Positions 1 to 52,103 of a stretch of 52,103 nucleotides of DNA are shown in pieces (position 1 is the first letter of the stretch; the number at the start of each line of letters is the position of its first letter). The DNA is from Tissierellia bacterium (GTDB lineage Bacteria; Bacillota; Clostridia; Tissierellales; Tissierellaceae). Location of the stretch: positions 1 to 52,103 of the forward strand of contig JAAYNS010000010.1 of NCBI GenBank assembly GCA_012520755.1, read 5' to 3'. The position numbers and the translations under genes were made by a program. A model generated the notes under the pieces. That model searched no databases, was not told the origin of the DNA, and was given only the letters and a program-made list of their open reading frames with translations.

Positions 1-74
1 TAGTCAGCTTTTTCTTCTCCACCGATACCACCATAGAATTGATTTATATAATGAACTACTTTAATTTTAGCCAT
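1..74 (-). CDS. grdB: Glycine reductase component B, selenoprotein subunit (start only)
   Basis: Only the first 24 codons are inside the window; the gene runs off the left edge. The N-terminus reads MAKIKVVHYINQFYGG followed by IGGEEKAD, which is the conserved start of the GrdB/GrdF/GrdH family. These are the selenocysteine subunits of component B that bind the amino-acid substrate and pass it to GrdA. The order grdE-grdA-grdB on one strand and the glycine riboswitch upstream favour the glycine-specific GrdB over the sarcosine (GrdF) or betaine (GrdH) versions, but that choice is inference. The ATG follows a GGGGGG-type ribosome binding site, 62 bases after the grdA stop. The family's selenocysteine codon would lie outside the window. 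Confidence 0.85.
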   Translation of the reverse strand, partial: MAKIKVVHYINQFYGGIGGEEKAD

Positions 75-136
75 GTACTTCCCCCCTCTCTATTATTGAG
101 ACGAATTTATTAGTGAGGTATTTCCTCTGTATTTAA

Positions 137-610
137 TTAATATTTTGTATGTTCGTTTCTTATTGCACTTACTGCTGCTGTAATCTCATCTACATCAAGA
201 ACCATTTCCATCATACCTATTTGGTCATCATAAACATCTTCATCTACTGATTCTTTGAATTCTGGTTCTACTGGATGATAAACTTTAAGTCCCAACGGAA
301 CTCCTGCCAATGCACCTGCAAACGTAGGGTCTCCTGCTGTAACTGTTTCTGCTGCTAATGCTGAAGATTCTTCTTCTCCTCCACCAATTAACACTATACA
401 GTTTTCAGCTCCATACTTCTCTGATAATTCTAAGACCCTTTTTTGGTTTTCCAAGTCCATTGCGCCTGCAGCCGTTCAGACAAAACACTCAGTTGCTGAA
501 AATACTATCTCTGCAGGAGTTGTTTTAACGCATTCTTCCATTGCTGGACCAGGAATACCGTCTCTATCGCCAATTATTATAACTTTTGAGTTTTCATTAA
601 AAATTGACAT
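137..610 (-). CDS. grdA: Glycine/sarcosine/betaine reductase selenoprotein A
   Basis: A 157-residue selenoprotein that carries the carboxymethyl group as a selenoether between component B and component C, which releases acetyl phosphate. The frame from the ATG at 608-610 is interrupted by one TGA (476-478), which is codon 45 inside the motif ECFV-U-TAAGAMD. This is exactly the Cys-x-x-Sec position of GrdA. Downstream the frame continues with [18 protein letters not shown] and ends ISxIRNEHxxY-like, as in the family. Standard gene finders will start it at Met50 and lose the active site. It lies 38 bases after grdE and before grdB. The bases after the UGA (ACGGCTGCAGGCGCAATGG) can form the short stem-loop expected of a bacterial SECIS; the fold was not computed. 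Confidence 0.95.
476..478 (-). other. In-frame UGA selenocysteine codon of grdA
   Basis: The TGA codon lies between GTC and ACG in the grdA frame. It is flanked by the invariant CFV-U-TAAGAMD residues of GrdA, so it is read as selenocysteine 45. A SECIS is expected within the next ~40 bases toward lower coordinates. Decoding needs SelA/B/C/D, none of which is in this window. Confidence 0.93.
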
Positions 611-648
611 AACATATCTCCCTTCGTTTTTTATTTTTATATTTATCT

Positions 649-1935
649 TTAGAATCCTTTTGCTGACATTTTGTTAAAGCCAATCTCATTAGTTGCACCT
701 GTGATAGCTTGGATTTCAACAGTAATTGTACCATCTTCTGCTAAACTTCCGTCAAATCCTCCAGCTATGATATCAACATAATCTAATGAGCCTATTACCT
801 TGTCCATCTTTGGTAATACAATAACTTCGTTAGCATTTCCACCTGTAACTACTGCATTTGCTGAAGGATCTGCATCTGCCAGTGATTGACTTGCTCCATC
901 ACGGCCTGCATATTCGTCAGTAATAATTACAGTCTTAATACCTTTAGCTTCAAGTTTTTTAGTATTCATGATTAAGTCAGTATCAGGATTACCAAATCCT
1001 TCTTGTGACACTATTGCTCCATCTAAACCTAAATATTCAGCTAATTTAGATGTCCAGTTTGATGATCTTTCTTTATCTGCTAAATAAACATTTTCGTTTG
1101 TGATGATAACACCAACAAAGTTCAATGTTTTTCCATGAGCAGCATATAAGTCATGAATTACTGGGTTGTTAAGTTGATGATAAGTTGTATTTTTATCACA
1201 TGCTGATACACAGTTTCCACTAACTATAGCTCCATCCATAGCTTCAGTTGGATACATAATAGTTGGAACGATTTGTTTTGCATCAACTCCATAAACATAT
1301 GTGTCATGTAGCAATCCTTGAGTTTGAAGCATTTGAACGTATCCTACCTTTGGTAAATCTGGATATTTCTTAATTCCTTCTAATAAGGTATCAGTTTCAT
1401 ATACTTCTACTTCATCAGGCTCAACATTTTTAGCAGTTTCTGCTACATATGCTGCCGCCTTAAAGCCTGCAAATCTTACAGCTTTTTCATGCTCATGTTG
1501 TTTTAGTCCCTCTTTAGGTTCACAATTTAACACTAGGTTAATTGTTTTAGAAAATGGTGTGTAATCAGCTCCAGGTCCTGTCATATCAACAATACCTTCT
1601 TGGAAACCAACGATTTTTCCAGTTGTCATTACTGCACAACCCTTTAATACATTAGTTTTTCCTGAACCAACTACTTCTACCTTTGATAAGATTCCAGGAA
1701 AAACTCCACCTGGACCCTCAACCTTTACTCTTGGCTCAACAACGTCTTTTACTGGTGTTATTCTAACACTTTCACCAGGTTTGGCGATATCAACTTCTAC
1801 TGAAGCAAGATGTTCATCTTCTAATATTAGACTGATTAATTCATCTTTATTTACAAATAAAACACCTTCTTCAAGTTTAGTGGTATCTCCAAATTGTACA
1901 TCTTTAATTAGTACTTTCCCTAATTCTAGACGCAT
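649..1935 (-). CDS. grdE: Glycine reductase component B, alpha/beta precursor
   Basis: A 428-residue proprotein of component B. In the family it is cleaved at an internal cysteine, giving beta and pyruvoyl-containing alpha subunits; the pyruvoyl group binds the substrate amine. The motif [12 protein letters not shown] places the cleavage cysteine at residue 242, the position described for this family. Other family hallmarks are [13 protein letters not shown] at the N-terminus and [10 protein letters not shown] near the C-terminus. The ATG at 1933-1935 follows a GGGAGGTGAACGT ribosome binding site. It is the first gene of the operon, directly behind the riboswitch leader; the grdX/trxB/trxA genes that precede grdE in many clostridial operons are absent here. 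It is followed by grdA after 38 bases. Confidence 0.95.
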
Positions 1936-2096
1936 ACGTTCACCTCCCTTTAATTTTAAAAATATATTTAATACTGGTTTTCCAGTTTTAAATCAAGTAT
2001 ACATTATCATGGATAATATACCCAAAAACTAAATATTAATTTATAATACTCAAAATTAATTAAACTTTTTGTAGAAATAATTATATACTATCTACT

Positions 2097-2135
2097 AAAA
2101 AAACAGAGTAAATAGGCATGCCTATTTACTCTGTT
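2097..2135 (-). terminator. Riboswitch-controlled intrinsic terminator of the grd leader
   Basis: A perfect 34-base palindrome (2102-2135, 17-base arms around GGCATGCC) is followed on the minus strand by seven T residues (2097-2103 on the template). Its upstream arm includes CAGAG (2129-2133), the same bases that form the 3' strand of P1 of the second glycine aptamer. The two structures therefore exclude each other: glycine-bound RNA should prevent the terminator and turn the operon on. Confidence 0.88.
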
Positions 2136-2290
2136 GTTGACCTAAGAGTTTCCCATAATGGTTGCTCAATCGGTGATTAATACTTTCCAGAGTCCTGTCA
2201 AAAAACGGTCCTTTTACCTGAGAGCATCAATATGAAAATGGCCTTCCATATTTTACCCCTTCGGTGCCACATAGTGGTCTCTCCCGAATT
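2129..2290 (-). promoter_or_regulatory. Tandem glycine riboswitch
   Basis: Read on the minus strand, aptamer 1 runs from CGGGAGAGACC (2286) through GGCACCGAAGGGGTAAAA to GCTCTCAGGTAAAAGGACCG (ending near 2206), all close to the glycine (gcvT) riboswitch consensus. After a short linker (TTTTTTGACAGGA) aptamer 2 follows: CTCTGGAAAG (2192) ... CACCGATTGAGCAACC ... AAACTCTTAGGTCAACAACAGAG (ending 2129), more diverged but complete, with a CTCTG/CAGAG P1 stem. It sits in the ~400-base leader of grdE and feeds a terminator. Glycine reductase is a known target of glycine riboswitches in clostridia, consistent with an on-switch in glycine excess. Confidence 0.93.
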
Positions 2291-2342
2291 TATCATTCAG
2301 AAACGTATAAAATTGTTATGTAAAATTTCACTGTCCTTAATG

Positions 2343-2371
2343 ATTATAACCTAAGAGAAAAAAAAATTCAA
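2343..2371 (-). promoter_or_regulatory. Promoter of the grd operon (sigma-A type)
   Basis: Minus strand TTGAAT (2366-2371), a 17-base spacer and a perfect TATAAT (2343-2348). Transcription would begin near 2336, about 45 bases before the first aptamer. The spacing and match are good; start site not measured. Confidence 0.75.
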
Positions 2372-2415
2372 CAGGTTTTTGTTAATTAATTAACTTATTT
2401 TTTTATTACATCATT

Positions 2416-2880
2416 TTATCTAAGATTTGGAAATTTTAATTGTCTTAAAGCCTCATAGATTATTATATTTGCAGAGTTTGCAAGATTTAACGACCTACCA
2501 ATATCTTTCATAGGTATCCGAATGGCAGTATCCATGTGCTTATCAATTAAATCTTCATCTAATCCTTTCGTTTCTTTACCAAATACAAAATATGACTCAT
2601 CCTTGTAGTTAAACTCATCATAGCTTCTATGGGTTTTAGTTGTTGCAAAATAAAAAGTTCCTTGTGGATTTTTTTCTAATACTTCTCCAAAACTATCATA
2701 GATATGTAAATCTACTAAAGGCCAATAATCAAGACCTGCCCTCTTTAAATGTTTGTCATCTATAGAAAAGCCTAAAGGCCTTACTAAATGTAATGAAGTT
2801 CCAGTCAATGCACAGGTTCTCGCTATTGCACCTGTATTATATGGAATCTCTGGTTCAACCAATACAATATTTAAACTCAC
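2416..2880 (-). CDS. trmL: tRNA (cytidine/uridine-34 2'-O)-methyltransferase
   Basis: A 154-residue SPOUT methyltransferase of the TrmL/YibK/CspR family, which 2'-O-methylates the wobble nucleotide of tRNA-Leu isoacceptors using S-adenosylmethionine. Visible family motifs are the N-terminal VLVEPEIPYNTGAIARTCA, the middle FVFGKETKGLDEDL and the C-terminal IPMKDIGRSLNLANSANIIIYEALRQL, which form the trefoil-knot cofactor site. Length is that of the family. The start is a GTG at 2878-2880 behind GGGGATGATATGCT, only 6 bases after the stop of the upstream HAD phosphatase gene, so the two are probably cotranscribed. Its stop is about 45 bases from the divergent-side grd promoter; no obvious terminator was seen between. 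Confidence 0.93.
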   Translation of the reverse strand: MSLNIVLVEPEIPYNTGAIARTCALTGTSLHLVRPLGFSIDDKHLKRAGLDYWPLVDLHIYDSFGEVLEKNPQGTFYFATTKTHRSYDEFNYKDESYFVFGKETKGLDEDLIDKHMDTAIRIPMKDIGRSLNLANSANIIIYEALRQLKFPNLR

Positions 2881-2886
2881 AGCATA

Positions 2887-3699
2887 TCATCCCCGTTTTA
2901 ATATAAATTTATCTATAACTTCAGCAACACCATCATCATCATTTGTCTTAGTAACGAAGTCAGCTTTTTTCAACACTTCATCTTCTGCATTCTCCATTGC
3001 AACACCTAGTCCAGCATACTTTATCATGGATAAATCATTTTCATTATCGCCAATAGCAATAACTTCTTCCTTGGAAATATTTAGCTTGTTACACAAAAAT
3101 TCTAAACTTGACCCTTTAGAAGCATCTTTATCCATCACTTCAATATTATTAACCCAAGACCTAGTTACATTAACTTCAGGTATTTCAACTAAATCGCCTT
3201 TTAGTGACTTTAGTTTATTGATATCATTGTCAATAAAAATAAATTTATAGGCGCTTAAATTATCTATTTTATAAATGTCCTTTATATCTGATAAAACTCT
3301 GAAATCTATACCTAAATCTCTATTATTATAAAAAGCTACTATTTCCTTAACATAATTAGTTGAATACATTGTTTTAGTATCATAAAAATGATAGTAAATA
3401 TCATAATACTTACCAATATCCATCATTTTTTCTACCTTGTCTAAATCTATACTTTGCCTATGTATTATTCCATCAAAACCATCCATGATAACTGCTCCAT
3501 TACATGCAATAATATAATCATCAAGCCCTAGTTCTTTTGCATAAGCTTGTGCTGAACTAAGCATACGTCCAGTTGATAAAACAACATTTACCCCTTTCTT
3601 TTTGGCAGCATTAATTGCATCTATATTCCTTTTAGATAATTCTTGTTTACTATTTAGTAGTGTTCCATCCATATCTATAGCTATTAATTTATAATCCAT
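2887..3699 (-). CDS. Cof-type HAD-IIB hydrolase (sugar phosphatase-like)
   Basis: A 270-residue haloacid-dehalogenase-superfamily phosphatase of the Cof/YidA type. Motif I is IAIDMDGTLLN (nucleophile Asp and acid/base Asp), motif II is VVLSTGR, and motifs III/IV are GSSLEFL ... VIAIGDNENDLSMI with the Mg-binding GDNEND. The IIB cap domain lies between about residues 85 and 190. Members dephosphorylate sugar phosphates, FMN or related metabolites; the substrate cannot be told from sequence. The ATG at 3697-3699 was chosen because GAGGGGTGG lies just before it; a frame-consistent upstream TTG would put the ribosome binding site inside the gene. It is followed by trmL after 6 bases. Confidence 0.9.
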   Translation of the reverse strand: MDYKLIAIDMDGTLLNSKQELSKRNIDAINAAKKKGVNVVLSTGRMLSSAQAYAKELGLDDYIIACNGAVIMDGFDGIIHRQSIDLDKVEKMMDIGKYYDIYYHFYDTKTMYSTNYVKEIVAFYNNRDLGIDFRVLSDIKDIYKIDNLSAYKFIFIDNDINKLKSLKGDLVEIPEVNVTRSWVNNIEVMDKDASKGSSLEFLCNKLNISKEEVIAIGDNENDLSMIKYAGLGVAMENAEDEVLKKADFVTKTNDDDGVAEVIDKFILKRG

Positions 3700-3741
3700 T
3701 ATTCCACCCCTCAAAAATATAATATACCATAATCATAAAAG

Positions 3742-3783
3742 AAAAAAAAGCAATAGTAATTTACACGGGCAAATTACTATTGC
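3742..3783 (-). terminator. Intrinsic terminator after the DapF-like gene
   Basis: Arms 3750-3762 and 3771-3783 (GCAATAGTAATTT and its complement, 13 bp, 8-base loop) are followed on the minus strand by eight Ts. It ends the nth-VanW-racemase transcript before the HAD phosphatase gene. A T-run is also present on the other strand, but there is no plus-strand gene nearby. Confidence 0.88.
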
Positions 3784-3837
3784 TTTTTATCTTTGTTACC
3801 ACTAACAGTTGAAAGCAGAAAAATAATAGAAAAAACC

Positions 3838-4680
3838 TTATAAATATACAATCCCTTCTGATACGATTTCCACTTGTCCATCTAAGTATAAATTGGCCAC
3901 TTTACCATCTTCTAGGCTAACAGAAACATTTAATTTTCCGCCAGGTTGTTCTACACTTTCTTCTATATTTTTACTTCTTTCTAAGGCCAAAGCTACCCCC
4001 AATGCTGATGTACCTGATGCACAGCTTCTTTCCCAATACTTGCTATCCGTTGCCCTTACATATACTAACGGCTTTAGGAAACCCGTCTCTGAATTATAAA
4101 ACATTATGCCAAAGGCATCATATTGGCCTTTATCCATTTTCTTTTTAATTGTTTCAAAAAACTCCTCCTTATTGTTTACATCATTATCTTCAACAATAAA
4201 GTGAGTAATACCAGGAAAATCAACTCTGGTCATATCTACTAATCCTCCATTAAAGAGAATATTAGTTTTAGAACTTCTTGTAGCCAATGGCATTTGAACC
4301 CTTGAAAAATATACATTCTCCTTATCAGTAGCCCTCACTTGGCAGTATACTAATTCATCACTACCTGATACCTCTAACATAATATTGTAAACACCATCAT
4401 CTTTAAGGACGCTATCTATCTTTAGGTGTACCATCAGTGCTGCTAAGGATCTCGTAGCATTTCCACAAAACTCTCCACCCATCATTTGCAATCTAAGGGT
4501 ATTAAGACTTCTCCCTTTTGTAGTTCTTGGGCTTTCTATAAAACCTACTTGTTCACCGTGTAAGCTGTTGTAATCCATCAATTTGTTAGCAATAATCTTA
4601 TGCTGTGATGAATCTACCAAATCCATAACAAATATTGTCATGTTTTCCACAGGATTTACTTTTACATAGTTTAGTTTCAT
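3838..4680 (-). CDS. DapF-fold PLP-independent amino-acid racemase/epimerase
   Basis: A 280-residue protein with the two-cysteine active site of the diaminopimelate epimerase fold: MMGGEFCGNATRS (Cys72) and WERSCASGTSALG (Cys220). The first motif is GGEFCGNATR rather than the N-x-DGS...CGNGxR of true DapF, and it resembles histidine-racemase-like members such as CntK. I therefore call it an amino-acid racemase of the superfamily, not DapF. No lysine-biosynthesis genes are nearby. The start chosen is the ATG at 4678-4680 behind GAGGAGGTCAAG; an in-frame TTG at 4698 would overlap the upstream gene and place the ribosome binding site inside the coding region. It lies 14 bases after the VanW-like gene and before a strong terminator, so it ends this operon. 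Confidence 0.75.
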   Translation of the reverse strand: MKLNYVKVNPVENMTIFVMDLVDSSQHKIIANKLMDYNSLHGEQVGFIESPRTTKGRSLNTLRLQMMGGEFCGNATRSLAALMVHLKIDSVLKDDGVYNIMLEVSGSDELVYCQVRATDKENVYFSRVQMPLATRSSKTNILFNGGLVDMTRVDFPGITHFIVEDNDVNNKEEFFETIKKKMDKGQYDAFGIMFYNSETGFLKPLVYVRATDSKYWERSCASGTSALGVALALERSKNIEESVEQPGGKLNVSVSLEDGKVANLYLDGQVEIVSEGIVYL

Positions 4681-4694
4681 CTTGACCTCCTCTA

Positions 4695-6194
4695 TCAAGG
4701 TATGTCTATTACCTCGATATTTTCATCTATGATTTCTTCCTCAGCTTCATCATTAACAGGATCAACACTTGTTGGCTCTTCGTTTAAAATTTCTTCATTT
4801 AATATCTCTTCCGTCTCATCTAATAATGGAACTACTACCTCTTCAGCTGGCTTGGAAACTGGCAATTCTGGTCCTACATTATAAATAAAGTCTTTTTCCC
4901 TATAATAATCATAGGAAATTTGATACCTATCTACTATTTTGCCATCTTTAATAATTGATTTATATGTTCTTACTTTATAACCATTCCTGCCTTCTTGAAC
5001 TACTTCTCTAGTGCCAGGTTCTAGATTAGGATCTAATCTCTCATGAACTTTATAAGGTATTGCCTCTATTAACTCAGGCTCTATTCTTACAGTATAGTCT
5101 TTTGCATTTGTATCTCCATATACATAAAAGTGAATATTATTTCCCACTGCTTTTGATGTAATATAAATTGGAAAATCATAATTGTTTTTAAATTTCAAAT
5201 CTAAATATCCACTTGCTACTGCTCCGTCCATTCCCCTAGGAACATAGGCTGCAGCTATTGAATGGGGATGCCTTTCCACTATATTTACATCTGCTAATAA
5301 CAATGCATTATAAAGAGTTGTTGATGCCTGGCAAACACCTCCACCAATCCCAGGTGTTAACTCACCATTTAAGATAACAGGCGCTTCTTTAAATCCAGTA
5401 CTACTTGTTATAGAGCCAACAGTTTCATTAAAGGAGATTTCATCTCCTGGAAGGACTAATAAATCGCTTACCTTTCTTGCCGCTAACTTAATATTCTGTA
5501 CTCTTCCAGAGGAACTTCCTTTAAAGGAAGTGGAAAATTGACCAATTACGCCATTTATCCTACTTAATAGTTCTTTTGTAATTACAGGCTCCTGTATTTC
5601 TACAGGAATGCTAATATCTTCAAGCTTATCCATATTATCAACTAATAAATCTATAAGCTCTTCTTCCTTAATAATTATTCCCTTTTCTTCTTCTGTAACT
5701 ATAAAATCCCCATTATTAAAATCGAAGCTTGCATTTAGGCAATCCTGATTAAAATCTTCTTTAATCCTATCTACTATCTCTAACAATAAATCTTTGTTAT
5801 AGTTTACCTCTAAATTAATTAATTTATTATTGCTTTTTAAATCACTTATAGTTATATATCGACTTATTGGATTACCCCTTCTGCCTATGTTATAAGCTTC
5901 TTCAATGGCCTCTTCATAATCATAAGAGTATTCTATATCCTTTAATGCAATCTGGTATTTTTTGTCACCATAAGATAAATTAAAAAATCTATCTTGATAA
6001 TCGTCTTGCTTTCTCTCCTTAATAAAATTGAGAGCTTTTGATTTTGTCATTCCTCCGATATCATATCCATCGATAATTATTCCCTGGTAAACACTATCAG
6101 TATTAATTTCAGCAGTGTATACATAAAGTCCTGTTCCTATAATAGCTCCTAATAGGATTGTGATTAATAGGATTATCAGATAAACTTTCTTCAT
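4695..6194 (-). CDS. VanW family wall-associated protein with G5 domain
   Basis: A 499-residue secreted or membrane-anchored protein. Residues 1-28 form an uncleaved-looking signal anchor (KKVYLIILLITILLGAIIG). Residues ~35-200 match the peptidoglycan-binding-4/YoaR-like region, ~220-350 the VanW domain with LPGDEISFNETVG and PGIGGGVCQASTTLYNA, and ~360-440 a G5 domain (RTYKSIIKDGKIV). The tail is acidic with ILNEEILNEE repeats. VanW domains occur in vancomycin clusters and in many sporulating Firmicutes; the biochemical role is not settled, so only a cell-wall function is inferred. The ATG overlaps the nth stop by 4 bases (ATGA), indicating translational coupling. Confidence 0.88.
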   Translation of the reverse strand: MKKVYLIILLITILLGAIIGTGLYVYTAEINTDSVYQGIIIDGYDIGGMTKSKALNFIKERKQDDYQDRFFNLSYGDKKYQIALKDIEYSYDYEEAIEEAYNIGRRGNPISRYITISDLKSNNKLINLEVNYNKDLLLEIVDRIKEDFNQDCLNASFDFNNGDFIVTEEEKGIIIKEEELIDLLVDNMDKLEDISIPVEIQEPVITKELLSRINGVIGQFSTSFKGSSSGRVQNIKLAARKVSDLLVLPGDEISFNETVGSITSSTGFKEAPVILNGELTPGIGGGVCQASTTLYNALLLADVNIVERHPHSIAAAYVPRGMDGAVASGYLDLKFKNNYDFPIYITSKAVGNNIHFYVYGDTNAKDYTVRIEPELIEAIPYKVHERLDPNLEPGTREVVQEGRNGYKVRTYKSIIKDGKIVDRYQISYDYYREKDFIYNVGPELPVSKPAEEVVVPLLDETEEILNEEILNEEPTSVDPVNDEAEEEIIDENIEVIDIP

Positions 6195-6847
6195 CTCTTA
6201 TCACTTCCATTTTCGTAATAATATTTACAATACTCTGTCAAAGGACACTCTTCACAAATAGGTCTTCTAGCTTTACACATTCTTCTTCCATGAAAAATCA
6301 GGAGATGATGAGCTTTTGACCACATGGTTTTATCAATTTTCTTCATCAAGTCTACTTCTGTCTCCTCGACTGTGCTACTATTAGCAATCCCTATTCTGTT
6401 AGACACTCTAAAAACATGAGTATCGACAGCTATGGCTGGAGTTCCAAAAGCATTACTTATAACAACATTTGCAGTTTTCCTACCTACACCAGGTAGAGAC
6501 ATCAATTCATCTCTACTTTCTGGAACTTTACTATCATGTTTTTCTACTAAGAGTCTACAAGTAGCTAATATATTTCTGCTTTTATTATTATAAAAGCCAA
6601 TAGTTCTTATTCTTTCAGCTAGCTCCTCTGCATTAAGCTTCAAATAATCCTCTGGAGTCTTTAATTCTTTAAACAATTTGGATGTTACTTTATTAACTTG
6701 TACATCTGTAGTTTGAGCAGATAATATAGTTGCTATTAAAAGTTCAAAAGAGTTCTCAAAATTTAATTCTGCTTTAGCATCAGGATATAAATCATTTAAT
6801 ATATTTAATATCTCTTTTGTATTCTTTTTTGTAATTCTTTTTGCCAT
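6191..6847 (-). CDS. nth: Endonuclease III (base-excision DNA glycosylase)
   Basis: A 218-residue bifunctional DNA glycosylase/AP lyase that removes oxidised pyrimidines. The helix-hairpin-helix LPGVGRKTANVVISNAFG carries the catalytic lysine, VDTHVFRVSNRIG the catalytic aspartate, and C-terminal CKARRPICEECPLTEYC holds the four cysteines (C-x6-C-x2-C-x5-C) of the [4Fe-4S] cluster. Length and motif order are those of the family. The ATG follows AGGTGATTAT. Upstream by 9 bases is the DUF503 gene; downstream it overlaps the VanW-like gene by 4 bases, so the three or four genes form one operon. Confidence 0.96.
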   Translation of the reverse strand: MAKRITKKNTKEILNILNDLYPDAKAELNFENSFELLIATILSAQTTDVQVNKVTSKLFKELKTPEDYLKLNAEELAERIRTIGFYNNKSRNILATCRLLVEKHDSKVPESRDELMSLPGVGRKTANVVISNAFGTPAIAVDTHVFRVSNRIGIANSSTVEETEVDLMKKIDKTMWSKAHHLLIFHGRRMCKARRPICEECPLTEYCKYYYENGSDKR

Positions 6848-6855
6848 ATAATCAC

Positions 6856-7137
6856 CTACAATATTTCAATGGTATAGTCAACTATTTCTACCCTACTGTC
6901 AGCATCTATAAACTTTATTACCTTAGATACTATTTGATTAGCGTGTTGTGTATCATTTGTTACACATGCAAAACCAATAATTGACGACTTCCAACTATCA
7001 TTTAAGTCAACTTCTGCAATGGATATATTAAATCTAGATTGCAGTTTCCCAATAATACTTTTAATTACTTGTCTTTTTTCTTTAATAGAATTAGCTTCAT
7101 ATATGTTTAGCTTCAAAGAACAGGTACCTATTATCAA
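6856..7137 (-). CDS. DUF503 (YlxP-like) small protein
   Basis: A 93-residue protein of the DUF503 family, recognised by IIGTCSLKLNIYEANSIKEKRQVIKSI and RFNISIAEVDLNDSWKSSIIGFACV. Family members are usually encoded near translation and ribosome-maturation genes; the molecular function is not established. I chose the TTG at 7135-7137 because family proteins start at MIIGT and GGGGTGAGG precedes it; a GTG three codons upstream (7144-7146) is the alternative, but nothing resembling a ribosome binding site stands in front of it. It is the first gene of the operon leading into nth, 9 bases upstream of it. Confidence 0.85.
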   Translation of the reverse strand: MIIGTCSLKLNIYEANSIKEKRQVIKSIIGKLQSRFNISIAEVDLNDSWKSSIIGFACVTNDTQHANQIVSKVIKFIDADSRVEIVDYTIEIL

Positions 7138-7146
7138 AGTCCTCAC

Positions 7147-7418
7147 CCCGTTATATATTAAGTCCTATACTATTATATTAAACTATTGTCTAATAAATTT
7201 GTAGTTACAAAATTGTATCAATTCACGATGCACAGTTCACAATTGTTAGAGCCTAGCCTAAGATGATTAAAAGCCGAGATTCGCTTTGAAGCCGTAACAC
7301 TACTAACAAAGTGAGTAGATCTACGTCTCATTCCAGGAATGTCCAAGAAGCTTAGTGAACGGAAACATTCTACGACTCCCTTCAGAATGACTAGATTTAA
7401 GCAAGTTCGAATGACAAC
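7147..7418. repeat. Gene-free stretch with dispersed-repeat-like sequence
   Basis: No coding frame is visible. The stretch 7225-7420 is clearly richer in G+C than its surroundings and contains text typical of dispersed intergenic repeats of clostridia. On the minus strand it includes GTCATTCTGAAGGGAGTCG followed by AGAATGTTTCCG. Another hint is the short motif TTGTTCACTG, found twice close together at about 7449 and 7470, and a similar CAGTTCACAATTG at 7232. I infer an old intergenic repeat insertion between kbl and the DUF503 operon; a genome-wide self-comparison would settle it. Confidence 0.45.
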
Positions 7419-7444
7419 ATAAAAGAGGCGACCGCAAGGTCGCC
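7419..7444 (-). terminator. Intrinsic terminator after kbl
   Basis: GGCGACC (7427-7433) pairs with GGTCGCC (7438-7444) around a 4-base loop, followed on the minus strand by TCTTTTATG. It lies 37 bases past the kbl stop. Confidence 0.8.
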
Positions 7445-7480
7445 CTCATTGTTCACTGTTCCTTATTCATTGTTCACTGC

Positions 7481-8668
7481 CTACAGTATCCCCATTTCCT
7501 TTCCTACCAACTCAAATACCCTTACTGCTTCGTCTAGTTGGGTTTTTGTGTGAGCTGCAGTTACCATACATCTTACCCTTCCAGTTCCTTTTGGTACAGT
7601 TGGGAAGACTATTCCTGAAACAAATACCCCATTATTCATTAACTTTTTACTAAATTCCATAGTTTTAGCTTCATCTCCTATGATTACAGGAGTAATCGGA
7701 GTTTGACTATTGCCTGTATTAAATCCTAATCCACCAAGTTTTTCTTTAAAGTATCTTGAATTTTCCCAAAGTTTGTCTGTATATTCAGTTGATTCCATCA
7801 GCATTTTGATAGCTTCAATTATTGCTCCTGCTGATGCTGGTGTCATTGTTGTTGAGAACAATACTGGTCTGGCTCTATGATTTAACCAATCATACATTGT
7901 CTGTGAACCAGCAACATATCCACCCACTACACCAATTGCTTTTGACAAAGTTCCTATACTAAAATCTACTCTCCCATGTAAATTAAAATGGTCAACAGTT
8001 CCTCTTCCGCTTTCACCCAGTACTCCAGATCCATGGGCATCATCCACATATGTCATAGCCTCATATTTTTCAGCTAGTTCAACAATTTCAGGTAATTTTG
8101 CAATATCTCCGTCCATGCTAAATACACCATCAGTTATAATCATAATGTTTTTATACTTATCTCTATTTTCTCTTAAAACCTCTTCTAAGCTATCCATATT
8201 TGAATGCTTGTAAATTGCTCTATCAGCTTTTGAAAGCCTTGTTCCATCTATAATTGAAGCGTGATTCAACTCATCTGAAACAATCAAGTCCCCAGCTTCT
8301 GTTACAGCTTGTATAGTACCAGCATTACAATTAAAGCCAGATTGATATATAAAAGCTGCTTCCTCTCTCTTAAACTTAGCAAGTAATGCTTCTAGATCCT
8401 CATGGATTTTCATATTTCCAATTATTGTTCTAACAGCACCAGCCCCTGCCCCATACTTCTCAACAGCTTCTATAGATGCTTTTTTTAATCTTGGATGATT
8501 TGAAAAGCCTAAATAATTGTTTGATGATAGGTTTATTACCTTCTTCCCATTTAAAATAACCTCTGCTTCACTTGGGGTTTCCAAAACAGGAAGTTCCCTA
8601 TAGACACCTTGATCCTTCAACTCCTGAATTTTTTCTTTTAAAAAGCCTAATTCATGTACATTTGACAA
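7481..8668 (-). CDS. kbl: Glycine C-acetyltransferase (2-amino-3-ketobutyrate CoA ligase)
   Basis: A 395-residue PLP enzyme of the alpha-oxoamine synthase family. With CoA it splits 2-amino-3-ketobutyrate (from threonine) into glycine and acetyl-CoA, or runs in reverse. Motifs are [15 protein letters not shown], the substrate-side [25 protein letters not shown] and [18 protein letters not shown] with the PLP lysine at residue 243. Close relatives (BioF, HemA) share the fold; the [13 protein letters not shown] and [11 protein letters not shown] segments fit Kbl best. The start is TTG at 8666-8668 behind GGGGAGGCGTTTATA. No threonine dehydrogenase gene is adjacent. Its product, glycine, is the ligand of the riboswitch and the substrate of the grd operon 5 kb away. 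Confidence 0.88.
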
Positions 8669-8740
8669 TATAAACGCCTCCCCGATACATTAATCATTAT
8701 GATGCATTTTTATACTAATATGAACTACTACTTTACTATG

Positions 8741-8771
8741 ATTATAACATAGAAATTTATATAATTATCAA
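8741..8771 (-). promoter_or_regulatory. Probable promoter of kbl
   Basis: Minus strand TTGATA (8766-8771), a 19-base spacer and TGTTATAAT, i.e. an extended -10 with a perfect TATAAT at 8741-8746. It would give a leader of about 65 bases before the kbl TTG start. Confidence 0.5.
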
Positions 8772-8789
8772 GATTGTTAAAAATTTATT

Positions 8790-9749
8790 TTACTTTAACA
8801 ATTTATTTATTAATTCTTTATTATTCTTCTCTTCTATATTATTTAATGCGTTAATAGCATTTCTTTTGAATATTTTTTTACCCCTCCAAGAGCCTGCCAT
8901 ATGTCCGTATTTGTTTTTAAACTCCTTGTTAGAAATTACTAGCATTTCTTTTAAATCAATTGATCCTTTTGTTACATAAGGTATAAATTCTTCATGTTTA
9001 GATTTTTCTGCATCCTTGTTCTTTGGGCATACCAGTTGACAGGTATCACATCCATATATCTTTACACCCATTCTTTTCTTTAAGTCTATATCAATTTCAT
9101 CTTTGGTCTGGGTAAGATAAGAAATACATCTTTTGGGATTTAATCTATGTGAATCCTCTAAAGCATTTGTTGGGCAAGCTGTCAAACACAATTCGCAATC
9201 TCCACATTGGTTTTCAACTATATCGTCAAAGTCATCTATTTCTAAGTCTGTCAACATGTAGCCAATAAAAATAAAAGAACCATATCTTTGGTTAATGATA
9301 TTGCAGTTCTTCCCATAGTAACCCATCCCTGCCTTGTATGCTAATTCCCTATCAATTAGGGGGCCTGTATCTACATAAGCCTTATAATCAAAGTCCTGAA
9401 CCTTGTTTATTTCTTTTGCAAGTTGGACTAATTTATCCATTACAACCCTATGATAATCTACTCCCCAAGAGGATCTTGATAAACTACCCCTTAACTTATA
9501 ATTAGCCTTCTGCCTATAATCTACATTATATGATAGACCTATAACTATTATTGTTTTACAATTTTCCATAGTTAACTTAGGATCTATTCTTTTTCTTAAG
9601 TCAGTTTCTTCAAATTCAGTAGCCTTATTGTTTTCATATCTATATTTTAAATACTCTTCCAAATTGAATAGGGGTAAAGCATCCGTAAATCCGATCGCAT
9701 CTATATTAAGTTCTTTTGATTTCTTGATAATAATCTCTTTTAAATCCAT
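8790..9749 (-). CDS. queG: Epoxyqueuosine reductase
   Basis: A 319-residue cobalamin- and Fe-S-dependent enzyme that makes the last step of queuosine synthesis, reducing epoxyqueuosine in tRNA. Motifs are KAYVDTGPLIDRELAYKAG with the catalytic aspartate, GMGYYGKN, and two ferredoxin-type clusters: CGDCELCLTACPTNAL and YGCDTCQLVCPKN. The C-terminus (SWRGKKIFKRNAINALNN) is a single HEAT-like repeat, so the protein is shorter than the ~380-residue Bacillus form. The ATG follows AAAGGATGTATACAG. It is isolated, divergent from rodA. A weak minus-strand promoter (TTGACA at 9885-9890) lies upstream. Confidence 0.93.
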   Translation of the reverse strand: MDLKEIIIKKSKELNIDAIGFTDALPLFNLEEYLKYRYENNKATEFEETDLRKRIDPKLTMENCKTIIVIGLSYNVDYRQKANYKLRGSLSRSSWGVDYHRVVMDKLVQLAKEINKVQDFDYKAYVDTGPLIDRELAYKAGMGYYGKNCNIINQRYGSFIFIGYMLTDLEIDDFDDIVENQCGDCELCLTACPTNALEDSHRLNPKRCISYLTQTKDEIDIDLKKRMGVKIYGCDTCQLVCPKNKDAEKSKHEEFIPYVTKGSIDLKEMLVISNKEFKNKYGHMAGSWRGKKIFKRNAINALNNIEEKNNKELINKLLK

Positions 9750-9901
9750 CTGTATACATCCTTTTAGATAATTATATCATAAAATAATTATTTCATTATA
9801 GGCTAATTAAAACAAAAAGCCCAACAATATATCCTAATATGTTTTATGATAAATACTGGCAATAATCTTTTTCATTTTTTTATATGTCAAAGATGAATAT
9901 A

Positions 9902-9910
9902 TGATATAAT
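9902..9910 (+). promoter_or_regulatory. Extended -10 promoter of rodA
   Basis: TGATATAAT on the plus strand combines a TG extension with a perfect TATAAT (9905-9910). No good -35 is present, as expected for an extended -10. Transcription would begin near 9917, about 30 bases before the rodA start. Confidence 0.5.
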
Positions 9911-9945
9911 TGTTTATTATATATAAAAAAGCAAAGGAACAAAGA

Positions 9946-11061
9946 ATGTTTAATTTAAGAAAAAAAGCCTTTAAAAAATTTGATTTTATATTACTTTTTA
10001 CAATCATTGCCCTATGCATCTTTGGGTTTACAATACTAAAATCTGCCACATTAAGCTATAGTAATCCAAACCAATATCTTAAATCACAAGTTGTGGCTAC
10101 ATTGCTTGGTTTTGTTGCAATAATAATACTTATACTCCTTGACCACCAGTTTTTAGGTAAAATGTACCTACCAATCTATATGGTGTGTATAGTATTGCTA
10201 ATAGCTGTATTAGTTGCAGGAACAGGGGATGACCAATGGGGAGCCAAATCTTGGCTATACATTGGTAGTTTTGGATTTCAGCCATCTGAATTTGTAAAGA
10301 TTGGTTTAATAATTTCATTAGCAAAATTTACTGATATAAATAAAGAAAGCTTAAATGAACCTTTTACACTATTAAAGGTTCTAGGATTTGCTTTTTTTCC
10401 GGTTTTGCTTATACTAATGCAACCAGATGCAGGTACAGCAATGGTTTTTATATTCTTTATAGCTGGGATGCTTTTTGTGGCAGGCGTAAAATGGAAATAT
10501 ATCGGACATGCATTACTTGTTGGACTATTAAGTTTACCAGTCATTTGGATGAATTTAGATACATACCAAAAAAATCGTATATTTGATTTCTTGGATCCTG
10601 AACGTGATCCTTTAGGAAGTGGTTATCAAGGCCTACAAGCTAAAATTGCTGTTGGTAGTGGTAAACTATTTGGAAGAGGATTATTTAATGGTACCCAAAA
10701 CCAGTACAACTATATACCAGAAAAACATACAGATTTCATTTTTGCAGTCTTAGTAGAAGAATTAGGATTTGTTGGTGGGGCTACATTAATCTTACTCTAC
10801 TATATTATGATTAGGCGTATAATCAGAACTTCAAAGAACTGTACGGATCTTTTCGGTTCATTAATGTGTATTGGATTTGCAGCAATGTTCCTGTTCCATA
10901 TTTTTGAAAACATTGGTATGACAATAGGATTGATGCCTATAACAGGTATCCCCCTACCATTCTTCAGTCATGGTGGAACATTCCAACTTACAAACTTAAT
11001 ATGCATAGGTATAATTCTTAGTGTAGGACTTCATAGAGAAGGCTTAAGTTTTGAAAAATAG
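9946..11061 (+). CDS. rodA: RodA/FtsW/SpoVE (SEDS) peptidoglycan polymerase
   Basis: A 371-residue polytopic membrane protein with about ten hydrophobic segments. Members of the SEDS family polymerise glycan strands from lipid II together with a class B penicillin-binding protein. Family hallmarks are AKSWLYIGSFGFQPSEFVKIGLII, LILMQPDAGTAMVF (with the family aspartate), GSGYQGLQAKIAVGSG, KHTDFIFAVLVEELGFVGG and ITGIPLPFFSHGGT. The last motif and the GRGLFNGTQ segment favour RodA over FtsW, but the partner PBP is not in the window, so the exact paralogue is inferred. I chose the ATG at 9946 (MFNLRKK) behind AAAGGAACAAAGA; an upstream TTG at 9910 overlaps the promoter. An NlpC/P60 hydrolase follows after its own promoter. 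Confidence 0.88.
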   Translation: MFNLRKKAFKKFDFILLFTIIALCIFGFTILKSATLSYSNPNQYLKSQVVATLLGFVAIIILILLDHQFLGKMYLPIYMVCIVLLIAVLVAGTGDDQWGAKSWLYIGSFGFQPSEFVKIGLIISLAKFTDINKESLNEPFTLLKVLGFAFFPVLLILMQPDAGTAMVFIFFIAGMLFVAGVKWKYIGHALLVGLLSLPVIWMNLDTYQKNRIFDFLDPERDPLGSGYQGLQAKIAVGSGKLFGRGLFNGTQNQYNYIPEKHTDFIFAVLVEELGFVGGATLILLYYIMIRRIIRTSKNCTDLFGSLMCIGFAAMFLFHIFENIGMTIGLMPITGIPLPFFSHGGTFQLTNLICIGIILSVGLHREGLSFEK

Positions 11062-11111
11062 CTATGGAATAAACTACCACTAAAATGTTACAAAAAAGTT
11101 ACAAATACTCC

Positions 11112-11140
11112 TTGTATTTTAGAATTAGATTCTATATACT
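11112..11140 (+). promoter_or_regulatory. Promoter of the NlpC/P60 gene
   Basis: TTGTAT (11112-11117), a 17-base spacer and TATACT (11135-11140) on the plus strand. It gives a leader of about 50 bases. The -35 region also forms one arm of an 11-bp inverted repeat whose other arm covers the ribosome binding site (11180-11190). Confidence 0.6.
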
Positions 11141-11198
11141 GTTATGTAAAGAACATACTGTAATGAAAAGAGTTGATTCAATACAAGGAGGCGTTTTT

Positions 11199-12209
11199 TT
11201 GCAAAAGAAAAAATCTGTATTAAGTACAACATTAGCAATTGCCTTATCTGGAGTATTGACATTTACCCCATCATCAACCTATGCAGTATTAGGTGATCAG
11301 GTATTAAATGAAGGAATGACTCATCCAGATGTAAAGGTTTTACAAGAGGAATTAAAAAGCTTAGGATATTATGAGCTAGAAAATACAACTACATATTATG
11401 ATGAAGAGACAGCACAATCTGTGAGGGCATTTCAAATTAAAAACAACTTAGAAATAAATGGAAGCTTTGATTTGCCAACTTATGAAATGTTAATGAATGT
11501 GAAAAATGGGAATAATGAAGGGCAAAATCTTGCAACAAATTCAGGAGAAAGTAATGCTAGTAAGCTGACATTCCATAGGACACTTAGCTTAAAGGATACT
11601 GGCACAGATGTAAACAGACTCCAAGAAGCATTAAAAGCAATGGGTTATTTAGATATTGATAATTGCACTAATTATTTTGGAGAACAAACCAAATCAGCAT
11701 TGATAACTTTTCAAGAAGATAATGGACTTGTTCCAGATGGAATAGCTGGATTAAGAAGTATTGAAGCAATAAACAAGGTATTAACAGGAAGAGGTATTGC
11801 ACTTCCTGAGCCGTCAAGGGGCTCTGAAATAGGAAGTTCAGCTTCTGAAATCATAGCAACTGCTAAAAAATATCTAGGAACTCGTTATAAGTTTGGTGGG
11901 TCAACACCAAAAGGATTTGATTGCTCAGGTTTCACATCTTATGTTTTTAAACAACATGGTATTAGTCTACCTAGAGCGACAACTGGACAAGCTACAGTAG
12001 GTACAAAGGTTTCAAAATCCGATTTGCAACCTGGAGACTTAGTAATATTTAGTAATACATATAAGTCCGGACCAAGTCATGCAGGTATTTACTTGGGAGA
12101 TGGACAATTCATTCACTCTAGTTCAGCAGGGTCTGGCGGAGTAATAATATCAAGTATTAACACAAACTATTATACGCGTCATTTTTCATACGGAAGAAGA
12201 GTTCTTTAA
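11199..12209 (+). CDS. Secreted NlpC/P60 peptidoglycan hydrolase with two PG-binding domains
   Basis: A 336-residue exported cell-wall hydrolase. Residues 1-29 are a signal peptide (MQKKKSVLSTTLAIALSG ... STYA), probably cut after Ala29. Two peptidoglycan-binding-1 domains follow (HPDVKVLQEELKSLGYY near 42 and DTGTDVNRLQEALKAMGY near 133). The C-terminal NlpC/P60 domain has the catalytic cysteine in GFDCSGFTSYVF (Cys242) and histidine in PSHAGIYLGDG (His294). Such enzymes cut gamma-D-Glu-diaminopimelate bonds in stem peptides. The start is a TTG at 11199, placed 8 bases after a perfect AAGGAGG; longer in-frame starts would bury the signal peptide. It has its own promoter behind rodA and shares a terminator with tdk. 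Confidence 0.92.
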   Translation: MQKKKSVLSTTLAIALSGVLTFTPSSTYAVLGDQVLNEGMTHPDVKVLQEELKSLGYYELENTTTYYDEETAQSVRAFQIKNNLEINGSFDLPTYEMLMNVKNGNNEGQNLATNSGESNASKLTFHRTLSLKDTGTDVNRLQEALKAMGYLDIDNCTNYFGEQTKSALITFQEDNGLVPDGIAGLRSIEAINKVLTGRGIALPEPSRGSEIGSSASEIIATAKKYLGTRYKFGGSTPKGFDCSGFTSYVFKQHGISLPRATTGQATVGTKVSKSDLQPGDLVIFSNTYKSGPSHAGIYLGDGQFIHSSSAGSGGVIISSINTNYYTRHFSYGRRVL

Positions 12210-12213
12210 AAAT

Positions 12214-12244
12214 AAAAGGTTGTCCCATTTTGGGACAACCTTTT
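12214..12244. terminator. Bidirectional terminator between the NlpC/P60 gene and tdk
   Basis: AAAAGGTTGTCCCA (12214-12227) and its complement (12231-12244) form a long stem with T-runs on both strands. It serves the two convergent genes; its last base is the last base of the tdk stop codon. Confidence 0.9.
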
Positions 12245-12861
12245 TATTTTAGATCTTCAAATGAAACCTGGTTTTTGTTTACAAGAGCATCTTCTATTTT
12301 TTTCTCTATCAAAAAGCATTTTCTGCATAGAGGTTCATACTCATTAGTTGCACCTATCACAACTCTTTCTGTGTCCTTAGTTTTTCTATGACTAACCCAA
12401 GCGTCTGTTCCGCATTTTACACAAACTGCATGATGTTTAGTTAAATAATCGGATATAGGCATCAACTCTTTTAAAACTTCAAATGGTTCACCACTAAAAT
12501 CCATGTCAAGTCCAGCTAATATAATAGTTATTTCATTTTCCAACATATCCTTAAATCCAGCAATTATCTTTTCTATTTTGCCCCCTAAAAATTGAACTTC
12601 ATCTATAGCTATAACATCAGGCTTATAATCCTTGCATACTTCTAAAACACCATCTATATCTTCTACTAAAATGGCTTCTAAAGAAGTTTCATCATGAGTA
12701 ATTATTTCAGAAGTTGTATACCTAGTATCCAAAGCTGGCTTAAAGGCCAAAGTTTTATATCCTGCTATTTTAAATCTCTTTACATCCTTCTCAAGGCTTG
12801 ATGTCTTCCCCGAAAACATTGATCCTGTATGAATAATTAATTTCCCTTTATATTGATGCAA
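12244..12861 (-). CDS. tdk: Thymidine kinase (type II)
   Basis: A 205-residue kinase that phosphorylates thymidine (and deoxyuridine) with ATP in the salvage pathway. The P-loop is HTGSMFSGKTSSLEK, the Walker B-like motif is VIAIDEVQFLGG, and the lasso/substrate region is DMDFSGEPFEVLKELMPISD. A structural zinc site is formed by CVKCG and CRKC near residues 147-150 and 182-185. The start is TTG behind GGAGGTCGTCGAAC. The gene is divergent from the ABC importer; the TATAAT that could serve it (12892-12897, minus) lies in a 12-bp inverted repeat. Confidence 0.93.
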   Translation of the reverse strand: MHQYKGKLIIHTGSMFSGKTSSLEKDVKRFKIAGYKTLAFKPALDTRYTTSEIITHDETSLEAILVEDIDGVLEVCKDYKPDVIAIDEVQFLGGKIEKIIAGFKDMLENEITIILAGLDMDFSGEPFEVLKELMPISDYLTKHHAVCVKCGTDAWVSHRKTKDTERVVIGATNEYEPLCRKCFLIEKKIEDALVNKNQVSFEDLK

Positions 12862-12883
12862 GTTCGACGACCTCCTTTTATTG

Positions 12884-12913
12884 ACTTATATATTATAGCA
12901 CTAATATATAAGT
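12884..12913. repeat. AT-rich inverted repeat between divergent tdk and ABC importer
   Basis: ACTTATATATTA (12884-12895) and its exact complement (12902-12913) flank TAGCAC. The left arm and loop contain TATAAT for the minus strand, so this may be an operator for tdk or for the importer. A run of five Ts follows on the plus strand, but the stem has almost no G/C, so a terminator is less likely. Confidence 0.5.
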
Positions 12914-13007
12914 TTTTGTTTAGAATTTATATTAAATATCCTATATATTCACCAAAGCCAGCATATATGAATAAAATGGATTATGATTTCGTAATAGGAG
13001 TGATCGT

Positions 13008-13787
13008 ATGGACAAAAGTCAAATCGTGTCTTTGAACAATATAAATATGGTATACCATACAATAGAAGAGGAAACCCATGCTATTAAAGATATAAACTTA
13101 AATATCTATGACGGTGAAATAATAGGAGTAGTAGGACCCAGTGGATGTGGAAAATCAACCCTATTATCAATAATCGCCGGTCTTATTAAACCTACCAGTG
13201 GCTATGTAAAAGTAAAGGGCCAATTAGTAGAAAAACCTCTCAAAAATATAGGTTATATGTTTCAAAGGGATCAGCTCTTTGAATGGAGAAATATATTGGA
13301 TAATGTGGTGTTGGGATTAGAAATACAAGACAAAGTGGATGAAAGTGTTTTAAGGAAAGCAAAGGAATTATTAAGTAATTATGGATTAAGTGATTTTCTG
13401 TACTCTTATCCTTATCAACTTTCTGGAGGAATGAGGCAAAGGGCAGCTTTGGCAAGAACTATGATCTTAAATCCCGACTTGCTTCTACTTGACGAACCCT
13501 TTTCAGCCCTTGATTATCAAACAAGACTTGCTATCTCAGACGAAGTTGGCATCATATTAAGACAAAATAAAAAGACGGCAATTCTTGTTACCCATGATAT
13601 TGCAGAGGCCATCAGCCTTTGTGACAGTATTGCAATTATGAGCAATAGGCCCGGTAGGATTAAGGATATAATTGATATTAAACTAAGTTGTGACCAAGAA
13701 CCAAGCCCAATCAAATTAAGGGAAGCTCCAGAATTTAGACATTATTTCAATAAAATATGGAAGGAGCTAGATATACATGTCAGATAA
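13008..13787 (+). CDS. ABC transporter ATP-binding protein (NitT/TauT type)
   Basis: A 259-residue ATPase of the SsuB/TauB/ThiZ-like group. Walker A is GPSGCGKSTLL (near residue 45), the Q-loop is FQRDQLFEWRN, the signature is LSGGMRQRAALARTM, Walker B is LLLLDEPFSALD and the H-loop is ILVTHDIAEA. The C-terminal tail (SPIKLREAPEFRHYFNKIWKEL) is characteristic of the NitT/TauT family, whose members import nitrate, sulfonates, thiamine precursors or similar small molecules. The substrate cannot be read from the ATPase. The ATG follows AGGAGTGATCGT. It overlaps the permease gene by 11 bases. Confidence 0.9.
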   Translation: MDKSQIVSLNNINMVYHTIEEETHAIKDINLNIYDGEIIGVVGPSGCGKSTLLSIIAGLIKPTSGYVKVKGQLVEKPLKNIGYMFQRDQLFEWRNILDNVVLGLEIQDKVDESVLRKAKELLSNYGLSDFLYSYPYQLSGGMRQRAALARTMILNPDLLLLDEPFSALDYQTRLAISDEVGIILRQNKKTAILVTHDIAEAISLCDSIAIMSNRPGRIKDIIDIKLSCDQEPSPIKLREAPEFRHYFNKIWKELDIHVR

Positions 13788-14580
13788 TTTTTCAAATGAA
13801 CACAAAAAGTATATTGCCAAAATCAAAAGTGAAAATAGAATTGTTTCTATAACACAAGTTGGTGTGTTGATTGTATTATTAGGTCTATGGGAGATTGCCG
13901 GGCAACTAGGTTGGATAGATACTTTCCTTACTAGCTATCCTTCAAAAATATGGATGCTTTTTATTAATTATGTAGTAGATGGGCAGCTATTTTATCATAT
14001 AGCCATATCTCTGTCTGAAACTATAATAGGATTTGTCTTGGGTACATTCATGGGCGTAATCATTGCCATACTCCTATGGTGGTCAAAGTTTTGGTCAAGA
14101 GTACTAGACCCTTATATGGTAGTCTTAAATGCTCTTCCAAAAACAGCTTTAGCTCCAATTTTTATAATACTATTTGGAGCAGGATATAAAGGTATAATTG
14201 CAACAGCCATATCAGTATCATTAGTTGTTACAATATTAAACATGTTTATAAGCTACCAATCAGTAGACGATGACAAAATAAAACTACTAAATACCTTTGG
14301 TGCTACTAAGTTCCAAATACTATCAAAGGTGGTAATCCCATATTCAATTCCTGATTTAATAAGTACTTTAAAAGTAAATATTGGACTTTCATGGGTTGGA
14401 GTTATAGTTGGTGAATTCCTTGTATCTAAGGCTGGACTTGGATACTTAATTGTATACGGAACTCAAGTATTTAAGATGGACTTAGTCATGATGAATGTAG
14501 GTGTTTTAGCCTTTCTATCTGCTATTATGTACAAGATAGTTGCATCCATAGAAGCAAAATTAACAAAATGGAAAAAATAA
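13777..14580 (+). CDS. ABC transporter permease (NitT/TauT type)
   Basis: A 267-residue permease with about six membrane segments. The coupling-helix region is VLNALPKTALAPIFIILFGAG followed by LLNTFGATKFQILSKVVIPYSIPD, the EAA-type motif of SsuC/TauC-like permeases, and later LKVNIGLSWVGVIVGEFL. It overlaps the ATPase gene by 11 bases and begins at an ATG behind GGAGCTAGATATAC. No substrate-binding protein gene accompanies the pair: a terminator follows directly, and upstream is tdk. The binding protein must be encoded elsewhere, so the substrate is unknown. Confidence 0.9.
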   Translation: MSDNFSNEHKKYIAKIKSENRIVSITQVGVLIVLLGLWEIAGQLGWIDTFLTSYPSKIWMLFINYVVDGQLFYHIAISLSETIIGFVLGTFMGVIIAILLWWSKFWSRVLDPYMVVLNALPKTALAPIFIILFGAGYKGIIATAISVSLVVTILNMFISYQSVDDDKIKLLNTFGATKFQILSKVVIPYSIPDLISTLKVNIGLSWVGVIVGEFLVSKAGLGYLIVYGTQVFKMDLVMMNVGVLAFLSAIMYKIVASIEAKLTKWKK

Positions 14581-14600
14581 GTCCTTTAAAAGCTAGCAAA

Positions 14601-14640
14601 AAAGACCACGCTAAAGAGTGAAATCTTTAATGTGGTTTTA
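14601..14640 (+). terminator. Terminator after the ABC permease
   Basis: ACCAC (14605-14609) with GTGGT (14632-14636) and TAAAGA (14612-14617) with TCTTTA (14624-14629) form an interrupted stem followed by TTTTATATTTT. It lies about 25 bases past the permease stop. Confidence 0.7.
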
Positions 14641-14699
14641 TATTTTACATATGCAAACACCTTAACTATATTCGAACAATTGATATTTCAAAAAGGCCT

Positions 14700-14733
14700 A
14701 AAAAAATGGCCTAGCCGTAAATACAGCTATGCC
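14700..14733 (-). terminator. Terminator after the cyclophilin gene
   Basis: On the minus strand GGC-A-TAGC pairs with GCTA-G-GCC (one mismatch, 10-base loop) and is followed by ATTTTTTT. Confidence 0.75.
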
Positions 14734-14739
14734 AATTTT

Positions 14740-15345
14740 TTACTCATATTCAACTATCTTTATACTTTCTATGACTACTGGTTCAATAGGTTTACTATTG
14801 CGGTCTACTTTTACTGCTGCTATTTTATCGACTATGTCCATGCCTTCATATACATGGCCAAAAACAGTGTGTTTGTAATCTAGCCAACATGTTCCACCAA
14901 ATTCTTCATATGCATCAGCGACTTCATCAGGATATCCTTTCTTTTCTCCTAATTGTCTCATCTGCTTTATTAATTCTTTTTCTGTTTCTGTTTTTTGCAC
15001 TATAAAGAATTGACTGCCATTTGTCCCAGGGCCTGCATTAGCCATAGACAAGGCTCCTCTAATATTCCTATAATTAATATCAAATTCATCTTCAAATGAC
15101 TTACCCCAAATACTCTCTCCACCTCTGCCAGTCCCTTGAGGATCGCCACCTTGTATCATAAATTCATTCATTACTCTATGAAATGTGACATTATCATAAT
15201 ATCCATTTCTACTATGAGTTTTAAAGTTCTCGACAGCTTTAGGAGCTATTTCAGGAAAAAATCTAACTTTTATATCCCCATAATTTGTACTGATTATCCC
15301 TACTTCTTCTCCTACCTTTGGTAAATTTAATTGTTCTAAAGCCAT
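14740..15345 (-). CDS. Cyclophilin-type peptidyl-prolyl cis-trans isomerase
   Basis: A 201-residue cytoplasmic prolyl isomerase. The family motifs are VTFHRVMNEFMIQGGDPQGTG with the catalytic arginine, GALSMANAGPGTNGSQFFI and DYKHTVFGHVYEGMDIVDKI. An insertion of about 25 residues (ELIKQMRQLGEKKGYPDEVA) lies between the second and third motifs, as in many clostridial PpiB-like proteins. I start it at MALEQLNLPK because GGAGGGAAAT immediately precedes that ATG; the long upstream in-frame extension overlaps the next gene. No signal peptide. It is 35 bases after the TrhA-like gene. Confidence 0.93.
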   Translation of the reverse strand: MALEQLNLPKVGEEVGIISTNYGDIKVRFFPEIAPKAVENFKTHSRNGYYDNVTFHRVMNEFMIQGGDPQGTGRGGESIWGKSFEDEFDINYRNIRGALSMANAGPGTNGSQFFIVQKTETEKELIKQMRQLGEKKGYPDEVADAYEEFGGTCWLDYKHTVFGHVYEGMDIVDKIAAVKVDRNSKPIEPVVIESIKIVEYE

Positions 15346-15380
15346 ATTTCCCTCCAAATATAAATATTTTTTCTTATCTT

Positions 15381-16022
15381 TTATGCAAGATAAAAGAAAA
15401 TCCCTAAAAACTGAGATACAGAAGCTGCCAAAACAAACAGATGCCATATTGCATGATTGTAGGGTATTTTCTTACTTGTATAAAATATAGTACCCACAGT
15501 ATACAATAGTCCTCCTAGCAATATCCAATAGAAAAAATGAATATCTGTTGCATTAATTATATATTTTATAGGAAATACAGCAAGCCATCCCATACCAATA
15601 TATAAGAGCAAAGAAAACACTTTATACTTATCATATTTTCCATAGGTGAAAATTTTAAAAGTTACACCTAATATAGCTATTGCCCATATAGCTACTAGCA
15701 TTACAATTTTTAGTCTTCCTTCCAAAGTTAATAATACTATAGGAGTATAGGTACCAGCAATAAATAAAAATATTGAAGAGTGATCAAATACCCTTAGAAT
15801 TTCCTTAACTTTTGTAATAGTGAAGCTATGGTATAGGGTTGACGACAGGAACATCAATATAATACAGGCTCCATAAATACTGAAGCCCACTATGGATGAC
15901 ACATTCTTCTCTTTTATTGCATAGTAGAGCAAGAGAGTCAATGCAACTATTCCAAATACAACTCCTATTCCATGTGTTACCCCATTAAATACTTCTTCTT
16001 TTTTAGAATATTTTTTTAGCAT
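15381..16022 (-). CDS. TrhA/hemolysin III family membrane protein
   Basis: A 213-residue protein with seven hydrophobic segments, of the PAQR/hemolysin III family. Conserved features are the N-terminal EEVFNGVTHGIG, SSTLYHSF, FDHSSIFLFIAGTYTPIVL and the C-terminal NHAIWHLFVLAAS, which together carry the histidine/aspartate/serine metal site typical of the family. Relatives in Bacillus and E. coli affect membrane-lipid homeostasis; the haemolysin name is historical. The ATG follows GAAAGGAGCTATTA. It lies between map and the cyclophilin gene on the same strand. Confidence 0.9.
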   Translation of the reverse strand: MLKKYSKKEEVFNGVTHGIGVVFGIVALTLLLYYAIKEKNVSSIVGFSIYGACIILMFLSSTLYHSFTITKVKEILRVFDHSSIFLFIAGTYTPIVLLTLEGRLKIVMLVAIWAIAILGVTFKIFTYGKYDKYKVFSLLLYIGMGWLAVFPIKYIINATDIHFFYWILLGGLLYTVGTIFYTSKKIPYNHAIWHLFVLAASVSQFLGIFFYLA

Positions 16023-16101
16023 TAATAGCTCCTTTCATAACAAACAAAAAGCAGAATTCTTTAGCTAATCCTTAAATATCAAACATATATCTATTGTTAC
16101 T

Positions 16102-16860
16102 TTACCTATCTTCTCCTTGATCGGTAAGTATTATTGGTCCATCATTTGTTATTGCTATTGTATGTTCATATTGTGCAGATAATTTACCATCTAATGTCCT
16201 AGCAGTCCATTTATTGTCGTCTATCTTAAGTTTGTAGGTACCTATATTAACCATAGGTTCTATAGTCAGTACCATTCCTTCAGAAAGACGAACACCCCTG
16301 CCTGGTTTGCCATAATGAGGTACTTGAGGGTCTTCATGCATTGATTTGCCTATACCATGGCCTACAAAATCCCTTACTACAGAAAAACCATTAGCTTCTA
16401 CATATGTTTGTACTGCATGGGAAATATCCCCTATCCTATTGCCTATTACTGCTTGCTCAATACCTAGATAAAGAGACTTTTTTGTAACATCCATTAATTT
16501 CTTAGCCTCATCGGAAATGTTTCCCACGGCATAAGACCAAGCTGAATCAGCTAGCCAACCATCTAAATCTACAACCATATCTATTGCTACTATATCCCCA
16601 TCATTTAATTCCTTTTCACTAGGAAAACCATGACATATCTCATCATTTACAGATGCACATGTTGCATATTGGTAACCATGATAACCTTTTTGTGCTGCTA
16701 TAGCTCCCCTTCCTGCTAGATATTCATCAACAAATCTATCTATTTCCATGGTCGATATTCCTGGCTTAATCATCTTTGCTATTTCTTTATGGGTATCAGC
16801 CAAGATCTCTCCAGCTTTTTTCATCATTTCAATTTCTTCAGCAGTCTTTATTATAATCAT
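16102..16860 (-). CDS. map: Methionine aminopeptidase, type I
   Basis: A 252-residue cytoplasmic enzyme that removes the initiator methionine from nascent proteins. The metal ligands are seen in VAIDMVVDLDGWLADSAW (two aspartates), VGHGIGKSMHEDP (histidine), LTIEPMV (glutamate) and QYEHTIAITN (glutamate); CHGFPSEKEL carries the substrate-side histidine. Length matches type I enzymes without N-terminal zinc fingers. The usual DTARTF-like segment is DSAWSYAVG here, so it may be a secondary MAP paralogue rather than the ribosomal-operon copy; that is inference from context, since no ribosomal genes are nearby. The ATG follows GGAAGGAATGATATATGTAA. Confidence 0.93.
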   Translation of the reverse strand: MIIIKTAEEIEMMKKAGEILADTHKEIAKMIKPGISTMEIDRFVDEYLAGRGAIAAQKGYHGYQYATCASVNDEICHGFPSEKELNDGDIVAIDMVVDLDGWLADSAWSYAVGNISDEAKKLMDVTKKSLYLGIEQAVIGNRIGDISHAVQTYVEANGFSVVRDFVGHGIGKSMHEDPQVPHYGKPGRGVRLSEGMVLTIEPMVNIGTYKLKIDDNKWTARTLDGKLSAQYEHTIAITNDGPIILTDQGEDR

Positions 16861-16887
16861 TTACATATATCATTCCTTCCTAATTAA

Positions 16888-17811
16888 TTAACTATACTGG
16901 TTTACTATACTATTAAACTCTTCATTATCATACAAGCAATAAAAATCTTTATCTTTAATTACCCATTTTATTAGGCTTGGATTCAAAATTAAGGCTTTTC
17001 TGATATCCTTAATCGCTAGGTCTTCATTTACTAATAAGGCATATGAACATGCCCTATTATAATACAAATCATGTGCTTCTGGATTATTGTTTATTCCTTC
17101 AGTTAGTATTTCTATGGATTTTAAATATTCCTTATCCTCTATATAAATGGCTGACATGTTTAAATAAATATAATGGTACTTTGGATTGTATTCCTTAGCT
17201 TTATTATAGTATTCTAAAGATTTTTCATGATTGTTTAATCTTTTATATACTACTCCCATATTGAAGAGTGACTTATAAAACTGGGGATTAATTGCAATGC
17301 TCTTCTTTATCATAGAATAAGCCAAGTCATATTCGCCCATTTCTTCATAAATAGAGCCAATATTGTTGTAGCTTATATAATCTTTGGGACAATAAACTAA
17401 TACCTTGTAAAAAAACTCTATTGCTTTTTCCCTATCTCCGAGATTATCATATATGGTTGCTATGTTGTAGTATGCTTTGCCAAAAGTAGGATTTATCTCT
17501 ACAACTTTATCGTAGAAGGAAAGGGCTACATCTATATTTGAACGCTGCTCCTCAATTAAAGCCATATTAAAATAAACTTCATAATTTTGGGAATCAAAGT
17601 CTATTATCCTATTATACATTCCTAAAGCTTCTTCAAACTTTTCTAATTCTCCATATATAGCGGCTATATTAGACATTATAATCAAGGTATCTTCTTCTGG
17701 TCCGTCATAAAACAAAGCCTTTTTATAAAATTTTATTGCATTTTCTTTGTTCCCATTTAAATAAAAGTTTTCGGCTAATAATATGTAATTATTCCTTTTA
17801 TCTATTTTCAT
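16888..17811 (-). CDS. Tetratricopeptide-repeat protein
   Basis: A 307-residue protein made almost entirely of TPR units, about eight repeats of 34 residues with the W/Y-L-G-Y-A-F-P spacing (for example AYYNIATIYDNLGDREKAIEFFYKVL and YISYNNIGSIYEEMGEYDLAYSMIKKSI, given here as start fragments). No signal peptide or catalytic domain is visible, so it is probably a cytoplasmic scaffold or adaptor; no partner can be named. The ATG follows AGAGGTGTATT. It is on the same strand as map, 27 bases upstream of it, so the two may share a transcript, and a terminator lies just upstream of its promoter region. Confidence 0.8.
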   Translation of the reverse strand: MKIDKRNNYILLAENFYLNGNKENAIKFYKKALFYDGPEEDTLIIMSNIAAIYGELEKFEEALGMYNRIIDFDSQNYEVYFNMALIEEQRSNIDVALSFYDKVVEINPTFGKAYYNIATIYDNLGDREKAIEFFYKVLVYCPKDYISYNNIGSIYEEMGEYDLAYSMIKKSIAINPQFYKSLFNMGVVYKRLNNHEKSLEYYNKAKEYNPKYHYIYLNMSAIYIEDKEYLKSIEILTEGINNNPEAHDLYYNRACSYALLVNEDLAIKDIRKALILNPSLIKWVIKDKDFYCLYDNEEFNSIVNQYS

Positions 17812-17859
17812 AATACACCTCTTAACCTATATAATACTTTATCGTAATAGAACATTCAA

Positions 17860-17895
17860 TGAAAAAGAATAAAAGTAGAGATTCCTCTACTTTTA
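17860..17895 (-). terminator. Terminator after the nitroreductase gene
   Basis: AAAAGTAGAGA (17871-17881) pairs with TCTACTTTT (17886-17894) around TTCC; on the minus strand it is followed by ATTCTTTTTC. Confidence 0.75.
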
Positions 17896-17905
17896 TAGCA
17901 AACAA

Positions 17906-18718
17906 CTATAGTTGATATTCAGCTATATATTTATATTTTATGCCACCTTCAACAAATTCTCCATCTAATAATGACCACTTGTTCTTTGTCCCTTGCAATT
18001 CTTGTAGGGCTTCAAAATAGTACATTACAATTCCTGCATCTACTAAAGATGGATTATCATCTTCATCACATTTAATCAAGAGGTGTACTTTATCATTTGT
18101 TACGATAAATCTCCAAGGTTGTAAATTTTTAATAGATGGAGCAAATCTCAGATAATAGAAAGTATCTGCAAGTCCTCTTTGTTCAAGATACTCCAAGGTA
18201 ATATGCTGTCCTATTTCATTATCATAGACCATCTCTTCAATGCTAATTCTTTCACTAAAAGGTTCCTTTGAAAATGGGTGATTCCTCCTTGGATAGCCAA
18301 AGGCTAGTATAAAGTTTATTTCATTAGTCCATTCACCAAACAAATCTTTTCTCAAGTTCTTATCAACATCATAAACACTTATCCAACAAGTAGCCAAGTC
18401 TAACTCTATTAGTTTTGTAACTAGTTTTTCCATATAGTAGGCACTATATATAACCGTCTTCTCATCATTTTCCTTTAGATTTAGAGCTATATAATGTGGA
18501 CTCTCAACCATTACCCCAGAATATCCAGCAAGACCTTCTAAACCATTATAAATTAGTTGACCGTTTTCATATAATTTAAACCCAAATGTCCCTTCTTCAA
18601 ACTCATTTTCAAGTTCTTTTAATATATCTTTTATCCTATCTAATACATCTAATTCAACACTTTTATTTCTATAATCCCTCATCGATCTTCTGTTCATTAA
18701 AAAGTTGTTTATTCGCAT
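17906..18718 (-). CDS. Nitroreductase-family flavoprotein
   Basis: A 270-residue protein of the putative TM1586-type nitroreductase family. The N-terminal RRSMRDYRNKSVELDVLDRI and the later YYLRFAPSIKNLQPWRFIV are the two FMN-contacting segments; the second half (LIKCDEDDNPSLVDAGIVMYYFEAL) fits a duplicated half-domain fold, so one chain may form the whole flavin site. Members reduce nitro compounds or quinones with NAD(P)H, but physiological substrates are mostly unknown. The ATG follows GGAGGGGAAAA. It lies between the TPR and PAP2 genes on the same strand. Confidence 0.82.
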   Translation of the reverse strand: MRINNFLMNRRSMRDYRNKSVELDVLDRIKDILKELENEFEEGTFGFKLYENGQLIYNGLEGLAGYSGVMVESPHYIALNLKENDEKTVIYSAYYMEKLVTKLIELDLATCWISVYDVDKNLRKDLFGEWTNEINFILAFGYPRRNHPFSKEPFSERISIEEMVYDNEIGQHITLEYLEQRGLADTFYYLRFAPSIKNLQPWRFIVTNDKVHLLIKCDEDDNPSLVDAGIVMYYFEALQELQGTKNKWSLLDGEFVEGGIKYKYIAEYQL

Positions 18719-18771
18719 TTTTCCCCTCCTATTCTAATCCCACTCTATTGTTGTTATTATACCCCTATATC

Positions 18772-19329
18772 CTAATTTATCCCAATAAAGACGCCAATCT
18801 TTTCAACTAAATTTGTTAACCAAAAATGAACTACTATTGGAAATCCAATCCCTAGAATCAGGCCAGCAGCAACGTCTGTTGGATAGTGTACTCCTAAATA
18901 TATCCTAGATATTGCAATCAATAAAGCCAATATATAAACTATTAAAGTAAATCTTGGTAAATTTAAAGCTAATGTAGTTGCAAGGGAAAAACTTGCAGCT
19001 GTATGTCCTGAGGGAAATGAATAATCTGACAAATCAATTCCAAATGTGTTTAAATGTTCAATAATTTTATAAGGTCTCTCTCTACTCATTATCTTTTTTA
19101 AACTATGGACTATAATCTGGCTAAGTGTTAAGGATAGTAAAGCCTCTATACCTATTAGTTTATTCTCATCACTACCAAATATAACTAAGCTTAAAGTAAA
19201 CATAGTTATAAATATTGCTCCGCCCAAATCTGTTACTCTATACATAAAAACATCTAAATATTTATTTTTAATCCTAGAATTTATCAAATTTATAAAATAA
19301 TCATCAAAGGTCTTTAAATGCTTCTTCAT
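18772..19329 (-). CDS. PAP2-family membrane phosphatase
   Basis: A 185-residue integral membrane protein with the three phosphatase motifs of the PAP2 superfamily: KKIMSRERP, SFPSGHTAA and SRIYLGVHYPTDVAAG. The motifs sit near residues 80-88, 107-115 and 141-155, between hydrophobic helices. Such enzymes dephosphorylate undecaprenyl pyrophosphate or phosphatidic/phosphatidylglycerol phosphates at the outer face of the membrane; either is possible. The ATG follows AGAGAGGTGAAAGT. It is divergent from the helicase gene. Confidence 0.9.
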   Translation of the reverse strand: MKKHLKTFDDYFINLINSRIKNKYLDVFMYRVTDLGGAIFITMFTLSLVIFGSDENKLIGIEALLSLTLSQIIVHSLKKIMSRERPYKIIEHLNTFGIDLSDYSFPSGHTAASFSLATTLALNLPRFTLIVYILALLIAISRIYLGVHYPTDVAAGLILGIGFPIVVHFWLTNLVEKIGVFIGIN

Positions 19330-19471
19330 ACTTTCACCTCTCTATAGATAAGCAACTTTATTATAGTTCCACTATATCATAATTATATTACAATATTAAC
19401 CCTATTTCTACATTTTGTTGTCTTAGAATTTATGATAAAATAAAGTTAGAAGAGTATTGGAGGTTAATATT

Positions 19472-21334
19472 TTGAAATTAAGTGATGCACAAGAAAAAGC
19501 TGTTAATCATATTAATGGGCCTGCTCTAGTTCTTGCAGTACCTGGTGCAGGCAAAACAACAGTCCTAATAAACAGAACTAAAAACTTGATAGAAAATCAT
19601 TCTGTTTGTCCGGAAAGAATTTTGTCTATAACATTTAGCAAGGCTTCAGCCATAGATATGAAAGATAGATTTAATAAAACATTTCCTGATTATGAGAATT
19701 CTTTAGTAAAATTCTCAACTATACATGCCTTTTGTTATGGTTTGATTAGAGAATATTCATTTATTAGCAAAATTAAATATACTCTTATCGAAGACAATAA
19801 AAATAAACTAAACAAATATAGTCTATTAAAACAAATCTTTTTTGATATTAATAATGAATATATTACAGAAGAAAAACTTGAAACGTTGTTAAATTCCATA
19901 GGTTACATCAAAAATATGATGATTAGCCCTGACCAATACATAAAAAACAATAAAGTAGATATACCAAATTTTATTGATATTTATAATAATTATGAGTTTT
20001 TTAAGATAAAAAACAACTTATTGGATTTTGATGATATGTTAACTAGCTCCTTAGAAATATTGTCTAAAAACAAATACATGCTCAATAAGTATAGAAGTAA
20101 ATATGATTATTATCAACTTGATGAAGGCCAAGACACTTCAAAGATACAATTATCTATCATTAAATTACTTGCTAAACCTAAGAATAATATATTCATAGTA
20201 GCTGATGATGATCAGTCAATATATGGTTTTAGAGGTGCTTATCCCAAGGGTCTATTGAACTTTAGCAAAGAATATGAAAATGGAAAGCTCTATTTTATGG
20301 AACACAATTATAGGTCAACAAAAAACATAGTATCAATTTGTAACAGTTTTATAAAAACCAATAAATTGAGGTATAATAAAGAAATTATAACTGACAATGA
20401 CTTTTTTGAACCAATAAAGATTGTTAGGGTTAAATCTATGAAGGATCAGTATAAGTTCTTGTTAGAAGATTTGAAAAAGCATGAATTAAGTAATTCATGT
20501 ATCCTATATAGGAACAATCTTTCTGCAATTGGTTTAATAGAAGTGTTTGAAAGAAACAATATAGAATTCTATATGAGTGATTCTAAAATACGTTTTTTTA
20601 ATCACTGGTTATTGCAGGATATTATTAATATAATAGACTTTTCATATGATACTTCAAATATTGAAATATATGAGAAAATATACTATAAAACAAAGGGCTA
20701 TATATCCAAGAAGCAGATAGATTTTGTCAAGACCTTAAACTATTCAACTTCTGTATTTGATAGAATACTGGAATATCCAGGATTAAGTAAATACTATAAA
20801 AAAACCCTTAGGGAATTAAAGCTAGATTTTAAAAAACTCTCAAAACTAAAGCCATATAATCAAATTCTATATATCGAAAATGATCTTGAGTATGGAAATT
20901 ATTTAAGGGAAAATTCTATGAAGTTTGGATATACTTATGACACTGTTATAAAAATTCTCTTTCACTTAAAATCAATAGCTAAACATACAGGCGATTTAAG
21001 AGACTTTGTTGGCAGATTAAGACAATTACAACACTTGAGTCTTAATTCTAAAAATAATAAGAACACCATAAGCCTCTCTACTATTCATTCAGCAAAGGGT
21101 TTAGAGTTTGACAATGTATATATAATTGATTTAATTGATGGAGACTTTCCAAATATCTCAAGTATAGAAGCTGCAGAAAAAAACAATCTTGAACCATTAG
21201 AAGAAGAGCGACGACTATTCTATGTGGGGATGACAAGGGCTAGGAAGCATTTAACTCTAATTACTACAAAATATATTGGAAATCAAGCACTCCAACCATC
21301 AAGGTTCTTAAATGAACTACAAGAACAAATATAA
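19472..21334 (+). CDS. UvrD/Rep-like superfamily 1 DNA helicase
   Basis: A 620-residue ATP-dependent 3'-5' helicase, shorter than PcrA/UvrD (about 700-740). Motif I is VPGAGKTTVLINR, Ia ILSITFSKASAIDM, II YQLDEGQDTSKIQ, III ADDDQSIYGFRGA, IV EHNYRSTKNIV, V TIHSAKGLEFDNVYI and VI EEERRLFYVGMTRARKHL. Motif II reads DEGQD where DExQD is usual, so the ATPase site looks intact. The C-terminal RNAP-binding tail of PcrA is missing, so it is a short relative rather than PcrA itself. I start at the TTG at 19472 (MKLSDAQEKAV) because GGAGGTTAATATT precedes it. Base composition is very AT-rich even for this window. It stands alone on the plus strand. Confidence 0.9.
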   Translation: MKLSDAQEKAVNHINGPALVLAVPGAGKTTVLINRTKNLIENHSVCPERILSITFSKASAIDMKDRFNKTFPDYENSLVKFSTIHAFCYGLIREYSFISKIKYTLIEDNKNKLNKYSLLKQIFFDINNEYITEEKLETLLNSIGYIKNMMISPDQYIKNNKVDIPNFIDIYNNYEFFKIKNNLLDFDDMLTSSLEILSKNKYMLNKYRSKYDYYQLDEGQDTSKIQLSIIKLLAKPKNNIFIVADDDQSIYGFRGAYPKGLLNFSKEYENGKLYFMEHNYRSTKNIVSICNSFIKTNKLRYNKEIITDNDFFEPIKIVRVKSMKDQYKFLLEDLKKHELSNSCILYRNNLSAIGLIEVFERNNIEFYMSDSKIRFFNHWLLQDIINIIDFSYDTSNIEIYEKIYYKTKGYISKKQIDFVKTLNYSTSVFDRILEYPGLSKYYKKTLRELKLDFKKLSKLKPYNQILYIENDLEYGNYLRENSMKFGYTYDTVIKILFHLKSIAKHTGDLRDFVGRLRQLQHLSLNSKNNKNTISLSTIHSAKGLEFDNVYIIDLIDGDFPNISSIEAAEKNNLEPLEEERRLFYVGMTRARKHLTLITTKYIGNQALQPSRFLNELQEQI

Positions 21335-21416
21335 ATTCCTATTTTATGTATAAATAATTCCCAATTAGAAATAATATTTACTGTAGTAGTAAAAAAATAG
21401 GAGGTTTGGTTCGAAG

Positions 21417-21542
21417 ATGGCTAAGAACAAGAATAACAGCTCTAGTAACAACAAGCAAAAAACTAAAAAGCAGCAGCAGCAACAACAAGAGCAGCAAGAA
21501 CAAAAGGAACAACAAAGAACCCAAAGAAATCAACAACAATAG
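21417..21542 (+). CDS. Tiny Gln/Lys/Asn-rich protein
   Basis: A 41-residue frame starting MAKNKNNSSSNNKQKTKK and continuing as a nearly pure Gln/Glu/Lys/Arg stretch with six Gln in a row, ending NQQQ. The ATG is preceded by TAGGAGGTTTGG (a near-perfect ribosome binding site, about 8-10 bases away) and the stop is followed after 20 bases by a strong terminator, so this is a gene-like unit rather than chance. No family is recognised. Composition recalls small basic or spore-core proteins of Firmicutes, such as Gln-rich gamma-type SASPs, but without their repeats, so this is only a hint. CAG/CAA triplet repetition makes it prone to length variation. Confidence 0.6.
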   Translation: MAKNKNNSSSNNKQKTKKQQQQQQEQQEQKEQQRTQRNQQQ

Positions 21543-21561
21543 CTTCAATAAATCAAATCAT

Positions 21562-21602
21562 AAAAAATCAATCATTGGGATAATCCCAAGGATTGATTTT
21601 TT
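21562..21602. terminator. Bidirectional terminator between the Gln-rich gene and a lipoprotein gene
   Basis: AAAAAATCAATC-A-TTGGGA pairs with TCCCAA-G-GATTGATTTTTT around a 3-4 base loop, with T-runs on both strands. It separates convergent genes; its right end touches the lipoprotein stop codon. Confidence 0.9.
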
Positions 21603-22660
21603 CATTCTAACTCTTCTATATCTTCTGTACTAACTTTGAATATCTCTCCCTCTTCTAATTGAAGGTGACCTGATTCATATGGTCTATCTGATAAGGAGAT
21701 AAATACCTTGTCTGTATCATAATACTTTCCTAATGTGTTTACTATCCCTTGTACTAGCTCATATTCATATGAAGAACCAGCATTTATTTCTTCTATAAAA
21801 TTATCAGATAAATCAATTTTAACTACCCATTCACCTCTGTCAAGATTAATACGATTAATTGACACATCCTTTGGTAATAATGGAATTAACCTATCATCTA
21901 TTGGATCTTTCATTTTACTTTCCATTAATTCTTTTATATCGTCGTTTGTTCTAAATAGAAACGAATCCTCTATAAAAGACAAGCCATTACCATTCTTCAA
22001 TGGATAAAACAATTCAATTCCTTGAGAAATGCTTGAACTAGTCATATTGTTTATAAGACTCTTTACTTCCATATCATTATCTGTATATATTTTTGCTACT
22101 AGTCCAACTCCTTTAGCATAATACTCTTTTTGGTACCTGCCTTCTTCAAAGGTGGTTGTAATTTCTAATGCAGTATAAGTGTCATAAGGGGTTTCAATTA
22201 TTTCATCTAGGCCTGTTATTTCTCTTTCATATCCATCTAAGCTCTTCCACGTATTACCTACTTGGATAGGCTCACTTAATATAATATCTTCCTTATTGCT
22301 AGTAGCATTTAACATGTTTTCAATATGGTAAAACTCTCCTTCCATATAGACTTCCGTTAATGTTCCGTTTTTTAGTTCATAAATCTTAATCAAATTAGTA
22401 CCTGGATTTAGGACTTTCATTTGGGCCTTATTGCCATCAATAAACTCGAAAAATGTTTTTTGTTCGGCAAATTCATTCCCAATTCCTTGATATTCAATTA
22501 CTGTATTTCCTAGGAAGGGAAAATAATCTGATATTTCAGCAAGGCTGTGATCTAATGAACCTGAAGTATCCTCGGTTGCATCATCTTTAACACCATTTAT
22601 AGGATTACATCCAACAAAAATAATTGCTATAATTAAACATAGTATACTTAACTTTTTCAT
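21602..22660 (-). CDS. Lipoprotein with C-terminal GerMN-like domain
   Basis: A 352-residue secreted lipoprotein. The lipobox is IIFVGC (Cys about residue 18) after MKKLSILCLIIA. The middle (residues ~40-210) is a beta-rich region with no recognised name. The C-terminal ~120 residues (FYPLKNGNGLSFIE ... VSINRINLDRGEWVVKIDLSDNFIEE ... LSDRPYESGHL) resemble the GerMN domain found in sporulation and germination lipoproteins such as GerM. I infer a role in the cell envelope or spore, without a specific function. The ATG at 22658-22660 follows AGAGGTGATATCA; the GTG at 22669 is part of that ribosome binding site. Confidence 0.72.
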   Translation of the reverse strand: MKKLSILCLIIAIIFVGCNPINGVKDDATEDTSGSLDHSLAEISDYFPFLGNTVIEYQGIGNEFAEQKTFFEFIDGNKAQMKVLNPGTNLIKIYELKNGTLTEVYMEGEFYHIENMLNATSNKEDIILSEPIQVGNTWKSLDGYEREITGLDEIIETPYDTYTALEITTTFEEGRYQKEYYAKGVGLVAKIYTDNDMEVKSLINNMTSSSISQGIELFYPLKNGNGLSFIEDSFLFRTNDDIKELMESKMKDPIDDRLIPLLPKDVSINRINLDRGEWVVKIDLSDNFIEEINAGSSYEYELVQGIVNTLGKYYDTDKVFISLSDRPYESGHLQLEEGEIFKVSTEDIEELE

Positions 22661-22815
22661 TGATATCACCTCTTAAGGTATCATTATTGCCTTTTAAAGA
22701 ATTACTATACCTATTCATGTTATTATTATATATTAAGTTTGATAATAATGATTTACGAAAAAATTACAATTCAATTCACATTTAACAATTGTTGGAGTAA
22801 CTTTAATTTGTTCCA

Positions 22816-23541
22816 TTAAAGTAGTTCAACCATTGGGTCTAGTTTATAGATGACATTTTTCCTTTCAACTATAATTGAGGCTTTATGCTTTAATATATTG
22901 TCCTTCCTTATTTCATTCAAAAGTTCTTTATTTGGGTTTATTGCTACTGGATTACCTACCATTTTTAACATAGAAAAGTCTCCAGTAGTATCACCATAAG
23001 CATAACTGCTTTCTAAATCAACATTATACTCATCTATAATCTCTTTAATTGCTTCTAATTTACTTTTTGAATCCCACATCTTAACAATATTACCCGTAAA
23101 TTTATTGTTTTCATCCACCTCATAAATAGTTCCTCTATATTCTGTCGCTCCATATTTCTCAGACATTTTAGATACAAGAAAATCAGGGCTTCCAGATATG
23201 AAGAAAATCTTATAGCCATTTTCTTTGTGCCAGTTTATCTGATTTCTTGAAAACTTATATATCATGTCCCCATTAATTTTAATTACATGTTCTGCTATAT
23301 AGTCAATATCAGCTTTATCTACGCCTTTTAATTCTTCTATATAGACTTGGGCTAAGATTTCAAGATATTCTTCAAAATCTCCGTACCTCTTTTCCCATTC
23401 TAAATATACTTTTTTTACTTTTGTATACCAGATTGTAGGATCAACAACTTCAAATTTGATTAATTTTTGAAAGTGTTCAATCATCAATGAATTTCTAAAA
23501 ATAGTCCCGTCTATGTCAAAAAACGCCGCTTTTGATTTCAC
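22816..23541 (-). CDS. HAD-IB family phosphatase (SerB-like)
   Basis: A 241-residue HAD hydrolase of subfamily IB. Motif I is AAFFDIDGTIFRNS (both aspartates), motif II FFISGSPDFLV, and motifs III/IV MWDSKSKLEAIKEI ... YAYGDTTGDFSML with the Mg-binding GDTTGD. The cap domain is the helical C1 type of phosphoserine-phosphatase relatives. The substrate is not apparent; the divergent cap argues against a plain serine phosphatase. Start is GTG at 23539-23541 behind GGACTGGTGATAAA, 14 bases after the YtvI-like permease gene, so the pair is likely cotranscribed. Confidence 0.87.
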   Translation of the reverse strand: MKSKAAFFDIDGTIFRNSLMIEHFQKLIKFEVVDPTIWYTKVKKVYLEWEKRYGDFEEYLEILAQVYIEELKGVDKADIDYIAEHVIKINGDMIYKFSRNQINWHKENGYKIFFISGSPDFLVSKMSEKYGATEYRGTIYEVDENNKFTGNIVKMWDSKSKLEAIKEIIDEYNVDLESSYAYGDTTGDFSMLKMVGNPVAINPNKELLNEIRKDNILKHKASIIVERKNVIYKLDPMVELL

Positions 23542-23555
23542 TTTATCACCAGTCC

Positions 23556-24599
23556 TTATATTACTTTTACTTTTTCTAATACTTTATAACCGACTAAAAG
23601 ACCTATTAAATATAACATTCCAACTACCCCATTAAGCTTAAGGCCAATAAATATAGCTCCTAAGATAAGAACTGGATGTAAATCCAATTGATGTGAAACT
23701 ATTTTTGGCTCTATTACCTGTCTTACAACAGTTACAACTATATAAACTATAACTAAACCTATAGCTGTTAAAGTTTCCCCTATATAAACTTTATATAATA
23801 TTAGAGGGATATATAAAAGTATAGTCCCAATAATTGGCAATATGTCTAATACAGCGCAAATGATAGCTAATATAAATGCATAATTAAGCTTAAGAATAGA
23901 AAAACCAATAAAGGTTTGAATAAAAGTTATAAAAACTACTAATAAATAAGCTTTTGCATATCCTATGGTCATAGATGTTGCAGATTTAATAATATCTCTC
24001 ATCTTAACCTGTCCTTCTGATGAAAAAATAGAAAAAAACTTATTGCCAAATGATACATAATCCTTTGAAAAAAAGTATGTAGCTATGAAAGATATAACTG
24101 CAAGCAATAACATAGATGGTAAACTAAGAATTACAGATAATGTTTTATTTAACATTCCAATTCCGATATTTATTGCATTGGTTAATAATTTCTGCAAATA
24201 TTCAAATATTTTGTCGGCTACTTGAGGCTCAATACGACCAATAATATCTCCAGCTTCAACAATTATTAATTGAGCATAGCTCATCAATTTTTCAACACTT
24301 GGTATTTTGGTAATCAAGGCTACTATTTCTGATGTAGTTTTATATACTATTAGTGTTATGACTACAACGAGTATAGCATAAATAATGGTAGTAGTTATAA
24401 TAGCCGCAACACCAGAAGATATTTTTAATTTCTTCTGCAAGTACTTATTTGCTTTTTTTGTAAATGACGCTAGTATAATTCCGATTACAAAGGGTAATGT
24501 ATACTGAAGTGTCTTAACAAATATAACAAATAAAATAGTAAATATTACAAAATAGATACATGTTCTTTTAAACTTTGTTTTATAAAGCTCATTTATCAT
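23556..24599 (-). CDS. AI-2E/YtvI-family membrane protein
   Basis: A 347-residue polytopic membrane protein with about eight helices, of the AI-2E transporter (UPF0118) superfamily. Family features are the N-terminal LPFVIGIILASFTKK, the central SIFSSEGQVKMRDIIKSAT region, FIGFSILKLNYAFILAIICAVLDILPIIGT and RQVIEPKIVSHQLDLHPVLILGAIFIGLK, given here in short pieces. The LDILPIIGT and HPVLIL motifs fit the sporulation-associated YtvI branch. Substrates of this branch are not established. The ATG follows AAGGAGGTCCAT. It is followed by the HAD-IB gene. Confidence 0.87.
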   Translation of the reverse strand: MINELYKTKFKRTCIYFVIFTILFVIFVKTLQYTLPFVIGIILASFTKKANKYLQKKLKISSGVAAIITTTIIYAILVVVITLIVYKTTSEIVALITKIPSVEKLMSYAQLIIVEAGDIIGRIEPQVADKIFEYLQKLLTNAINIGIGMLNKTLSVILSLPSMLLLAVISFIATYFFSKDYVSFGNKFFSIFSSEGQVKMRDIIKSATSMTIGYAKAYLLVVFITFIQTFIGFSILKLNYAFILAIICAVLDILPIIGTILLYIPLILYKVYIGETLTAIGLVIVYIVVTVVRQVIEPKIVSHQLDLHPVLILGAIFIGLKLNGVVGMLYLIGLLVGYKVLEKVKVI

Positions 24600-24823
24600 A
24601 TGGACCTCCTTTATGCTCTATATGTCTCTAGGTTTTTCTTAATTAAGATAATATCATCTATTTAGAGTTTAGACTACTAAATTGTCTATAATATTTCAAA
24701 ATTTGCACAGGATATTTATATACTTGTTTTACTAATACCATATTTTTATTATTAATATTCATATAAATAAAAATTTCATTGCAAAAGCATAGAATTCTCT
24801 TCCTGAAAGTTAATGATGCCCAA
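24600..24823. other. AT-rich gene-free stretch
   Basis: About 220 bases of low-complexity AT-rich DNA between the YtvI-like gene and the cheX terminator. No coding frame with a ribosome binding site, no RNA gene and no clear repeat was seen. It probably holds the promoter of the YtvI/HAD pair, but no convincing -35/-10 pair can be picked. Confidence 0.5.
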
Positions 24824-24882
24824 TAAAAAACCTCCAAGTAAATAATCTTATTCTAATTAATTAGATTATTTACTTAGAGGTT
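24824..24882 (-). terminator. Terminator after cheX
   Basis: A 20-base arm (24829-24848, AACCTCCAAGTAAATAATCT) is nearly perfectly complementary to 24863-24882, followed on the minus strand by TTTTTT. It lies 39 bases past the cheX stop. Confidence 0.85.
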
Positions 24883-24920
24883 GGTATCTGTCAATTATCA
24901 TTCTAATTATTACACTATGT

Positions 24921-25382
24921 TTAATTCTCAGTTAAGTAAATTATAATATCAAATTCTCCAATATCTGTATTCATTGTGACAAGCAAAGCTTTTTCATTGG
25001 CAAAAGATAGTGATTTATAATCTCCAACAATAACTTGTGGTGGGGCTATATCACAAACATATTCATAAGCAGTTAGATTCGTCAATGCATTACCGCCTAT
25101 GATATTTGCTACTTCCCCTAGGGCTGATGATACGAAAACATCAATTTCATCCATTTCCATTCCTGCCATTATTTTTACCATCTCTAAGGTCATAGCCTTT
25201 GTAAAACGAAATAGTATAGAGCCTTTTAAATCTCCTGTTACTCCAAGACTTACATTTGCGTCCTTGCTATTTATCATACCCTCTACTACATCTAATTTGC
25301 CTTTTTCAACTTCTATATCAAGCATTGTTTTTAATACATCTTGAGTTGCCTTGTAAAAGGAGTTTATATATTCTGCCTTCAT
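24921..25382 (-). CDS. cheX: CheX/CheC-family chemotaxis phosphatase
   Basis: A 153-residue protein of the CheX family, which dephosphorylates CheY-P. The signature is SSALGEVANIIGGNALTNL (conserved E-x2-N catalytic pair), preceded by LKGSILFRFTKAMTLEMVKIM. The N-terminus MKAEYINSFYKATQDVLKTM is typical of CheX. No other chemotaxis gene is in the window. The ATG overlaps the hemerythrin stop by one base (TAATG) and uses a GGAGGGACAAGCATA ribosome binding site inside that gene, so translation of the two is coupled. The context suggests the phosphatase acts in an oxygen- or redox-linked signalling branch. Confidence 0.88.
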   Translation of the reverse strand: MKAEYINSFYKATQDVLKTMLDIEVEKGKLDVVEGMINSKDANVSLGVTGDLKGSILFRFTKAMTLEMVKIMAGMEMDEIDVFVSSALGEVANIIGGNALTNLTAYEYVCDIAPPQVIVGDYKSLSFANEKALLVTMNTDIGEFDIIIYLTEN

Positions 25383-25801
25383 TATGCTTGTCCCTCCTTT
25401 AATTTCACATATTCACCAATTTGTTGATCCATCTTACCTACATGCATTATTAGCCATGTCATTAATTTGGCACATAGCTCTTGTATTTTTTCTTCAGTGT
25501 AGCCTTCTTCTTGAAAGATTACCACATAATCATTGATGCTGTCTTTAAAATCTTTGTGAATTTGTTTATGTTGTTTAAGCTTTGGATACTCGATTTTTTC
25601 CATATATTCTTCTTCATCATTAAAGTGGATTACCACATATTCTTGCATGAAAACCATAGTTTCTTTTACTTCTTCGATTTTTTCATCCCAATTAAATTCA
25701 TTTTGCACTACTTGAATGAACTTTGATAGCCGACTAAAGAGTTCTATATGTTGGTCATCTATCAAGTCTACTCCAACACGATATTTTTCCTTCCACATCA
25801 T
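25382..25801 (-). CDS. Bacteriohemerythrin (O2-binding di-iron protein)
   Basis: A 139-residue single-domain hemerythrin. The di-iron ligands are visible in order: DDQHIELF (His), VIHFNDEEEYM (His and Glu), KQHKQIHKDF (two His), and MHVGKMDQQIG (His and Asp). WKEKYRVGVDLID at the N-terminus is the standard family start. Such proteins bind or deliver oxygen or sense it in anaerobes. It lies 36 bases downstream of an unrecognised Cys-rich membrane protein gene and is translationally coupled to cheX. Start is one of two adjacent ATGs behind AAGTAGGGATAAAA. Confidence 0.93.
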   Translation of the reverse strand: MMWKEKYRVGVDLIDDQHIELFSRLSKFIQVVQNEFNWDEKIEEVKETMVFMQEYVVIHFNDEEEYMEKIEYPKLKQHKQIHKDFKDSINDYVVIFQEEGYTEEKIQELCAKLMTWLIMHVGKMDQQIGEYVKLKEGQA

Positions 25802-25837
25802 TTTTATCCCTACTTTCTATTTAATTTTTTGTTCTCA

Positions 25838-26566
25838 TCAACCTAACTCATTTTCTTTATTAAATAGTAATGTATTTTTTATTTGGCAAATATTATCATT
25901 GCAATGTGAACATCTAAGACTTGTATTTGACCCGTGCCAAAATCTTTCTGGATACTTAAGGATTTTTAATTCCCAGCTTATTAGTGCTATTATGGATATA
26001 AAAAACAAACTCCACGAGAAAAAGCTCCTAATAAAAACCATAGGGGTCAATATCATAAAATTTCCCCAATTAAAAATCCTACAGTTTACACAACAACGGT
26101 TCTTCATTATAAAACTTTGAAAAGGACACCAAATAGTAACACATATAAGATCGGATACATAATAAAACATTGTTATCAGTATCAACTCTGTTACTCCAAT
26201 TATGTCTAATAAGTATGTAACGCCTATAATAGAATTAAGAATAGTCCAAGATAAAAGGACTTTTAGTGCGCCTACATTCATTTCTTGAACATTTTTATGC
26301 AATTCTAATTCTTCATATGGGTCTTCTGGAGGTGAGTATTTACTGCCGAATTGTTTAAGACATCCCATTGTGATTTTTTTTGTAGGTATAATCTGGGCAA
26401 CCATCTCAAATATCATAATTATCCATACTATATGCAAGGGTCTTAGACCACTTATATTTACAATACCAACTATATCCAAAAGTTCCCTATCAAAGATGTA
26501 AAAATATAAAACAAACAAAAATAAACAAATTCGAAAGATTAATTTAGATATATACTGCTTTAGAAT
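25838..26566 (-). CDS. Unrecognised polytopic membrane protein with cysteine motifs
   Basis: A protein of about 242 residues with four or five hydrophobic segments. Two cysteine clusters stand out: IWCPFQSFIMKNRCCVNCRIFNWG (one C plus CCxxC, given as fragments) and LRCSHCNDNICQIKN near the C-terminus, which together could bind a metal or Fe-S centre on the cytoplasmic side. I do not recognise the family. The first ATG/TTG/GTG start in frame is a TTG at 26518 without a ribosome binding site, whereas the frame is open back to an ATT at 26564-26566 that lies 8 bases after a perfect AAAGGAGG. I therefore use the ATT start, which also adds a lysine/arginine-flanked first membrane helix. It appears to head the operon with hemerythrin and cheX. 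Confidence 0.6.
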   Translation of the reverse strand: MLKQYISKLIFRICLFLFVLYFYIFDRELLDIVGIVNISGLRPLHIVWIIMIFEMVAQIIPTKKITMGCLKQFGSKYSPPEDPYEELELHKNVQEMNVGALKVLLSWTILNSIIGVTYLLDIIGVTELILITMFYYVSDLICVTIWCPFQSFIMKNRCCVNCRIFNWGNFMILTPMVFIRSFFSWSLFFISIIALISWELKILKYPERFWHGSNTSLRCSHCNDNICQIKNTLLFNKENELG

Positions 26567-26632
26567 TTAGATTTCCTCCTTTCTTTCAAATTCTCTCTAT
26601 ATAATATTAAATATATATTACCATATTAATCA

Positions 26633-26782
26633 ATTAATTTCCCTGATAAAAGTTATTGTATTGTTTAAGTCTTTAGTTATTGATATTGAAGTTGTCACGT
26701 GGGATAGTGTAACTCCCCCGCGTGTCCTAATAATATCAAGCTTTTCTCTTGCCGCCTTATCCCTCAAAGAGTATTTCAAGAT
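26633..26782 (-). other. Short GC-richer open frame of unknown status (50 codons)
   Basis: Between two stop codons the minus strand has a 50-codon frame with protein-like composition (middle: KAAREKLDIIRTRGGVTLSH), ending TFIREIN-stop at 26630-26632. No ribosome binding site precedes its TTG codons and the frame begins right at the T-run of the PhnA terminator. It covers the locally GC-richer block 26693-26765, where CACG and CGTG arms (with GGG/CCC) can also pair on either strand. Possibilities are a gene remnant or a structured RNA. I see nothing else in the 316 bases between 26567 and 26882. Confidence 0.3.
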
Positions 26783-26784
26783 TC

Positions 26785-26872
26785 AAAAAAAGTAGGACTT
26801 TTTGACCCTAGTCATCTACAATTATACTCTTCTAGTATAAATTTAAATGAATTTAGGTCTCAAAATCCTACT
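26785..26872 (-). terminator. Terminator after the PhnA-like gene
   Basis: Arms at 26856-26872 (AGTAGGATTTTGAGACC on the minus strand) and 26791-26808 pair with two small bulges and are followed by TTTTTTTG. A second 7-bp hairpin (26821-26840) sits in the loop, making this an unusually large terminator. Confidence 0.7.
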
Positions 26873-26882
26873 CTAAAAAATC

Positions 26883-27239
26883 CTATATTTTTTTAACTAC
26901 ACTTGATTTCAATAACATTGATCCAAATCCATCTATTTTACAATCTATATCATGGACTCCATCACTTGGATTATGGATTAGTTTTATGTTTTTAACTATA
27001 GTTCCTCTTTTTATTGATGAATTGCCCTTTAGTTTGAGATCTCTGATTACTGAAACAGTGTCACCATCACTTAGGATATTTCCATTTGAATCTTTTATTA
27101 CATTAACTTCTTCTTGGTTTTCAGTTTCTGATTCACTTCCATCTACCCATTCATAAAAACACTCAGGGCAAATCAATAAATTCCTATCTTCATAAGTATA
27201 TTCAGAACCACACTTTGGACAATTAGGTAAACTTCCCAT
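26883..27239 (-). CDS. PhnA/YjdM-like zinc-ribbon protein
   Basis: A 118-residue protein with an N-terminal zinc ribbon ([21 protein letters not shown]) and a C-terminal PhnA domain ([32 protein letters not shown]). The name alkylphosphonate utilisation protein is historical; the family has no firmly established activity. No phosphonate genes are nearby. The ATG follows GGAGGGGAGAAG. Length is typical. It stands alone between the aspartate dehydrogenase-like gene and the hemerythrin cluster, and ends in a large terminator. Confidence 0.9.
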
Positions 27240-27352
27240 CTTCTCCCCTCCATTCTAGTTATTATCACTGGTGCCCCTATAAAATATATAAAATGCTAAG
27301 CATACAGGTGATTAATTCACTCTAGTATGGAACTTTATGCCTAGATTATACA

Positions 27353-28159
27353 TTAGAATGTAATAGGTGCTACAAGTCTTTTTAATAATGAAATGACACT
27401 CCATGCAGCAAGCGAACTGGATTTTGGATTATCTGGGGATGGCTTTGATTCTATATTAACGGATACCTTAACTATATCTCCTTCAAGGATTATATTATGA
27501 ATATTACTTTGAATTCCTGGTATGCTTCGAATAATAACATTGGTGTTCTCTACTCCTACAGTAGCCAAGCCAGTAGCTACGGCCACATTAATATTCTTAG
27601 GAAATTCTTTTATAGCCTCCTTAGCTGTCCCATTAAATATTTCCTCTATATCATCCCTAGACAAGTCCCTACCTTGTAAAAAAGGAGCGCCTTCTAGAGA
27701 ATTAGGTGATTTTTCTGTTATGATTTTCACCCTTGATTCCCCCATTAAAATAGCAGAGCTTAGGACATCAAATCCTCCTACTGCCCCAGATGCTAAGTAT
27801 ACACGGGAGTTTACTTCCTTTGCTTTTCCCCATACCTCATTATAAAAAAGATCATCAGCGAAAGCCCCTATAGATAAAACTATTAAATCTATCCCATTAT
27901 TCAATATCTTAACAGCATAGTCTTTTACAACTTCTTGTGTAGCTGCTTCGATAATATAATCTGGTTTATCATCAATCATTTCATCTAAATCTCTATAGAA
28001 CTTACAATTAACTTTCTTGGCTAAGCTTTCTGCATTCTCTAAGTTATTACTATGGACTCCTATTAGACTATAATCTTCCTCTAAATCCTTTGAAACAGCA
28101 TTTGCTATAATACTTCCCAAAGCACCAGTTCCTATTATTCCTAGCCTTAACTTTTTCAT
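27353..28159 (-). CDS. L-aspartate dehydrogenase-like oxidoreductase
   Basis: A 268-residue NAD(P)-dependent oxidoreductase of the NadX/aspartate dehydrogenase family, which converts aspartate to iminoaspartate for NAD synthesis or amino-acid breakdown. The Rossmann motif is LGIIGTGALGSIIANAV; the catalytic domain has LASGAVGGFDVLSSA and FPKNINVAVATGLATVG, and the family's C-terminal NPKSSSLAAWSVISLL segment. I chose the ATG at 28157-28159 behind AGAGGTGTATAAA; a GTG three codons upstream belongs to the ribosome binding site. No nadA or nadC is adjacent, so a degradative role is as likely as a biosynthetic one. Confidence 0.85.
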   Translation of the reverse strand: MKKLRLGIIGTGALGSIIANAVSKDLEEDYSLIGVHSNNLENAESLAKKVNCKFYRDLDEMIDDKPDYIIEAATQEVVKDYAVKILNNGIDLIVLSIGAFADDLFYNEVWGKAKEVNSRVYLASGAVGGFDVLSSAILMGESRVKIITEKSPNSLEGAPFLQGRDLSRDDIEEIFNGTAKEAIKEFPKNINVAVATGLATVGVENTNVIIRSIPGIQSNIHNIILEGDIVKVSVNIESKPSPDNPKSSSLAAWSVISLLKRLVAPITF

Positions 28160-28249
28160 TTTATACACCTCTTCGATTGTTTAAGATAGCTTTAACTCCC
28201 CTAACTATATATGCAAAATTGAATGCTAAGATAAATTTTCTTCTTATTT

Positions 28250-28293
28250 GAGATTCTTAATATATGCGAATCAGCTGATATATATTAAGAATT
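28250..28293. repeat. 13-bp inverted repeat between PatB-like and aspartate dehydrogenase-like genes
   Basis: ATTCTTAATATAT and its complement ATATATTAAGAAT flank 14-15 bases that contain a second short palindrome (ATCAGCTGAT). No T-run follows on the minus strand, so it may be a weak terminator or an operator for the downstream gene. Confidence 0.45.
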
Positions 28294-28321
28294 TCTGCTT
28301 GCATTGATACTTATGAAAGAT

Positions 28322-29512
28322 TTAAATACTATAATGAGTCTTTAATGAATTTTTGACTCTTTCCAAGTTCTCTTTCAGTTTTTCAGTTGGCAATCCAACA
28401 TTTACCCTTATGAAATATCTTCCATTTTCTCCAAATGACAAGCCATCGGTAGGGAAAAACTCACAGGTCTTATCTAAGAAATCTATAAATTCTTCATGTT
28501 CTACATTCAGTTTTTCGAAATTGATCCAAGTAGTAAAGCTTGCTTCAGGCTTCATAACTACAAATATTCCATTATAACTTTCAAAAAACTCCTTAACAAT
28601 TTTTTGATTAGTCCTGATAACTGTTTTTAATTCCTCTAACCAATCCAATCCATATTCATAGGCAGCCTTAGTGGCAACTATGCCTAAAATATTGGCTCTC
28701 TCTATCCCAATGCCATTATTATTTTGGACAAACTTATTTCTTATATCTTCATTTTCAATAAATATATTTGAACACTGAAGTCCTGCTATATTAAAAGTTT
28801 TTGATGCAGCTGTACATACTATTGCTCTATTTCCAATAGTATCGTTCACACTGCCAAAAACAATATGTTTGTATCCTTCAAAAACAATATCAGAATGGAT
28901 TTCATCAGATACTACTAATAAGTCCTCATTTTCTGCAATTTCAGCTATCTTAAGCAAGTCCTCTTTGCTCCAAACCATCCCCCCTGGATTTTGAGGATTG
29001 CAAAGGATTAAAAGTTTTGTATTTGGGTCAGAGGCAAGCTTTGCAAACAATTCAAAATCTATTTCATATCTATTGTTCTTATATATTAAAGGACAATTAA
29101 TTACTTTTCTAGCTTGTTCTTGAACCACATCATAAAAAGGTTTGTAAACTGGAGTAAATATTATAACTCCTTCTCCCTCTTGGGTAAAGGTTCTGACTGA
29201 TGTTGCTAAGGCTGGTACTATCCCTGGTGTTGTGACAATCCACTCTTTTTTTGCATTATATCCATGATATTCTTTGAAGAAGTTTACAACAGTCTGTAAA
29301 TATGAATCAAAAGGTCTTGCATATCCTAAAGATTGAGTCCTTGCAAACTTATATATTTCTTCACTAATTTCAGGACAAGTTAAAAAGTCCATATCTGCAA
29401 CGGACATTGGTATTATGTCATTAGCTACATTAGGATTCCTAGTGTACATATCCATCCATTTGCTAGCTCCAATATTTCCCCTATTTGTATAACTTATAAA
29501 GTCATACCTCAT
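28322..29512 (-). CDS. PatB/MalY-type PLP C-S lyase (aminotransferase fold I)
   Basis: A 396-residue PLP enzyme of the MalY/PatB group, whose members cleave cystathionine or cysteine conjugates to a thiol, pyruvate and ammonia. Motifs are MSVADMDFLTCPEI, LGYARPFDSY, ILCNPQNPGGMVWS, VVSDEIHSDIVF (PLP-ring aspartate) and CTAASKTFNIAGLQCSN, where the lysine of ASKTFN carries PLP. Substrate cannot be fixed from sequence; a transaminase activity is possible. The ATG follows AGGGTGGGATAAACA. The gene sits near a D-cysteine-desulfhydrase-like gene and a CoA-disulfide-reductase-like gene, consistent with sulfur amino-acid metabolism. Confidence 0.9.
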   Translation of the reverse strand: MRYDFISYTNRGNIGASKWMDMYTRNPNVANDIIPMSVADMDFLTCPEISEEIYKFARTQSLGYARPFDSYLQTVVNFFKEYHGYNAKKEWIVTTPGIVPALATSVRTFTQEGEGVIIFTPVYKPFYDVVQEQARKVINCPLIYKNNRYEIDFELFAKLASDPNTKLLILCNPQNPGGMVWSKEDLLKIAEIAENEDLLVVSDEIHSDIVFEGYKHIVFGSVNDTIGNRAIVCTAASKTFNIAGLQCSNIFIENEDIRNKFVQNNNGIGIERANILGIVATKAAYEYGLDWLEELKTVIRTNQKIVKEFFESYNGIFVVMKPEASFTTWINFEKLNVEHEEFIDFLDKTCEFFPTDGLSFGENGRYFIRVNVGLPTEKLKENLERVKNSLKTHYSI

Positions 29513-29607
29513 TGTTTATCCCACCCTTTCAACATTAGTTATTCTATTTTTTAGCGATAAGTTAGTTTGTCAAATGCTACTAAGACTATATTATATCAAA
29601 TTCCCAA

Positions 29608-29632
29608 TATAAAAACACCCTAGGGTGTTTTT
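29608..29632 (-). terminator. Terminator overlapping the end of the CoA-disulfide-reductase-like gene
   Basis: The perfect palindrome AAAAACACCCT/AGGGTGTTTTT (29611-29632) contains the last four codons and the TAG stop of the upstream gene. On the minus strand it ends in TTTTTATATT. The stem can form only after the ribosome leaves the stop codon. Confidence 0.75.
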
Positions 29633-30948
29633 AGTAGTTTAACTGCAGCATAATAAATTGGATCCCTAACAGTTGAAAATGGCGGTGAATAGCCCAAGTC
29701 CATATACATCAAATCTTCTGCCTTTCCCTTTAAAGTAATTGCTGTCACTAATACATCAAGTCTTTTATCTACACCTTCATAACCGATTACTTGAGCACCT
29801 AATAGTTTTCCACTTTTCTTTTCAGCTACAATTTTTATAGTTATAGGTTTTCCACCCATAAATCCAGGTTTATTATGTCTTTGGACTCTTGAACTAATAA
29901 CATCATATCCTTGCTTTATTGCCTCTTCTTCTGACAATCCTGTCTGGCCAACACTCATATCAAATATCCTATAAATCCCAGTCCCCAAAACTCCTTTAAA
30001 CTCTACTTCTTTCCCACAAATATTACTACCCGCTATTGTTCCTGTCTTGTTAGCTGTTGAACCAAGAGGTCTATACATGACTTTCCCAGTTACTGCATTA
30101 TAGACTTCAATACAATCTCCACAGCTATAAATATCACTTATATTAGTCTGCATATACTTATCAACTTTAATAGCACCAGTAACTCCAAGTTCCACTCCTG
30201 CTTTTTTAGCAAGCTCAACATTAGGTTTTATTCCTGTTGCAACTAATACTAAATCCGCTTCAACAATCCTGCCATCTCCGATCACAACACCCTCTTGCTT
30301 TATCTCTTCAGTAGTAGTATTGGTATAAACATTAACTCCATTGTCCTTTAAATGTTTCTCTATAATATCAAGCAAATCTATGTCTATACCCTTTGAAATT
30401 GATGACCTAGAAATTAAACTGACTTCCATACCTAAATTTTTAAAGCTTTCACACATTTCCATTCCTATAAAGCCACTTCCTATAATTGCAGCCTTTCTTG
30501 GTTTATTACTCTCAATGAAAGCCTTAATATTATTCATATGGTTTATATTTCTTAAAGGAAATACATTCTTCCGGTTGGCTCCCTTTATTTCAGGCATCTT
30601 GGACATTGCTCCAGTTGCAATAACAAGCTTATCATAGGAATCTTGAAAGACTTCTTCTGTAAGAATATTTTTAACCGTAAGCCTTTTTTCATGTGAATCT
30701 ATTGATAAAACTTCATGCTGGGTTAAAACATCGATATTATGCTTTGCTTTGAAAAATTCCCCTTGTCGTGGAACAATTTCGTCAAATCTTTCTACCTCAT
30801 TGCTTACATAATAGGGCATTCCACATCCTACATATGAAATATACTTATCTTTTTCATATATTACTATTTGTGCATCCTTGTTATTCCTTCGTATTTCTGT
30901 AGCAGCTGAGGTTCCTGCTGCAACTCCACCAATTATTATAACTCGCAT
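29620..30948 (-). CDS. FAD-dependent CoA-disulfide reductase / NADH oxidase family protein
   Basis: A 442-residue single-cysteine flavoprotein of the CoADR/Nox family. The FAD motif is IIIGGVAAGTSAATEIRR; the redox cysteine is in ISYVGCGMPYYVSN (near residue 43); the NAD(P)H site is AAIIGSGFIGMEMCES; the second FAD motif is IYSCGDCIEVYNAVTG; and the C-terminal dimerisation domain begins near DMSVGQTGLSEEEA. Such enzymes reduce CoA disulfides, polysulfides or oxygen and help anaerobes survive oxidants. The ATG at 30946-30948 follows GAGGAGGTTTTTT; the in-frame GTG at 30963 overlaps that ribosome binding site. Confidence 0.9.
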   Translation of the reverse strand: MRVIIIGGVAAGTSAATEIRRNNKDAQIVIYEKDKYISYVGCGMPYYVSNEVERFDEIVPRQGEFFKAKHNIDVLTQHEVLSIDSHEKRLTVKNILTEEVFQDSYDKLVIATGAMSKMPEIKGANRKNVFPLRNINHMNNIKAFIESNKPRKAAIIGSGFIGMEMCESFKNLGMEVSLISRSSISKGIDIDLLDIIEKHLKDNGVNVYTNTTTEEIKQEGVVIGDGRIVEADLVLVATGIKPNVELAKKAGVELGVTGAIKVDKYMQTNISDIYSCGDCIEVYNAVTGKVMYRPLGSTANKTGTIAGSNICGKEVEFKGVLGTGIYRIFDMSVGQTGLSEEEAIKQGYDVISSRVQRHNKPGFMGGKPITIKIVAEKKSGKLLGAQVIGYEGVDKRLDVLVTAITLKGKAEDLMYMDLGYSPPFSTVRDPIYYAAVKLLKTP

Positions 30949-31160
30949 AAAAAACCTCCTCACCAGAATTTGTTTAATGTATACCCTTTATCATATAATC
31001 TAACCCTTTATTAGCTCTTAGCTTCAGTACCAAACTTTATATGATGTTTACAATATTATACATAGACATACTATCCACCTCCAAAGTTTCTAGTATATAC
31101 TTATTTAGCTTTATTGCACACTAGTCTTTTGGATATAATAATGTTTTTTATATTTGTTCA
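30949..31160. other. Gene-free leader of the CoA-disulfide-reductase-like gene
   Basis: About 210 AT-rich bases with no ordinary gene. The only coding-like signal is a 10-codon minus-strand frame (31037-31069, MSMYNIVNII) directly behind TTTGGAGGTGGATAGT, a near-ideal ribosome binding site, about 90 bases before the oxidoreductase start. A weak -10 (TATACT) lies just upstream of it. It could be a leader peptide or a remnant. Confidence 0.4.
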
Positions 31161-31161
31161 T

Positions 31162-31210
31162 AAAAAAGCCCCCTAGTATTAGCAGACATCGTCTACCAAT
31201 ATTAGGGGGC
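31162..31210 (-). terminator. Terminator after the first DegV gene
   Basis: GCCCCCTAATATT pairs with AATACTAGGGGGC (arms 31198-31210 and 31168-31180) with a 17-base loop holding a 5-bp mini-stem (GTAGAC/GTCTGC), followed on the minus strand by TTTTTT. Confidence 0.88.
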
Positions 31211-31265
31211 ACATCAATCAATTATTAGCATTATAAGTTGTTTTTTACTTGATTTAGTCTTCAAC

Positions 31266-32150
31266 TTAAGAAATACTTCTATCTTCACCCATAAAAATTA
31301 AGCAAAGCATCCCTGGTCCTGTATGACTACCCATAGTTGGGCCTACATAGTTAATCTTTACATCTTTTACTTTAAATCCATCTAAAAGCATGTCCCTTAA
31401 ATACTCTGCGTCCTCTATACAATCACCATGGTTAATAAATATAGTTTGCTCTTCGGGATTAGCAACTTTATCTTTAAATATATCTAACATAGTTTTTATA
31501 GATTTTTTCCTACCTCTTATTTTTTTAGGCACATCTAATTTCCCCTCATTATTTACAATCAATAAAGGTTTAATATCTAATATCATGCCTACAGTAGCAG
31601 CTGTAGCAGAAACTCTTCCACCTCGTTTTAGATGTTCTAGGCTATCCACTGTAAATAGATGTTGTACTTTTAACATATTTTCATTAATCCAGTCTACAAT
31701 CTCAACCTTTGTTTTTCCTAATTTAAGCATTTCAGAAGCATAGTATACCAATGCGCCTAGACCTATTGATGCAGATTTTGTATCTATGACAGTTATGTCT
31801 ATGGACGGATCCTCTTCTAACATTTCCTTTCTTATCATTATTGCATTATTTACCGTTTGGCTTAATGCAGATGATAAACCAAGATATATCATTGAATATC
31901 CTTCTTTTGCATATTTCTTGAATACCGATTCGAAAGCATAAGTGTTTACTTGTGAAGTTGTAGATGTATGCCCTTGCCTTAGTTTATCATAAAATTCTTT
32001 GTATGATAGGGTTTGACCAAGGTCATCTTCATAATTCTTACCATCAATATCATATGTTAGGGGGAAAACATGTATATTGTTTTCCTTAATATAATCAATA
32101 TCCATATCACAACTAGAATCTGTTAAAATTATAGTCTTGTTATTTGTCAT
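31266..32150 (-). CDS. DegV family fatty-acid-binding protein
   Basis: A 294-residue DegV protein. Family signatures are ILTDSSCDMDIDYIKENNIHVFPL, the TSTTSQVN segment, YLGLSSALSQTVNNA, VIDTKSASIGLGALV, DSLEHLKRGGRVSATAA and GPTMGSHTGPGMLCLIF. DegV/FakB-like proteins hold a fatty acid for phosphorylation by FakA; no fakA gene is in the window. The ATG follows AAGGAGGCATTATAT. A second DegV homologue lies at 44086-44946. Confidence 0.92.
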   Translation of the reverse strand: MTNNKTIILTDSSCDMDIDYIKENNIHVFPLTYDIDGKNYEDDLGQTLSYKEFYDKLRQGHTSTTSQVNTYAFESVFKKYAKEGYSMIYLGLSSALSQTVNNAIMIRKEMLEEDPSIDITVIDTKSASIGLGALVYYASEMLKLGKTKVEIVDWINENMLKVQHLFTVDSLEHLKRGGRVSATAATVGMILDIKPLLIVNNEGKLDVPKKIRGRKKSIKTMLDIFKDKVANPEEQTIFINHGDCIEDAEYLRDMLLDGFKVKDVKINYVGPTMGSHTGPGMLCLIFMGEDRSIS

Positions 32151-32287
32151 ATATAATGCCTCCTTAAATTAGATAAAAATAAATACTAATCTCATTATAC
32201 TATGTAAAAGATAATTTGCCATTAAATAATACAATAATATCAATCTCTTTACCATGTATAAGATAATTAAAATTGAATTAGTAAAAG

Positions 32288-32332
32288 AAAAACCTCTATA
32301 ACACTAGATTGAACTAGTATTAAAGAGGTTTT
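32288..32332 (-). terminator. Terminator after the small DsrE-like gene
   Basis: AAAACCTCTT/TAATACTAGT pairs with ACTAG-TGTTAT/AGAGGTTTTT around a short loop, followed on the minus strand by TTTTTC. Confidence 0.8.
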
Positions 32333-32352
32333 GATACTTAGATAATAAACAA

Positions 32353-32691
32353 TTAAATACTTATAATTTCATATCCATCCATGACATATTTCTTTACTCC
32401 TGCATGACCTGACATATCGTCTAACATGATTAGAGATGATTTAAGATTATCTTCATATACATTAAGTACCTTTGAACATGCTAGGCAAACACCGGCTATG
32501 ATTCCTGCTTCTTTGACTCTTTTATATAGTGGATTGTTCTCTTCCTCAAATACAGACACTAATTTAACTGAAGCCCCTTCAAATATTATCTTTACCTCTT
32601 GGCCAGATGAATGTAAATCCAATGCATTTAAAAATATATGTTGGAAACACATCTTTTCTCCCGTCATTCCATAAAACAATATTTTCTTCAT
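32353..32691 (-). CDS. Small DsrE-like cytoplasmic protein
   Basis: A 112-residue protein with an alternating beta-alpha pattern: MKKILFYGMTGEKMCFQHIFLNAL, HSSGQEVKIIFEGASVKLV, KEAGIIAGVCLACSKVLNV and DGYEIISI at the end. The last cysteine-bearing segment (GVCLACSKVL) and the order of strands resemble the DsrE/DsrF-like fold of small sulfur-handling proteins, so I suggest a sulfur- or redox-related role at low confidence. The ATG at 32689-32691 follows AAAGGAGATCTAGA; a longer frame upstream has no ribosome binding site. It lies between the D-cysteine-desulfhydrase-like gene and the first DegV gene, in a region rich in sulfur/redox enzymes. Confidence 0.6.
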   Translation of the reverse strand: MKKILFYGMTGEKMCFQHIFLNALDLHSSGQEVKIIFEGASVKLVSVFEEENNPLYKRVKEAGIIAGVCLACSKVLNVYEDNLKSSLIMLDDMSGHAGVKKYVMDGYEIISI

Positions 32692-32797
32692 TCTAGATCT
32701 CCTTTCTAACTCTGAACCAGAACTTATTCCTATAGACATCCATTCCTAATATATACCTACCCTATAGGATTATTAATTAACATCTCAAGGCTTTATT

Positions 32798-33769
32798 TTA
32801 TACCCTACTCTTTATCTTTCCTATTTCATAAGCTCTATCTATATACTCTTTTGTCCAACCCATCAGACCACCAGTATGAATAAAAAGAATGTTCTCTTCT
32901 TTTATATTTCCTTTTTCGATTTCTCTTAGCAGCCCTCTAAATCCTTTCCCCGTATAACAAGGATCAAATATAACTCCTTCATTTTTTCCTATCTCTAAAT
33001 AGAACTCTAGTTCATCATCAGTTGCTATTCCATATCCTTGTCCCACATACAAATCATTGATTTCTATTGTATCAAATGATTCTATATCCTTATCTAGCTC
33101 TCTCAATATATTTACAATAGTCTCTTTGAAATACTCTTTAGTTTCACTTACTGCAAAGCCTAATATCCTCTTATTTTTATTATTAATATAATCCCCATAC
33201 CATAAGCCCCCATAAGTCCCACCAGAACCTACAGGAGTGGATATCAAGTCAAATTCAATATTCATATCTTTTTCTTGCTTTAATATTTCCTCATAGGCAT
33301 TTATATATCCATATGTACCAATATGATTAGATGCTCCCATTGGAATAATATAAGGTTTCTTTTCTTTATCTTTTAAATCCTTAAACAAGGTTTCCATTTT
33401 ATTACTAACAGAGTCGACGTCATTTTCGAAGTATATGTTAGCACCTAGGAAATAATCTAAAAACAAATTCCCTTCTATTTCATTAGGTTCACCCATTAAT
33501 ATTAGATAACATTCTAGGCCCAACTCGGCACATACTGCAGCTGTCGCCCTACAGTGATTAGATTGCAAGGCACCTGTAGTTATAATAGCATCACATTCAT
33601 TGTTTAAGGCTTCAGCCATTGCATATTCTAATTTCCTTACTTTATTACCTGACACTTCTGTCCCAGTAAAATCATCTCTTTTTAAATATATGTTTTTGTT
33701 ATATCTTTTACTTGTCTTTTCTAGTTTAACAATTCTTGTTGGTAAATTTGCTAAATTAATCTTATTCAT
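32798..33769 (-). CDS. D-cysteine desulfhydrase / ACC deaminase family PLP enzyme
   Basis: A 323-residue fold-II PLP enzyme. The PLP lysine lies in TEVSGNKVRKLEYAMAEAL, and the family motifs TTGALQSNHCRATAAVCAELG, VGSGGTYGGLWYG (phosphate-binding loop) and FDPCYTGKGFRGL are all present. Members release H2S, ammonia and pyruvate from D-cysteine or deaminate 1-aminocyclopropane-1-carboxylate; in an anaerobe without ethylene metabolism D-cysteine desulfhydrase is more likely, but the residues that separate the two were not checked. The ATG follows GGAGTGAATTCATT. Isolated transcription unit. Confidence 0.85.
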   Translation of the reverse strand: MNKINLANLPTRIVKLEKTSKRYNKNIYLKRDDFTGTEVSGNKVRKLEYAMAEALNNECDAIITTGALQSNHCRATAAVCAELGLECYLILMGEPNEIEGNLFLDYFLGANIYFENDVDSVSNKMETLFKDLKDKEKKPYIIPMGASNHIGTYGYINAYEEILKQEKDMNIEFDLISTPVGSGGTYGGLWYGDYINNKNKRILGFAVSETKEYFKETIVNILRELDKDIESFDTIEINDLYVGQGYGIATDDELEFYLEIGKNEGVIFDPCYTGKGFRGLLREIEKGNIKEENILFIHTGGLMGWTKEYIDRAYEIGKIKSRV

Positions 33770-33835
33770 AATGAATTCACTCCAGCTTCCAAATATTTTA
33801 ATTAATATATAAATGAGTTGCCTTTAGTTAGATAA

Positions 33836-33876
33836 TATAAAAGCATCACACAGGTAAAATATTTGCGTAATGCTTC
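33836..33876 (-). terminator. Imperfect hairpin after the small basic protein gene
   Basis: AAGCATTACGCA and TGTGTGATGCTT pair with two or three mismatches and an 11-base loop, followed on the minus strand by TTATATT. A moderate terminator 45 bases past the stop. Confidence 0.55.
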
Positions 33877-33919
33877 CTTTGTCTAGATAACTTATTTCTT
33901 TGAGCTGCCTTCAAATAAA

Positions 33920-34135
33920 TTATTTCTTGAAGATAACTTTAAATAAATCTCCAACACCAAAAGTTGTCTTATTATAAATTTTATTATATGCGGCCTTTTT
34001 AGGATTTCTAACCCAACCCATTCCTTTTTTCCCGTAGAATGGGTTTACTGTACTTTTAACCTTCCTTTTTAATTTCCCTGTTGTTCTTGCTTTTATACTC
34101 TTCTTTAAACTTGGTTTACGTAATCCTATCTTCAT
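33920..34135 (-). CDS. Small, highly basic protein next to the CRISPR region
   Basis: A 71-residue protein with about 22 Lys/Arg and few acidic residues. It starts MKIGLRKPSLKKSIKARTTG and contains the segment NPFYGKKGMGW followed by NPKKAAYNKIYNKTTFG. The ATG follows GGGGGGAAATC, so it is clearly gene-like. Similar short lysine-rich proteins with a KxxxINPFYGKKGMGW core occur in Firmicutes and phages as far as I recall, but I cannot name a function; nucleic-acid binding is a reasonable guess from charge. It lies on the same strand as, and just past, the degenerate repeat array, so it may be read from the same transcript as the csm operon. Confidence 0.65.
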   Translation of the reverse strand: MKIGLRKPSLKKSIKARTTGKLKRKVKSTVNPFYGKKGMGWVRNPKKAAYNKIYNKTTFGVGDLFKVIFKK

Positions 34136-34170
34136 GATTTCCCCCCAACAATTACATTCTATAGGTCCTA

Positions 34171-34540
34171 GTCTTTTTACCCTTACGAGGGTGGTGTGCT
34201 ACTAAGATGATGTAACATACCACTGAAGAAAGAAGGGATAACTAATTCCCGTACCCTTGCGAGTATCTTTAATCTTTGAAATAAATAAAACAAAAGAAAT
34301 GGTGTTATTTTATTTCCGTACCCTTGCGAGTGGTGGTGTTCCTAATATATTGTAAAAAAATTAAAAATGGGAGTAATTAAAATGTGTTCCCGTACCCTTG
34401 CGGGTGTCTAGTCTTTTTTGCATTTAAATTAAGGAGAATGATAAGCATGTTTCCGTACCCTTTAGAGTGTAGATACTTTGGCAATTTATAAATTACATAA
34501 GAAAGAAAGGTTATAGCATAGGCGTATCCTTTGCATTTAC
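34171..34540 (-). CRISPR. Degenerate six-unit repeat array (putative decayed type III-A CRISPR)
   Basis: Six related units lie at 34171-34192, 34245-34265, 34312-34332, 34386-34407, 34449-34470 and 34519-34540, 63-74 bases apart. On the minus strand the best units read CACCCGCAAGGGTACGGGAA, i.e. ACCC-GCAA-GGGT hairpin plus an ACGGGAAC/ACGGAAAC tail, which equals the 8-base crRNA handle known from type III-A systems. The outer units are more diverged (AAAAAGAC and ACGCCTAT tails). The 5' half expected of a ~36-base repeat is not conserved. Each interval also carries a GG(A)-rich patch on the plus strand at a roughly fixed place, so some intervals may not be true spacers. Directly downstream of csm6, same direction, no leader seen. 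Confidence 0.6.
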
Positions 34541-34565
34541 TGGTATACTCCTAGAAACATTATCT

Positions 34566-35891
34566 TTAGTACTTATTTAACTCCTCAGTGATATAATAGT
34601 TCATTTCATCATATATGTCAAAGACTCTTGCTTCTACCTTATTCCCATACATGGATTTAATCAAACCCTCTAACCTGTTTATTATCTGATTACTTGTCAT
34701 ATTGGAATTTTTTTGTATATCTTTTTCACTTATAGCGATTAGACTATGGGCTGATGGGTTTCTTAACATTCTATTTGCATTTCTTAGCTTTCCAAAGAAT
34801 TCCACTTCATTAGGTCGTGATCCTTTGCTATAAAAAACAATGGCCTCATCTAAAAAGTCTATACCCACCGTGCTTTTATCCCTAAACCCATACTTAAAAG
34901 CACTGTCCAGATATCTTCTAAAATCTGGATCTTTCATTTCTAGCTTTGACAGGTTCACAACTGTCTCACCATTTGTATATTTATCATAAAATTGGCTTGT
35001 ATCAATACTCCATACTATTTTTAGATAATCCTCCATTAACTCTATTATTAGTGGATTAAGACCTATAATCATGTCCGTCAATTGTTTTCTTCTCTGTTTG
35101 ATTTTTAGCATTAAATAGTATTCTACTATTCGTGAAATTGACGATTCTGCCACTGGAAATAAATTCAAACCATTATACTTGTCTATTTCTTTCTTAGCTT
35201 CAATATAGTCAAGATTGAGTCTGTGTTTACAATGAATAATCAATCGCTGTAGGCTTTCATTCTCAAATTCAGAAATTAGTTTAGCTGCCCCCTCATAGTC
35301 ATAAATATCTATTAAAGATTTTACCTGACTCTTAAGCATTGAATACTTAAAAGACATTATCCCTGGTTCCATACACCTATTGTTTGCCTCATCTAGATTA
35401 TCTAGATTATTTTCCATTAACTCAGCAATATCTCTATTTTTGCTGAGTTCTGGTCTGTCTGTGTTTGGACCTTCAATTGGAGTTGTAACCTGTACAACCC
35501 TTATCTTCTTATTAGTTGTCACTGCCTCAAGGCATAGAGTAGATTTCATTTGTGGTGTGCCTGAACTAACATTGAGGATAATTTCACTATCAGGATTTTC
35601 CTCTGATATTGTATTTATTATTCTGTTAAACTCTACTATAAAACTATCGAAGTCATATGGAAGAGCTTTACCTATAAATTTAATAACTTGAATTTTAGGA
35701 TTCAAAATCTTTATGGCAAGCTCACATTTGTTATCCACTAAATCTCTTTCATACATATCCTCCGAATAATATAAATAAACTTTTTCAGGCTTGTAATACC
35801 TAGTTATATGAAGCATGCTCCCATCAAAACCACCTCTTATTGGATCAGAAGTGCCTATAGGAGAAAAGAGTACACATTTATCTAAATTCAA
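34566..35891 (-). CDS. csm6: Csm6-like CARF-HEPN ribonuclease
   Basis: A 441-residue type III-A accessory nuclease. The N-terminal CARF domain has VLFSPIGTSDPIRGG and VSSGTPQMKST (near residue 110), which bind cyclic oligoadenylate made by Cas10. The C-terminal HEPN domain has RNANRMLRNPSAHS, giving the catalytic R-x4-H (Arg377...His382). When activated such proteins degrade RNA non-specifically and cause dormancy or death of the infected cell. The start used is TTG at 35889-35891 behind GGGAGGGGTTAGAA, overlapping the cas6 end by 14 bases. It is the last gene of the operon. Confidence 0.88.
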   Translation of the reverse strand: MNLDKCVLFSPIGTSDPIRGGFDGSMLHITRYYKPEKVYLYYSEDMYERDLVDNKCELAIKILNPKIQVIKFIGKALPYDFDSFIVEFNRIINTISEENPDSEIILNVSSGTPQMKSTLCLEAVTTNKKIRVVQVTTPIEGPNTDRPELSKNRDIAELMENNLDNLDEANNRCMEPGIMSFKYSMLKSQVKSLIDIYDYEGAAKLISEFENESLQRLIIHCKHRLNLDYIEAKKEIDKYNGLNLFPVAESSISRIVEYYLMLKIKQRRKQLTDMIIGLNPLIIELMEDYLKIVWSIDTSQFYDKYTNGETVVNLSKLEMKDPDFRRYLDSAFKYGFRDKSTVGIDFLDEAIVFYSKGSRPNEVEFFGKLRNANRMLRNPSAHSLIAISEKDIQKNSNMTSNQIINRLEGLIKSMYGNKVEARVFDIYDEMNYYITEELNKY

Positions 35892-36624
35892 TTCTAACCC
35901 CTCCCATTCCAAGTGCTGTACTGGACCCTATACCAGAGTATTCCGAGAATCTAAACATCAAATTACATAGATTTACTAAGGGTTCAGGCCCCCTAACCCT
36001 AAATTGAATCTTCCCAATAAAACCTTTCTTAGTAGCAGATTCAAGGCTATAATTACTTGCTCTAATATTAAAGTCAGATATATATGTATAATTATTTATA
36101 TGTTGTATGGCATCCCTGTCATCTATGCTGACTTCCTTAGCAAAAGCATTCCACTTGTTTAAGATGTTTTGATAAAGATAAGAAACTTGTGGTAATATAA
36201 CATTGTTACCGCTAATTTTAAAGCTACAAGGAGTAAGGAATGAAACATTAATATTACGACTTCCTCCCTCCGAGTATACATCTTTTGTCAGGTCTTTATA
36301 TGTTAAGCTAGGATAGGACTTAATATAATCGATTTTAAGAACCATATCCTTTTTCTTTATCTTTATTATATTAGTATTTGAAAATAACTTTTCTATCTCA
36401 ATGTCTACTTCTTTATCTAATGTAGCTATATTCCATACCCATTTATTGTCTCCCTTTGAGTAGGATAAAAACTGAGAAAAGGGCCTTAAGGATTGGCTAT
36501 GAAGATAATCAGTTAAATTGGGCGATAGGTTCTCCATCAAAAATCCATGGAATAAAGATCCATTATTTATATTAAGTTTTTTGTTTTCTTCTTGTTCAAA
36601 AACAATCTCTCTTCTTTTAAGCAT
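35878..36624 (-). CDS. cas6: CRISPR pre-crRNA endoribonuclease Cas6
   Basis: A 248-residue RAMP protein that cuts pre-crRNA within the repeat to leave the 8-base handle. The C-terminal glycine-rich loop GIGSSTALGMGGVRIEF is the Cas6 signature. The N-terminal SLFHGFLMENL carries a histidine in the position of the usual catalytic one; this is inferred from family alignment memory, not computed. The ATG at 36622-36624 follows GAGGTTGCTGAAA and overlaps the csm5 stop by 8 bases. It ends within the start region of csm6. The RNA it cuts would be the array downstream, or one elsewhere in the genome. Confidence 0.88.
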   Translation of the reverse strand: MLKRREIVFEQEENKKLNINNGSLFHGFLMENLSPNLTDYLHSQSLRPFSQFLSYSKGDNKWVWNIATLDKEVDIEIEKLFSNTNIIKIKKKDMVLKIDYIKSYPSLTYKDLTKDVYSEGGSRNINVSFLTPCSFKISGNNVILPQVSYLYQNILNKWNAFAKEVSIDDRDAIQHINNYTYISDFNIRASNYSLESATKKGFIGKIQFRVRGPEPLVNLCNLMFRFSEYSGIGSSTALGMGGVRIEFR

Positions 36625-37816
36625 TTTCAGCAACCTCAATTCTGCATACTCCGTTTAATATATCTTTACCTTCGTCATTGGATACTTTTAAGGTTCTTGG
36701 TGATATAATTCTATCATTTTTATGAATAAGTATGACCGGCCAGTCTCTATGAATAAGATTTCTAACTACCTTAAGGAGCTCATCTTTATCAGGTGCCAAG
36801 GCTAGCATAATTGTCTTTGCTAGATAGCCTGTCCCTCCTCCTATAAAAATATTCCCCTTGGCATGGGCATCAAAGGATATATATTCATCCAAGTTATAAA
36901 AAGCTCTAAAGACTCCATCTTTTCCTAGCAAAAGTTCAAATTGGGTTTGGAGGGCTTCATATATTTCTTCAATACTCTCCAGCCCAAGGTTAGGGTTTAG
37001 TTTGCTTGTATCTAAACTTAGTTTGAAAGTTCCTTCGGCTGGTGATACAAGGCATTCCCTGAAAATAGGAAGCAAGTTGTCGTATTCATCAGTTAAAGTT
37101 ACATCCTTTCTTTGAAAGAGCTTCATTCCTTGCCTATCAAATGAACTGGTATCGCTTATTGAAAGGCCTGACATTCCCCTATAAAGATGCTTTTTTCCCC
37201 TTTTGCCTTCTATAGAATAGTCAAATATTTCTTTAATTAATCTGCCTTCTATATTCTTGATATTCCATTTAGAAATTTTCTTGTTATTTGACTCTCTTTT
37301 TATTTCCTCCCAGTAGTCTATATACTTATTTCTATTCTTATAAATATAGTTTACAAGCAATGCATTTGTAATAGAACCCTTAATACTGCTTCCAGGAATG
37401 TAAGGTTGGCCTTGGATGTTTTTAATGAAACAAACAACATCATTTAACTGATTCTTTTTTATGTTTGACACATCAATTGTATATTTTATACATTCATCAA
37501 TATCACCATTAAACTTTTCCGTTGATGAAATACTATTGTACCATTGTCCAAGGTTTATACTATTTTCATTCTTGTTTTCCTCTTCTATTGTATTATCATT
37601 TAGCCCCGTAACATAGTCGTAATAGAGTCCAAGAAGATTTCTCTTTCCTAGGAACTTAGCAAGCTTTCTCTCATCTACAATTTTTAGTAGATTATTACTT
37701 GAATCATATATGTACTGGGATCTGTTAATCCTTGAATCTTCACCCCCACTAATGAATGTTGGGCTAATGATCTTAAGCTTCATACTATAGGTTTTGTAAC
37801 CCTTTATTCCCTTCAT
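36617..37816 (-). CDS. csm5: CRISPR type III-A RAMP protein Csm5
   Basis: A 399-residue RAMP protein that caps the crRNA 3' end of the Csm complex. Features are KLKIISPTFISGG at the N-terminus, the RAMP-type QPYIPGSSIKGSITNALL, LSISDTSSF, and the C-terminal GNIFIGGGTGYLAKTIMLAL glycine-rich loop. Length fits Csm5. It overlaps csm4 by 4 bases (ATGA) and cas6 by 8 bases, so the operon is tightly coupled. Start ATG behind CTGGGGGTGAACAT. Confidence 0.9.
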   Translation of the reverse strand: MKGIKGYKTYSMKLKIISPTFISGGEDSRINRSQYIYDSSNNLLKIVDERKLAKFLGKRNLLGLYYDYVTGLNDNTIEEENKNENSINLGQWYNSISSTEKFNGDIDECIKYTIDVSNIKKNQLNDVVCFIKNIQGQPYIPGSSIKGSITNALLVNYIYKNRNKYIDYWEEIKRESNNKKISKWNIKNIEGRLIKEIFDYSIEGKRGKKHLYRGMSGLSISDTSSFDRQGMKLFQRKDVTLTDEYDNLLPIFRECLVSPAEGTFKLSLDTSKLNPNLGLESIEEIYEALQTQFELLLGKDGVFRAFYNLDEYISFDAHAKGNIFIGGGTGYLAKTIMLALAPDKDELLKVVRNLIHRDWPVILIHKNDRIISPRTLKVSNDEGKDILNGVCRIEVAENA

Positions 37817-38838
37817 ATGTTCACCCCCAGATACATAGCCTTACCATACCTATATACTTTGTGGTTCCCACCACTTGAAAGTTCTACTATAGAGCCTTCT
37901 AAAGCTTTGCTAAGACATGCTCCTGCTTTCAACATTACTATTTGCTTTCTCTTAACATTGGCCTTAGAATAAGTTCTTGAGTATATAAATCCCTTTCTCA
38001 AAATTAATTGATAATAGGATTTACCGTCAGAAAGCGCATTTATTTCATCATCTTTTGGCGCCATGCAGGAAAGGGATATGTTAAAGTTACCACTAGTAGA
38101 AAGCATCTCAGCTAGTTTTCTATGACTTTCATATATAGGGATATCTTTTGATATTTCAATTGCATCTTCATCTAAATTAAATTTGCCATAGCCACTGCTT
38201 CTCTTTCCTCCAATACCTGTTGTAGACAAGGAGTCTACAACAATATCAAACTTGTCTTTAATATCTTTATTCATTTTAGCAATAAAGCATAGGCCTGCAT
38301 CCTTGAAAAATCTTACGGAAGCAACTTGATAGGGCAAAGTCTCTGGACAATAAGCTATTGCAGTTCTAATATTATCTTCTTCAACAAAAATCATATCTTT
38401 GTCCATGGCAAAGTTAATATCCCCACCAGATTTTAAAAATCTAAAGTATTCTTCTAATTTCCCAATACATATGTGGGTTGTTTTCTTGAGCTTCTTCTTA
38501 GAAACACTGTCTCCCCTTGTATCTAAGCTATGATTATCTCTCTCTACCATTATTACTGGTTTTGGCATATATATTTCACAATCTATGGTAGCTCCATTCT
38601 TATCAAGAATGTTTCTATATGGAAGTAAATCAGATACTAGAAAGCTACCCTCTCTTGAGATTGAAACAAAATCTTCCAAGTCTTCTTCACCAAAGATTCT
38701 AACCCATTCATTGCAAATTGCACTAAAAAGAGTGTCTGCATTTGAAGTGAATGCTGTAGTTGAAAGATTTGATGAAGCTTTGTCTATGCCAAACCTTACA
38801 GGAGTAGTATAATTCAGTTTATATAAGTAATATGGCAT
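37813..38838 (-). CDS. csm4: CRISPR type III-A RAMP protein Csm4
   Basis: A 341-residue RAMP protein that grips the 5' handle of the crRNA and contacts Cas10. The N-terminus MPYYLYKLNYTTPVRFG and the ADTLFSAICNEWVRIFG helix are typical, and STTGIGGKRSSGYGKF is the RAMP glycine-rich loop. Start ATG behind GGTGGTGATAAT, 13 bases after csm3; it overlaps csm5 by 4 bases. Confidence 0.92.
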   Translation of the reverse strand: MPYYLYKLNYTTPVRFGIDKASSNLSTTAFTSNADTLFSAICNEWVRIFGEEDLEDFVSISREGSFLVSDLLPYRNILDKNGATIDCEIYMPKPVIMVERDNHSLDTRGDSVSKKKLKKTTHICIGKLEEYFRFLKSGGDINFAMDKDMIFVEEDNIRTAIAYCPETLPYQVASVRFFKDAGLCFIAKMNKDIKDKFDIVVDSLSTTGIGGKRSSGYGKFNLDEDAIEISKDIPIYESHRKLAEMLSTSGNFNISLSCMAPKDDEINALSDGKSYYQLILRKGFIYSRTYSKANVKRKQIVMLKAGACLSKALEGSIVELSSGGNHKVYRYGKAMYLGVNI

Positions 38839-38851
38839 ATTATCACCACCA

Positions 38852-39544
38852 TTAGTTTTTTAGTATTTTGTCTGCTAGGGTATTAACTTTATCTTCATCA
38901 AATATATTGTAGGATTTTATCTCATAATCAAGGTCTTTGAATTCTAATCTTCCATACCCTCTTGTACCATGACCACCTATATAGTCATCCTCAACCAGAT
39001 TTATTGCTATTTTAATATTGTTGAGGTCTTCTTCTAAGTCTCCCATATCCTCAATATTGTATACTAATTTGAAATCAAATTCTGCACCAGCAGGCACTCT
39101 TTCTATTTGTCTTGGATTTGCCACTGATGTTATCCTATTTATTGTGTTTTCAAATTTTATTTCTGTGACATAAAGGTCAGGTTCCATATTAACTATAGTA
39201 TCCCTGCTTTCGCTTGTCATCAACATATCGAAAAACTGAAGTCTAGATTCTAAATAATCACCTGCATCTACAGATGTTCCAAAAAGTCTTTTTATCCCCT
39301 CTACTTCCTTATTCATATCCTGTAATTCTGGGGTTTCACTATATACCCTGGCTAATAGGTATCTCATCTTACCTTTCAGAGTGCTACCAGGAATAATTGG
39401 GAGTTTTGAAATCGTATCCTTAATTACTACACCATCAACTGCCCCTATGGCTGAAAAGTCTGAGGATCCTCCAATATGCATACCTGTTTTCACCTGTATT
39501 TTCCCCTTTATAATCAACTTCCCATAAAGTTTTTTTACAGCCAT
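38852..39544 (-). CDS. csm3: CRISPR type III-A backbone ribonuclease Csm3
   Basis: A 230-residue RAMP protein that forms the filament of the Csm complex and cuts the bound target RNA every six bases. The motif TGMHIGGSSDFSAIGAVDG contains Asp37, aligned with the catalytic Asp33 of the Streptococcus thermophilus protein, so target-RNA cleavage looks intact. LPIIPGSTLKGKMRYLLAR and NPRQIERVPAG follow, then YIGGHGTRGYGRLEF as the glycine-rich loop. The ATG at 39542-39544 is one base past the csm2 stop, behind GGGAGGAAACTAAT. Confidence 0.95.
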   Translation of the reverse strand: MAVKKLYGKLIIKGKIQVKTGMHIGGSSDFSAIGAVDGVVIKDTISKLPIIPGSTLKGKMRYLLARVYSETPELQDMNKEVEGIKRLFGTSVDAGDYLESRLQFFDMLMTSESRDTIVNMEPDLYVTEIKFENTINRITSVANPRQIERVPAGAEFDFKLVYNIEDMGDLEEDLNNIKIAINLVEDDYIGGHGTRGYGRLEFKDLDYEIKSYNIFDEDKVNTLADKILKN

Positions 39545-39545
39545 A

Positions 39546-39920
39546 TTAGTTTCCTCCCTTATATTTATGATAAGCAACAATTGCCTCTATATATCTATTG
39601 AAAGCTATAAACTTCTTTTTGCTATCCCCAATATCATCCATAATCCTTTCAATATCCGCCTTCTCCATGAATGATTTTACTTCTTTTTCTCGTCCACTCT
39701 GATATATCAGTTTAATCTTAACATACTGGATTTCATCAACTATATCTTGCGGTAGCTTGTCCCCTTCCATTTTTCCAGCACCTTGATAAGCCAATATCCT
39801 ATTGTGTATGCCATTTACTCCAGCAAGGAATTTTCTAATCTGGTTTGTTGAAAGCATTATATTGCCCCATTTATTAGTATTAAGGCTTTCTACAACCTTT
39901 TTTGCATCTTTCATGTCCAT
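39546..39920 (-). CDS. csm2: CRISPR type III-A small subunit Csm2
   Basis: A 124-residue mainly helical protein, the small subunit (Cas11-like) of the Csm complex that lines the crRNA-target duplex. The segment STNQIRKFLAGVNGIHNRIL and the C-terminal KKFIAFNRYIEAIVAYHKYKG are typical of Csm2. Identity also rests on position between cas10 and csm3. The ATG follows GGGAGGAATAAG and lies one base past the cas10 stop; it is followed by csm3. Confidence 0.9.
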   Translation of the reverse strand: MDMKDAKKVVESLNTNKWGNIMLSTNQIRKFLAGVNGIHNRILAYQGAGKMEGDKLPQDIVDEIQYVKIKLIYQSGREKEVKSFMEKADIERIMDDIGDSKKKFIAFNRYIEAIVAYHKYKGGN

Positions 39921-39921
39921 C

Positions 39922-42438
39922 TTATTCCTCCCTTTCCTTTCGATTCAAAAGTATGACAAGATTAATTGCCATAGTGGCAGCTTTTCTATCTTCATCATCG
40001 AGTATCCAGTTGTACATTGTCTTTTTAAAGTCTTCATATACTAGCAACTTATCCTTGTCATTCTTATGGGGTTTCATTCTCCCTAGCTGATATGCCAGTC
40101 TTGCAATATTTATATTATTGTCATCCTTGAATAACAAATAAAACCTGTAAAGCAATTGATTACCAGCGTAAATTTTTTCTTTATTAAGCTCATGTTCTTC
40201 AGGATTAAAATAAAACCACCTATTGAGTTTCTCCATTTTATCTAAGCAAACGCTATCTTTAAAATCAGACCAAGTAAAAACATTAGAGTCATCTTCATAA
40301 TCAAAAATAGCAATTGAATTTTTACTATCATTATTGTGGCTTTTTGCTAAATCTTCAAGCTCACCTGTTTTTATAGCCATTTGGCTAATTGGATATCCTT
40401 TTGGAAATAGGCCGATACCAGCAGAAAGAGAAAGACTCCCTAGGGAAAATTTATTGAAGGCATCCCTTAAATTTACTGAAAACTCAAGAATTTCATCCCA
40501 AGGCCCAACTGCAAAAACATCATCTCCACCTGAATACACAATTACAATGTTCTTTTCCTTGCCCTTAAGATTCTTCCTACTTCCAGGAAGTCTAAAAGAA
40601 AACTGACTGTCTGCCTTCCCATTACATAACTTGTTAATTTCATACTTAAAGAACATAGTCAACTCTCTAGAAAAGGTAGATGTTCTGGAAAATGTTATAT
40701 TGTCATATTTTCCCTCATCTTGATCATGTTTTTCAAATCCAGAAACAAATGCCTTTCCAAGATCATCTACATCTGCTCTCAATACGCCTAACCTTTTTAT
40801 TCCACAGCTTTGAGAAGCAAGTTCTTCAAAATCTATCGCACTATTGCTTTCACTTCTTTTATTATAGTTTCCTATCCAAAGATTAGTAGAGTAATTTATG
40901 CCTATCATTGGCTCGTTTATTGAATATACTCTTTTATAATAGTCTGGAGCTAATTTCATATTTTCTTCTACTCTAGACATGGTATGTATGTCCAGAAATT
41001 TCCTTGACCCAATGGATGGAACCCTAACACCTTCTCTTTCATCTTCCTTAATTACAATAAAATTCTTCTCTTCTAATCCATGAATTCTTGCTATTTTTAT
41101 TCCTAAACTTGCTAAAGAATCGCAATTATTGCAGGCAAATAAATCTGTGGCCTTTTGAAATGCTACTAAATGGTCACTTTCGCCACATATTATACACTCT
41201 TTTTCATATTGTGCCTTTTTGTTATACTGGGAATCTGGATTAAATAAGTCTTTCAATTGACCACCCTTGTACCTTTGTAGCTTGTTTTTGGATATCTTTT
41301 TGGACACTCCAGAGTATATTTCCCCTATATAATTTTCTTTGTTTTCTTTAATGTCAATTCCATTGCCAAGTTGATCTGCAGTACACTCTTCATAGCTCAT
41401 TTCAAGATATAAGTTAATAGAAAACATCTCAAGAAGTTGTTTGTTTATTTCTTCCTTGCATTTATTGATTATTTCTTTAATCATTTCCGTATTTGGAAGA
41501 AGCATATAGAAGTGGCCTCCACCGGAATATATTAAATTCGCTCTAGTTAAACCTGCCTGGTCTAGAATATCATCTATTGCATTCTCCACCATAATCTCAA
41601 GGTATAGACTCCTTCCCCTAAGAGATTTAAGAGCCCCCTTGCTTGCTATTGTATAAATAAAGTCCTGTATACCTGATACATCCCCCGAAACAAGAAGAAA
41701 AGCACTTTCTTGTCTAAAGTCTTTGGATTCAAAGAATGTTCTTCTATAGTCTTTGATTCCTTGGTTGTCAGCATATATGTACATACAAGAAGCAAGGGCA
41801 CATGTTATCTTTGAATGGTCATAAATTGATATATCTGGTATCTCTTTTGTACTAATACTTGATGGTATCCCCGATGTTGTTAACTCAAGGAGTTTAAGTA
41901 GTGAATTTGATGAATCTAAAATTCCAGGCTGACTACTTAGATACTTCTTAATCAAAGTAACAATCTCCTTATATCTTCCTTGACTTGTATTAGCTCTTAA
42001 GGATTCGAGATTTTCTACTGGAATTTTTACCGATTCATTCATAAAATATGGTTTAAGATCATAAGCTCCTAATTTTTTAGACTTATGAAGATTTAGCTGA
42101 TTGAAAACTGAATGAAGGGGTGTTTTCTCATCAAAGGTCCCCTTGTCCAGCTCTTCATAGATTAATCTACGATCAAGGCCTGAAGCTATATTGTCTGCTT
42201 CATAAACTATATATGCCATGCTGTCATCTCTTAGGCCTGCATTTATTAAAAAAGCATGATGATGATATTTAATGCAATCTAAAATCTCAGCTTTATTATT
42301 CATTAGAATAGATTCAACTGCGATAAATTCTGCACCTGCCTTGCTATGGTTACCACCGTTATGGTCACTTCTATATACTAGTTTACCAATGTCATGGAGC
42401 AGGCTTCCCTTCACTGCTATATCAATTCTTTCATACAC
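39922..42438 (-). CDS. cas10: CRISPR type III-A effector Cas10/Csm1
   Basis: An 838-residue multi-domain protein. The N-terminal HD nuclease motif SLLHDIGKLVYRSDH (His15-Asp16) degrades single-stranded DNA. Two palm domains follow, the first with SGDVSGIQDFIYTIASKGAL (~250) and the second with VYSGGDDVFAVGPW, whose GGDD (637-640) makes cyclic oligoadenylates from ATP. A zinc ribbon (CIICGESD ... CNNC, ~415-439) lies between. All catalytic motifs look intact. The start used is a GTG at 42436-42438 (VYERIDIAVKG) 8 bases after GGGGG, because family members begin about ten residues before the HD motif. It heads the operon. Confidence 0.95.
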   Translation of the reverse strand: MYERIDIAVKGSLLHDIGKLVYRSDHNGGNHSKAGAEFIAVESILMNNKAEILDCIKYHHHAFLINAGLRDDSMAYIVYEADNIASGLDRRLIYEELDKGTFDEKTPLHSVFNQLNLHKSKKLGAYDLKPYFMNESVKIPVENLESLRANTSQGRYKEIVTLIKKYLSSQPGILDSSNSLLKLLELTTSGIPSSISTKEIPDISIYDHSKITCALASCMYIYADNQGIKDYRRTFFESKDFRQESAFLLVSGDVSGIQDFIYTIASKGALKSLRGRSLYLEIMVENAIDDILDQAGLTRANLIYSGGGHFYMLLPNTEMIKEIINKCKEEINKQLLEMFSINLYLEMSYEECTADQLGNGIDIKENKENYIGEIYSGVSKKISKNKLQRYKGGQLKDLFNPDSQYNKKAQYEKECIICGESDHLVAFQKATDLFACNNCDSLASLGIKIARIHGLEEKNFIVIKEDEREGVRVPSIGSRKFLDIHTMSRVEENMKLAPDYYKRVYSINEPMIGINYSTNLWIGNYNKRSESNSAIDFEELASQSCGIKRLGVLRADVDDLGKAFVSGFEKHDQDEGKYDNITFSRTSTFSRELTMFFKYEINKLCNGKADSQFSFRLPGSRKNLKGKEKNIVIVYSGGDDVFAVGPWDEILEFSVNLRDAFNKFSLGSLSLSAGIGLFPKGYPISQMAIKTGELEDLAKSHNNDSKNSIAIFDYEDDSNVFTWSDFKDSVCLDKMEKLNRWFYFNPEEHELNKEKIYAGNQLLYRFYLLFKDDNNINIARLAYQLGRMKPHKNDKDKLLVYEDFKKTMYNWILDDEDRKAATMAINLVILLNRKEREE

Positions 42439-42472
42439 ATGGCAAACCCCCTTTGCTATACATTTGTATACT

Positions 42473-42503
42473 ATAATAACATATTTTTTGTGGTTATTGT
42501 CGA
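42473..42503 (-). promoter_or_regulatory. Putative promoter of the csm operon
   Basis: Minus strand TGTTATTAT gives an extended -10 (TATTAT at 42473-42478), with a weak -35-like TCGACA 19 bases upstream. A leader of about 30 bases would precede the GTG of cas10. No other promoter-like pair was found between the isochorismatase terminator and cas10. Confidence 0.4.
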
Positions 42504-42564
42504 ATATTAAGAGTTTTTGAAGGTTTTTGAAATTAGTCATACCCTAGTCATAATCCTATATATT

Positions 42565-42604
42565 ACAAAACCTGTATACTCAATACTTATTGAGTATACA
42601 GGTT
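42565..42604 (-). terminator. Terminator after the isochorismatase-like gene
   Basis: AACCTGTATACTCAATA and its exact complement form a 15-17 bp stem with a tight loop, followed on the minus strand by TTTTGTAATATA. It isolates the csm operon from the upstream gene. Confidence 0.8.
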
Positions 42605-42629
42605 AGACAAAACAGATGCTTCCTTTTAC

Positions 42630-43178
42630 TTATTTAATCATCTTTGACATCAGTTTAAACTCAGGTGTTCCTGAGGCTTTTAATAGGTCAAACACTGCAG
42701 TTTCGGTATTTGTAATTACAGCTCCCATGGACTTCATTAAATCTAATCCATTTAAGAAGTTTGATTTAGTCCTTGAGGCAAGGGCATCCTTAACTAAAAA
42801 CACTTGATATCCATCACTTATTAAATCCCTCACTGTTTGGAAGACACATACATGAGTTTCCATGCCAGTAATTACTACCTTCTTCTTATCCAAGAATTTT
42901 AAAGCTTCCTTTACTTCATCTGTATAAGCTGTAAAACTGTTCTTAGTGTAGATTTGTTTGTCATCTATTAATTCCAGTAATTCTGCAACTGTTCTTCCCA
43001 ATCCTTTCGGATATTGTTCCGTTGCTATTACAGGGAACTTCATCTCTTTTGCTGCAGCAAGTAATATTTTATTGTTATTAATCACTTGATCCTTATACTT
43101 CATTACTGGCGCTAATCTTTCTTGAATATCAATTACTAATAAAACTGTGTCCTCTCTTGTTAATGTGAATTTATCCAT
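42630..43178 (-). CDS. Isochorismatase-like cysteine hydrolase
   Basis: A 182-residue cysteine hydrolase of the isochorismatase superfamily, closest in motif to the YcaC/nicotinamidase-like group. VLLVIDIQERLAPVM has the catalytic aspartate, YTKNSFTAYTD the lysine, and VITGMETHVCVFQTVRDLI the nucleophilic cysteine with the cis-peptide. Substrate is unknown; there is no siderophore or NAD-salvage gene nearby. The ATG follows AAGGAGGTATATC. It lies between the HAD-like gene and the csm operon, on the same strand, closed by a terminator. Confidence 0.88.
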   Translation of the reverse strand: MDKFTLTREDTVLLVIDIQERLAPVMKYKDQVINNNKILLAAAKEMKFPVIATEQYPKGLGRTVAELLELIDDKQIYTKNSFTAYTDEVKEALKFLDKKKVVITGMETHVCVFQTVRDLISDGYQVFLVKDALASRTKSNFLNGLDLMKSMGAVITNTETAVFDLLKASGTPEFKLMSKMIK

Positions 43179-43226
43179 GATATACCTCCTTAAAATTTTA
43201 AATGAGTCCCAAATATTATATACACT

Positions 43227-43697
43227 TTAATTCCTTAAGGTTGCCTTTACCATATTATCATTGAGTATTATATTTATCCCATCTATTATGTCACGGACAA
43301 TTATGTCAGCCTTGCTTAGTAGCTTACCTGATGCACCTTCCCCTTCTATGATTGCTATGGATAAAACTGATTCTTCAAACATAGGAATATCATTAAATCC
43401 ATTACCTACACATAGTGTTTTATCTCCAGATAAACTCCTTACTATGTCCCTTTTTGATTCCCCAGCATTTTCCTTAGGAAACGTCAAGACCTTAGCCTCT
43501 AGGCTAATACATTCTTTTTCCACTGTACCATAAGTGTCTGCAGTTAGAATATATATATTTGCATATTTAGACAATTTATTTATCAACTGACTAACCCCAT
43601 CAACAAGTTTCCCATTTACAGCTATGGTTCCATTATAATCAAAAACCACATTTTCAATCTCTATGTCTTCCCTACCTGGTATCTTATATAGAATCAT
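43227..43697 (-). CDS. Soluble P-type-ATPase-like HAD protein
   Basis: A 156-residue HAD-superfamily protein resembling the phosphorylation domain of P-type ATPases, but without membrane helices. Motif I is VVFDYNGTIAVNG (DYNGT instead of DKTGT), motif II YILTADTYGT, and motif IV CVGNGFNDIPMFEES. This matches the small soluble P-type-ATPase-like family whose role is unclear. The ATG follows TGGAGGTATATGA. It is 49 bases upstream of the isochorismatase-like gene and probably cotranscribed. Confidence 0.82.
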   Translation of the reverse strand: MILYKIPGREDIEIENVVFDYNGTIAVNGKLVDGVSQLINKLSKYANIYILTADTYGTVEKECISLEAKVLTFPKENAGESKRDIVRSLSGDKTLCVGNGFNDIPMFEESVLSIAIIEGEGASGKLLSKADIIVRDIIDGINIILNDNMVKATLRN

Positions 43698-43808
43698 TCA
43701 TATACCTCCAACGAATTTATTGTTCTGAAAATATAACATCATCCTTCATTATATTAGATATTCATACTTTAAGCTACATGGATTAATGTATTTCGTCATT
43801 TTTCGTAT

Positions 43809-43841
43809 TAAAAAAGGCCTATAGAAATCCTCTATAAGCCT
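43809..43841 (-). terminator. Terminator after tRNA-Lys
   Basis: AGGC-T-TATAGA pairs with TCTATA-G-GCCT (one mismatch) and is followed on the minus strand by TTTTTT, 12 bases past the tRNA. Confidence 0.8.
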
Positions 43842-43852
43842 CTTGTTTGCTA

Positions 43853-43928
43853 TGGTGCGCCATCAGGGATTCGAACCCTGGACACCCTGATTAAGAGTCA
43901 GGTGCTCTGCCAACTGAGCTAATGGCAC
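43853..43928 (-). tRNA. tRNA-Lys (anticodon CTT)
   Basis: A 76-base tRNA on the minus strand, from GTGCCATTAGCTCAGTTGGC to an encoded CCA. The acceptor stem pairs GTGCCAT with ATGGCGC (one G-T). The anticodon loop is CTCTTAA, giving anticodon CTT for AAG lysine codons. The T arm contains GGTTCGAATCC. It has its own promoter and terminator, so it is a single-gene unit. Confidence 0.97.
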
Positions 43929-43948
43929 ATTACTAACCAACAAAAAAT

Positions 43949-43977
43949 ATTATACTACTTTATTTAACTTTTGTCTA
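43949..43977 (-). promoter_or_regulatory. Promoter of tRNA-Lys
   Basis: Minus strand TAGACA (43972-43977), 17-base spacer, TATAAT (43949-43954), about 20 bases before the tRNA 5' end. Confidence 0.8.
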
Positions 43978-44085
43978 TACTTTTATTTACATGAATTTAC
44001 CTCATTTTAAGATAACTATTAAATTCTGAGTTTATGTGCTAAAATTTCATATCTTTATAATCTACTAAGATACTAACTAAGCTAA

Positions 44086-44946
44086 TTATTTGTCGAGGAA
44101 AAATAATGCTATGCATCCTGGACCTGTATGGGCACCAATAGTTGCACCAATAGAACTTATTATAAAGTCTTTTGTACCATATCTTTCTTCTATCATTTCC
44201 TTCAATATTAGTGTTTCCTCTAAATCATCAGAATGACTTATACCTATTAGTTGCTTCTTGTAATCAGCACCTTTACTTTTTTCATCCATTAGGTCTACCA
44301 TTCTTTTTAGGACATGAGCTTTCCCCCTTGCCTTTTCAAGTGGAACTAATTTGCCTTCCTCATCTACTCCCAAAATTGGCTTTATATTCAACAAGCCACC
44401 TATTACAGCAGAAGTTCTACTTACTCTTCCACCCCTGTAAAGGTACTCTAAATTATCCACCTTAAAGATATGTTTAATATGTTTGATATAATAATCAGTA
44501 GATGATAGGATGTCTTCTTTGGAAGCTCCTGTTTTAGCAAGTTTTGCTGCTTGTAATACAATAAGCCCAAAACCAAGGGAGGCTGCTTTTGTATCTATTA
44601 TTTCAATATCAAAATCAGGGTATAGTTCTTTAACGTTGTTGGCTGCAATTATAGCAGATTGTAAGGTGCCAGATAAGGCTGAAGAAAACCCTATGTAAAT
44701 TACACTTTCTTTATTCTTTGCATGCTTTTCAAATATTTCTCTAAACCTATCCGGACATACTTGGGATGTTTTATATATGATGCCATTTCTCATCCCATCA
44801 TAGACTTCATTTGGTTGAATAGTAACCTTATCTAAATACTCTATTTCACCCTGAATTACGCTCAAAGGCGCTGTTTCAATATTATATTCTTCTAGTATGT
44901 CTAGTGGTAAATCACATGCAGAATCACTAACTATTCTTATAGTCAT
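44086..44946 (-). CDS. DegV family fatty-acid-binding protein (second copy)
   Basis: A 286-residue DegV protein, paralogous to the one at 31266-32150. Signatures are IVSDSACDLPLDILEEYNIETAPL, the TSQVCPDRF segment, YIGFSSALSGTLQSA, IIDTKAASLGFGLIV, DNLEYLYRGGRVSRTSA and GATIGAHTGPGCIALFF. Like its relatives it should hold a fatty acid for FakA-type phosphorylation. The two copies differ throughout and probably bind different fatty acids. The ATG follows GGAGGGATTATAA. Confidence 0.92.
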   Translation of the reverse strand: MTIRIVSDSACDLPLDILEEYNIETAPLSVIQGEIEYLDKVTIQPNEVYDGMRNGIIYKTSQVCPDRFREIFEKHAKNKESVIYIGFSSALSGTLQSAIIAANNVKELYPDFDIEIIDTKAASLGFGLIVLQAAKLAKTGASKEDILSSTDYYIKHIKHIFKVDNLEYLYRGGRVSRTSAVIGGLLNIKPILGVDEEGKLVPLEKARGKAHVLKRMVDLMDEKSKGADYKKQLIGISHSDDLEETLILKEMIEERYGTKDFIISSIGATIGAHTGPGCIALFFLDK

Positions 44947-45073
44947 TTATAATCCCTCCATTTTGCCCTTAATTAATTATATACCATATATGTACAATAT
45001 TATCAAATTTATCTAGTTTTCATATATATTTTATATATGATAAACATATATTTATTACAAGGAGTGTGATTTC

Positions 45074-45169
45074 ATGAAATTCATTTTTATAAGCAAAAGA
45101 ACCCTTTTACTTGTATTTTCCATTGTAGTCTTAATGATGCTTGGATTTATTTTACGTTCATTATTTTAA
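45074..45169 (+). CDS. 31-residue single-helix membrane peptide
   Basis: A short frame starting MKFIFISKRTLLLVFSIVV and ending GFILRSLF, with basic residues at positions 2, 8 and 9 and one hydrophobic helix of about 19 residues. The ATG is preceded by CAAGGAGTGTGATTTC, a good ribosome binding site, and the gene is followed after ~45 bases by a perfect hairpin terminator, so it looks like a real monocistronic unit. It resembles the N-terminal anchor of a larger exported protein, so a truncated relic is possible. No function can be assigned. It is the only plus-strand gene between the helicase region and the right edge. Confidence 0.6.
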   Translation: MKFIFISKRTLLLVFSIVVLMMLGFILRSLF

Positions 45170-45212
45170 CTCAAGAAAAATAATAGTTTGCCAACTTTAA
45201 ATATTAATTATG

Positions 45213-45242
45213 ATAAAACAGCAGATGTATCTGCTGTTTTAT
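45213..45242. terminator. Terminator after the membrane peptide
   Basis: ATAAAACAGCAGAT and its exact complement (14-bp arms, 2-base loop) with T/A-runs on both sides, so it may act on both strands and also closes the Spo0E-like gene. Confidence 0.8.
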
Positions 45243-45301
45243 ATATTAATGTGTGATTTATATGTTAATATATTCACTTAATCTACTAAATATATCTAAT
45301 A

Positions 45302-45457
45302 TTATATTCCCATATAATTATTAATCAACTGATCCAATTCCATACTAAGTTCTAATATTTTTTCAGTTAACCTTTCAGTATTTACTACTTCATTAAGTTC
45401 TTCTCTTTTTATTTCTATTAACTCCTTTAGGTCTGTACTTTCTATTCTATTAGTCAT
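45302..45457 (-). CDS. Spo0E-like aspartyl-phosphate phosphatase
   Basis: A 51-residue protein, MTNRIESTDLKELIEIKREE followed by a helix ending LSMELDQLINNYMGI. The C-terminal S-x-E-L-D-x-L-I motif is the Spo0E family signature and the length is right. Such proteins dephosphorylate Spo0A-P and keep cells from sporulating. The ATG at 45455-45457 follows GGGGGAGATAAAAAACAA. It is easily missed because of its size. It stands alone between the class IV aminotransferase gene and the membrane peptide, on the minus strand, and indicates a sporulating organism. Confidence 0.88.
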   Translation of the reverse strand: MTNRIESTDLKELIEIKREELNEVVNTERLTEKILELSMELDQLINNYMGI

Positions 45458-45592
45458 TTGTTTTTTATCTCCCCCTTTACTTATTCCATAAAGCTTTGTT
45501 TTCTAATCATTTTCTTATTATCCAATGTTTACTAATCGAGACTGGGCTAATTAGATTCTTAATAAGTAAATAAAAATCATATGAGACCAATT

Positions 45593-46435
45593 CTAAATCC
45601 AAAAATTTTTATTCTGTTCTACATAATCACGCATTTTTTCATTAAAAGCCTCGTTTAAACTAAGGATTACCTTGTTTCCTGTAGAAAGTAGTTCTATATT
45701 TTCTATTTTAGATATTGCTAGTGTATTAATTCCAGTACCTGATATAAAGGCACCTTCCATTTTTTCTAAGTCATTCTTATGAACTGTTTCTTCAATAATT
45801 TGTATATTCAATTTTTTCGCTATTTCAAATACATGTTTTCTAGTGATACCTTGCAAGACTTCATCTGATGGTGCTGTATAAATCTTAGATTCCTTAACAA
45901 AATATAGATTAGATCTACTTCCCTCAGGTATATAACCATTTCTATTAATTATCAGGGCTTCAAACACTTCTTTTTCTTTAATTCTTTGTCCTACATCTTC
46001 TTTAAAAGACCTAACCAATACCTTTGCATTGGGGTTATTCCTTTCATACTCGTATAGTATTGTTTCAATACCTTTTTCATAGTAAGATTTTGGTGGATAA
46101 AATGTCTCTACAATATAAACTAAAAATATATTACCAATACCATCTGCTTCTCCAGATAGCAATTTTATATTCGTATTTTTTATTTCATTATGCAATAAAA
46201 TATCCTTTATAGAATTTCTAATTTCTTTTTCATCTAAAGATATTTCATGCTTTACTAAAGATGCAGATTTAAACATCCTTGCTAAATGATCTTCTAAAAA
46301 TATAGGTACCCCATCAACTACCCTTATAATTTCATATATTGGATCCTTATTTATTTTGGGAAATATTTCATCTTCCTTTACATATTTTACTTCACCGTTA
46401 ACTGAGTAGAACTCATTTATCGCCTCTGCTTTCAT
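45593..46435 (-). CDS. Class IV PLP aminotransferase (DAAT/BCAT/ADC-lyase family)
   Basis: A 280-residue fold-IV PLP enzyme. IYEIIRVVDGVPIFLEDHLARMFKSA holds the N-terminal family pattern, KVLVRSFKEDVGQRIKEKEVFEALIINRNGYIPEGSRSNLYFV (in pieces) contains the EALIINRNGYIPEGSRSN motif with the PLP-site glutamate, and GAFISGTGINTLAISKI follows. Branched-chain or D-amino-acid transaminase and aminodeoxychorismate lyase are all possible; the catalytic lysine would be in the VLVRSFKED segment, which differs from the usual KxxN/KxxY pattern, so activity should be confirmed. The ATG follows GGGAGGCATTTACTAG. It is 17 bases after the lipoprotein gene, likely one operon. Confidence 0.8.
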   Translation of the reverse strand: MKAEAINEFYSVNGEVKYVKEDEIFPKINKDPIYEIIRVVDGVPIFLEDHLARMFKSASLVKHEISLDEKEIRNSIKDILLHNEIKNTNIKLLSGEADGIGNIFLVYIVETFYPPKSYYEKGIETILYEYERNNPNAKVLVRSFKEDVGQRIKEKEVFEALIINRNGYIPEGSRSNLYFVKESKIYTAPSDEVLQGITRKHVFEIAKKLNIQIIEETVHKNDLEKMEGAFISGTGINTLAISKIENIELLSTGNKVILSLNEAFNEKMRDYVEQNKNFWI

Positions 46436-46452
46436 CTAGTAAATGCCTCCCT

Positions 46453-47346
46453 TTACTCTAATGCTTTTATGTTTTCTATTAGTACATCTTTTTTTATCAT
46501 AAGGAGCATCCTGCTATTTTCTCCTATACTATCTTTAAAATCAGTTAAAGCTAAATTTATTTTTTCTACCTTTTCTTTTTCTTCTTCATCCTCTTTAAGC
46601 TTTAATTTAACAGTGTTAATATTTTCTTCTTTATTACTTAAAGCCTCTAGTGCACCTTCTAAATCGTTGATTACTGCCCTAATGTATCCTTGATATGCTG
46701 CATATTTTAATACTGACAAATCTCCACCTATATCATCTAAATACAAATCATACATTGGTTTTAAATTCCTTATAGCCTGACTCCCATAATCATAAATTTC
46801 TACTATATTTTTATCTTCTATTGCTTTTGTCATCTTATTAAATGCATTCTTAAACTTATCTCGTACTTCCTTGCTTGTGCCTTTTTTTTGAGATTCTGTT
46901 TCAAAGGAATTCCAATATGGATGTATTTCATCTAGTTTAGCATTTATTGTTTGCCAACTAGAATCTATTTCTTTTTGCTTCTTCTCCTCTATGGTCCCTT
47001 CTTTCTGTTCCTGTCCTTGAGTAGATTCTTGACTAGCTTGGCCTTCTTGGCCACCACTTCCACCCTCGCTACCACCACTAGATTCTTCTTGATCGCTTTG
47101 CCCACTACTGCTTGATTCGTCCTTTTTTGGTTTTTTATCTTCTTTTGGTAGTTTTATTCCTAATGAAAGTCGTTCAATGTCACCCAATGATTTGAAAATA
47201 TCATCTATACCACTGCTTAGTTCTTTTAAACTATCAGGTGCTTTGTCCTCTATCTTAATCTCCTCTTGTTTTTTCTCTTGGCTATTGCAGCCTACTAAAA
47301 CTAATATTAATAAAACATAAATGATCTTTATTCTATTAATCTTCAA
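46453..47346 (-). CDS. Lipoprotein with Ser/Gly/Gln-rich linker
   Basis: A 297-residue lipoprotein. The lipobox LVLVGC follows a hydrophobic signal sequence. A linker of about 60 residues is rich in Ser, Gly, Gln and Glu (for example SSSSGQSDQEESSGG). The C-terminal ~170 residues are helical and highly charged (KLKLKEDEEEKEKVEKINLAL). No domain is recognised. The start used is TTG at 47344-47346 behind GAGGTGATTATT; the upstream GTG is part of that ribosome binding site. It lies between the aminotransferase and cardiolipin synthase genes, all on the minus strand. Confidence 0.7.
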   Translation of the reverse strand: MKINRIKIIYVLLILVLVGCNSQEKKQEEIKIEDKAPDSLKELSSGIDDIFKSLGDIERLSLGIKLPKEDKKPKKDESSSSGQSDQEESSGGSEGGSGGQEGQASQESTQGQEQKEGTIEEKKQKEIDSSWQTINAKLDEIHPYWNSFETESQKKGTSKEVRDKFKNAFNKMTKAIEDKNIVEIYDYGSQAIRNLKPMYDLYLDDIGGDLSVLKYAAYQGYIRAVINDLEGALEALSNKEENINTVKLKLKEDEEEKEKVEKINLALTDFKDSIGENSRMLLMIKKDVLIENIKALE

Positions 47347-47393
47347 AATAATCACCTCGAGATTAGTGTAACCAGAGGCAATATTTTTATCTA

Positions 47394-48857
47394 TTACAAA
47401 ATTGGAGATAATAATCTTGATATTGATTCTTTTATTTTAACTATTCGAGGTCTATTTAGGTATTCTTCTATAGTTATCTCTTTGCAGTTTTGAAGATCTC
47501 TATTGAATTGCTCAGTGAGATTTAGGTTTGCGATATCATCATATATAAAAGCATTTACCTCAAAGTTCAATTCAAAACTCCTTATATCTAAATTTGCAGT
47601 TCCCACTGAAGAAATGAATTCATCAATAATTAACACCTTAGAGTGTAAAAAACCATTTTCATATGTATAGAATTTTACACCAGCTTGCAAAAGCTCTCCT
47701 ATATAACTCAAACTAGCCCAATAAACAAAGGGGTGGTCAGGCTTATTGGGTATCATTATCTTTACATCCACTCCAGATAAACCAGCTATTCTTAAAGCAT
47801 CAAATACACTGTCATCAGGTATGAAATAGGGGGTTTGGATATATAGTTTCTCCCTTGCTTGTGTGATCATCTTAAAATACCCATCTTTAACGCTTGGCCA
47901 TTTTGAGTCTGGTCCACTTGCCACAATTTGAATGCCAACATTCCCTGGCACATTCTCATCTGCATAGATATAGCTTTGATTGCTTCCAATTCCTTCTTTA
48001 GTAACAAAACGCCAATCTAAAAAGAATCTCCATTGCAACAAGCTAATGGCTGAGCCCTTTATCTTCATATGAGTATCTCTCCAATATCCAAACTTCTTTT
48101 TATTAAGGCCTAGATACTCATCACCTACATTAAATCCTCCTAAATATGCCTCTTTCCCATCTATAATGGTAATTTTCCTATGATTTCTATAGTTTATTCT
48201 AATACTAATTAAGGGTATTAATGGTGGCATAAATATGCCAACTTCTCCACCTGCCTCAATAAAAGGTTTCAAAAACCTTTTTGTCAATGTTCTGCCACCC
48301 ATGCCATCAACTAAAAGCTTAACCTCTAAACCTTCCTTTGCTTTTTGAGTCAATGCATCTAGTATCTGCTTTCCTAGATTATCACTTCTATAAATATAAT
48401 ACTCCATATAAATATAACTGTTTGCATTGTTAATACTCTCTAGTAAAGCATTAAACTTGTCTTCTCCTGAATAATAAAATTCTACACTATTATCTTGAGA
48501 AAAATATGCCTTACTATTAACCAAATGCATCTTTATTAAATCATAATAGTATGGATAATTTGGATCTTTAAAACTAAAATCATCTTCTTCTATTACCTTT
48601 ATCTGGTCCTCAGCTAAAATATGAAAACTATTGTCTTCCAGCTCTTTTGATTTGAATTGCTTATGCTTTGATAAATCTTGGCCCAGAAACAGATATAGCA
48701 AAAATCCAAGCCCAGGTAAAAATAGTAAAACCATAAGCCATAACCAAGTTGATGTTGGATTTCTTCTTTCGAAAAAAACAAGTAATAGGGCTAGTAATAT
48801 ATTTATCCATATTAAATTTTCACTTAACCAACTTAGAATATCAATTATGATTCCCAT
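47394..48857 (-). CDS. cls: Cardiolipin synthase
   Basis: A 487-residue membrane enzyme that condenses two phosphatidylglycerols into cardiolipin. Two N-terminal helices (ILSWLSENLIWINILLALLLVFF and STWLWLMVLLFLPGLGFLL, shown as pieces) anchor it, and two phospholipase D motifs are intact: NHRKITIIDGKEAYLGGFN and LHSKVLIIDEFISSVGTANLD, near residues 225 and 403. Length and order are those of bacterial ClsA-type enzymes. The ATG follows GGGGGATTCA, 14 bases after the typA stop, suggesting readthrough or coupling with typA. Confidence 0.94.
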   Translation of the reverse strand: MGIIIDILSWLSENLIWINILLALLLVFFERRNPTSTWLWLMVLLFLPGLGFLLYLFLGQDLSKHKQFKSKELEDNSFHILAEDQIKVIEEDDFSFKDPNYPYYYDLIKMHLVNSKAYFSQDNSVEFYYSGEDKFNALLESINNANSYIYMEYYIYRSDNLGKQILDALTQKAKEGLEVKLLVDGMGGRTLTKRFLKPFIEAGGEVGIFMPPLIPLISIRINYRNHRKITIIDGKEAYLGGFNVGDEYLGLNKKKFGYWRDTHMKIKGSAISLLQWRFFLDWRFVTKEGIGSNQSYIYADENVPGNVGIQIVASGPDSKWPSVKDGYFKMITQAREKLYIQTPYFIPDDSVFDALRIAGLSGVDVKIMIPNKPDHPFVYWASLSYIGELLQAGVKFYTYENGFLHSKVLIIDEFISSVGTANLDIRSFELNFEVNAFIYDDIANLNLTEQFNRDLQNCKEITIEEYLNRPRIVKIKESISRLLSPIL

Positions 48858-48871
48858 TGAATCCCCCTATT

Positions 48872-50698
48872 TTACTTGTTCTTCTTAGATTTATACCTCT
48901 GATTTAAATTAAGGATCCTTTTTCTTATTCTATAGTTTAATGGTGTAACCTCAATCAATTCATCATCCTCTATAAATTCTAATGCCTCTTCAAGGGACAT
49001 TTCCTTAACAGGGGATAGCCTTAAAGCTTCATCTGAACCAGATGCTCTAATATTAGTTTGTGCTTTCTTTTTTGTGACATTAATCTCAATATCTTGGCCC
49101 TTAGGACTTGAACCTATAATCATTCCCTCATATACTTGTGTTCCTGGTTCAATGAACAAGACGCCTCTTTCTTGAGCTGCATGTAACCCATAAGTTGTTG
49201 CTTCACCTGTTTCAAAGGCTATTATTGACCCATCTTTTCTTGATGAAATATCTCCTTTATAAGGTTCATATCCATCAAATATTGAGTTCATTATCCCATT
49301 TCCCTTTGTATCAGTTAAGAATTCTTGTCTATAACCTATCAAACCTCTAGCTGGTATGGAGAATATCAATCTAGCATACCCACTAGTAGCTTCTGACATA
49401 CTAACAAGCTCTCCTTTTCTTTGGCCCAATTTATCAATAACAGTTCCAATGAAATCAGCGGAAACGTCAATGTTTACTTTCTCCATAGGCTCATATCTTT
49501 TACCATCTACATCTTTATATAATACTTCTGGCTTGGATACTTGAAACTCATATCCTTCCCTTCTCATATTTTCAATTAAGACGGATAGGTGTAATTCTCC
49601 CCTCCCTGAAACTTTAAAAGAGTCTGTCGAATCTGTATCTTCCACCCTCAATGATACATCCGTTTGAAGTTCTCTATATAGTCTATTTCTTATTTGCCTA
49701 GATGTTACAAATTTGCCTTCTCTCCCTGCAAAAGGACTATTGTTAACTGAAAAAGTCATAGCAAGAGTCGGCTCAGATATCTTGACAAATGGAAGAGGTT
49801 CTGGTCTATCTATAGGGCATATGGTGTCACCTATTTGAATATCATCAATTCCAGTTATTGCTATGATGCTTCCAATCTTTGCTTCATCCACTTCAACCCT
49901 ATTTAATCCTTCAAATTCATATAGTTTACTGATTCTAATTTTTTCTTGCTTTTCTGGGTTTAATATATTTACTAATACCCCATCTTGTCCCTCTATAATC
50001 GTACCCCTATCTATTTTCCCAATACCAATTCTACCTACATAATCATTATAGTCAATAGTTGAAATCAATACCTGTAGTGGAGCTTGTGCATCTCCCTCAG
50101 GTGCTGGTATATACTCTAATACTGTTTCAAATAAGGGTTCCATGGTTTCACCCATTTTATTAAAGTCTAAGCTAGCCTTTCCTTCCTTGGCTGATGCATA
50201 TATAAAGGGACATTCCAACTGCTCATCATTAGCCCCTAATTCTATAAACAAATCCAGTATCTCGTCAATTACCTCTTCTGGCCTAGCTTCAGGTCGATCG
50301 ATTTTATTAACACATACTATTACTGGCAACTCAAGCTCTAATGCTTTCTTCAATACAAATTTTGTCTGTGGCATTGGTCCTTCAAAAGCATCTACTAAGA
50401 GGACAACACCATTTACCATTTTCAATATTCGTTCTACTTCACCACCAAAATCAGCATGGCCTGGAGTATCAATTATATTGATTTTTGTGTTCTTATAATT
50501 TACAGCAGTATTCTTTGATAGTATAGTTATTCCTCGTTCTTTTTCAATATCATTTGAATCCATAACTCTATCTTCAACTACTTGATTAGTTCTAAATATG
50601 CCTGATTGCTTTAGCATACTATCAACTAAAGTAGTCTTACCATGATCTACATGGGCAATAATTGCAATATTTCTTGCATCATTTCTCTTAATGTTCAT
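48872..50698 (-). CDS. typA: Ribosome-associated translational GTPase TypA/BipA
   Basis: A 608-residue GTPase of the elongation-factor superfamily that binds the ribosome and affects assembly, stress and low-temperature growth. G1 is AIIAHVDHGKTTLVD, G2 lies in GITILSKNTA, G3 is IIDTPGHADFGGEVER, and NKIDR is G4. The BipA-specific C-terminal domain ends SLEEALEFIEDDELIEVTP and ILNLNQRYKSKKNK. The ATG at 50696-50698 (MNIKRNDARNIAII) follows AGAAGGGATAGGTTT; an ATG six codons upstream is possible but lacks a better ribosome binding site. It is followed by cls. Confidence 0.95.
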   Translation of the reverse strand: MNIKRNDARNIAIIAHVDHGKTTLVDSMLKQSGIFRTNQVVEDRVMDSNDIEKERGITILSKNTAVNYKNTKINIIDTPGHADFGGEVERILKMVNGVVLLVDAFEGPMPQTKFVLKKALELELPVIVCVNKIDRPEARPEEVIDEILDLFIELGANDEQLECPFIYASAKEGKASLDFNKMGETMEPLFETVLEYIPAPEGDAQAPLQVLISTIDYNDYVGRIGIGKIDRGTIIEGQDGVLVNILNPEKQEKIRISKLYEFEGLNRVEVDEAKIGSIIAITGIDDIQIGDTICPIDRPEPLPFVKISEPTLAMTFSVNNSPFAGREGKFVTSRQIRNRLYRELQTDVSLRVEDTDSTDSFKVSGRGELHLSVLIENMRREGYEFQVSKPEVLYKDVDGKRYEPMEKVNIDVSADFIGTVIDKLGQRKGELVSMSEATSGYARLIFSIPARGLIGYRQEFLTDTKGNGIMNSIFDGYEPYKGDISSRKDGSIIAFETGEATTYGLHAAQERGVLFIEPGTQVYEGMIIGSSPKGQDIEINVTKKKAQTNIRASGSDEALRLSPVKEMSLEEALEFIEDDELIEVTPLNYRIRKRILNLNQRYKSKKNK

Positions 50699-50773
50699 AA
50701 ACCTATCCCTTCTCATATAAGATTGCTCTAACTTGTTTATTTTATCATATTTTTCCCATAATACAACTAAATA

Positions 50774-50801
50774 TTAAAGACGATCTTTCGATCGCCTTTA
50801 A
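50774..50801 (-). terminator. Terminator after the YcdB/SLH-like gene
   Basis: TTAAAGGCGATC pairs with GATCGTCTTTAA (one G-U pair) around a GAAA loop on the minus strand. The T-run after it is short, so it may be a weak stop. Confidence 0.65.
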
Positions 50802-50815
50802 TTTCAGAATTTGCT

Positions 50816-52103
50816 TTAGTTAAACATATAGTTATATATAAGTGACGCCGCATCTTCACGTTTTAATTCAGCTCTTGGCCTTATTTTCCCTGAGCCGTCA
50901 CCGTTTATTAGCCCTAATCCATATCCTATATTTATATAACCTTCAAAGCCTGGTGTAATCTCACTGCTATCTTTAAAAATACTAGAATAAATATTTGGAA
51001 TTTCTGCAACCTTGTCATAGCTCATAGCTCTTATAATGAACTTTACAGCTTCTTCCTTAGTAACTAGGGATTCAGGATATTTTTCGCCCTCTCTAATTAT
51101 TCTTGAGTCGGTTAATTCTTCATATATTTTGTCTATATCTTCCTCTGTTTCTAATCCGTAGTAACCTCTAGATTTAAACAATAGATAAAGGAAGTCTTTT
51201 TGTTTTATTTTATCCTTTGGTTTAAATTTTGAAGAATTAAATCCTACTCCGTATTGAGACAGAGTTTCAATTTTATCCCTTGCGTAAGAATTATCTATAT
51301 CATCATATTCAAAAATACTAGGCTCCTTGTAAAGCTTGCCTGAATAATCTAATATTTCCCCTGAATGGGCATCTATGTTTAATGGTAATTTACTATCTAC
51401 AGCATATACTAATTTTATTTCTCTCTTATTACCATCAGCATTGTCATAATCATAAACAATCGTGTATTTTAAGTCATAACCTATTTTGTTAAAGAGTATG
51501 TCATATGCCTTATCAAGACCAATTACTTCTCCCATTGGTGGGAATTTCCCTTTATACCACTCAAATGAATAGGAATCTATTTCTTTATTAACAGCATCTA
51601 CTGTTACAGAAATGGAATCTGACACAACATATATATCATCTATCTTTCTAGTAAAGGTGAAATAATAGCTTTGTTGATCTTCTTTTATATCCTGATTATA
51701 ATACTCGATTTCCTCTATCTTATTAGGCTGTACTTTTTCTATAAATTCCTTGGCAAACTCTAATGCTTCATCCTTTGTAATAGTTGGTTTTTCATTAGTA
51801 ATTTCATTATCGAATTTGTAGAAGCTCAAAAGTTCTAGGGTTTTTGCATTTAAGGATATATTTATATGCCAGTAATTATTATCTGTTTGGTTTTGGAAAT
51901 ATAAGGACCAAGTGTATTGATCTGGGTTATTATAATCAGTATATAGGTTATTACTGTATAGTACATATTCTGAATCAATATTTAATATTTTTCTAGCTTC
52001 TTCTTCTACCTTTGCAACATCAACTATTCCACTTAGTTTTTCAATCTCTTTTCTTTCTTCAGGAGTTATAACTGCGTTTTCTCTAACACCACCACTTGCA
52101 CTA
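50816..52103 (-). CDS. YcdB/YcdC-repeat and SLH-domain surface protein (right end cut off)
   Basis: The gene runs off the right edge; 429 residues are visible. The frame begins ASGGVRENAVITPEERKEIE and contains PepSY/YcdB-like repeats (ARKILNIDSEYVLYS, KDEALEFAKEFIEKVQP) and, near the C-terminus, S-layer-homology-like segments: RDKIETLSQYGVGF ... DFLYLLFKSRGYYG ... FEGYINIGYGLGLINGDGSG ... LKREDAASLIYNYM. The combination suggests an exported protein with N-terminal YcdB domains anchored to the cell wall by SLH domains. The signal peptide would be outside the window. It is followed by a terminator and typA. Confidence 0.75.
   Translation of the reverse strand, partial: SASGGVRENAVITPEERKEIEKLSGIVDVAKVEEEARKILNIDSEYVLYSNNLYTDYNNPDQYTWSLYFQNQTDNNYWHINISLNAKTLELLSFYKFDNEITNEKPTITKDEALEFAKEFIEKVQPNKIEEIEYYNQDIKEDQQSYYFTFTRKIDDIYVVSDSISVTVDAVNKEIDSYSFEWYKGKFPPMGEVIGLDKAYDILFNKIGYDLKYTIVYDYDNADGNKREIKLVYAVDSKLPLNIDAHSGEILDYSGKLYKEPSIFEYDDIDNSYARDKIETLSQYGVGFNSSKFKPKDKIKQKDFLYLLFKSRGYYGLETEEDIDKIYEELTDSRIIREGEKYPESLVTKEEAVKFIIRAMSYDKVAEIPNIYSSIFKDSSEITPGFEGYINIGYGLGLINGDGSGKIRPRAELKREDAASLIYNYMFN

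Follow-up and report, generated by a model that had tools for sequence, protein, structure and literature searches.

Spacer integration copies each new CRISPR repeat from an existing one, so that arrays are uniform. The genes cas1-cas2 are often present in type III-A (Csm) loci, although they are not required for membership. Among described type III-A systems, the Lactococcus pKLM repeat ends CTCCTCGATAAAAGGGGACGAGAAC (PMC3519859), and a passage of the same article cites GGGACG at the 3' end of the S. epidermidis repeat as critical for Cas6 cleavage. Degenerate repeats are also on record elsewhere: a section of PMC12669027 describes them for type VII, in systems without adaptation, and CreA genes carry degenerated repeats that retain the Cas6-processing nucleotides and the 5' tag (PMC8501985, PMC9458426).

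Here, we analyze a degenerate repeat array in DNA from a Tissierellia bacterium (contig JAAYNS010000010.1; "the window" refers to the whole stretch of 52,103 nucleotides). Like the type III-A arrays of S. epidermidis and Lactococcus pKLM, this array has repeats whose 3' end consists of a stem and an 8-nt tag, has intervals of about 35 nt, and lies beside cas10-csm-cas6. Our results make it very likely that its units are the remnant array of the adjacent type III-A operon, that cas1-cas2 were lost, and that the parts of the repeat serving processing and tagging were kept by selection.

Results

A degenerate array behind a complete csm operon

The array adjoins csm6 and runs in the direction of the operon, as originally predicted. 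It occupies the minus strand, bounded by the csm6 stop at 34566 and by a small ORF whose start is at 34135, downstream of a complete type III-A operon with the order cas10-csm2-csm3-csm4-csm5-cas6-csm6 (Table 1). All seven operon ORFs, nearly 2,700 codons, are intact, and the locus combines cas10/csm1 and csm2-csm5 with its own Cas6 endoribonuclease. It is without cas1, and the Pfam model for Cas1 found no match in the window's genome, which is 96% complete. A search of 27 other genomes of the same family found no Csm6; the locus was therefore either acquired in this lineage or lost in the related ones. No orthologous array was found in the family either, matches to the array DNA there being AT-rich noise.

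Table 1. Coordinates of the operon, the repeat units and the intervals in the window.
Feature	Position	Strand	Observation
cas10/csm1	39922..42540	-	TIGR02578 687 bits; LLHDIGK (HD) and SGGDD (cyclase) motifs in translation
csm2	39546..39920	-	profile matches
csm3	38852..39580	-	profile matches
csm4	37813..38838	-	profile matches
csm5	36617..37816	-	profile matches
cas6	35878..36639	-	PADLOC Cas6_IIIa 5e-60; Pfam Cas6 62.6 bits (cut-off 25)
csm6 (CARF-HEPN ribonuclease)	34566..35912	-	TIGR02672 382.6 bits; RNPSAH HEPN motif in translation
Promoter-like TTGACA-17-TATTAT	34593..34621	-	inside csm6 3' end, about 130 nt before unit A; 11/12 match
Claimed first unit, unsupported	34519..34538	-	12 mismatches/20
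Unit A: hairpin ACTC-TAAA-GGGT + tag ACGGAAAC	34449..34468	-	2 mismatches/20; 4-bp stem kept
Interval after unit A	34422..34448	-	opposite strand AAGGAG-10 nt-ATG at tag junction
Unit B: hairpin ACCC-GCAA-GGGT + tag ACGGGAAC	34386..34405	-	consensus match; folds, 4-bp hairpin, GCAA loop
Interval after unit B	34348..34385	-	opposite strand GGGAG-8 nt-ATG, 1 nt from tag
Unit C: hairpin ACTC-GCAA-GGGT + tag ACGGAAAT	34312..34331	-	consensus match; folds
Interval after unit C	34281..34311	-	
Unit D: hairpin ACTC-GCAA-GGGT + tag ACGGGAAT	34245..34264	-	consensus match; folds
Interval after unit D	34207..34244	-	
Unit E, partial: hairpin present, tag lost (AAAAAGAC)	34171..34190	-	6 mismatches; folds
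Antisense Shine-Dalgarno + ATG motifs	34431-34449 and 34367-34384	+	at tag junction

The repeats consist of a hairpin followed by a ACGGAAAC/ACGGGAAC tag and are spaced 63-74 nt apart, in agreement with the prediction of a hairpin and a type III-A handle-like tail at this spacing. Each has the form [drifted]-ACYC-NNNN-GGGT-ACGGRAAY, with handle starts at 34456, 34393, 34319, and 34252. The four units A-D differ from the consensus at 1-2 of 20 positions, and the 19-mer core CTCGCAAGGGTACGGRAAC matches four times in the window with three mismatches or fewer, whereas shuffled sequences are expected to give 0.01 matches and none reached four. The short hairpin expected of such repeats can form in the units, with modest energies. 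Six units had been claimed. Beyond the four solid ones, a fifth, unit E, keeps the hairpin and has lost the tag; the best of 25 random positions reaches six or fewer mismatches with P of about 0.003, and unit E is probably the last repeat of the array. The sixth, near 34526, was rejected because its 12 mismatches in 20 lie at chance level.

The array shows direct repeats, regular spacing, and unrelated intervals, and its repeats end in a stem and a tag that match the cognate subtype. Only about 20 nt are common to the units, however, and the sequence 5' of the hairpin has drifted to background, as had been noted from the sequence (identity of 0.50 between units versus a spacer background of 0.52). 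We call the array decayed because near-identical full-length repeats (about 28-37 nt) are absent.

The promoter-like site in the 3' end of csm6 is a possible promoter of the array; the window holds eight sites of this quality in 52 kb on both strands, and no comparable site was found before the other decayed arrays described below. Directly behind the array, on the minus strand, is an ORF for a basic protein of 71 amino acids (33920-34135). This protein matches the phage family phrog_10934 (function unassigned) at 1.4e-32 and three other PHROGs below 1e-27, with no Pfam match.

The stem and tag recur in the arrays of related csm loci

To place the array among its relatives, we collected 67 loci by a Csm3 scan, 63 more from whole-genome samples, and 25 stretches by searching the family of L071's genome with a pattern, excluding near-identical duplicate loci. 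Cas genes were located by tblastn with the window proteins and eight Cas1 queries. Most arrays beside related csm operons consist of full repeats ending CCCC-loop-GGGG-ACGGAAAC at a spacing of about 70 nt. The window's nearest neighbor on the Csm3 tree is L122, whose genes run cas10-csm2-3-4-5-cas6-csm6-cas1, with an intact array of TTTGAAGAACACTAATCCCCTTCAGGGGACGGAAAC after cas1. Had L122 lost its leader and cas1-cas2, it would resemble the window locus.

These intact arrays bear on the two readings first offered for the units, a decayed CRISPR array and a novel class of repeated, structured RNA. Opposite-strand short ORFs with good ribosome-binding sites, such as MFPYPLECRYFGNL, could be taken to favor a non-CRISPR element, either a structured RNA or an antisense mini-ORF. 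Stem, tag, spacing, strand, and position nevertheless all match the ordinary CRISPR arrays of related csm loci, the mini-ORF reading frame is not common to the loci, and Rfam, at gathering and relaxed thresholds, returned nothing relevant for the array. We therefore hold a new element to be highly improbable, and the decayed-CRISPR reading is the one that these data support. Elsewhere in the window, Rfam identified a glycine riboswitch aptamer (2196-2296, minus strand; RF00504, 61.6 bits).

Repeat erosion is associated with absence of local cas1

We scored erosion as the within-array identity of the repeat 5' half (between -24 and -14 relative to the tag, with shifts allowed) in 53 csm loci with arrays, taking one array per locus. 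Identity fell below 0.75 in 8 of the 21 loci that lack an intact local cas1 and in 0 of the 32 with cas1 (Fisher P = 2.3e-4); with a cut-off of 0.85, the counts were 10/21 and 0/32 (P = 1.8e-5). The eight eroded loci are the window, L050, L052, L070, L071, L087, L112, and L125, and erosion changes eight times on the Csm3 tree, with about eight separate origins. A ninth array, L047, is also low; it has no clear stem and is not among the eight. Erosion tracks absence of cas1 in 5-6 phylogenetically independent pairs and the reverse in none (sign test, P of 0.03-0.06). Decayed arrays are also short, with 3-8 units versus a median of 13.

The association is permissive rather than strict because 13 of the 21 loci without local cas1 still keep good repeats. 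The genomes of some relatives hold Cas1 elsewhere, where it could act in trans. Among the stretches from the family of L071's genome was a further array with mild decay and no cas1, L220; a phylum sample of 40 loci contained few arrays of this type and none that was strongly decayed.

Several individual loci merit description. At L071, cas1 is a 444-base fragment (12496-12939) between the decayed array and csm6, apparently a loss of adaptation caught in progress. L161 is a mild exception, with an intact cas1 and several arrays of variable repeats (5' half 0.82-0.91). In the genome of L076, cas1 is split and contains a TAG stop (G084:C135:4902-5514), and the repeats of the csm array are partly variable. 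In L088 (10317-10688), the leader-distal units vary in an otherwise uniform array, and TTTATCTCC or CTTATCTCC recurs in several of the spacers there.

The stem and tag are retained while the 5' half and loop drift

A position profile separates the retained from the drifting parts of the repeat. The 5' half (positions -27 to -13) scores 0.27-0.57 in decayed arrays versus 0.91-0.98 in arrays with cas1. Within the hairpin of decayed arrays, the 5' stem arm reaches 0.83-0.94 and the loop 0.43-0.74. The 3' stem arm and ACG are near 1.0, values partly built in by a unit finder that demands GGG and A[CT]G, which does not apply to the 5' arm or the loop; the last tag letter is free (0.29). Retention of the stem and tag fits the need for GGGACG in Cas6 cleavage reported for S. 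epidermidis, as cited in that passage of PMC3519859.

This profile bears on whether the array is simply dead, that is, unprocessed and passive debris whose leftover similarity reflects age. Unit E has lost its tag, the claimed first unit is gone, the tags of two units end in T, and the intervals have no identified targets, all of which would suit such debris. Under neutral decay, however, the stem and tag should disappear at the same rate as the 5' half, and the latter is already at background; moreover, several loci vary in their loop letters and keep their stem letters, and the operon is intact. We thus judge a purely dead array unlikely. An intact copy of the consensus repeat elsewhere in the genome, named in the original prediction as the sign of plain decay, was sought and not found, nor was a second array with the window's repeat. 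The C108 near-match was discarded since it sits in an apparent ABC-transporter gene. "Plain decay" is too weak a description because the decay is patterned, with stem and tag kept while the 5' half and loop drift, and because it recurs in separate lineages without local cas1.

The intervals and their junction motif

The intervals had been described as carrying a GG(A)-rich patch that can pair with the tag. The patch exists, but the pairing does not exceed chance: the summed longest complementarity is 16 versus 14.7 for shuffled spacers (P = 0.25; with wobble, 0.80). In two of the four window intervals, an antisense Shine-Dalgarno sequence with an ATG describes the G-rich patch better. L050, L052, and L125 each have a single interval with this motif at the junction, so that 5 of 39 decayed-array intervals carry it at -1 to +2 nt of the tag junction (shuffled mean, 0.4), compared with 8 of 904 in other arrays; the P value of 9e-5 is optimistic, as the motif was spotted post hoc in the same data.

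This excess raises the question of a regulatory role, in which the guides would be antisense to a ribosome-binding site and start codon and Csm would silence mRNA of the host or of a mobile element, comparable to type I CreA. Post-adaptation type III-A arrays would then be kept as fixed antisense guides to translation starts, with Csm as a silencer of specific mRNAs. The junction placement is not repeated in the later loci L220 and L074, which carry the motif elsewhere in the interval, and enrichment at any register is weak (P = 0.026). Gene-start spacers at any register make up 4% in intact arrays, and Shine-Dalgarno and ATG motifs are common at AT-rich gene starts. No self-target was found inside the csm loci and no convincing target of the intervals in the window's own genome; in the 12 kb around the array, the best ungapped 24-mers have 6-8 mismatches. 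We accordingly give a regulatory array, and a general role of such arrays in silencing, little credence.

Searches for a foreign origin of the intervals gave no significant phage or plasmid match, phage matches appearing only at E of 1 or more. The four window intervals (as exact 20-22-mers) and three relatives' intervals have no exact match in viral contigs, and no arrays for spacer comparison were found in other genomes of L125's genus.

Discussion

A remnant array of the adjacent operon, the reading we favor, would arise as follows. The ancestor would have resembled present-day L122 in possessing cas1-cas2 together with a uniform array. Loss of cas1-cas2 would stop repeat copying, leaving each repeat to mutate alone, and the parts needed only for copying would drift to background. 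The 4-bp stem by the cut site and the 8-nt tag would be kept, as Cas6 cuts there and the Csm complex holds the tag. The array would thereby become a source of a few fixed guide RNAs for an intact Cas10-Csm-Csm6 module. The 5' half is at background, yet seven ORFs remain open, which implies that the operon kept its usefulness well beyond the time when repeat copying ended. What the data show is the anatomy, the genes present, the lack of cas1, the retained stem and tag, and the recurrence in independent loci; transcription, processing, loading, and any current target are inferences. The array probably still supplies a few fixed guide RNAs to Cas10-Csm-Csm6.

One and the same repeat has to serve both adaptation and guide-RNA production, which differ in what they require of it. 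Arrays without cas1 offer a natural mutation scan in which the survivors, the stem and the first tag letters, would mark the needs of processing and loading, and the drifting 5' half and loop would be needed only for copying. The results suggest that the effector module of a type III-A system can persist after new guides can no longer be acquired. Array finders that want near-identical repeats may score such loci as array-less.

Set against the described type III-A systems of S. epidermidis and Lactococcus pKLM, with 16 identical 36-nt repeats and cas1, the window array has four to five units with about 20 nt in common and no cas1, and its stem is ACYC/GGGU rather than CCCC/GGGG. The leader-distal degenerate repeats of ordinary arrays, such as the distal end of L088, likewise decay where no new copies arrive; in the window array, by contrast, decay extends to all units and most of the tag survives. 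CreA (CreTA) belongs to type I and has only one or two repeats; its regulatory target is known, as is a toxin. Neither is shown for the window array, for whose intervals no partly complementary target was found in the same locus. The type VII effector, as described in that section of PMC12669027, is Cas14, unlike the window's Csm. In the open-licence literature, we found no paper that ties half-repeat erosion in type III-A arrays to loss of cas1. Precedents exist in the degenerate repeats of type VII and the patterned degeneration of CreA.
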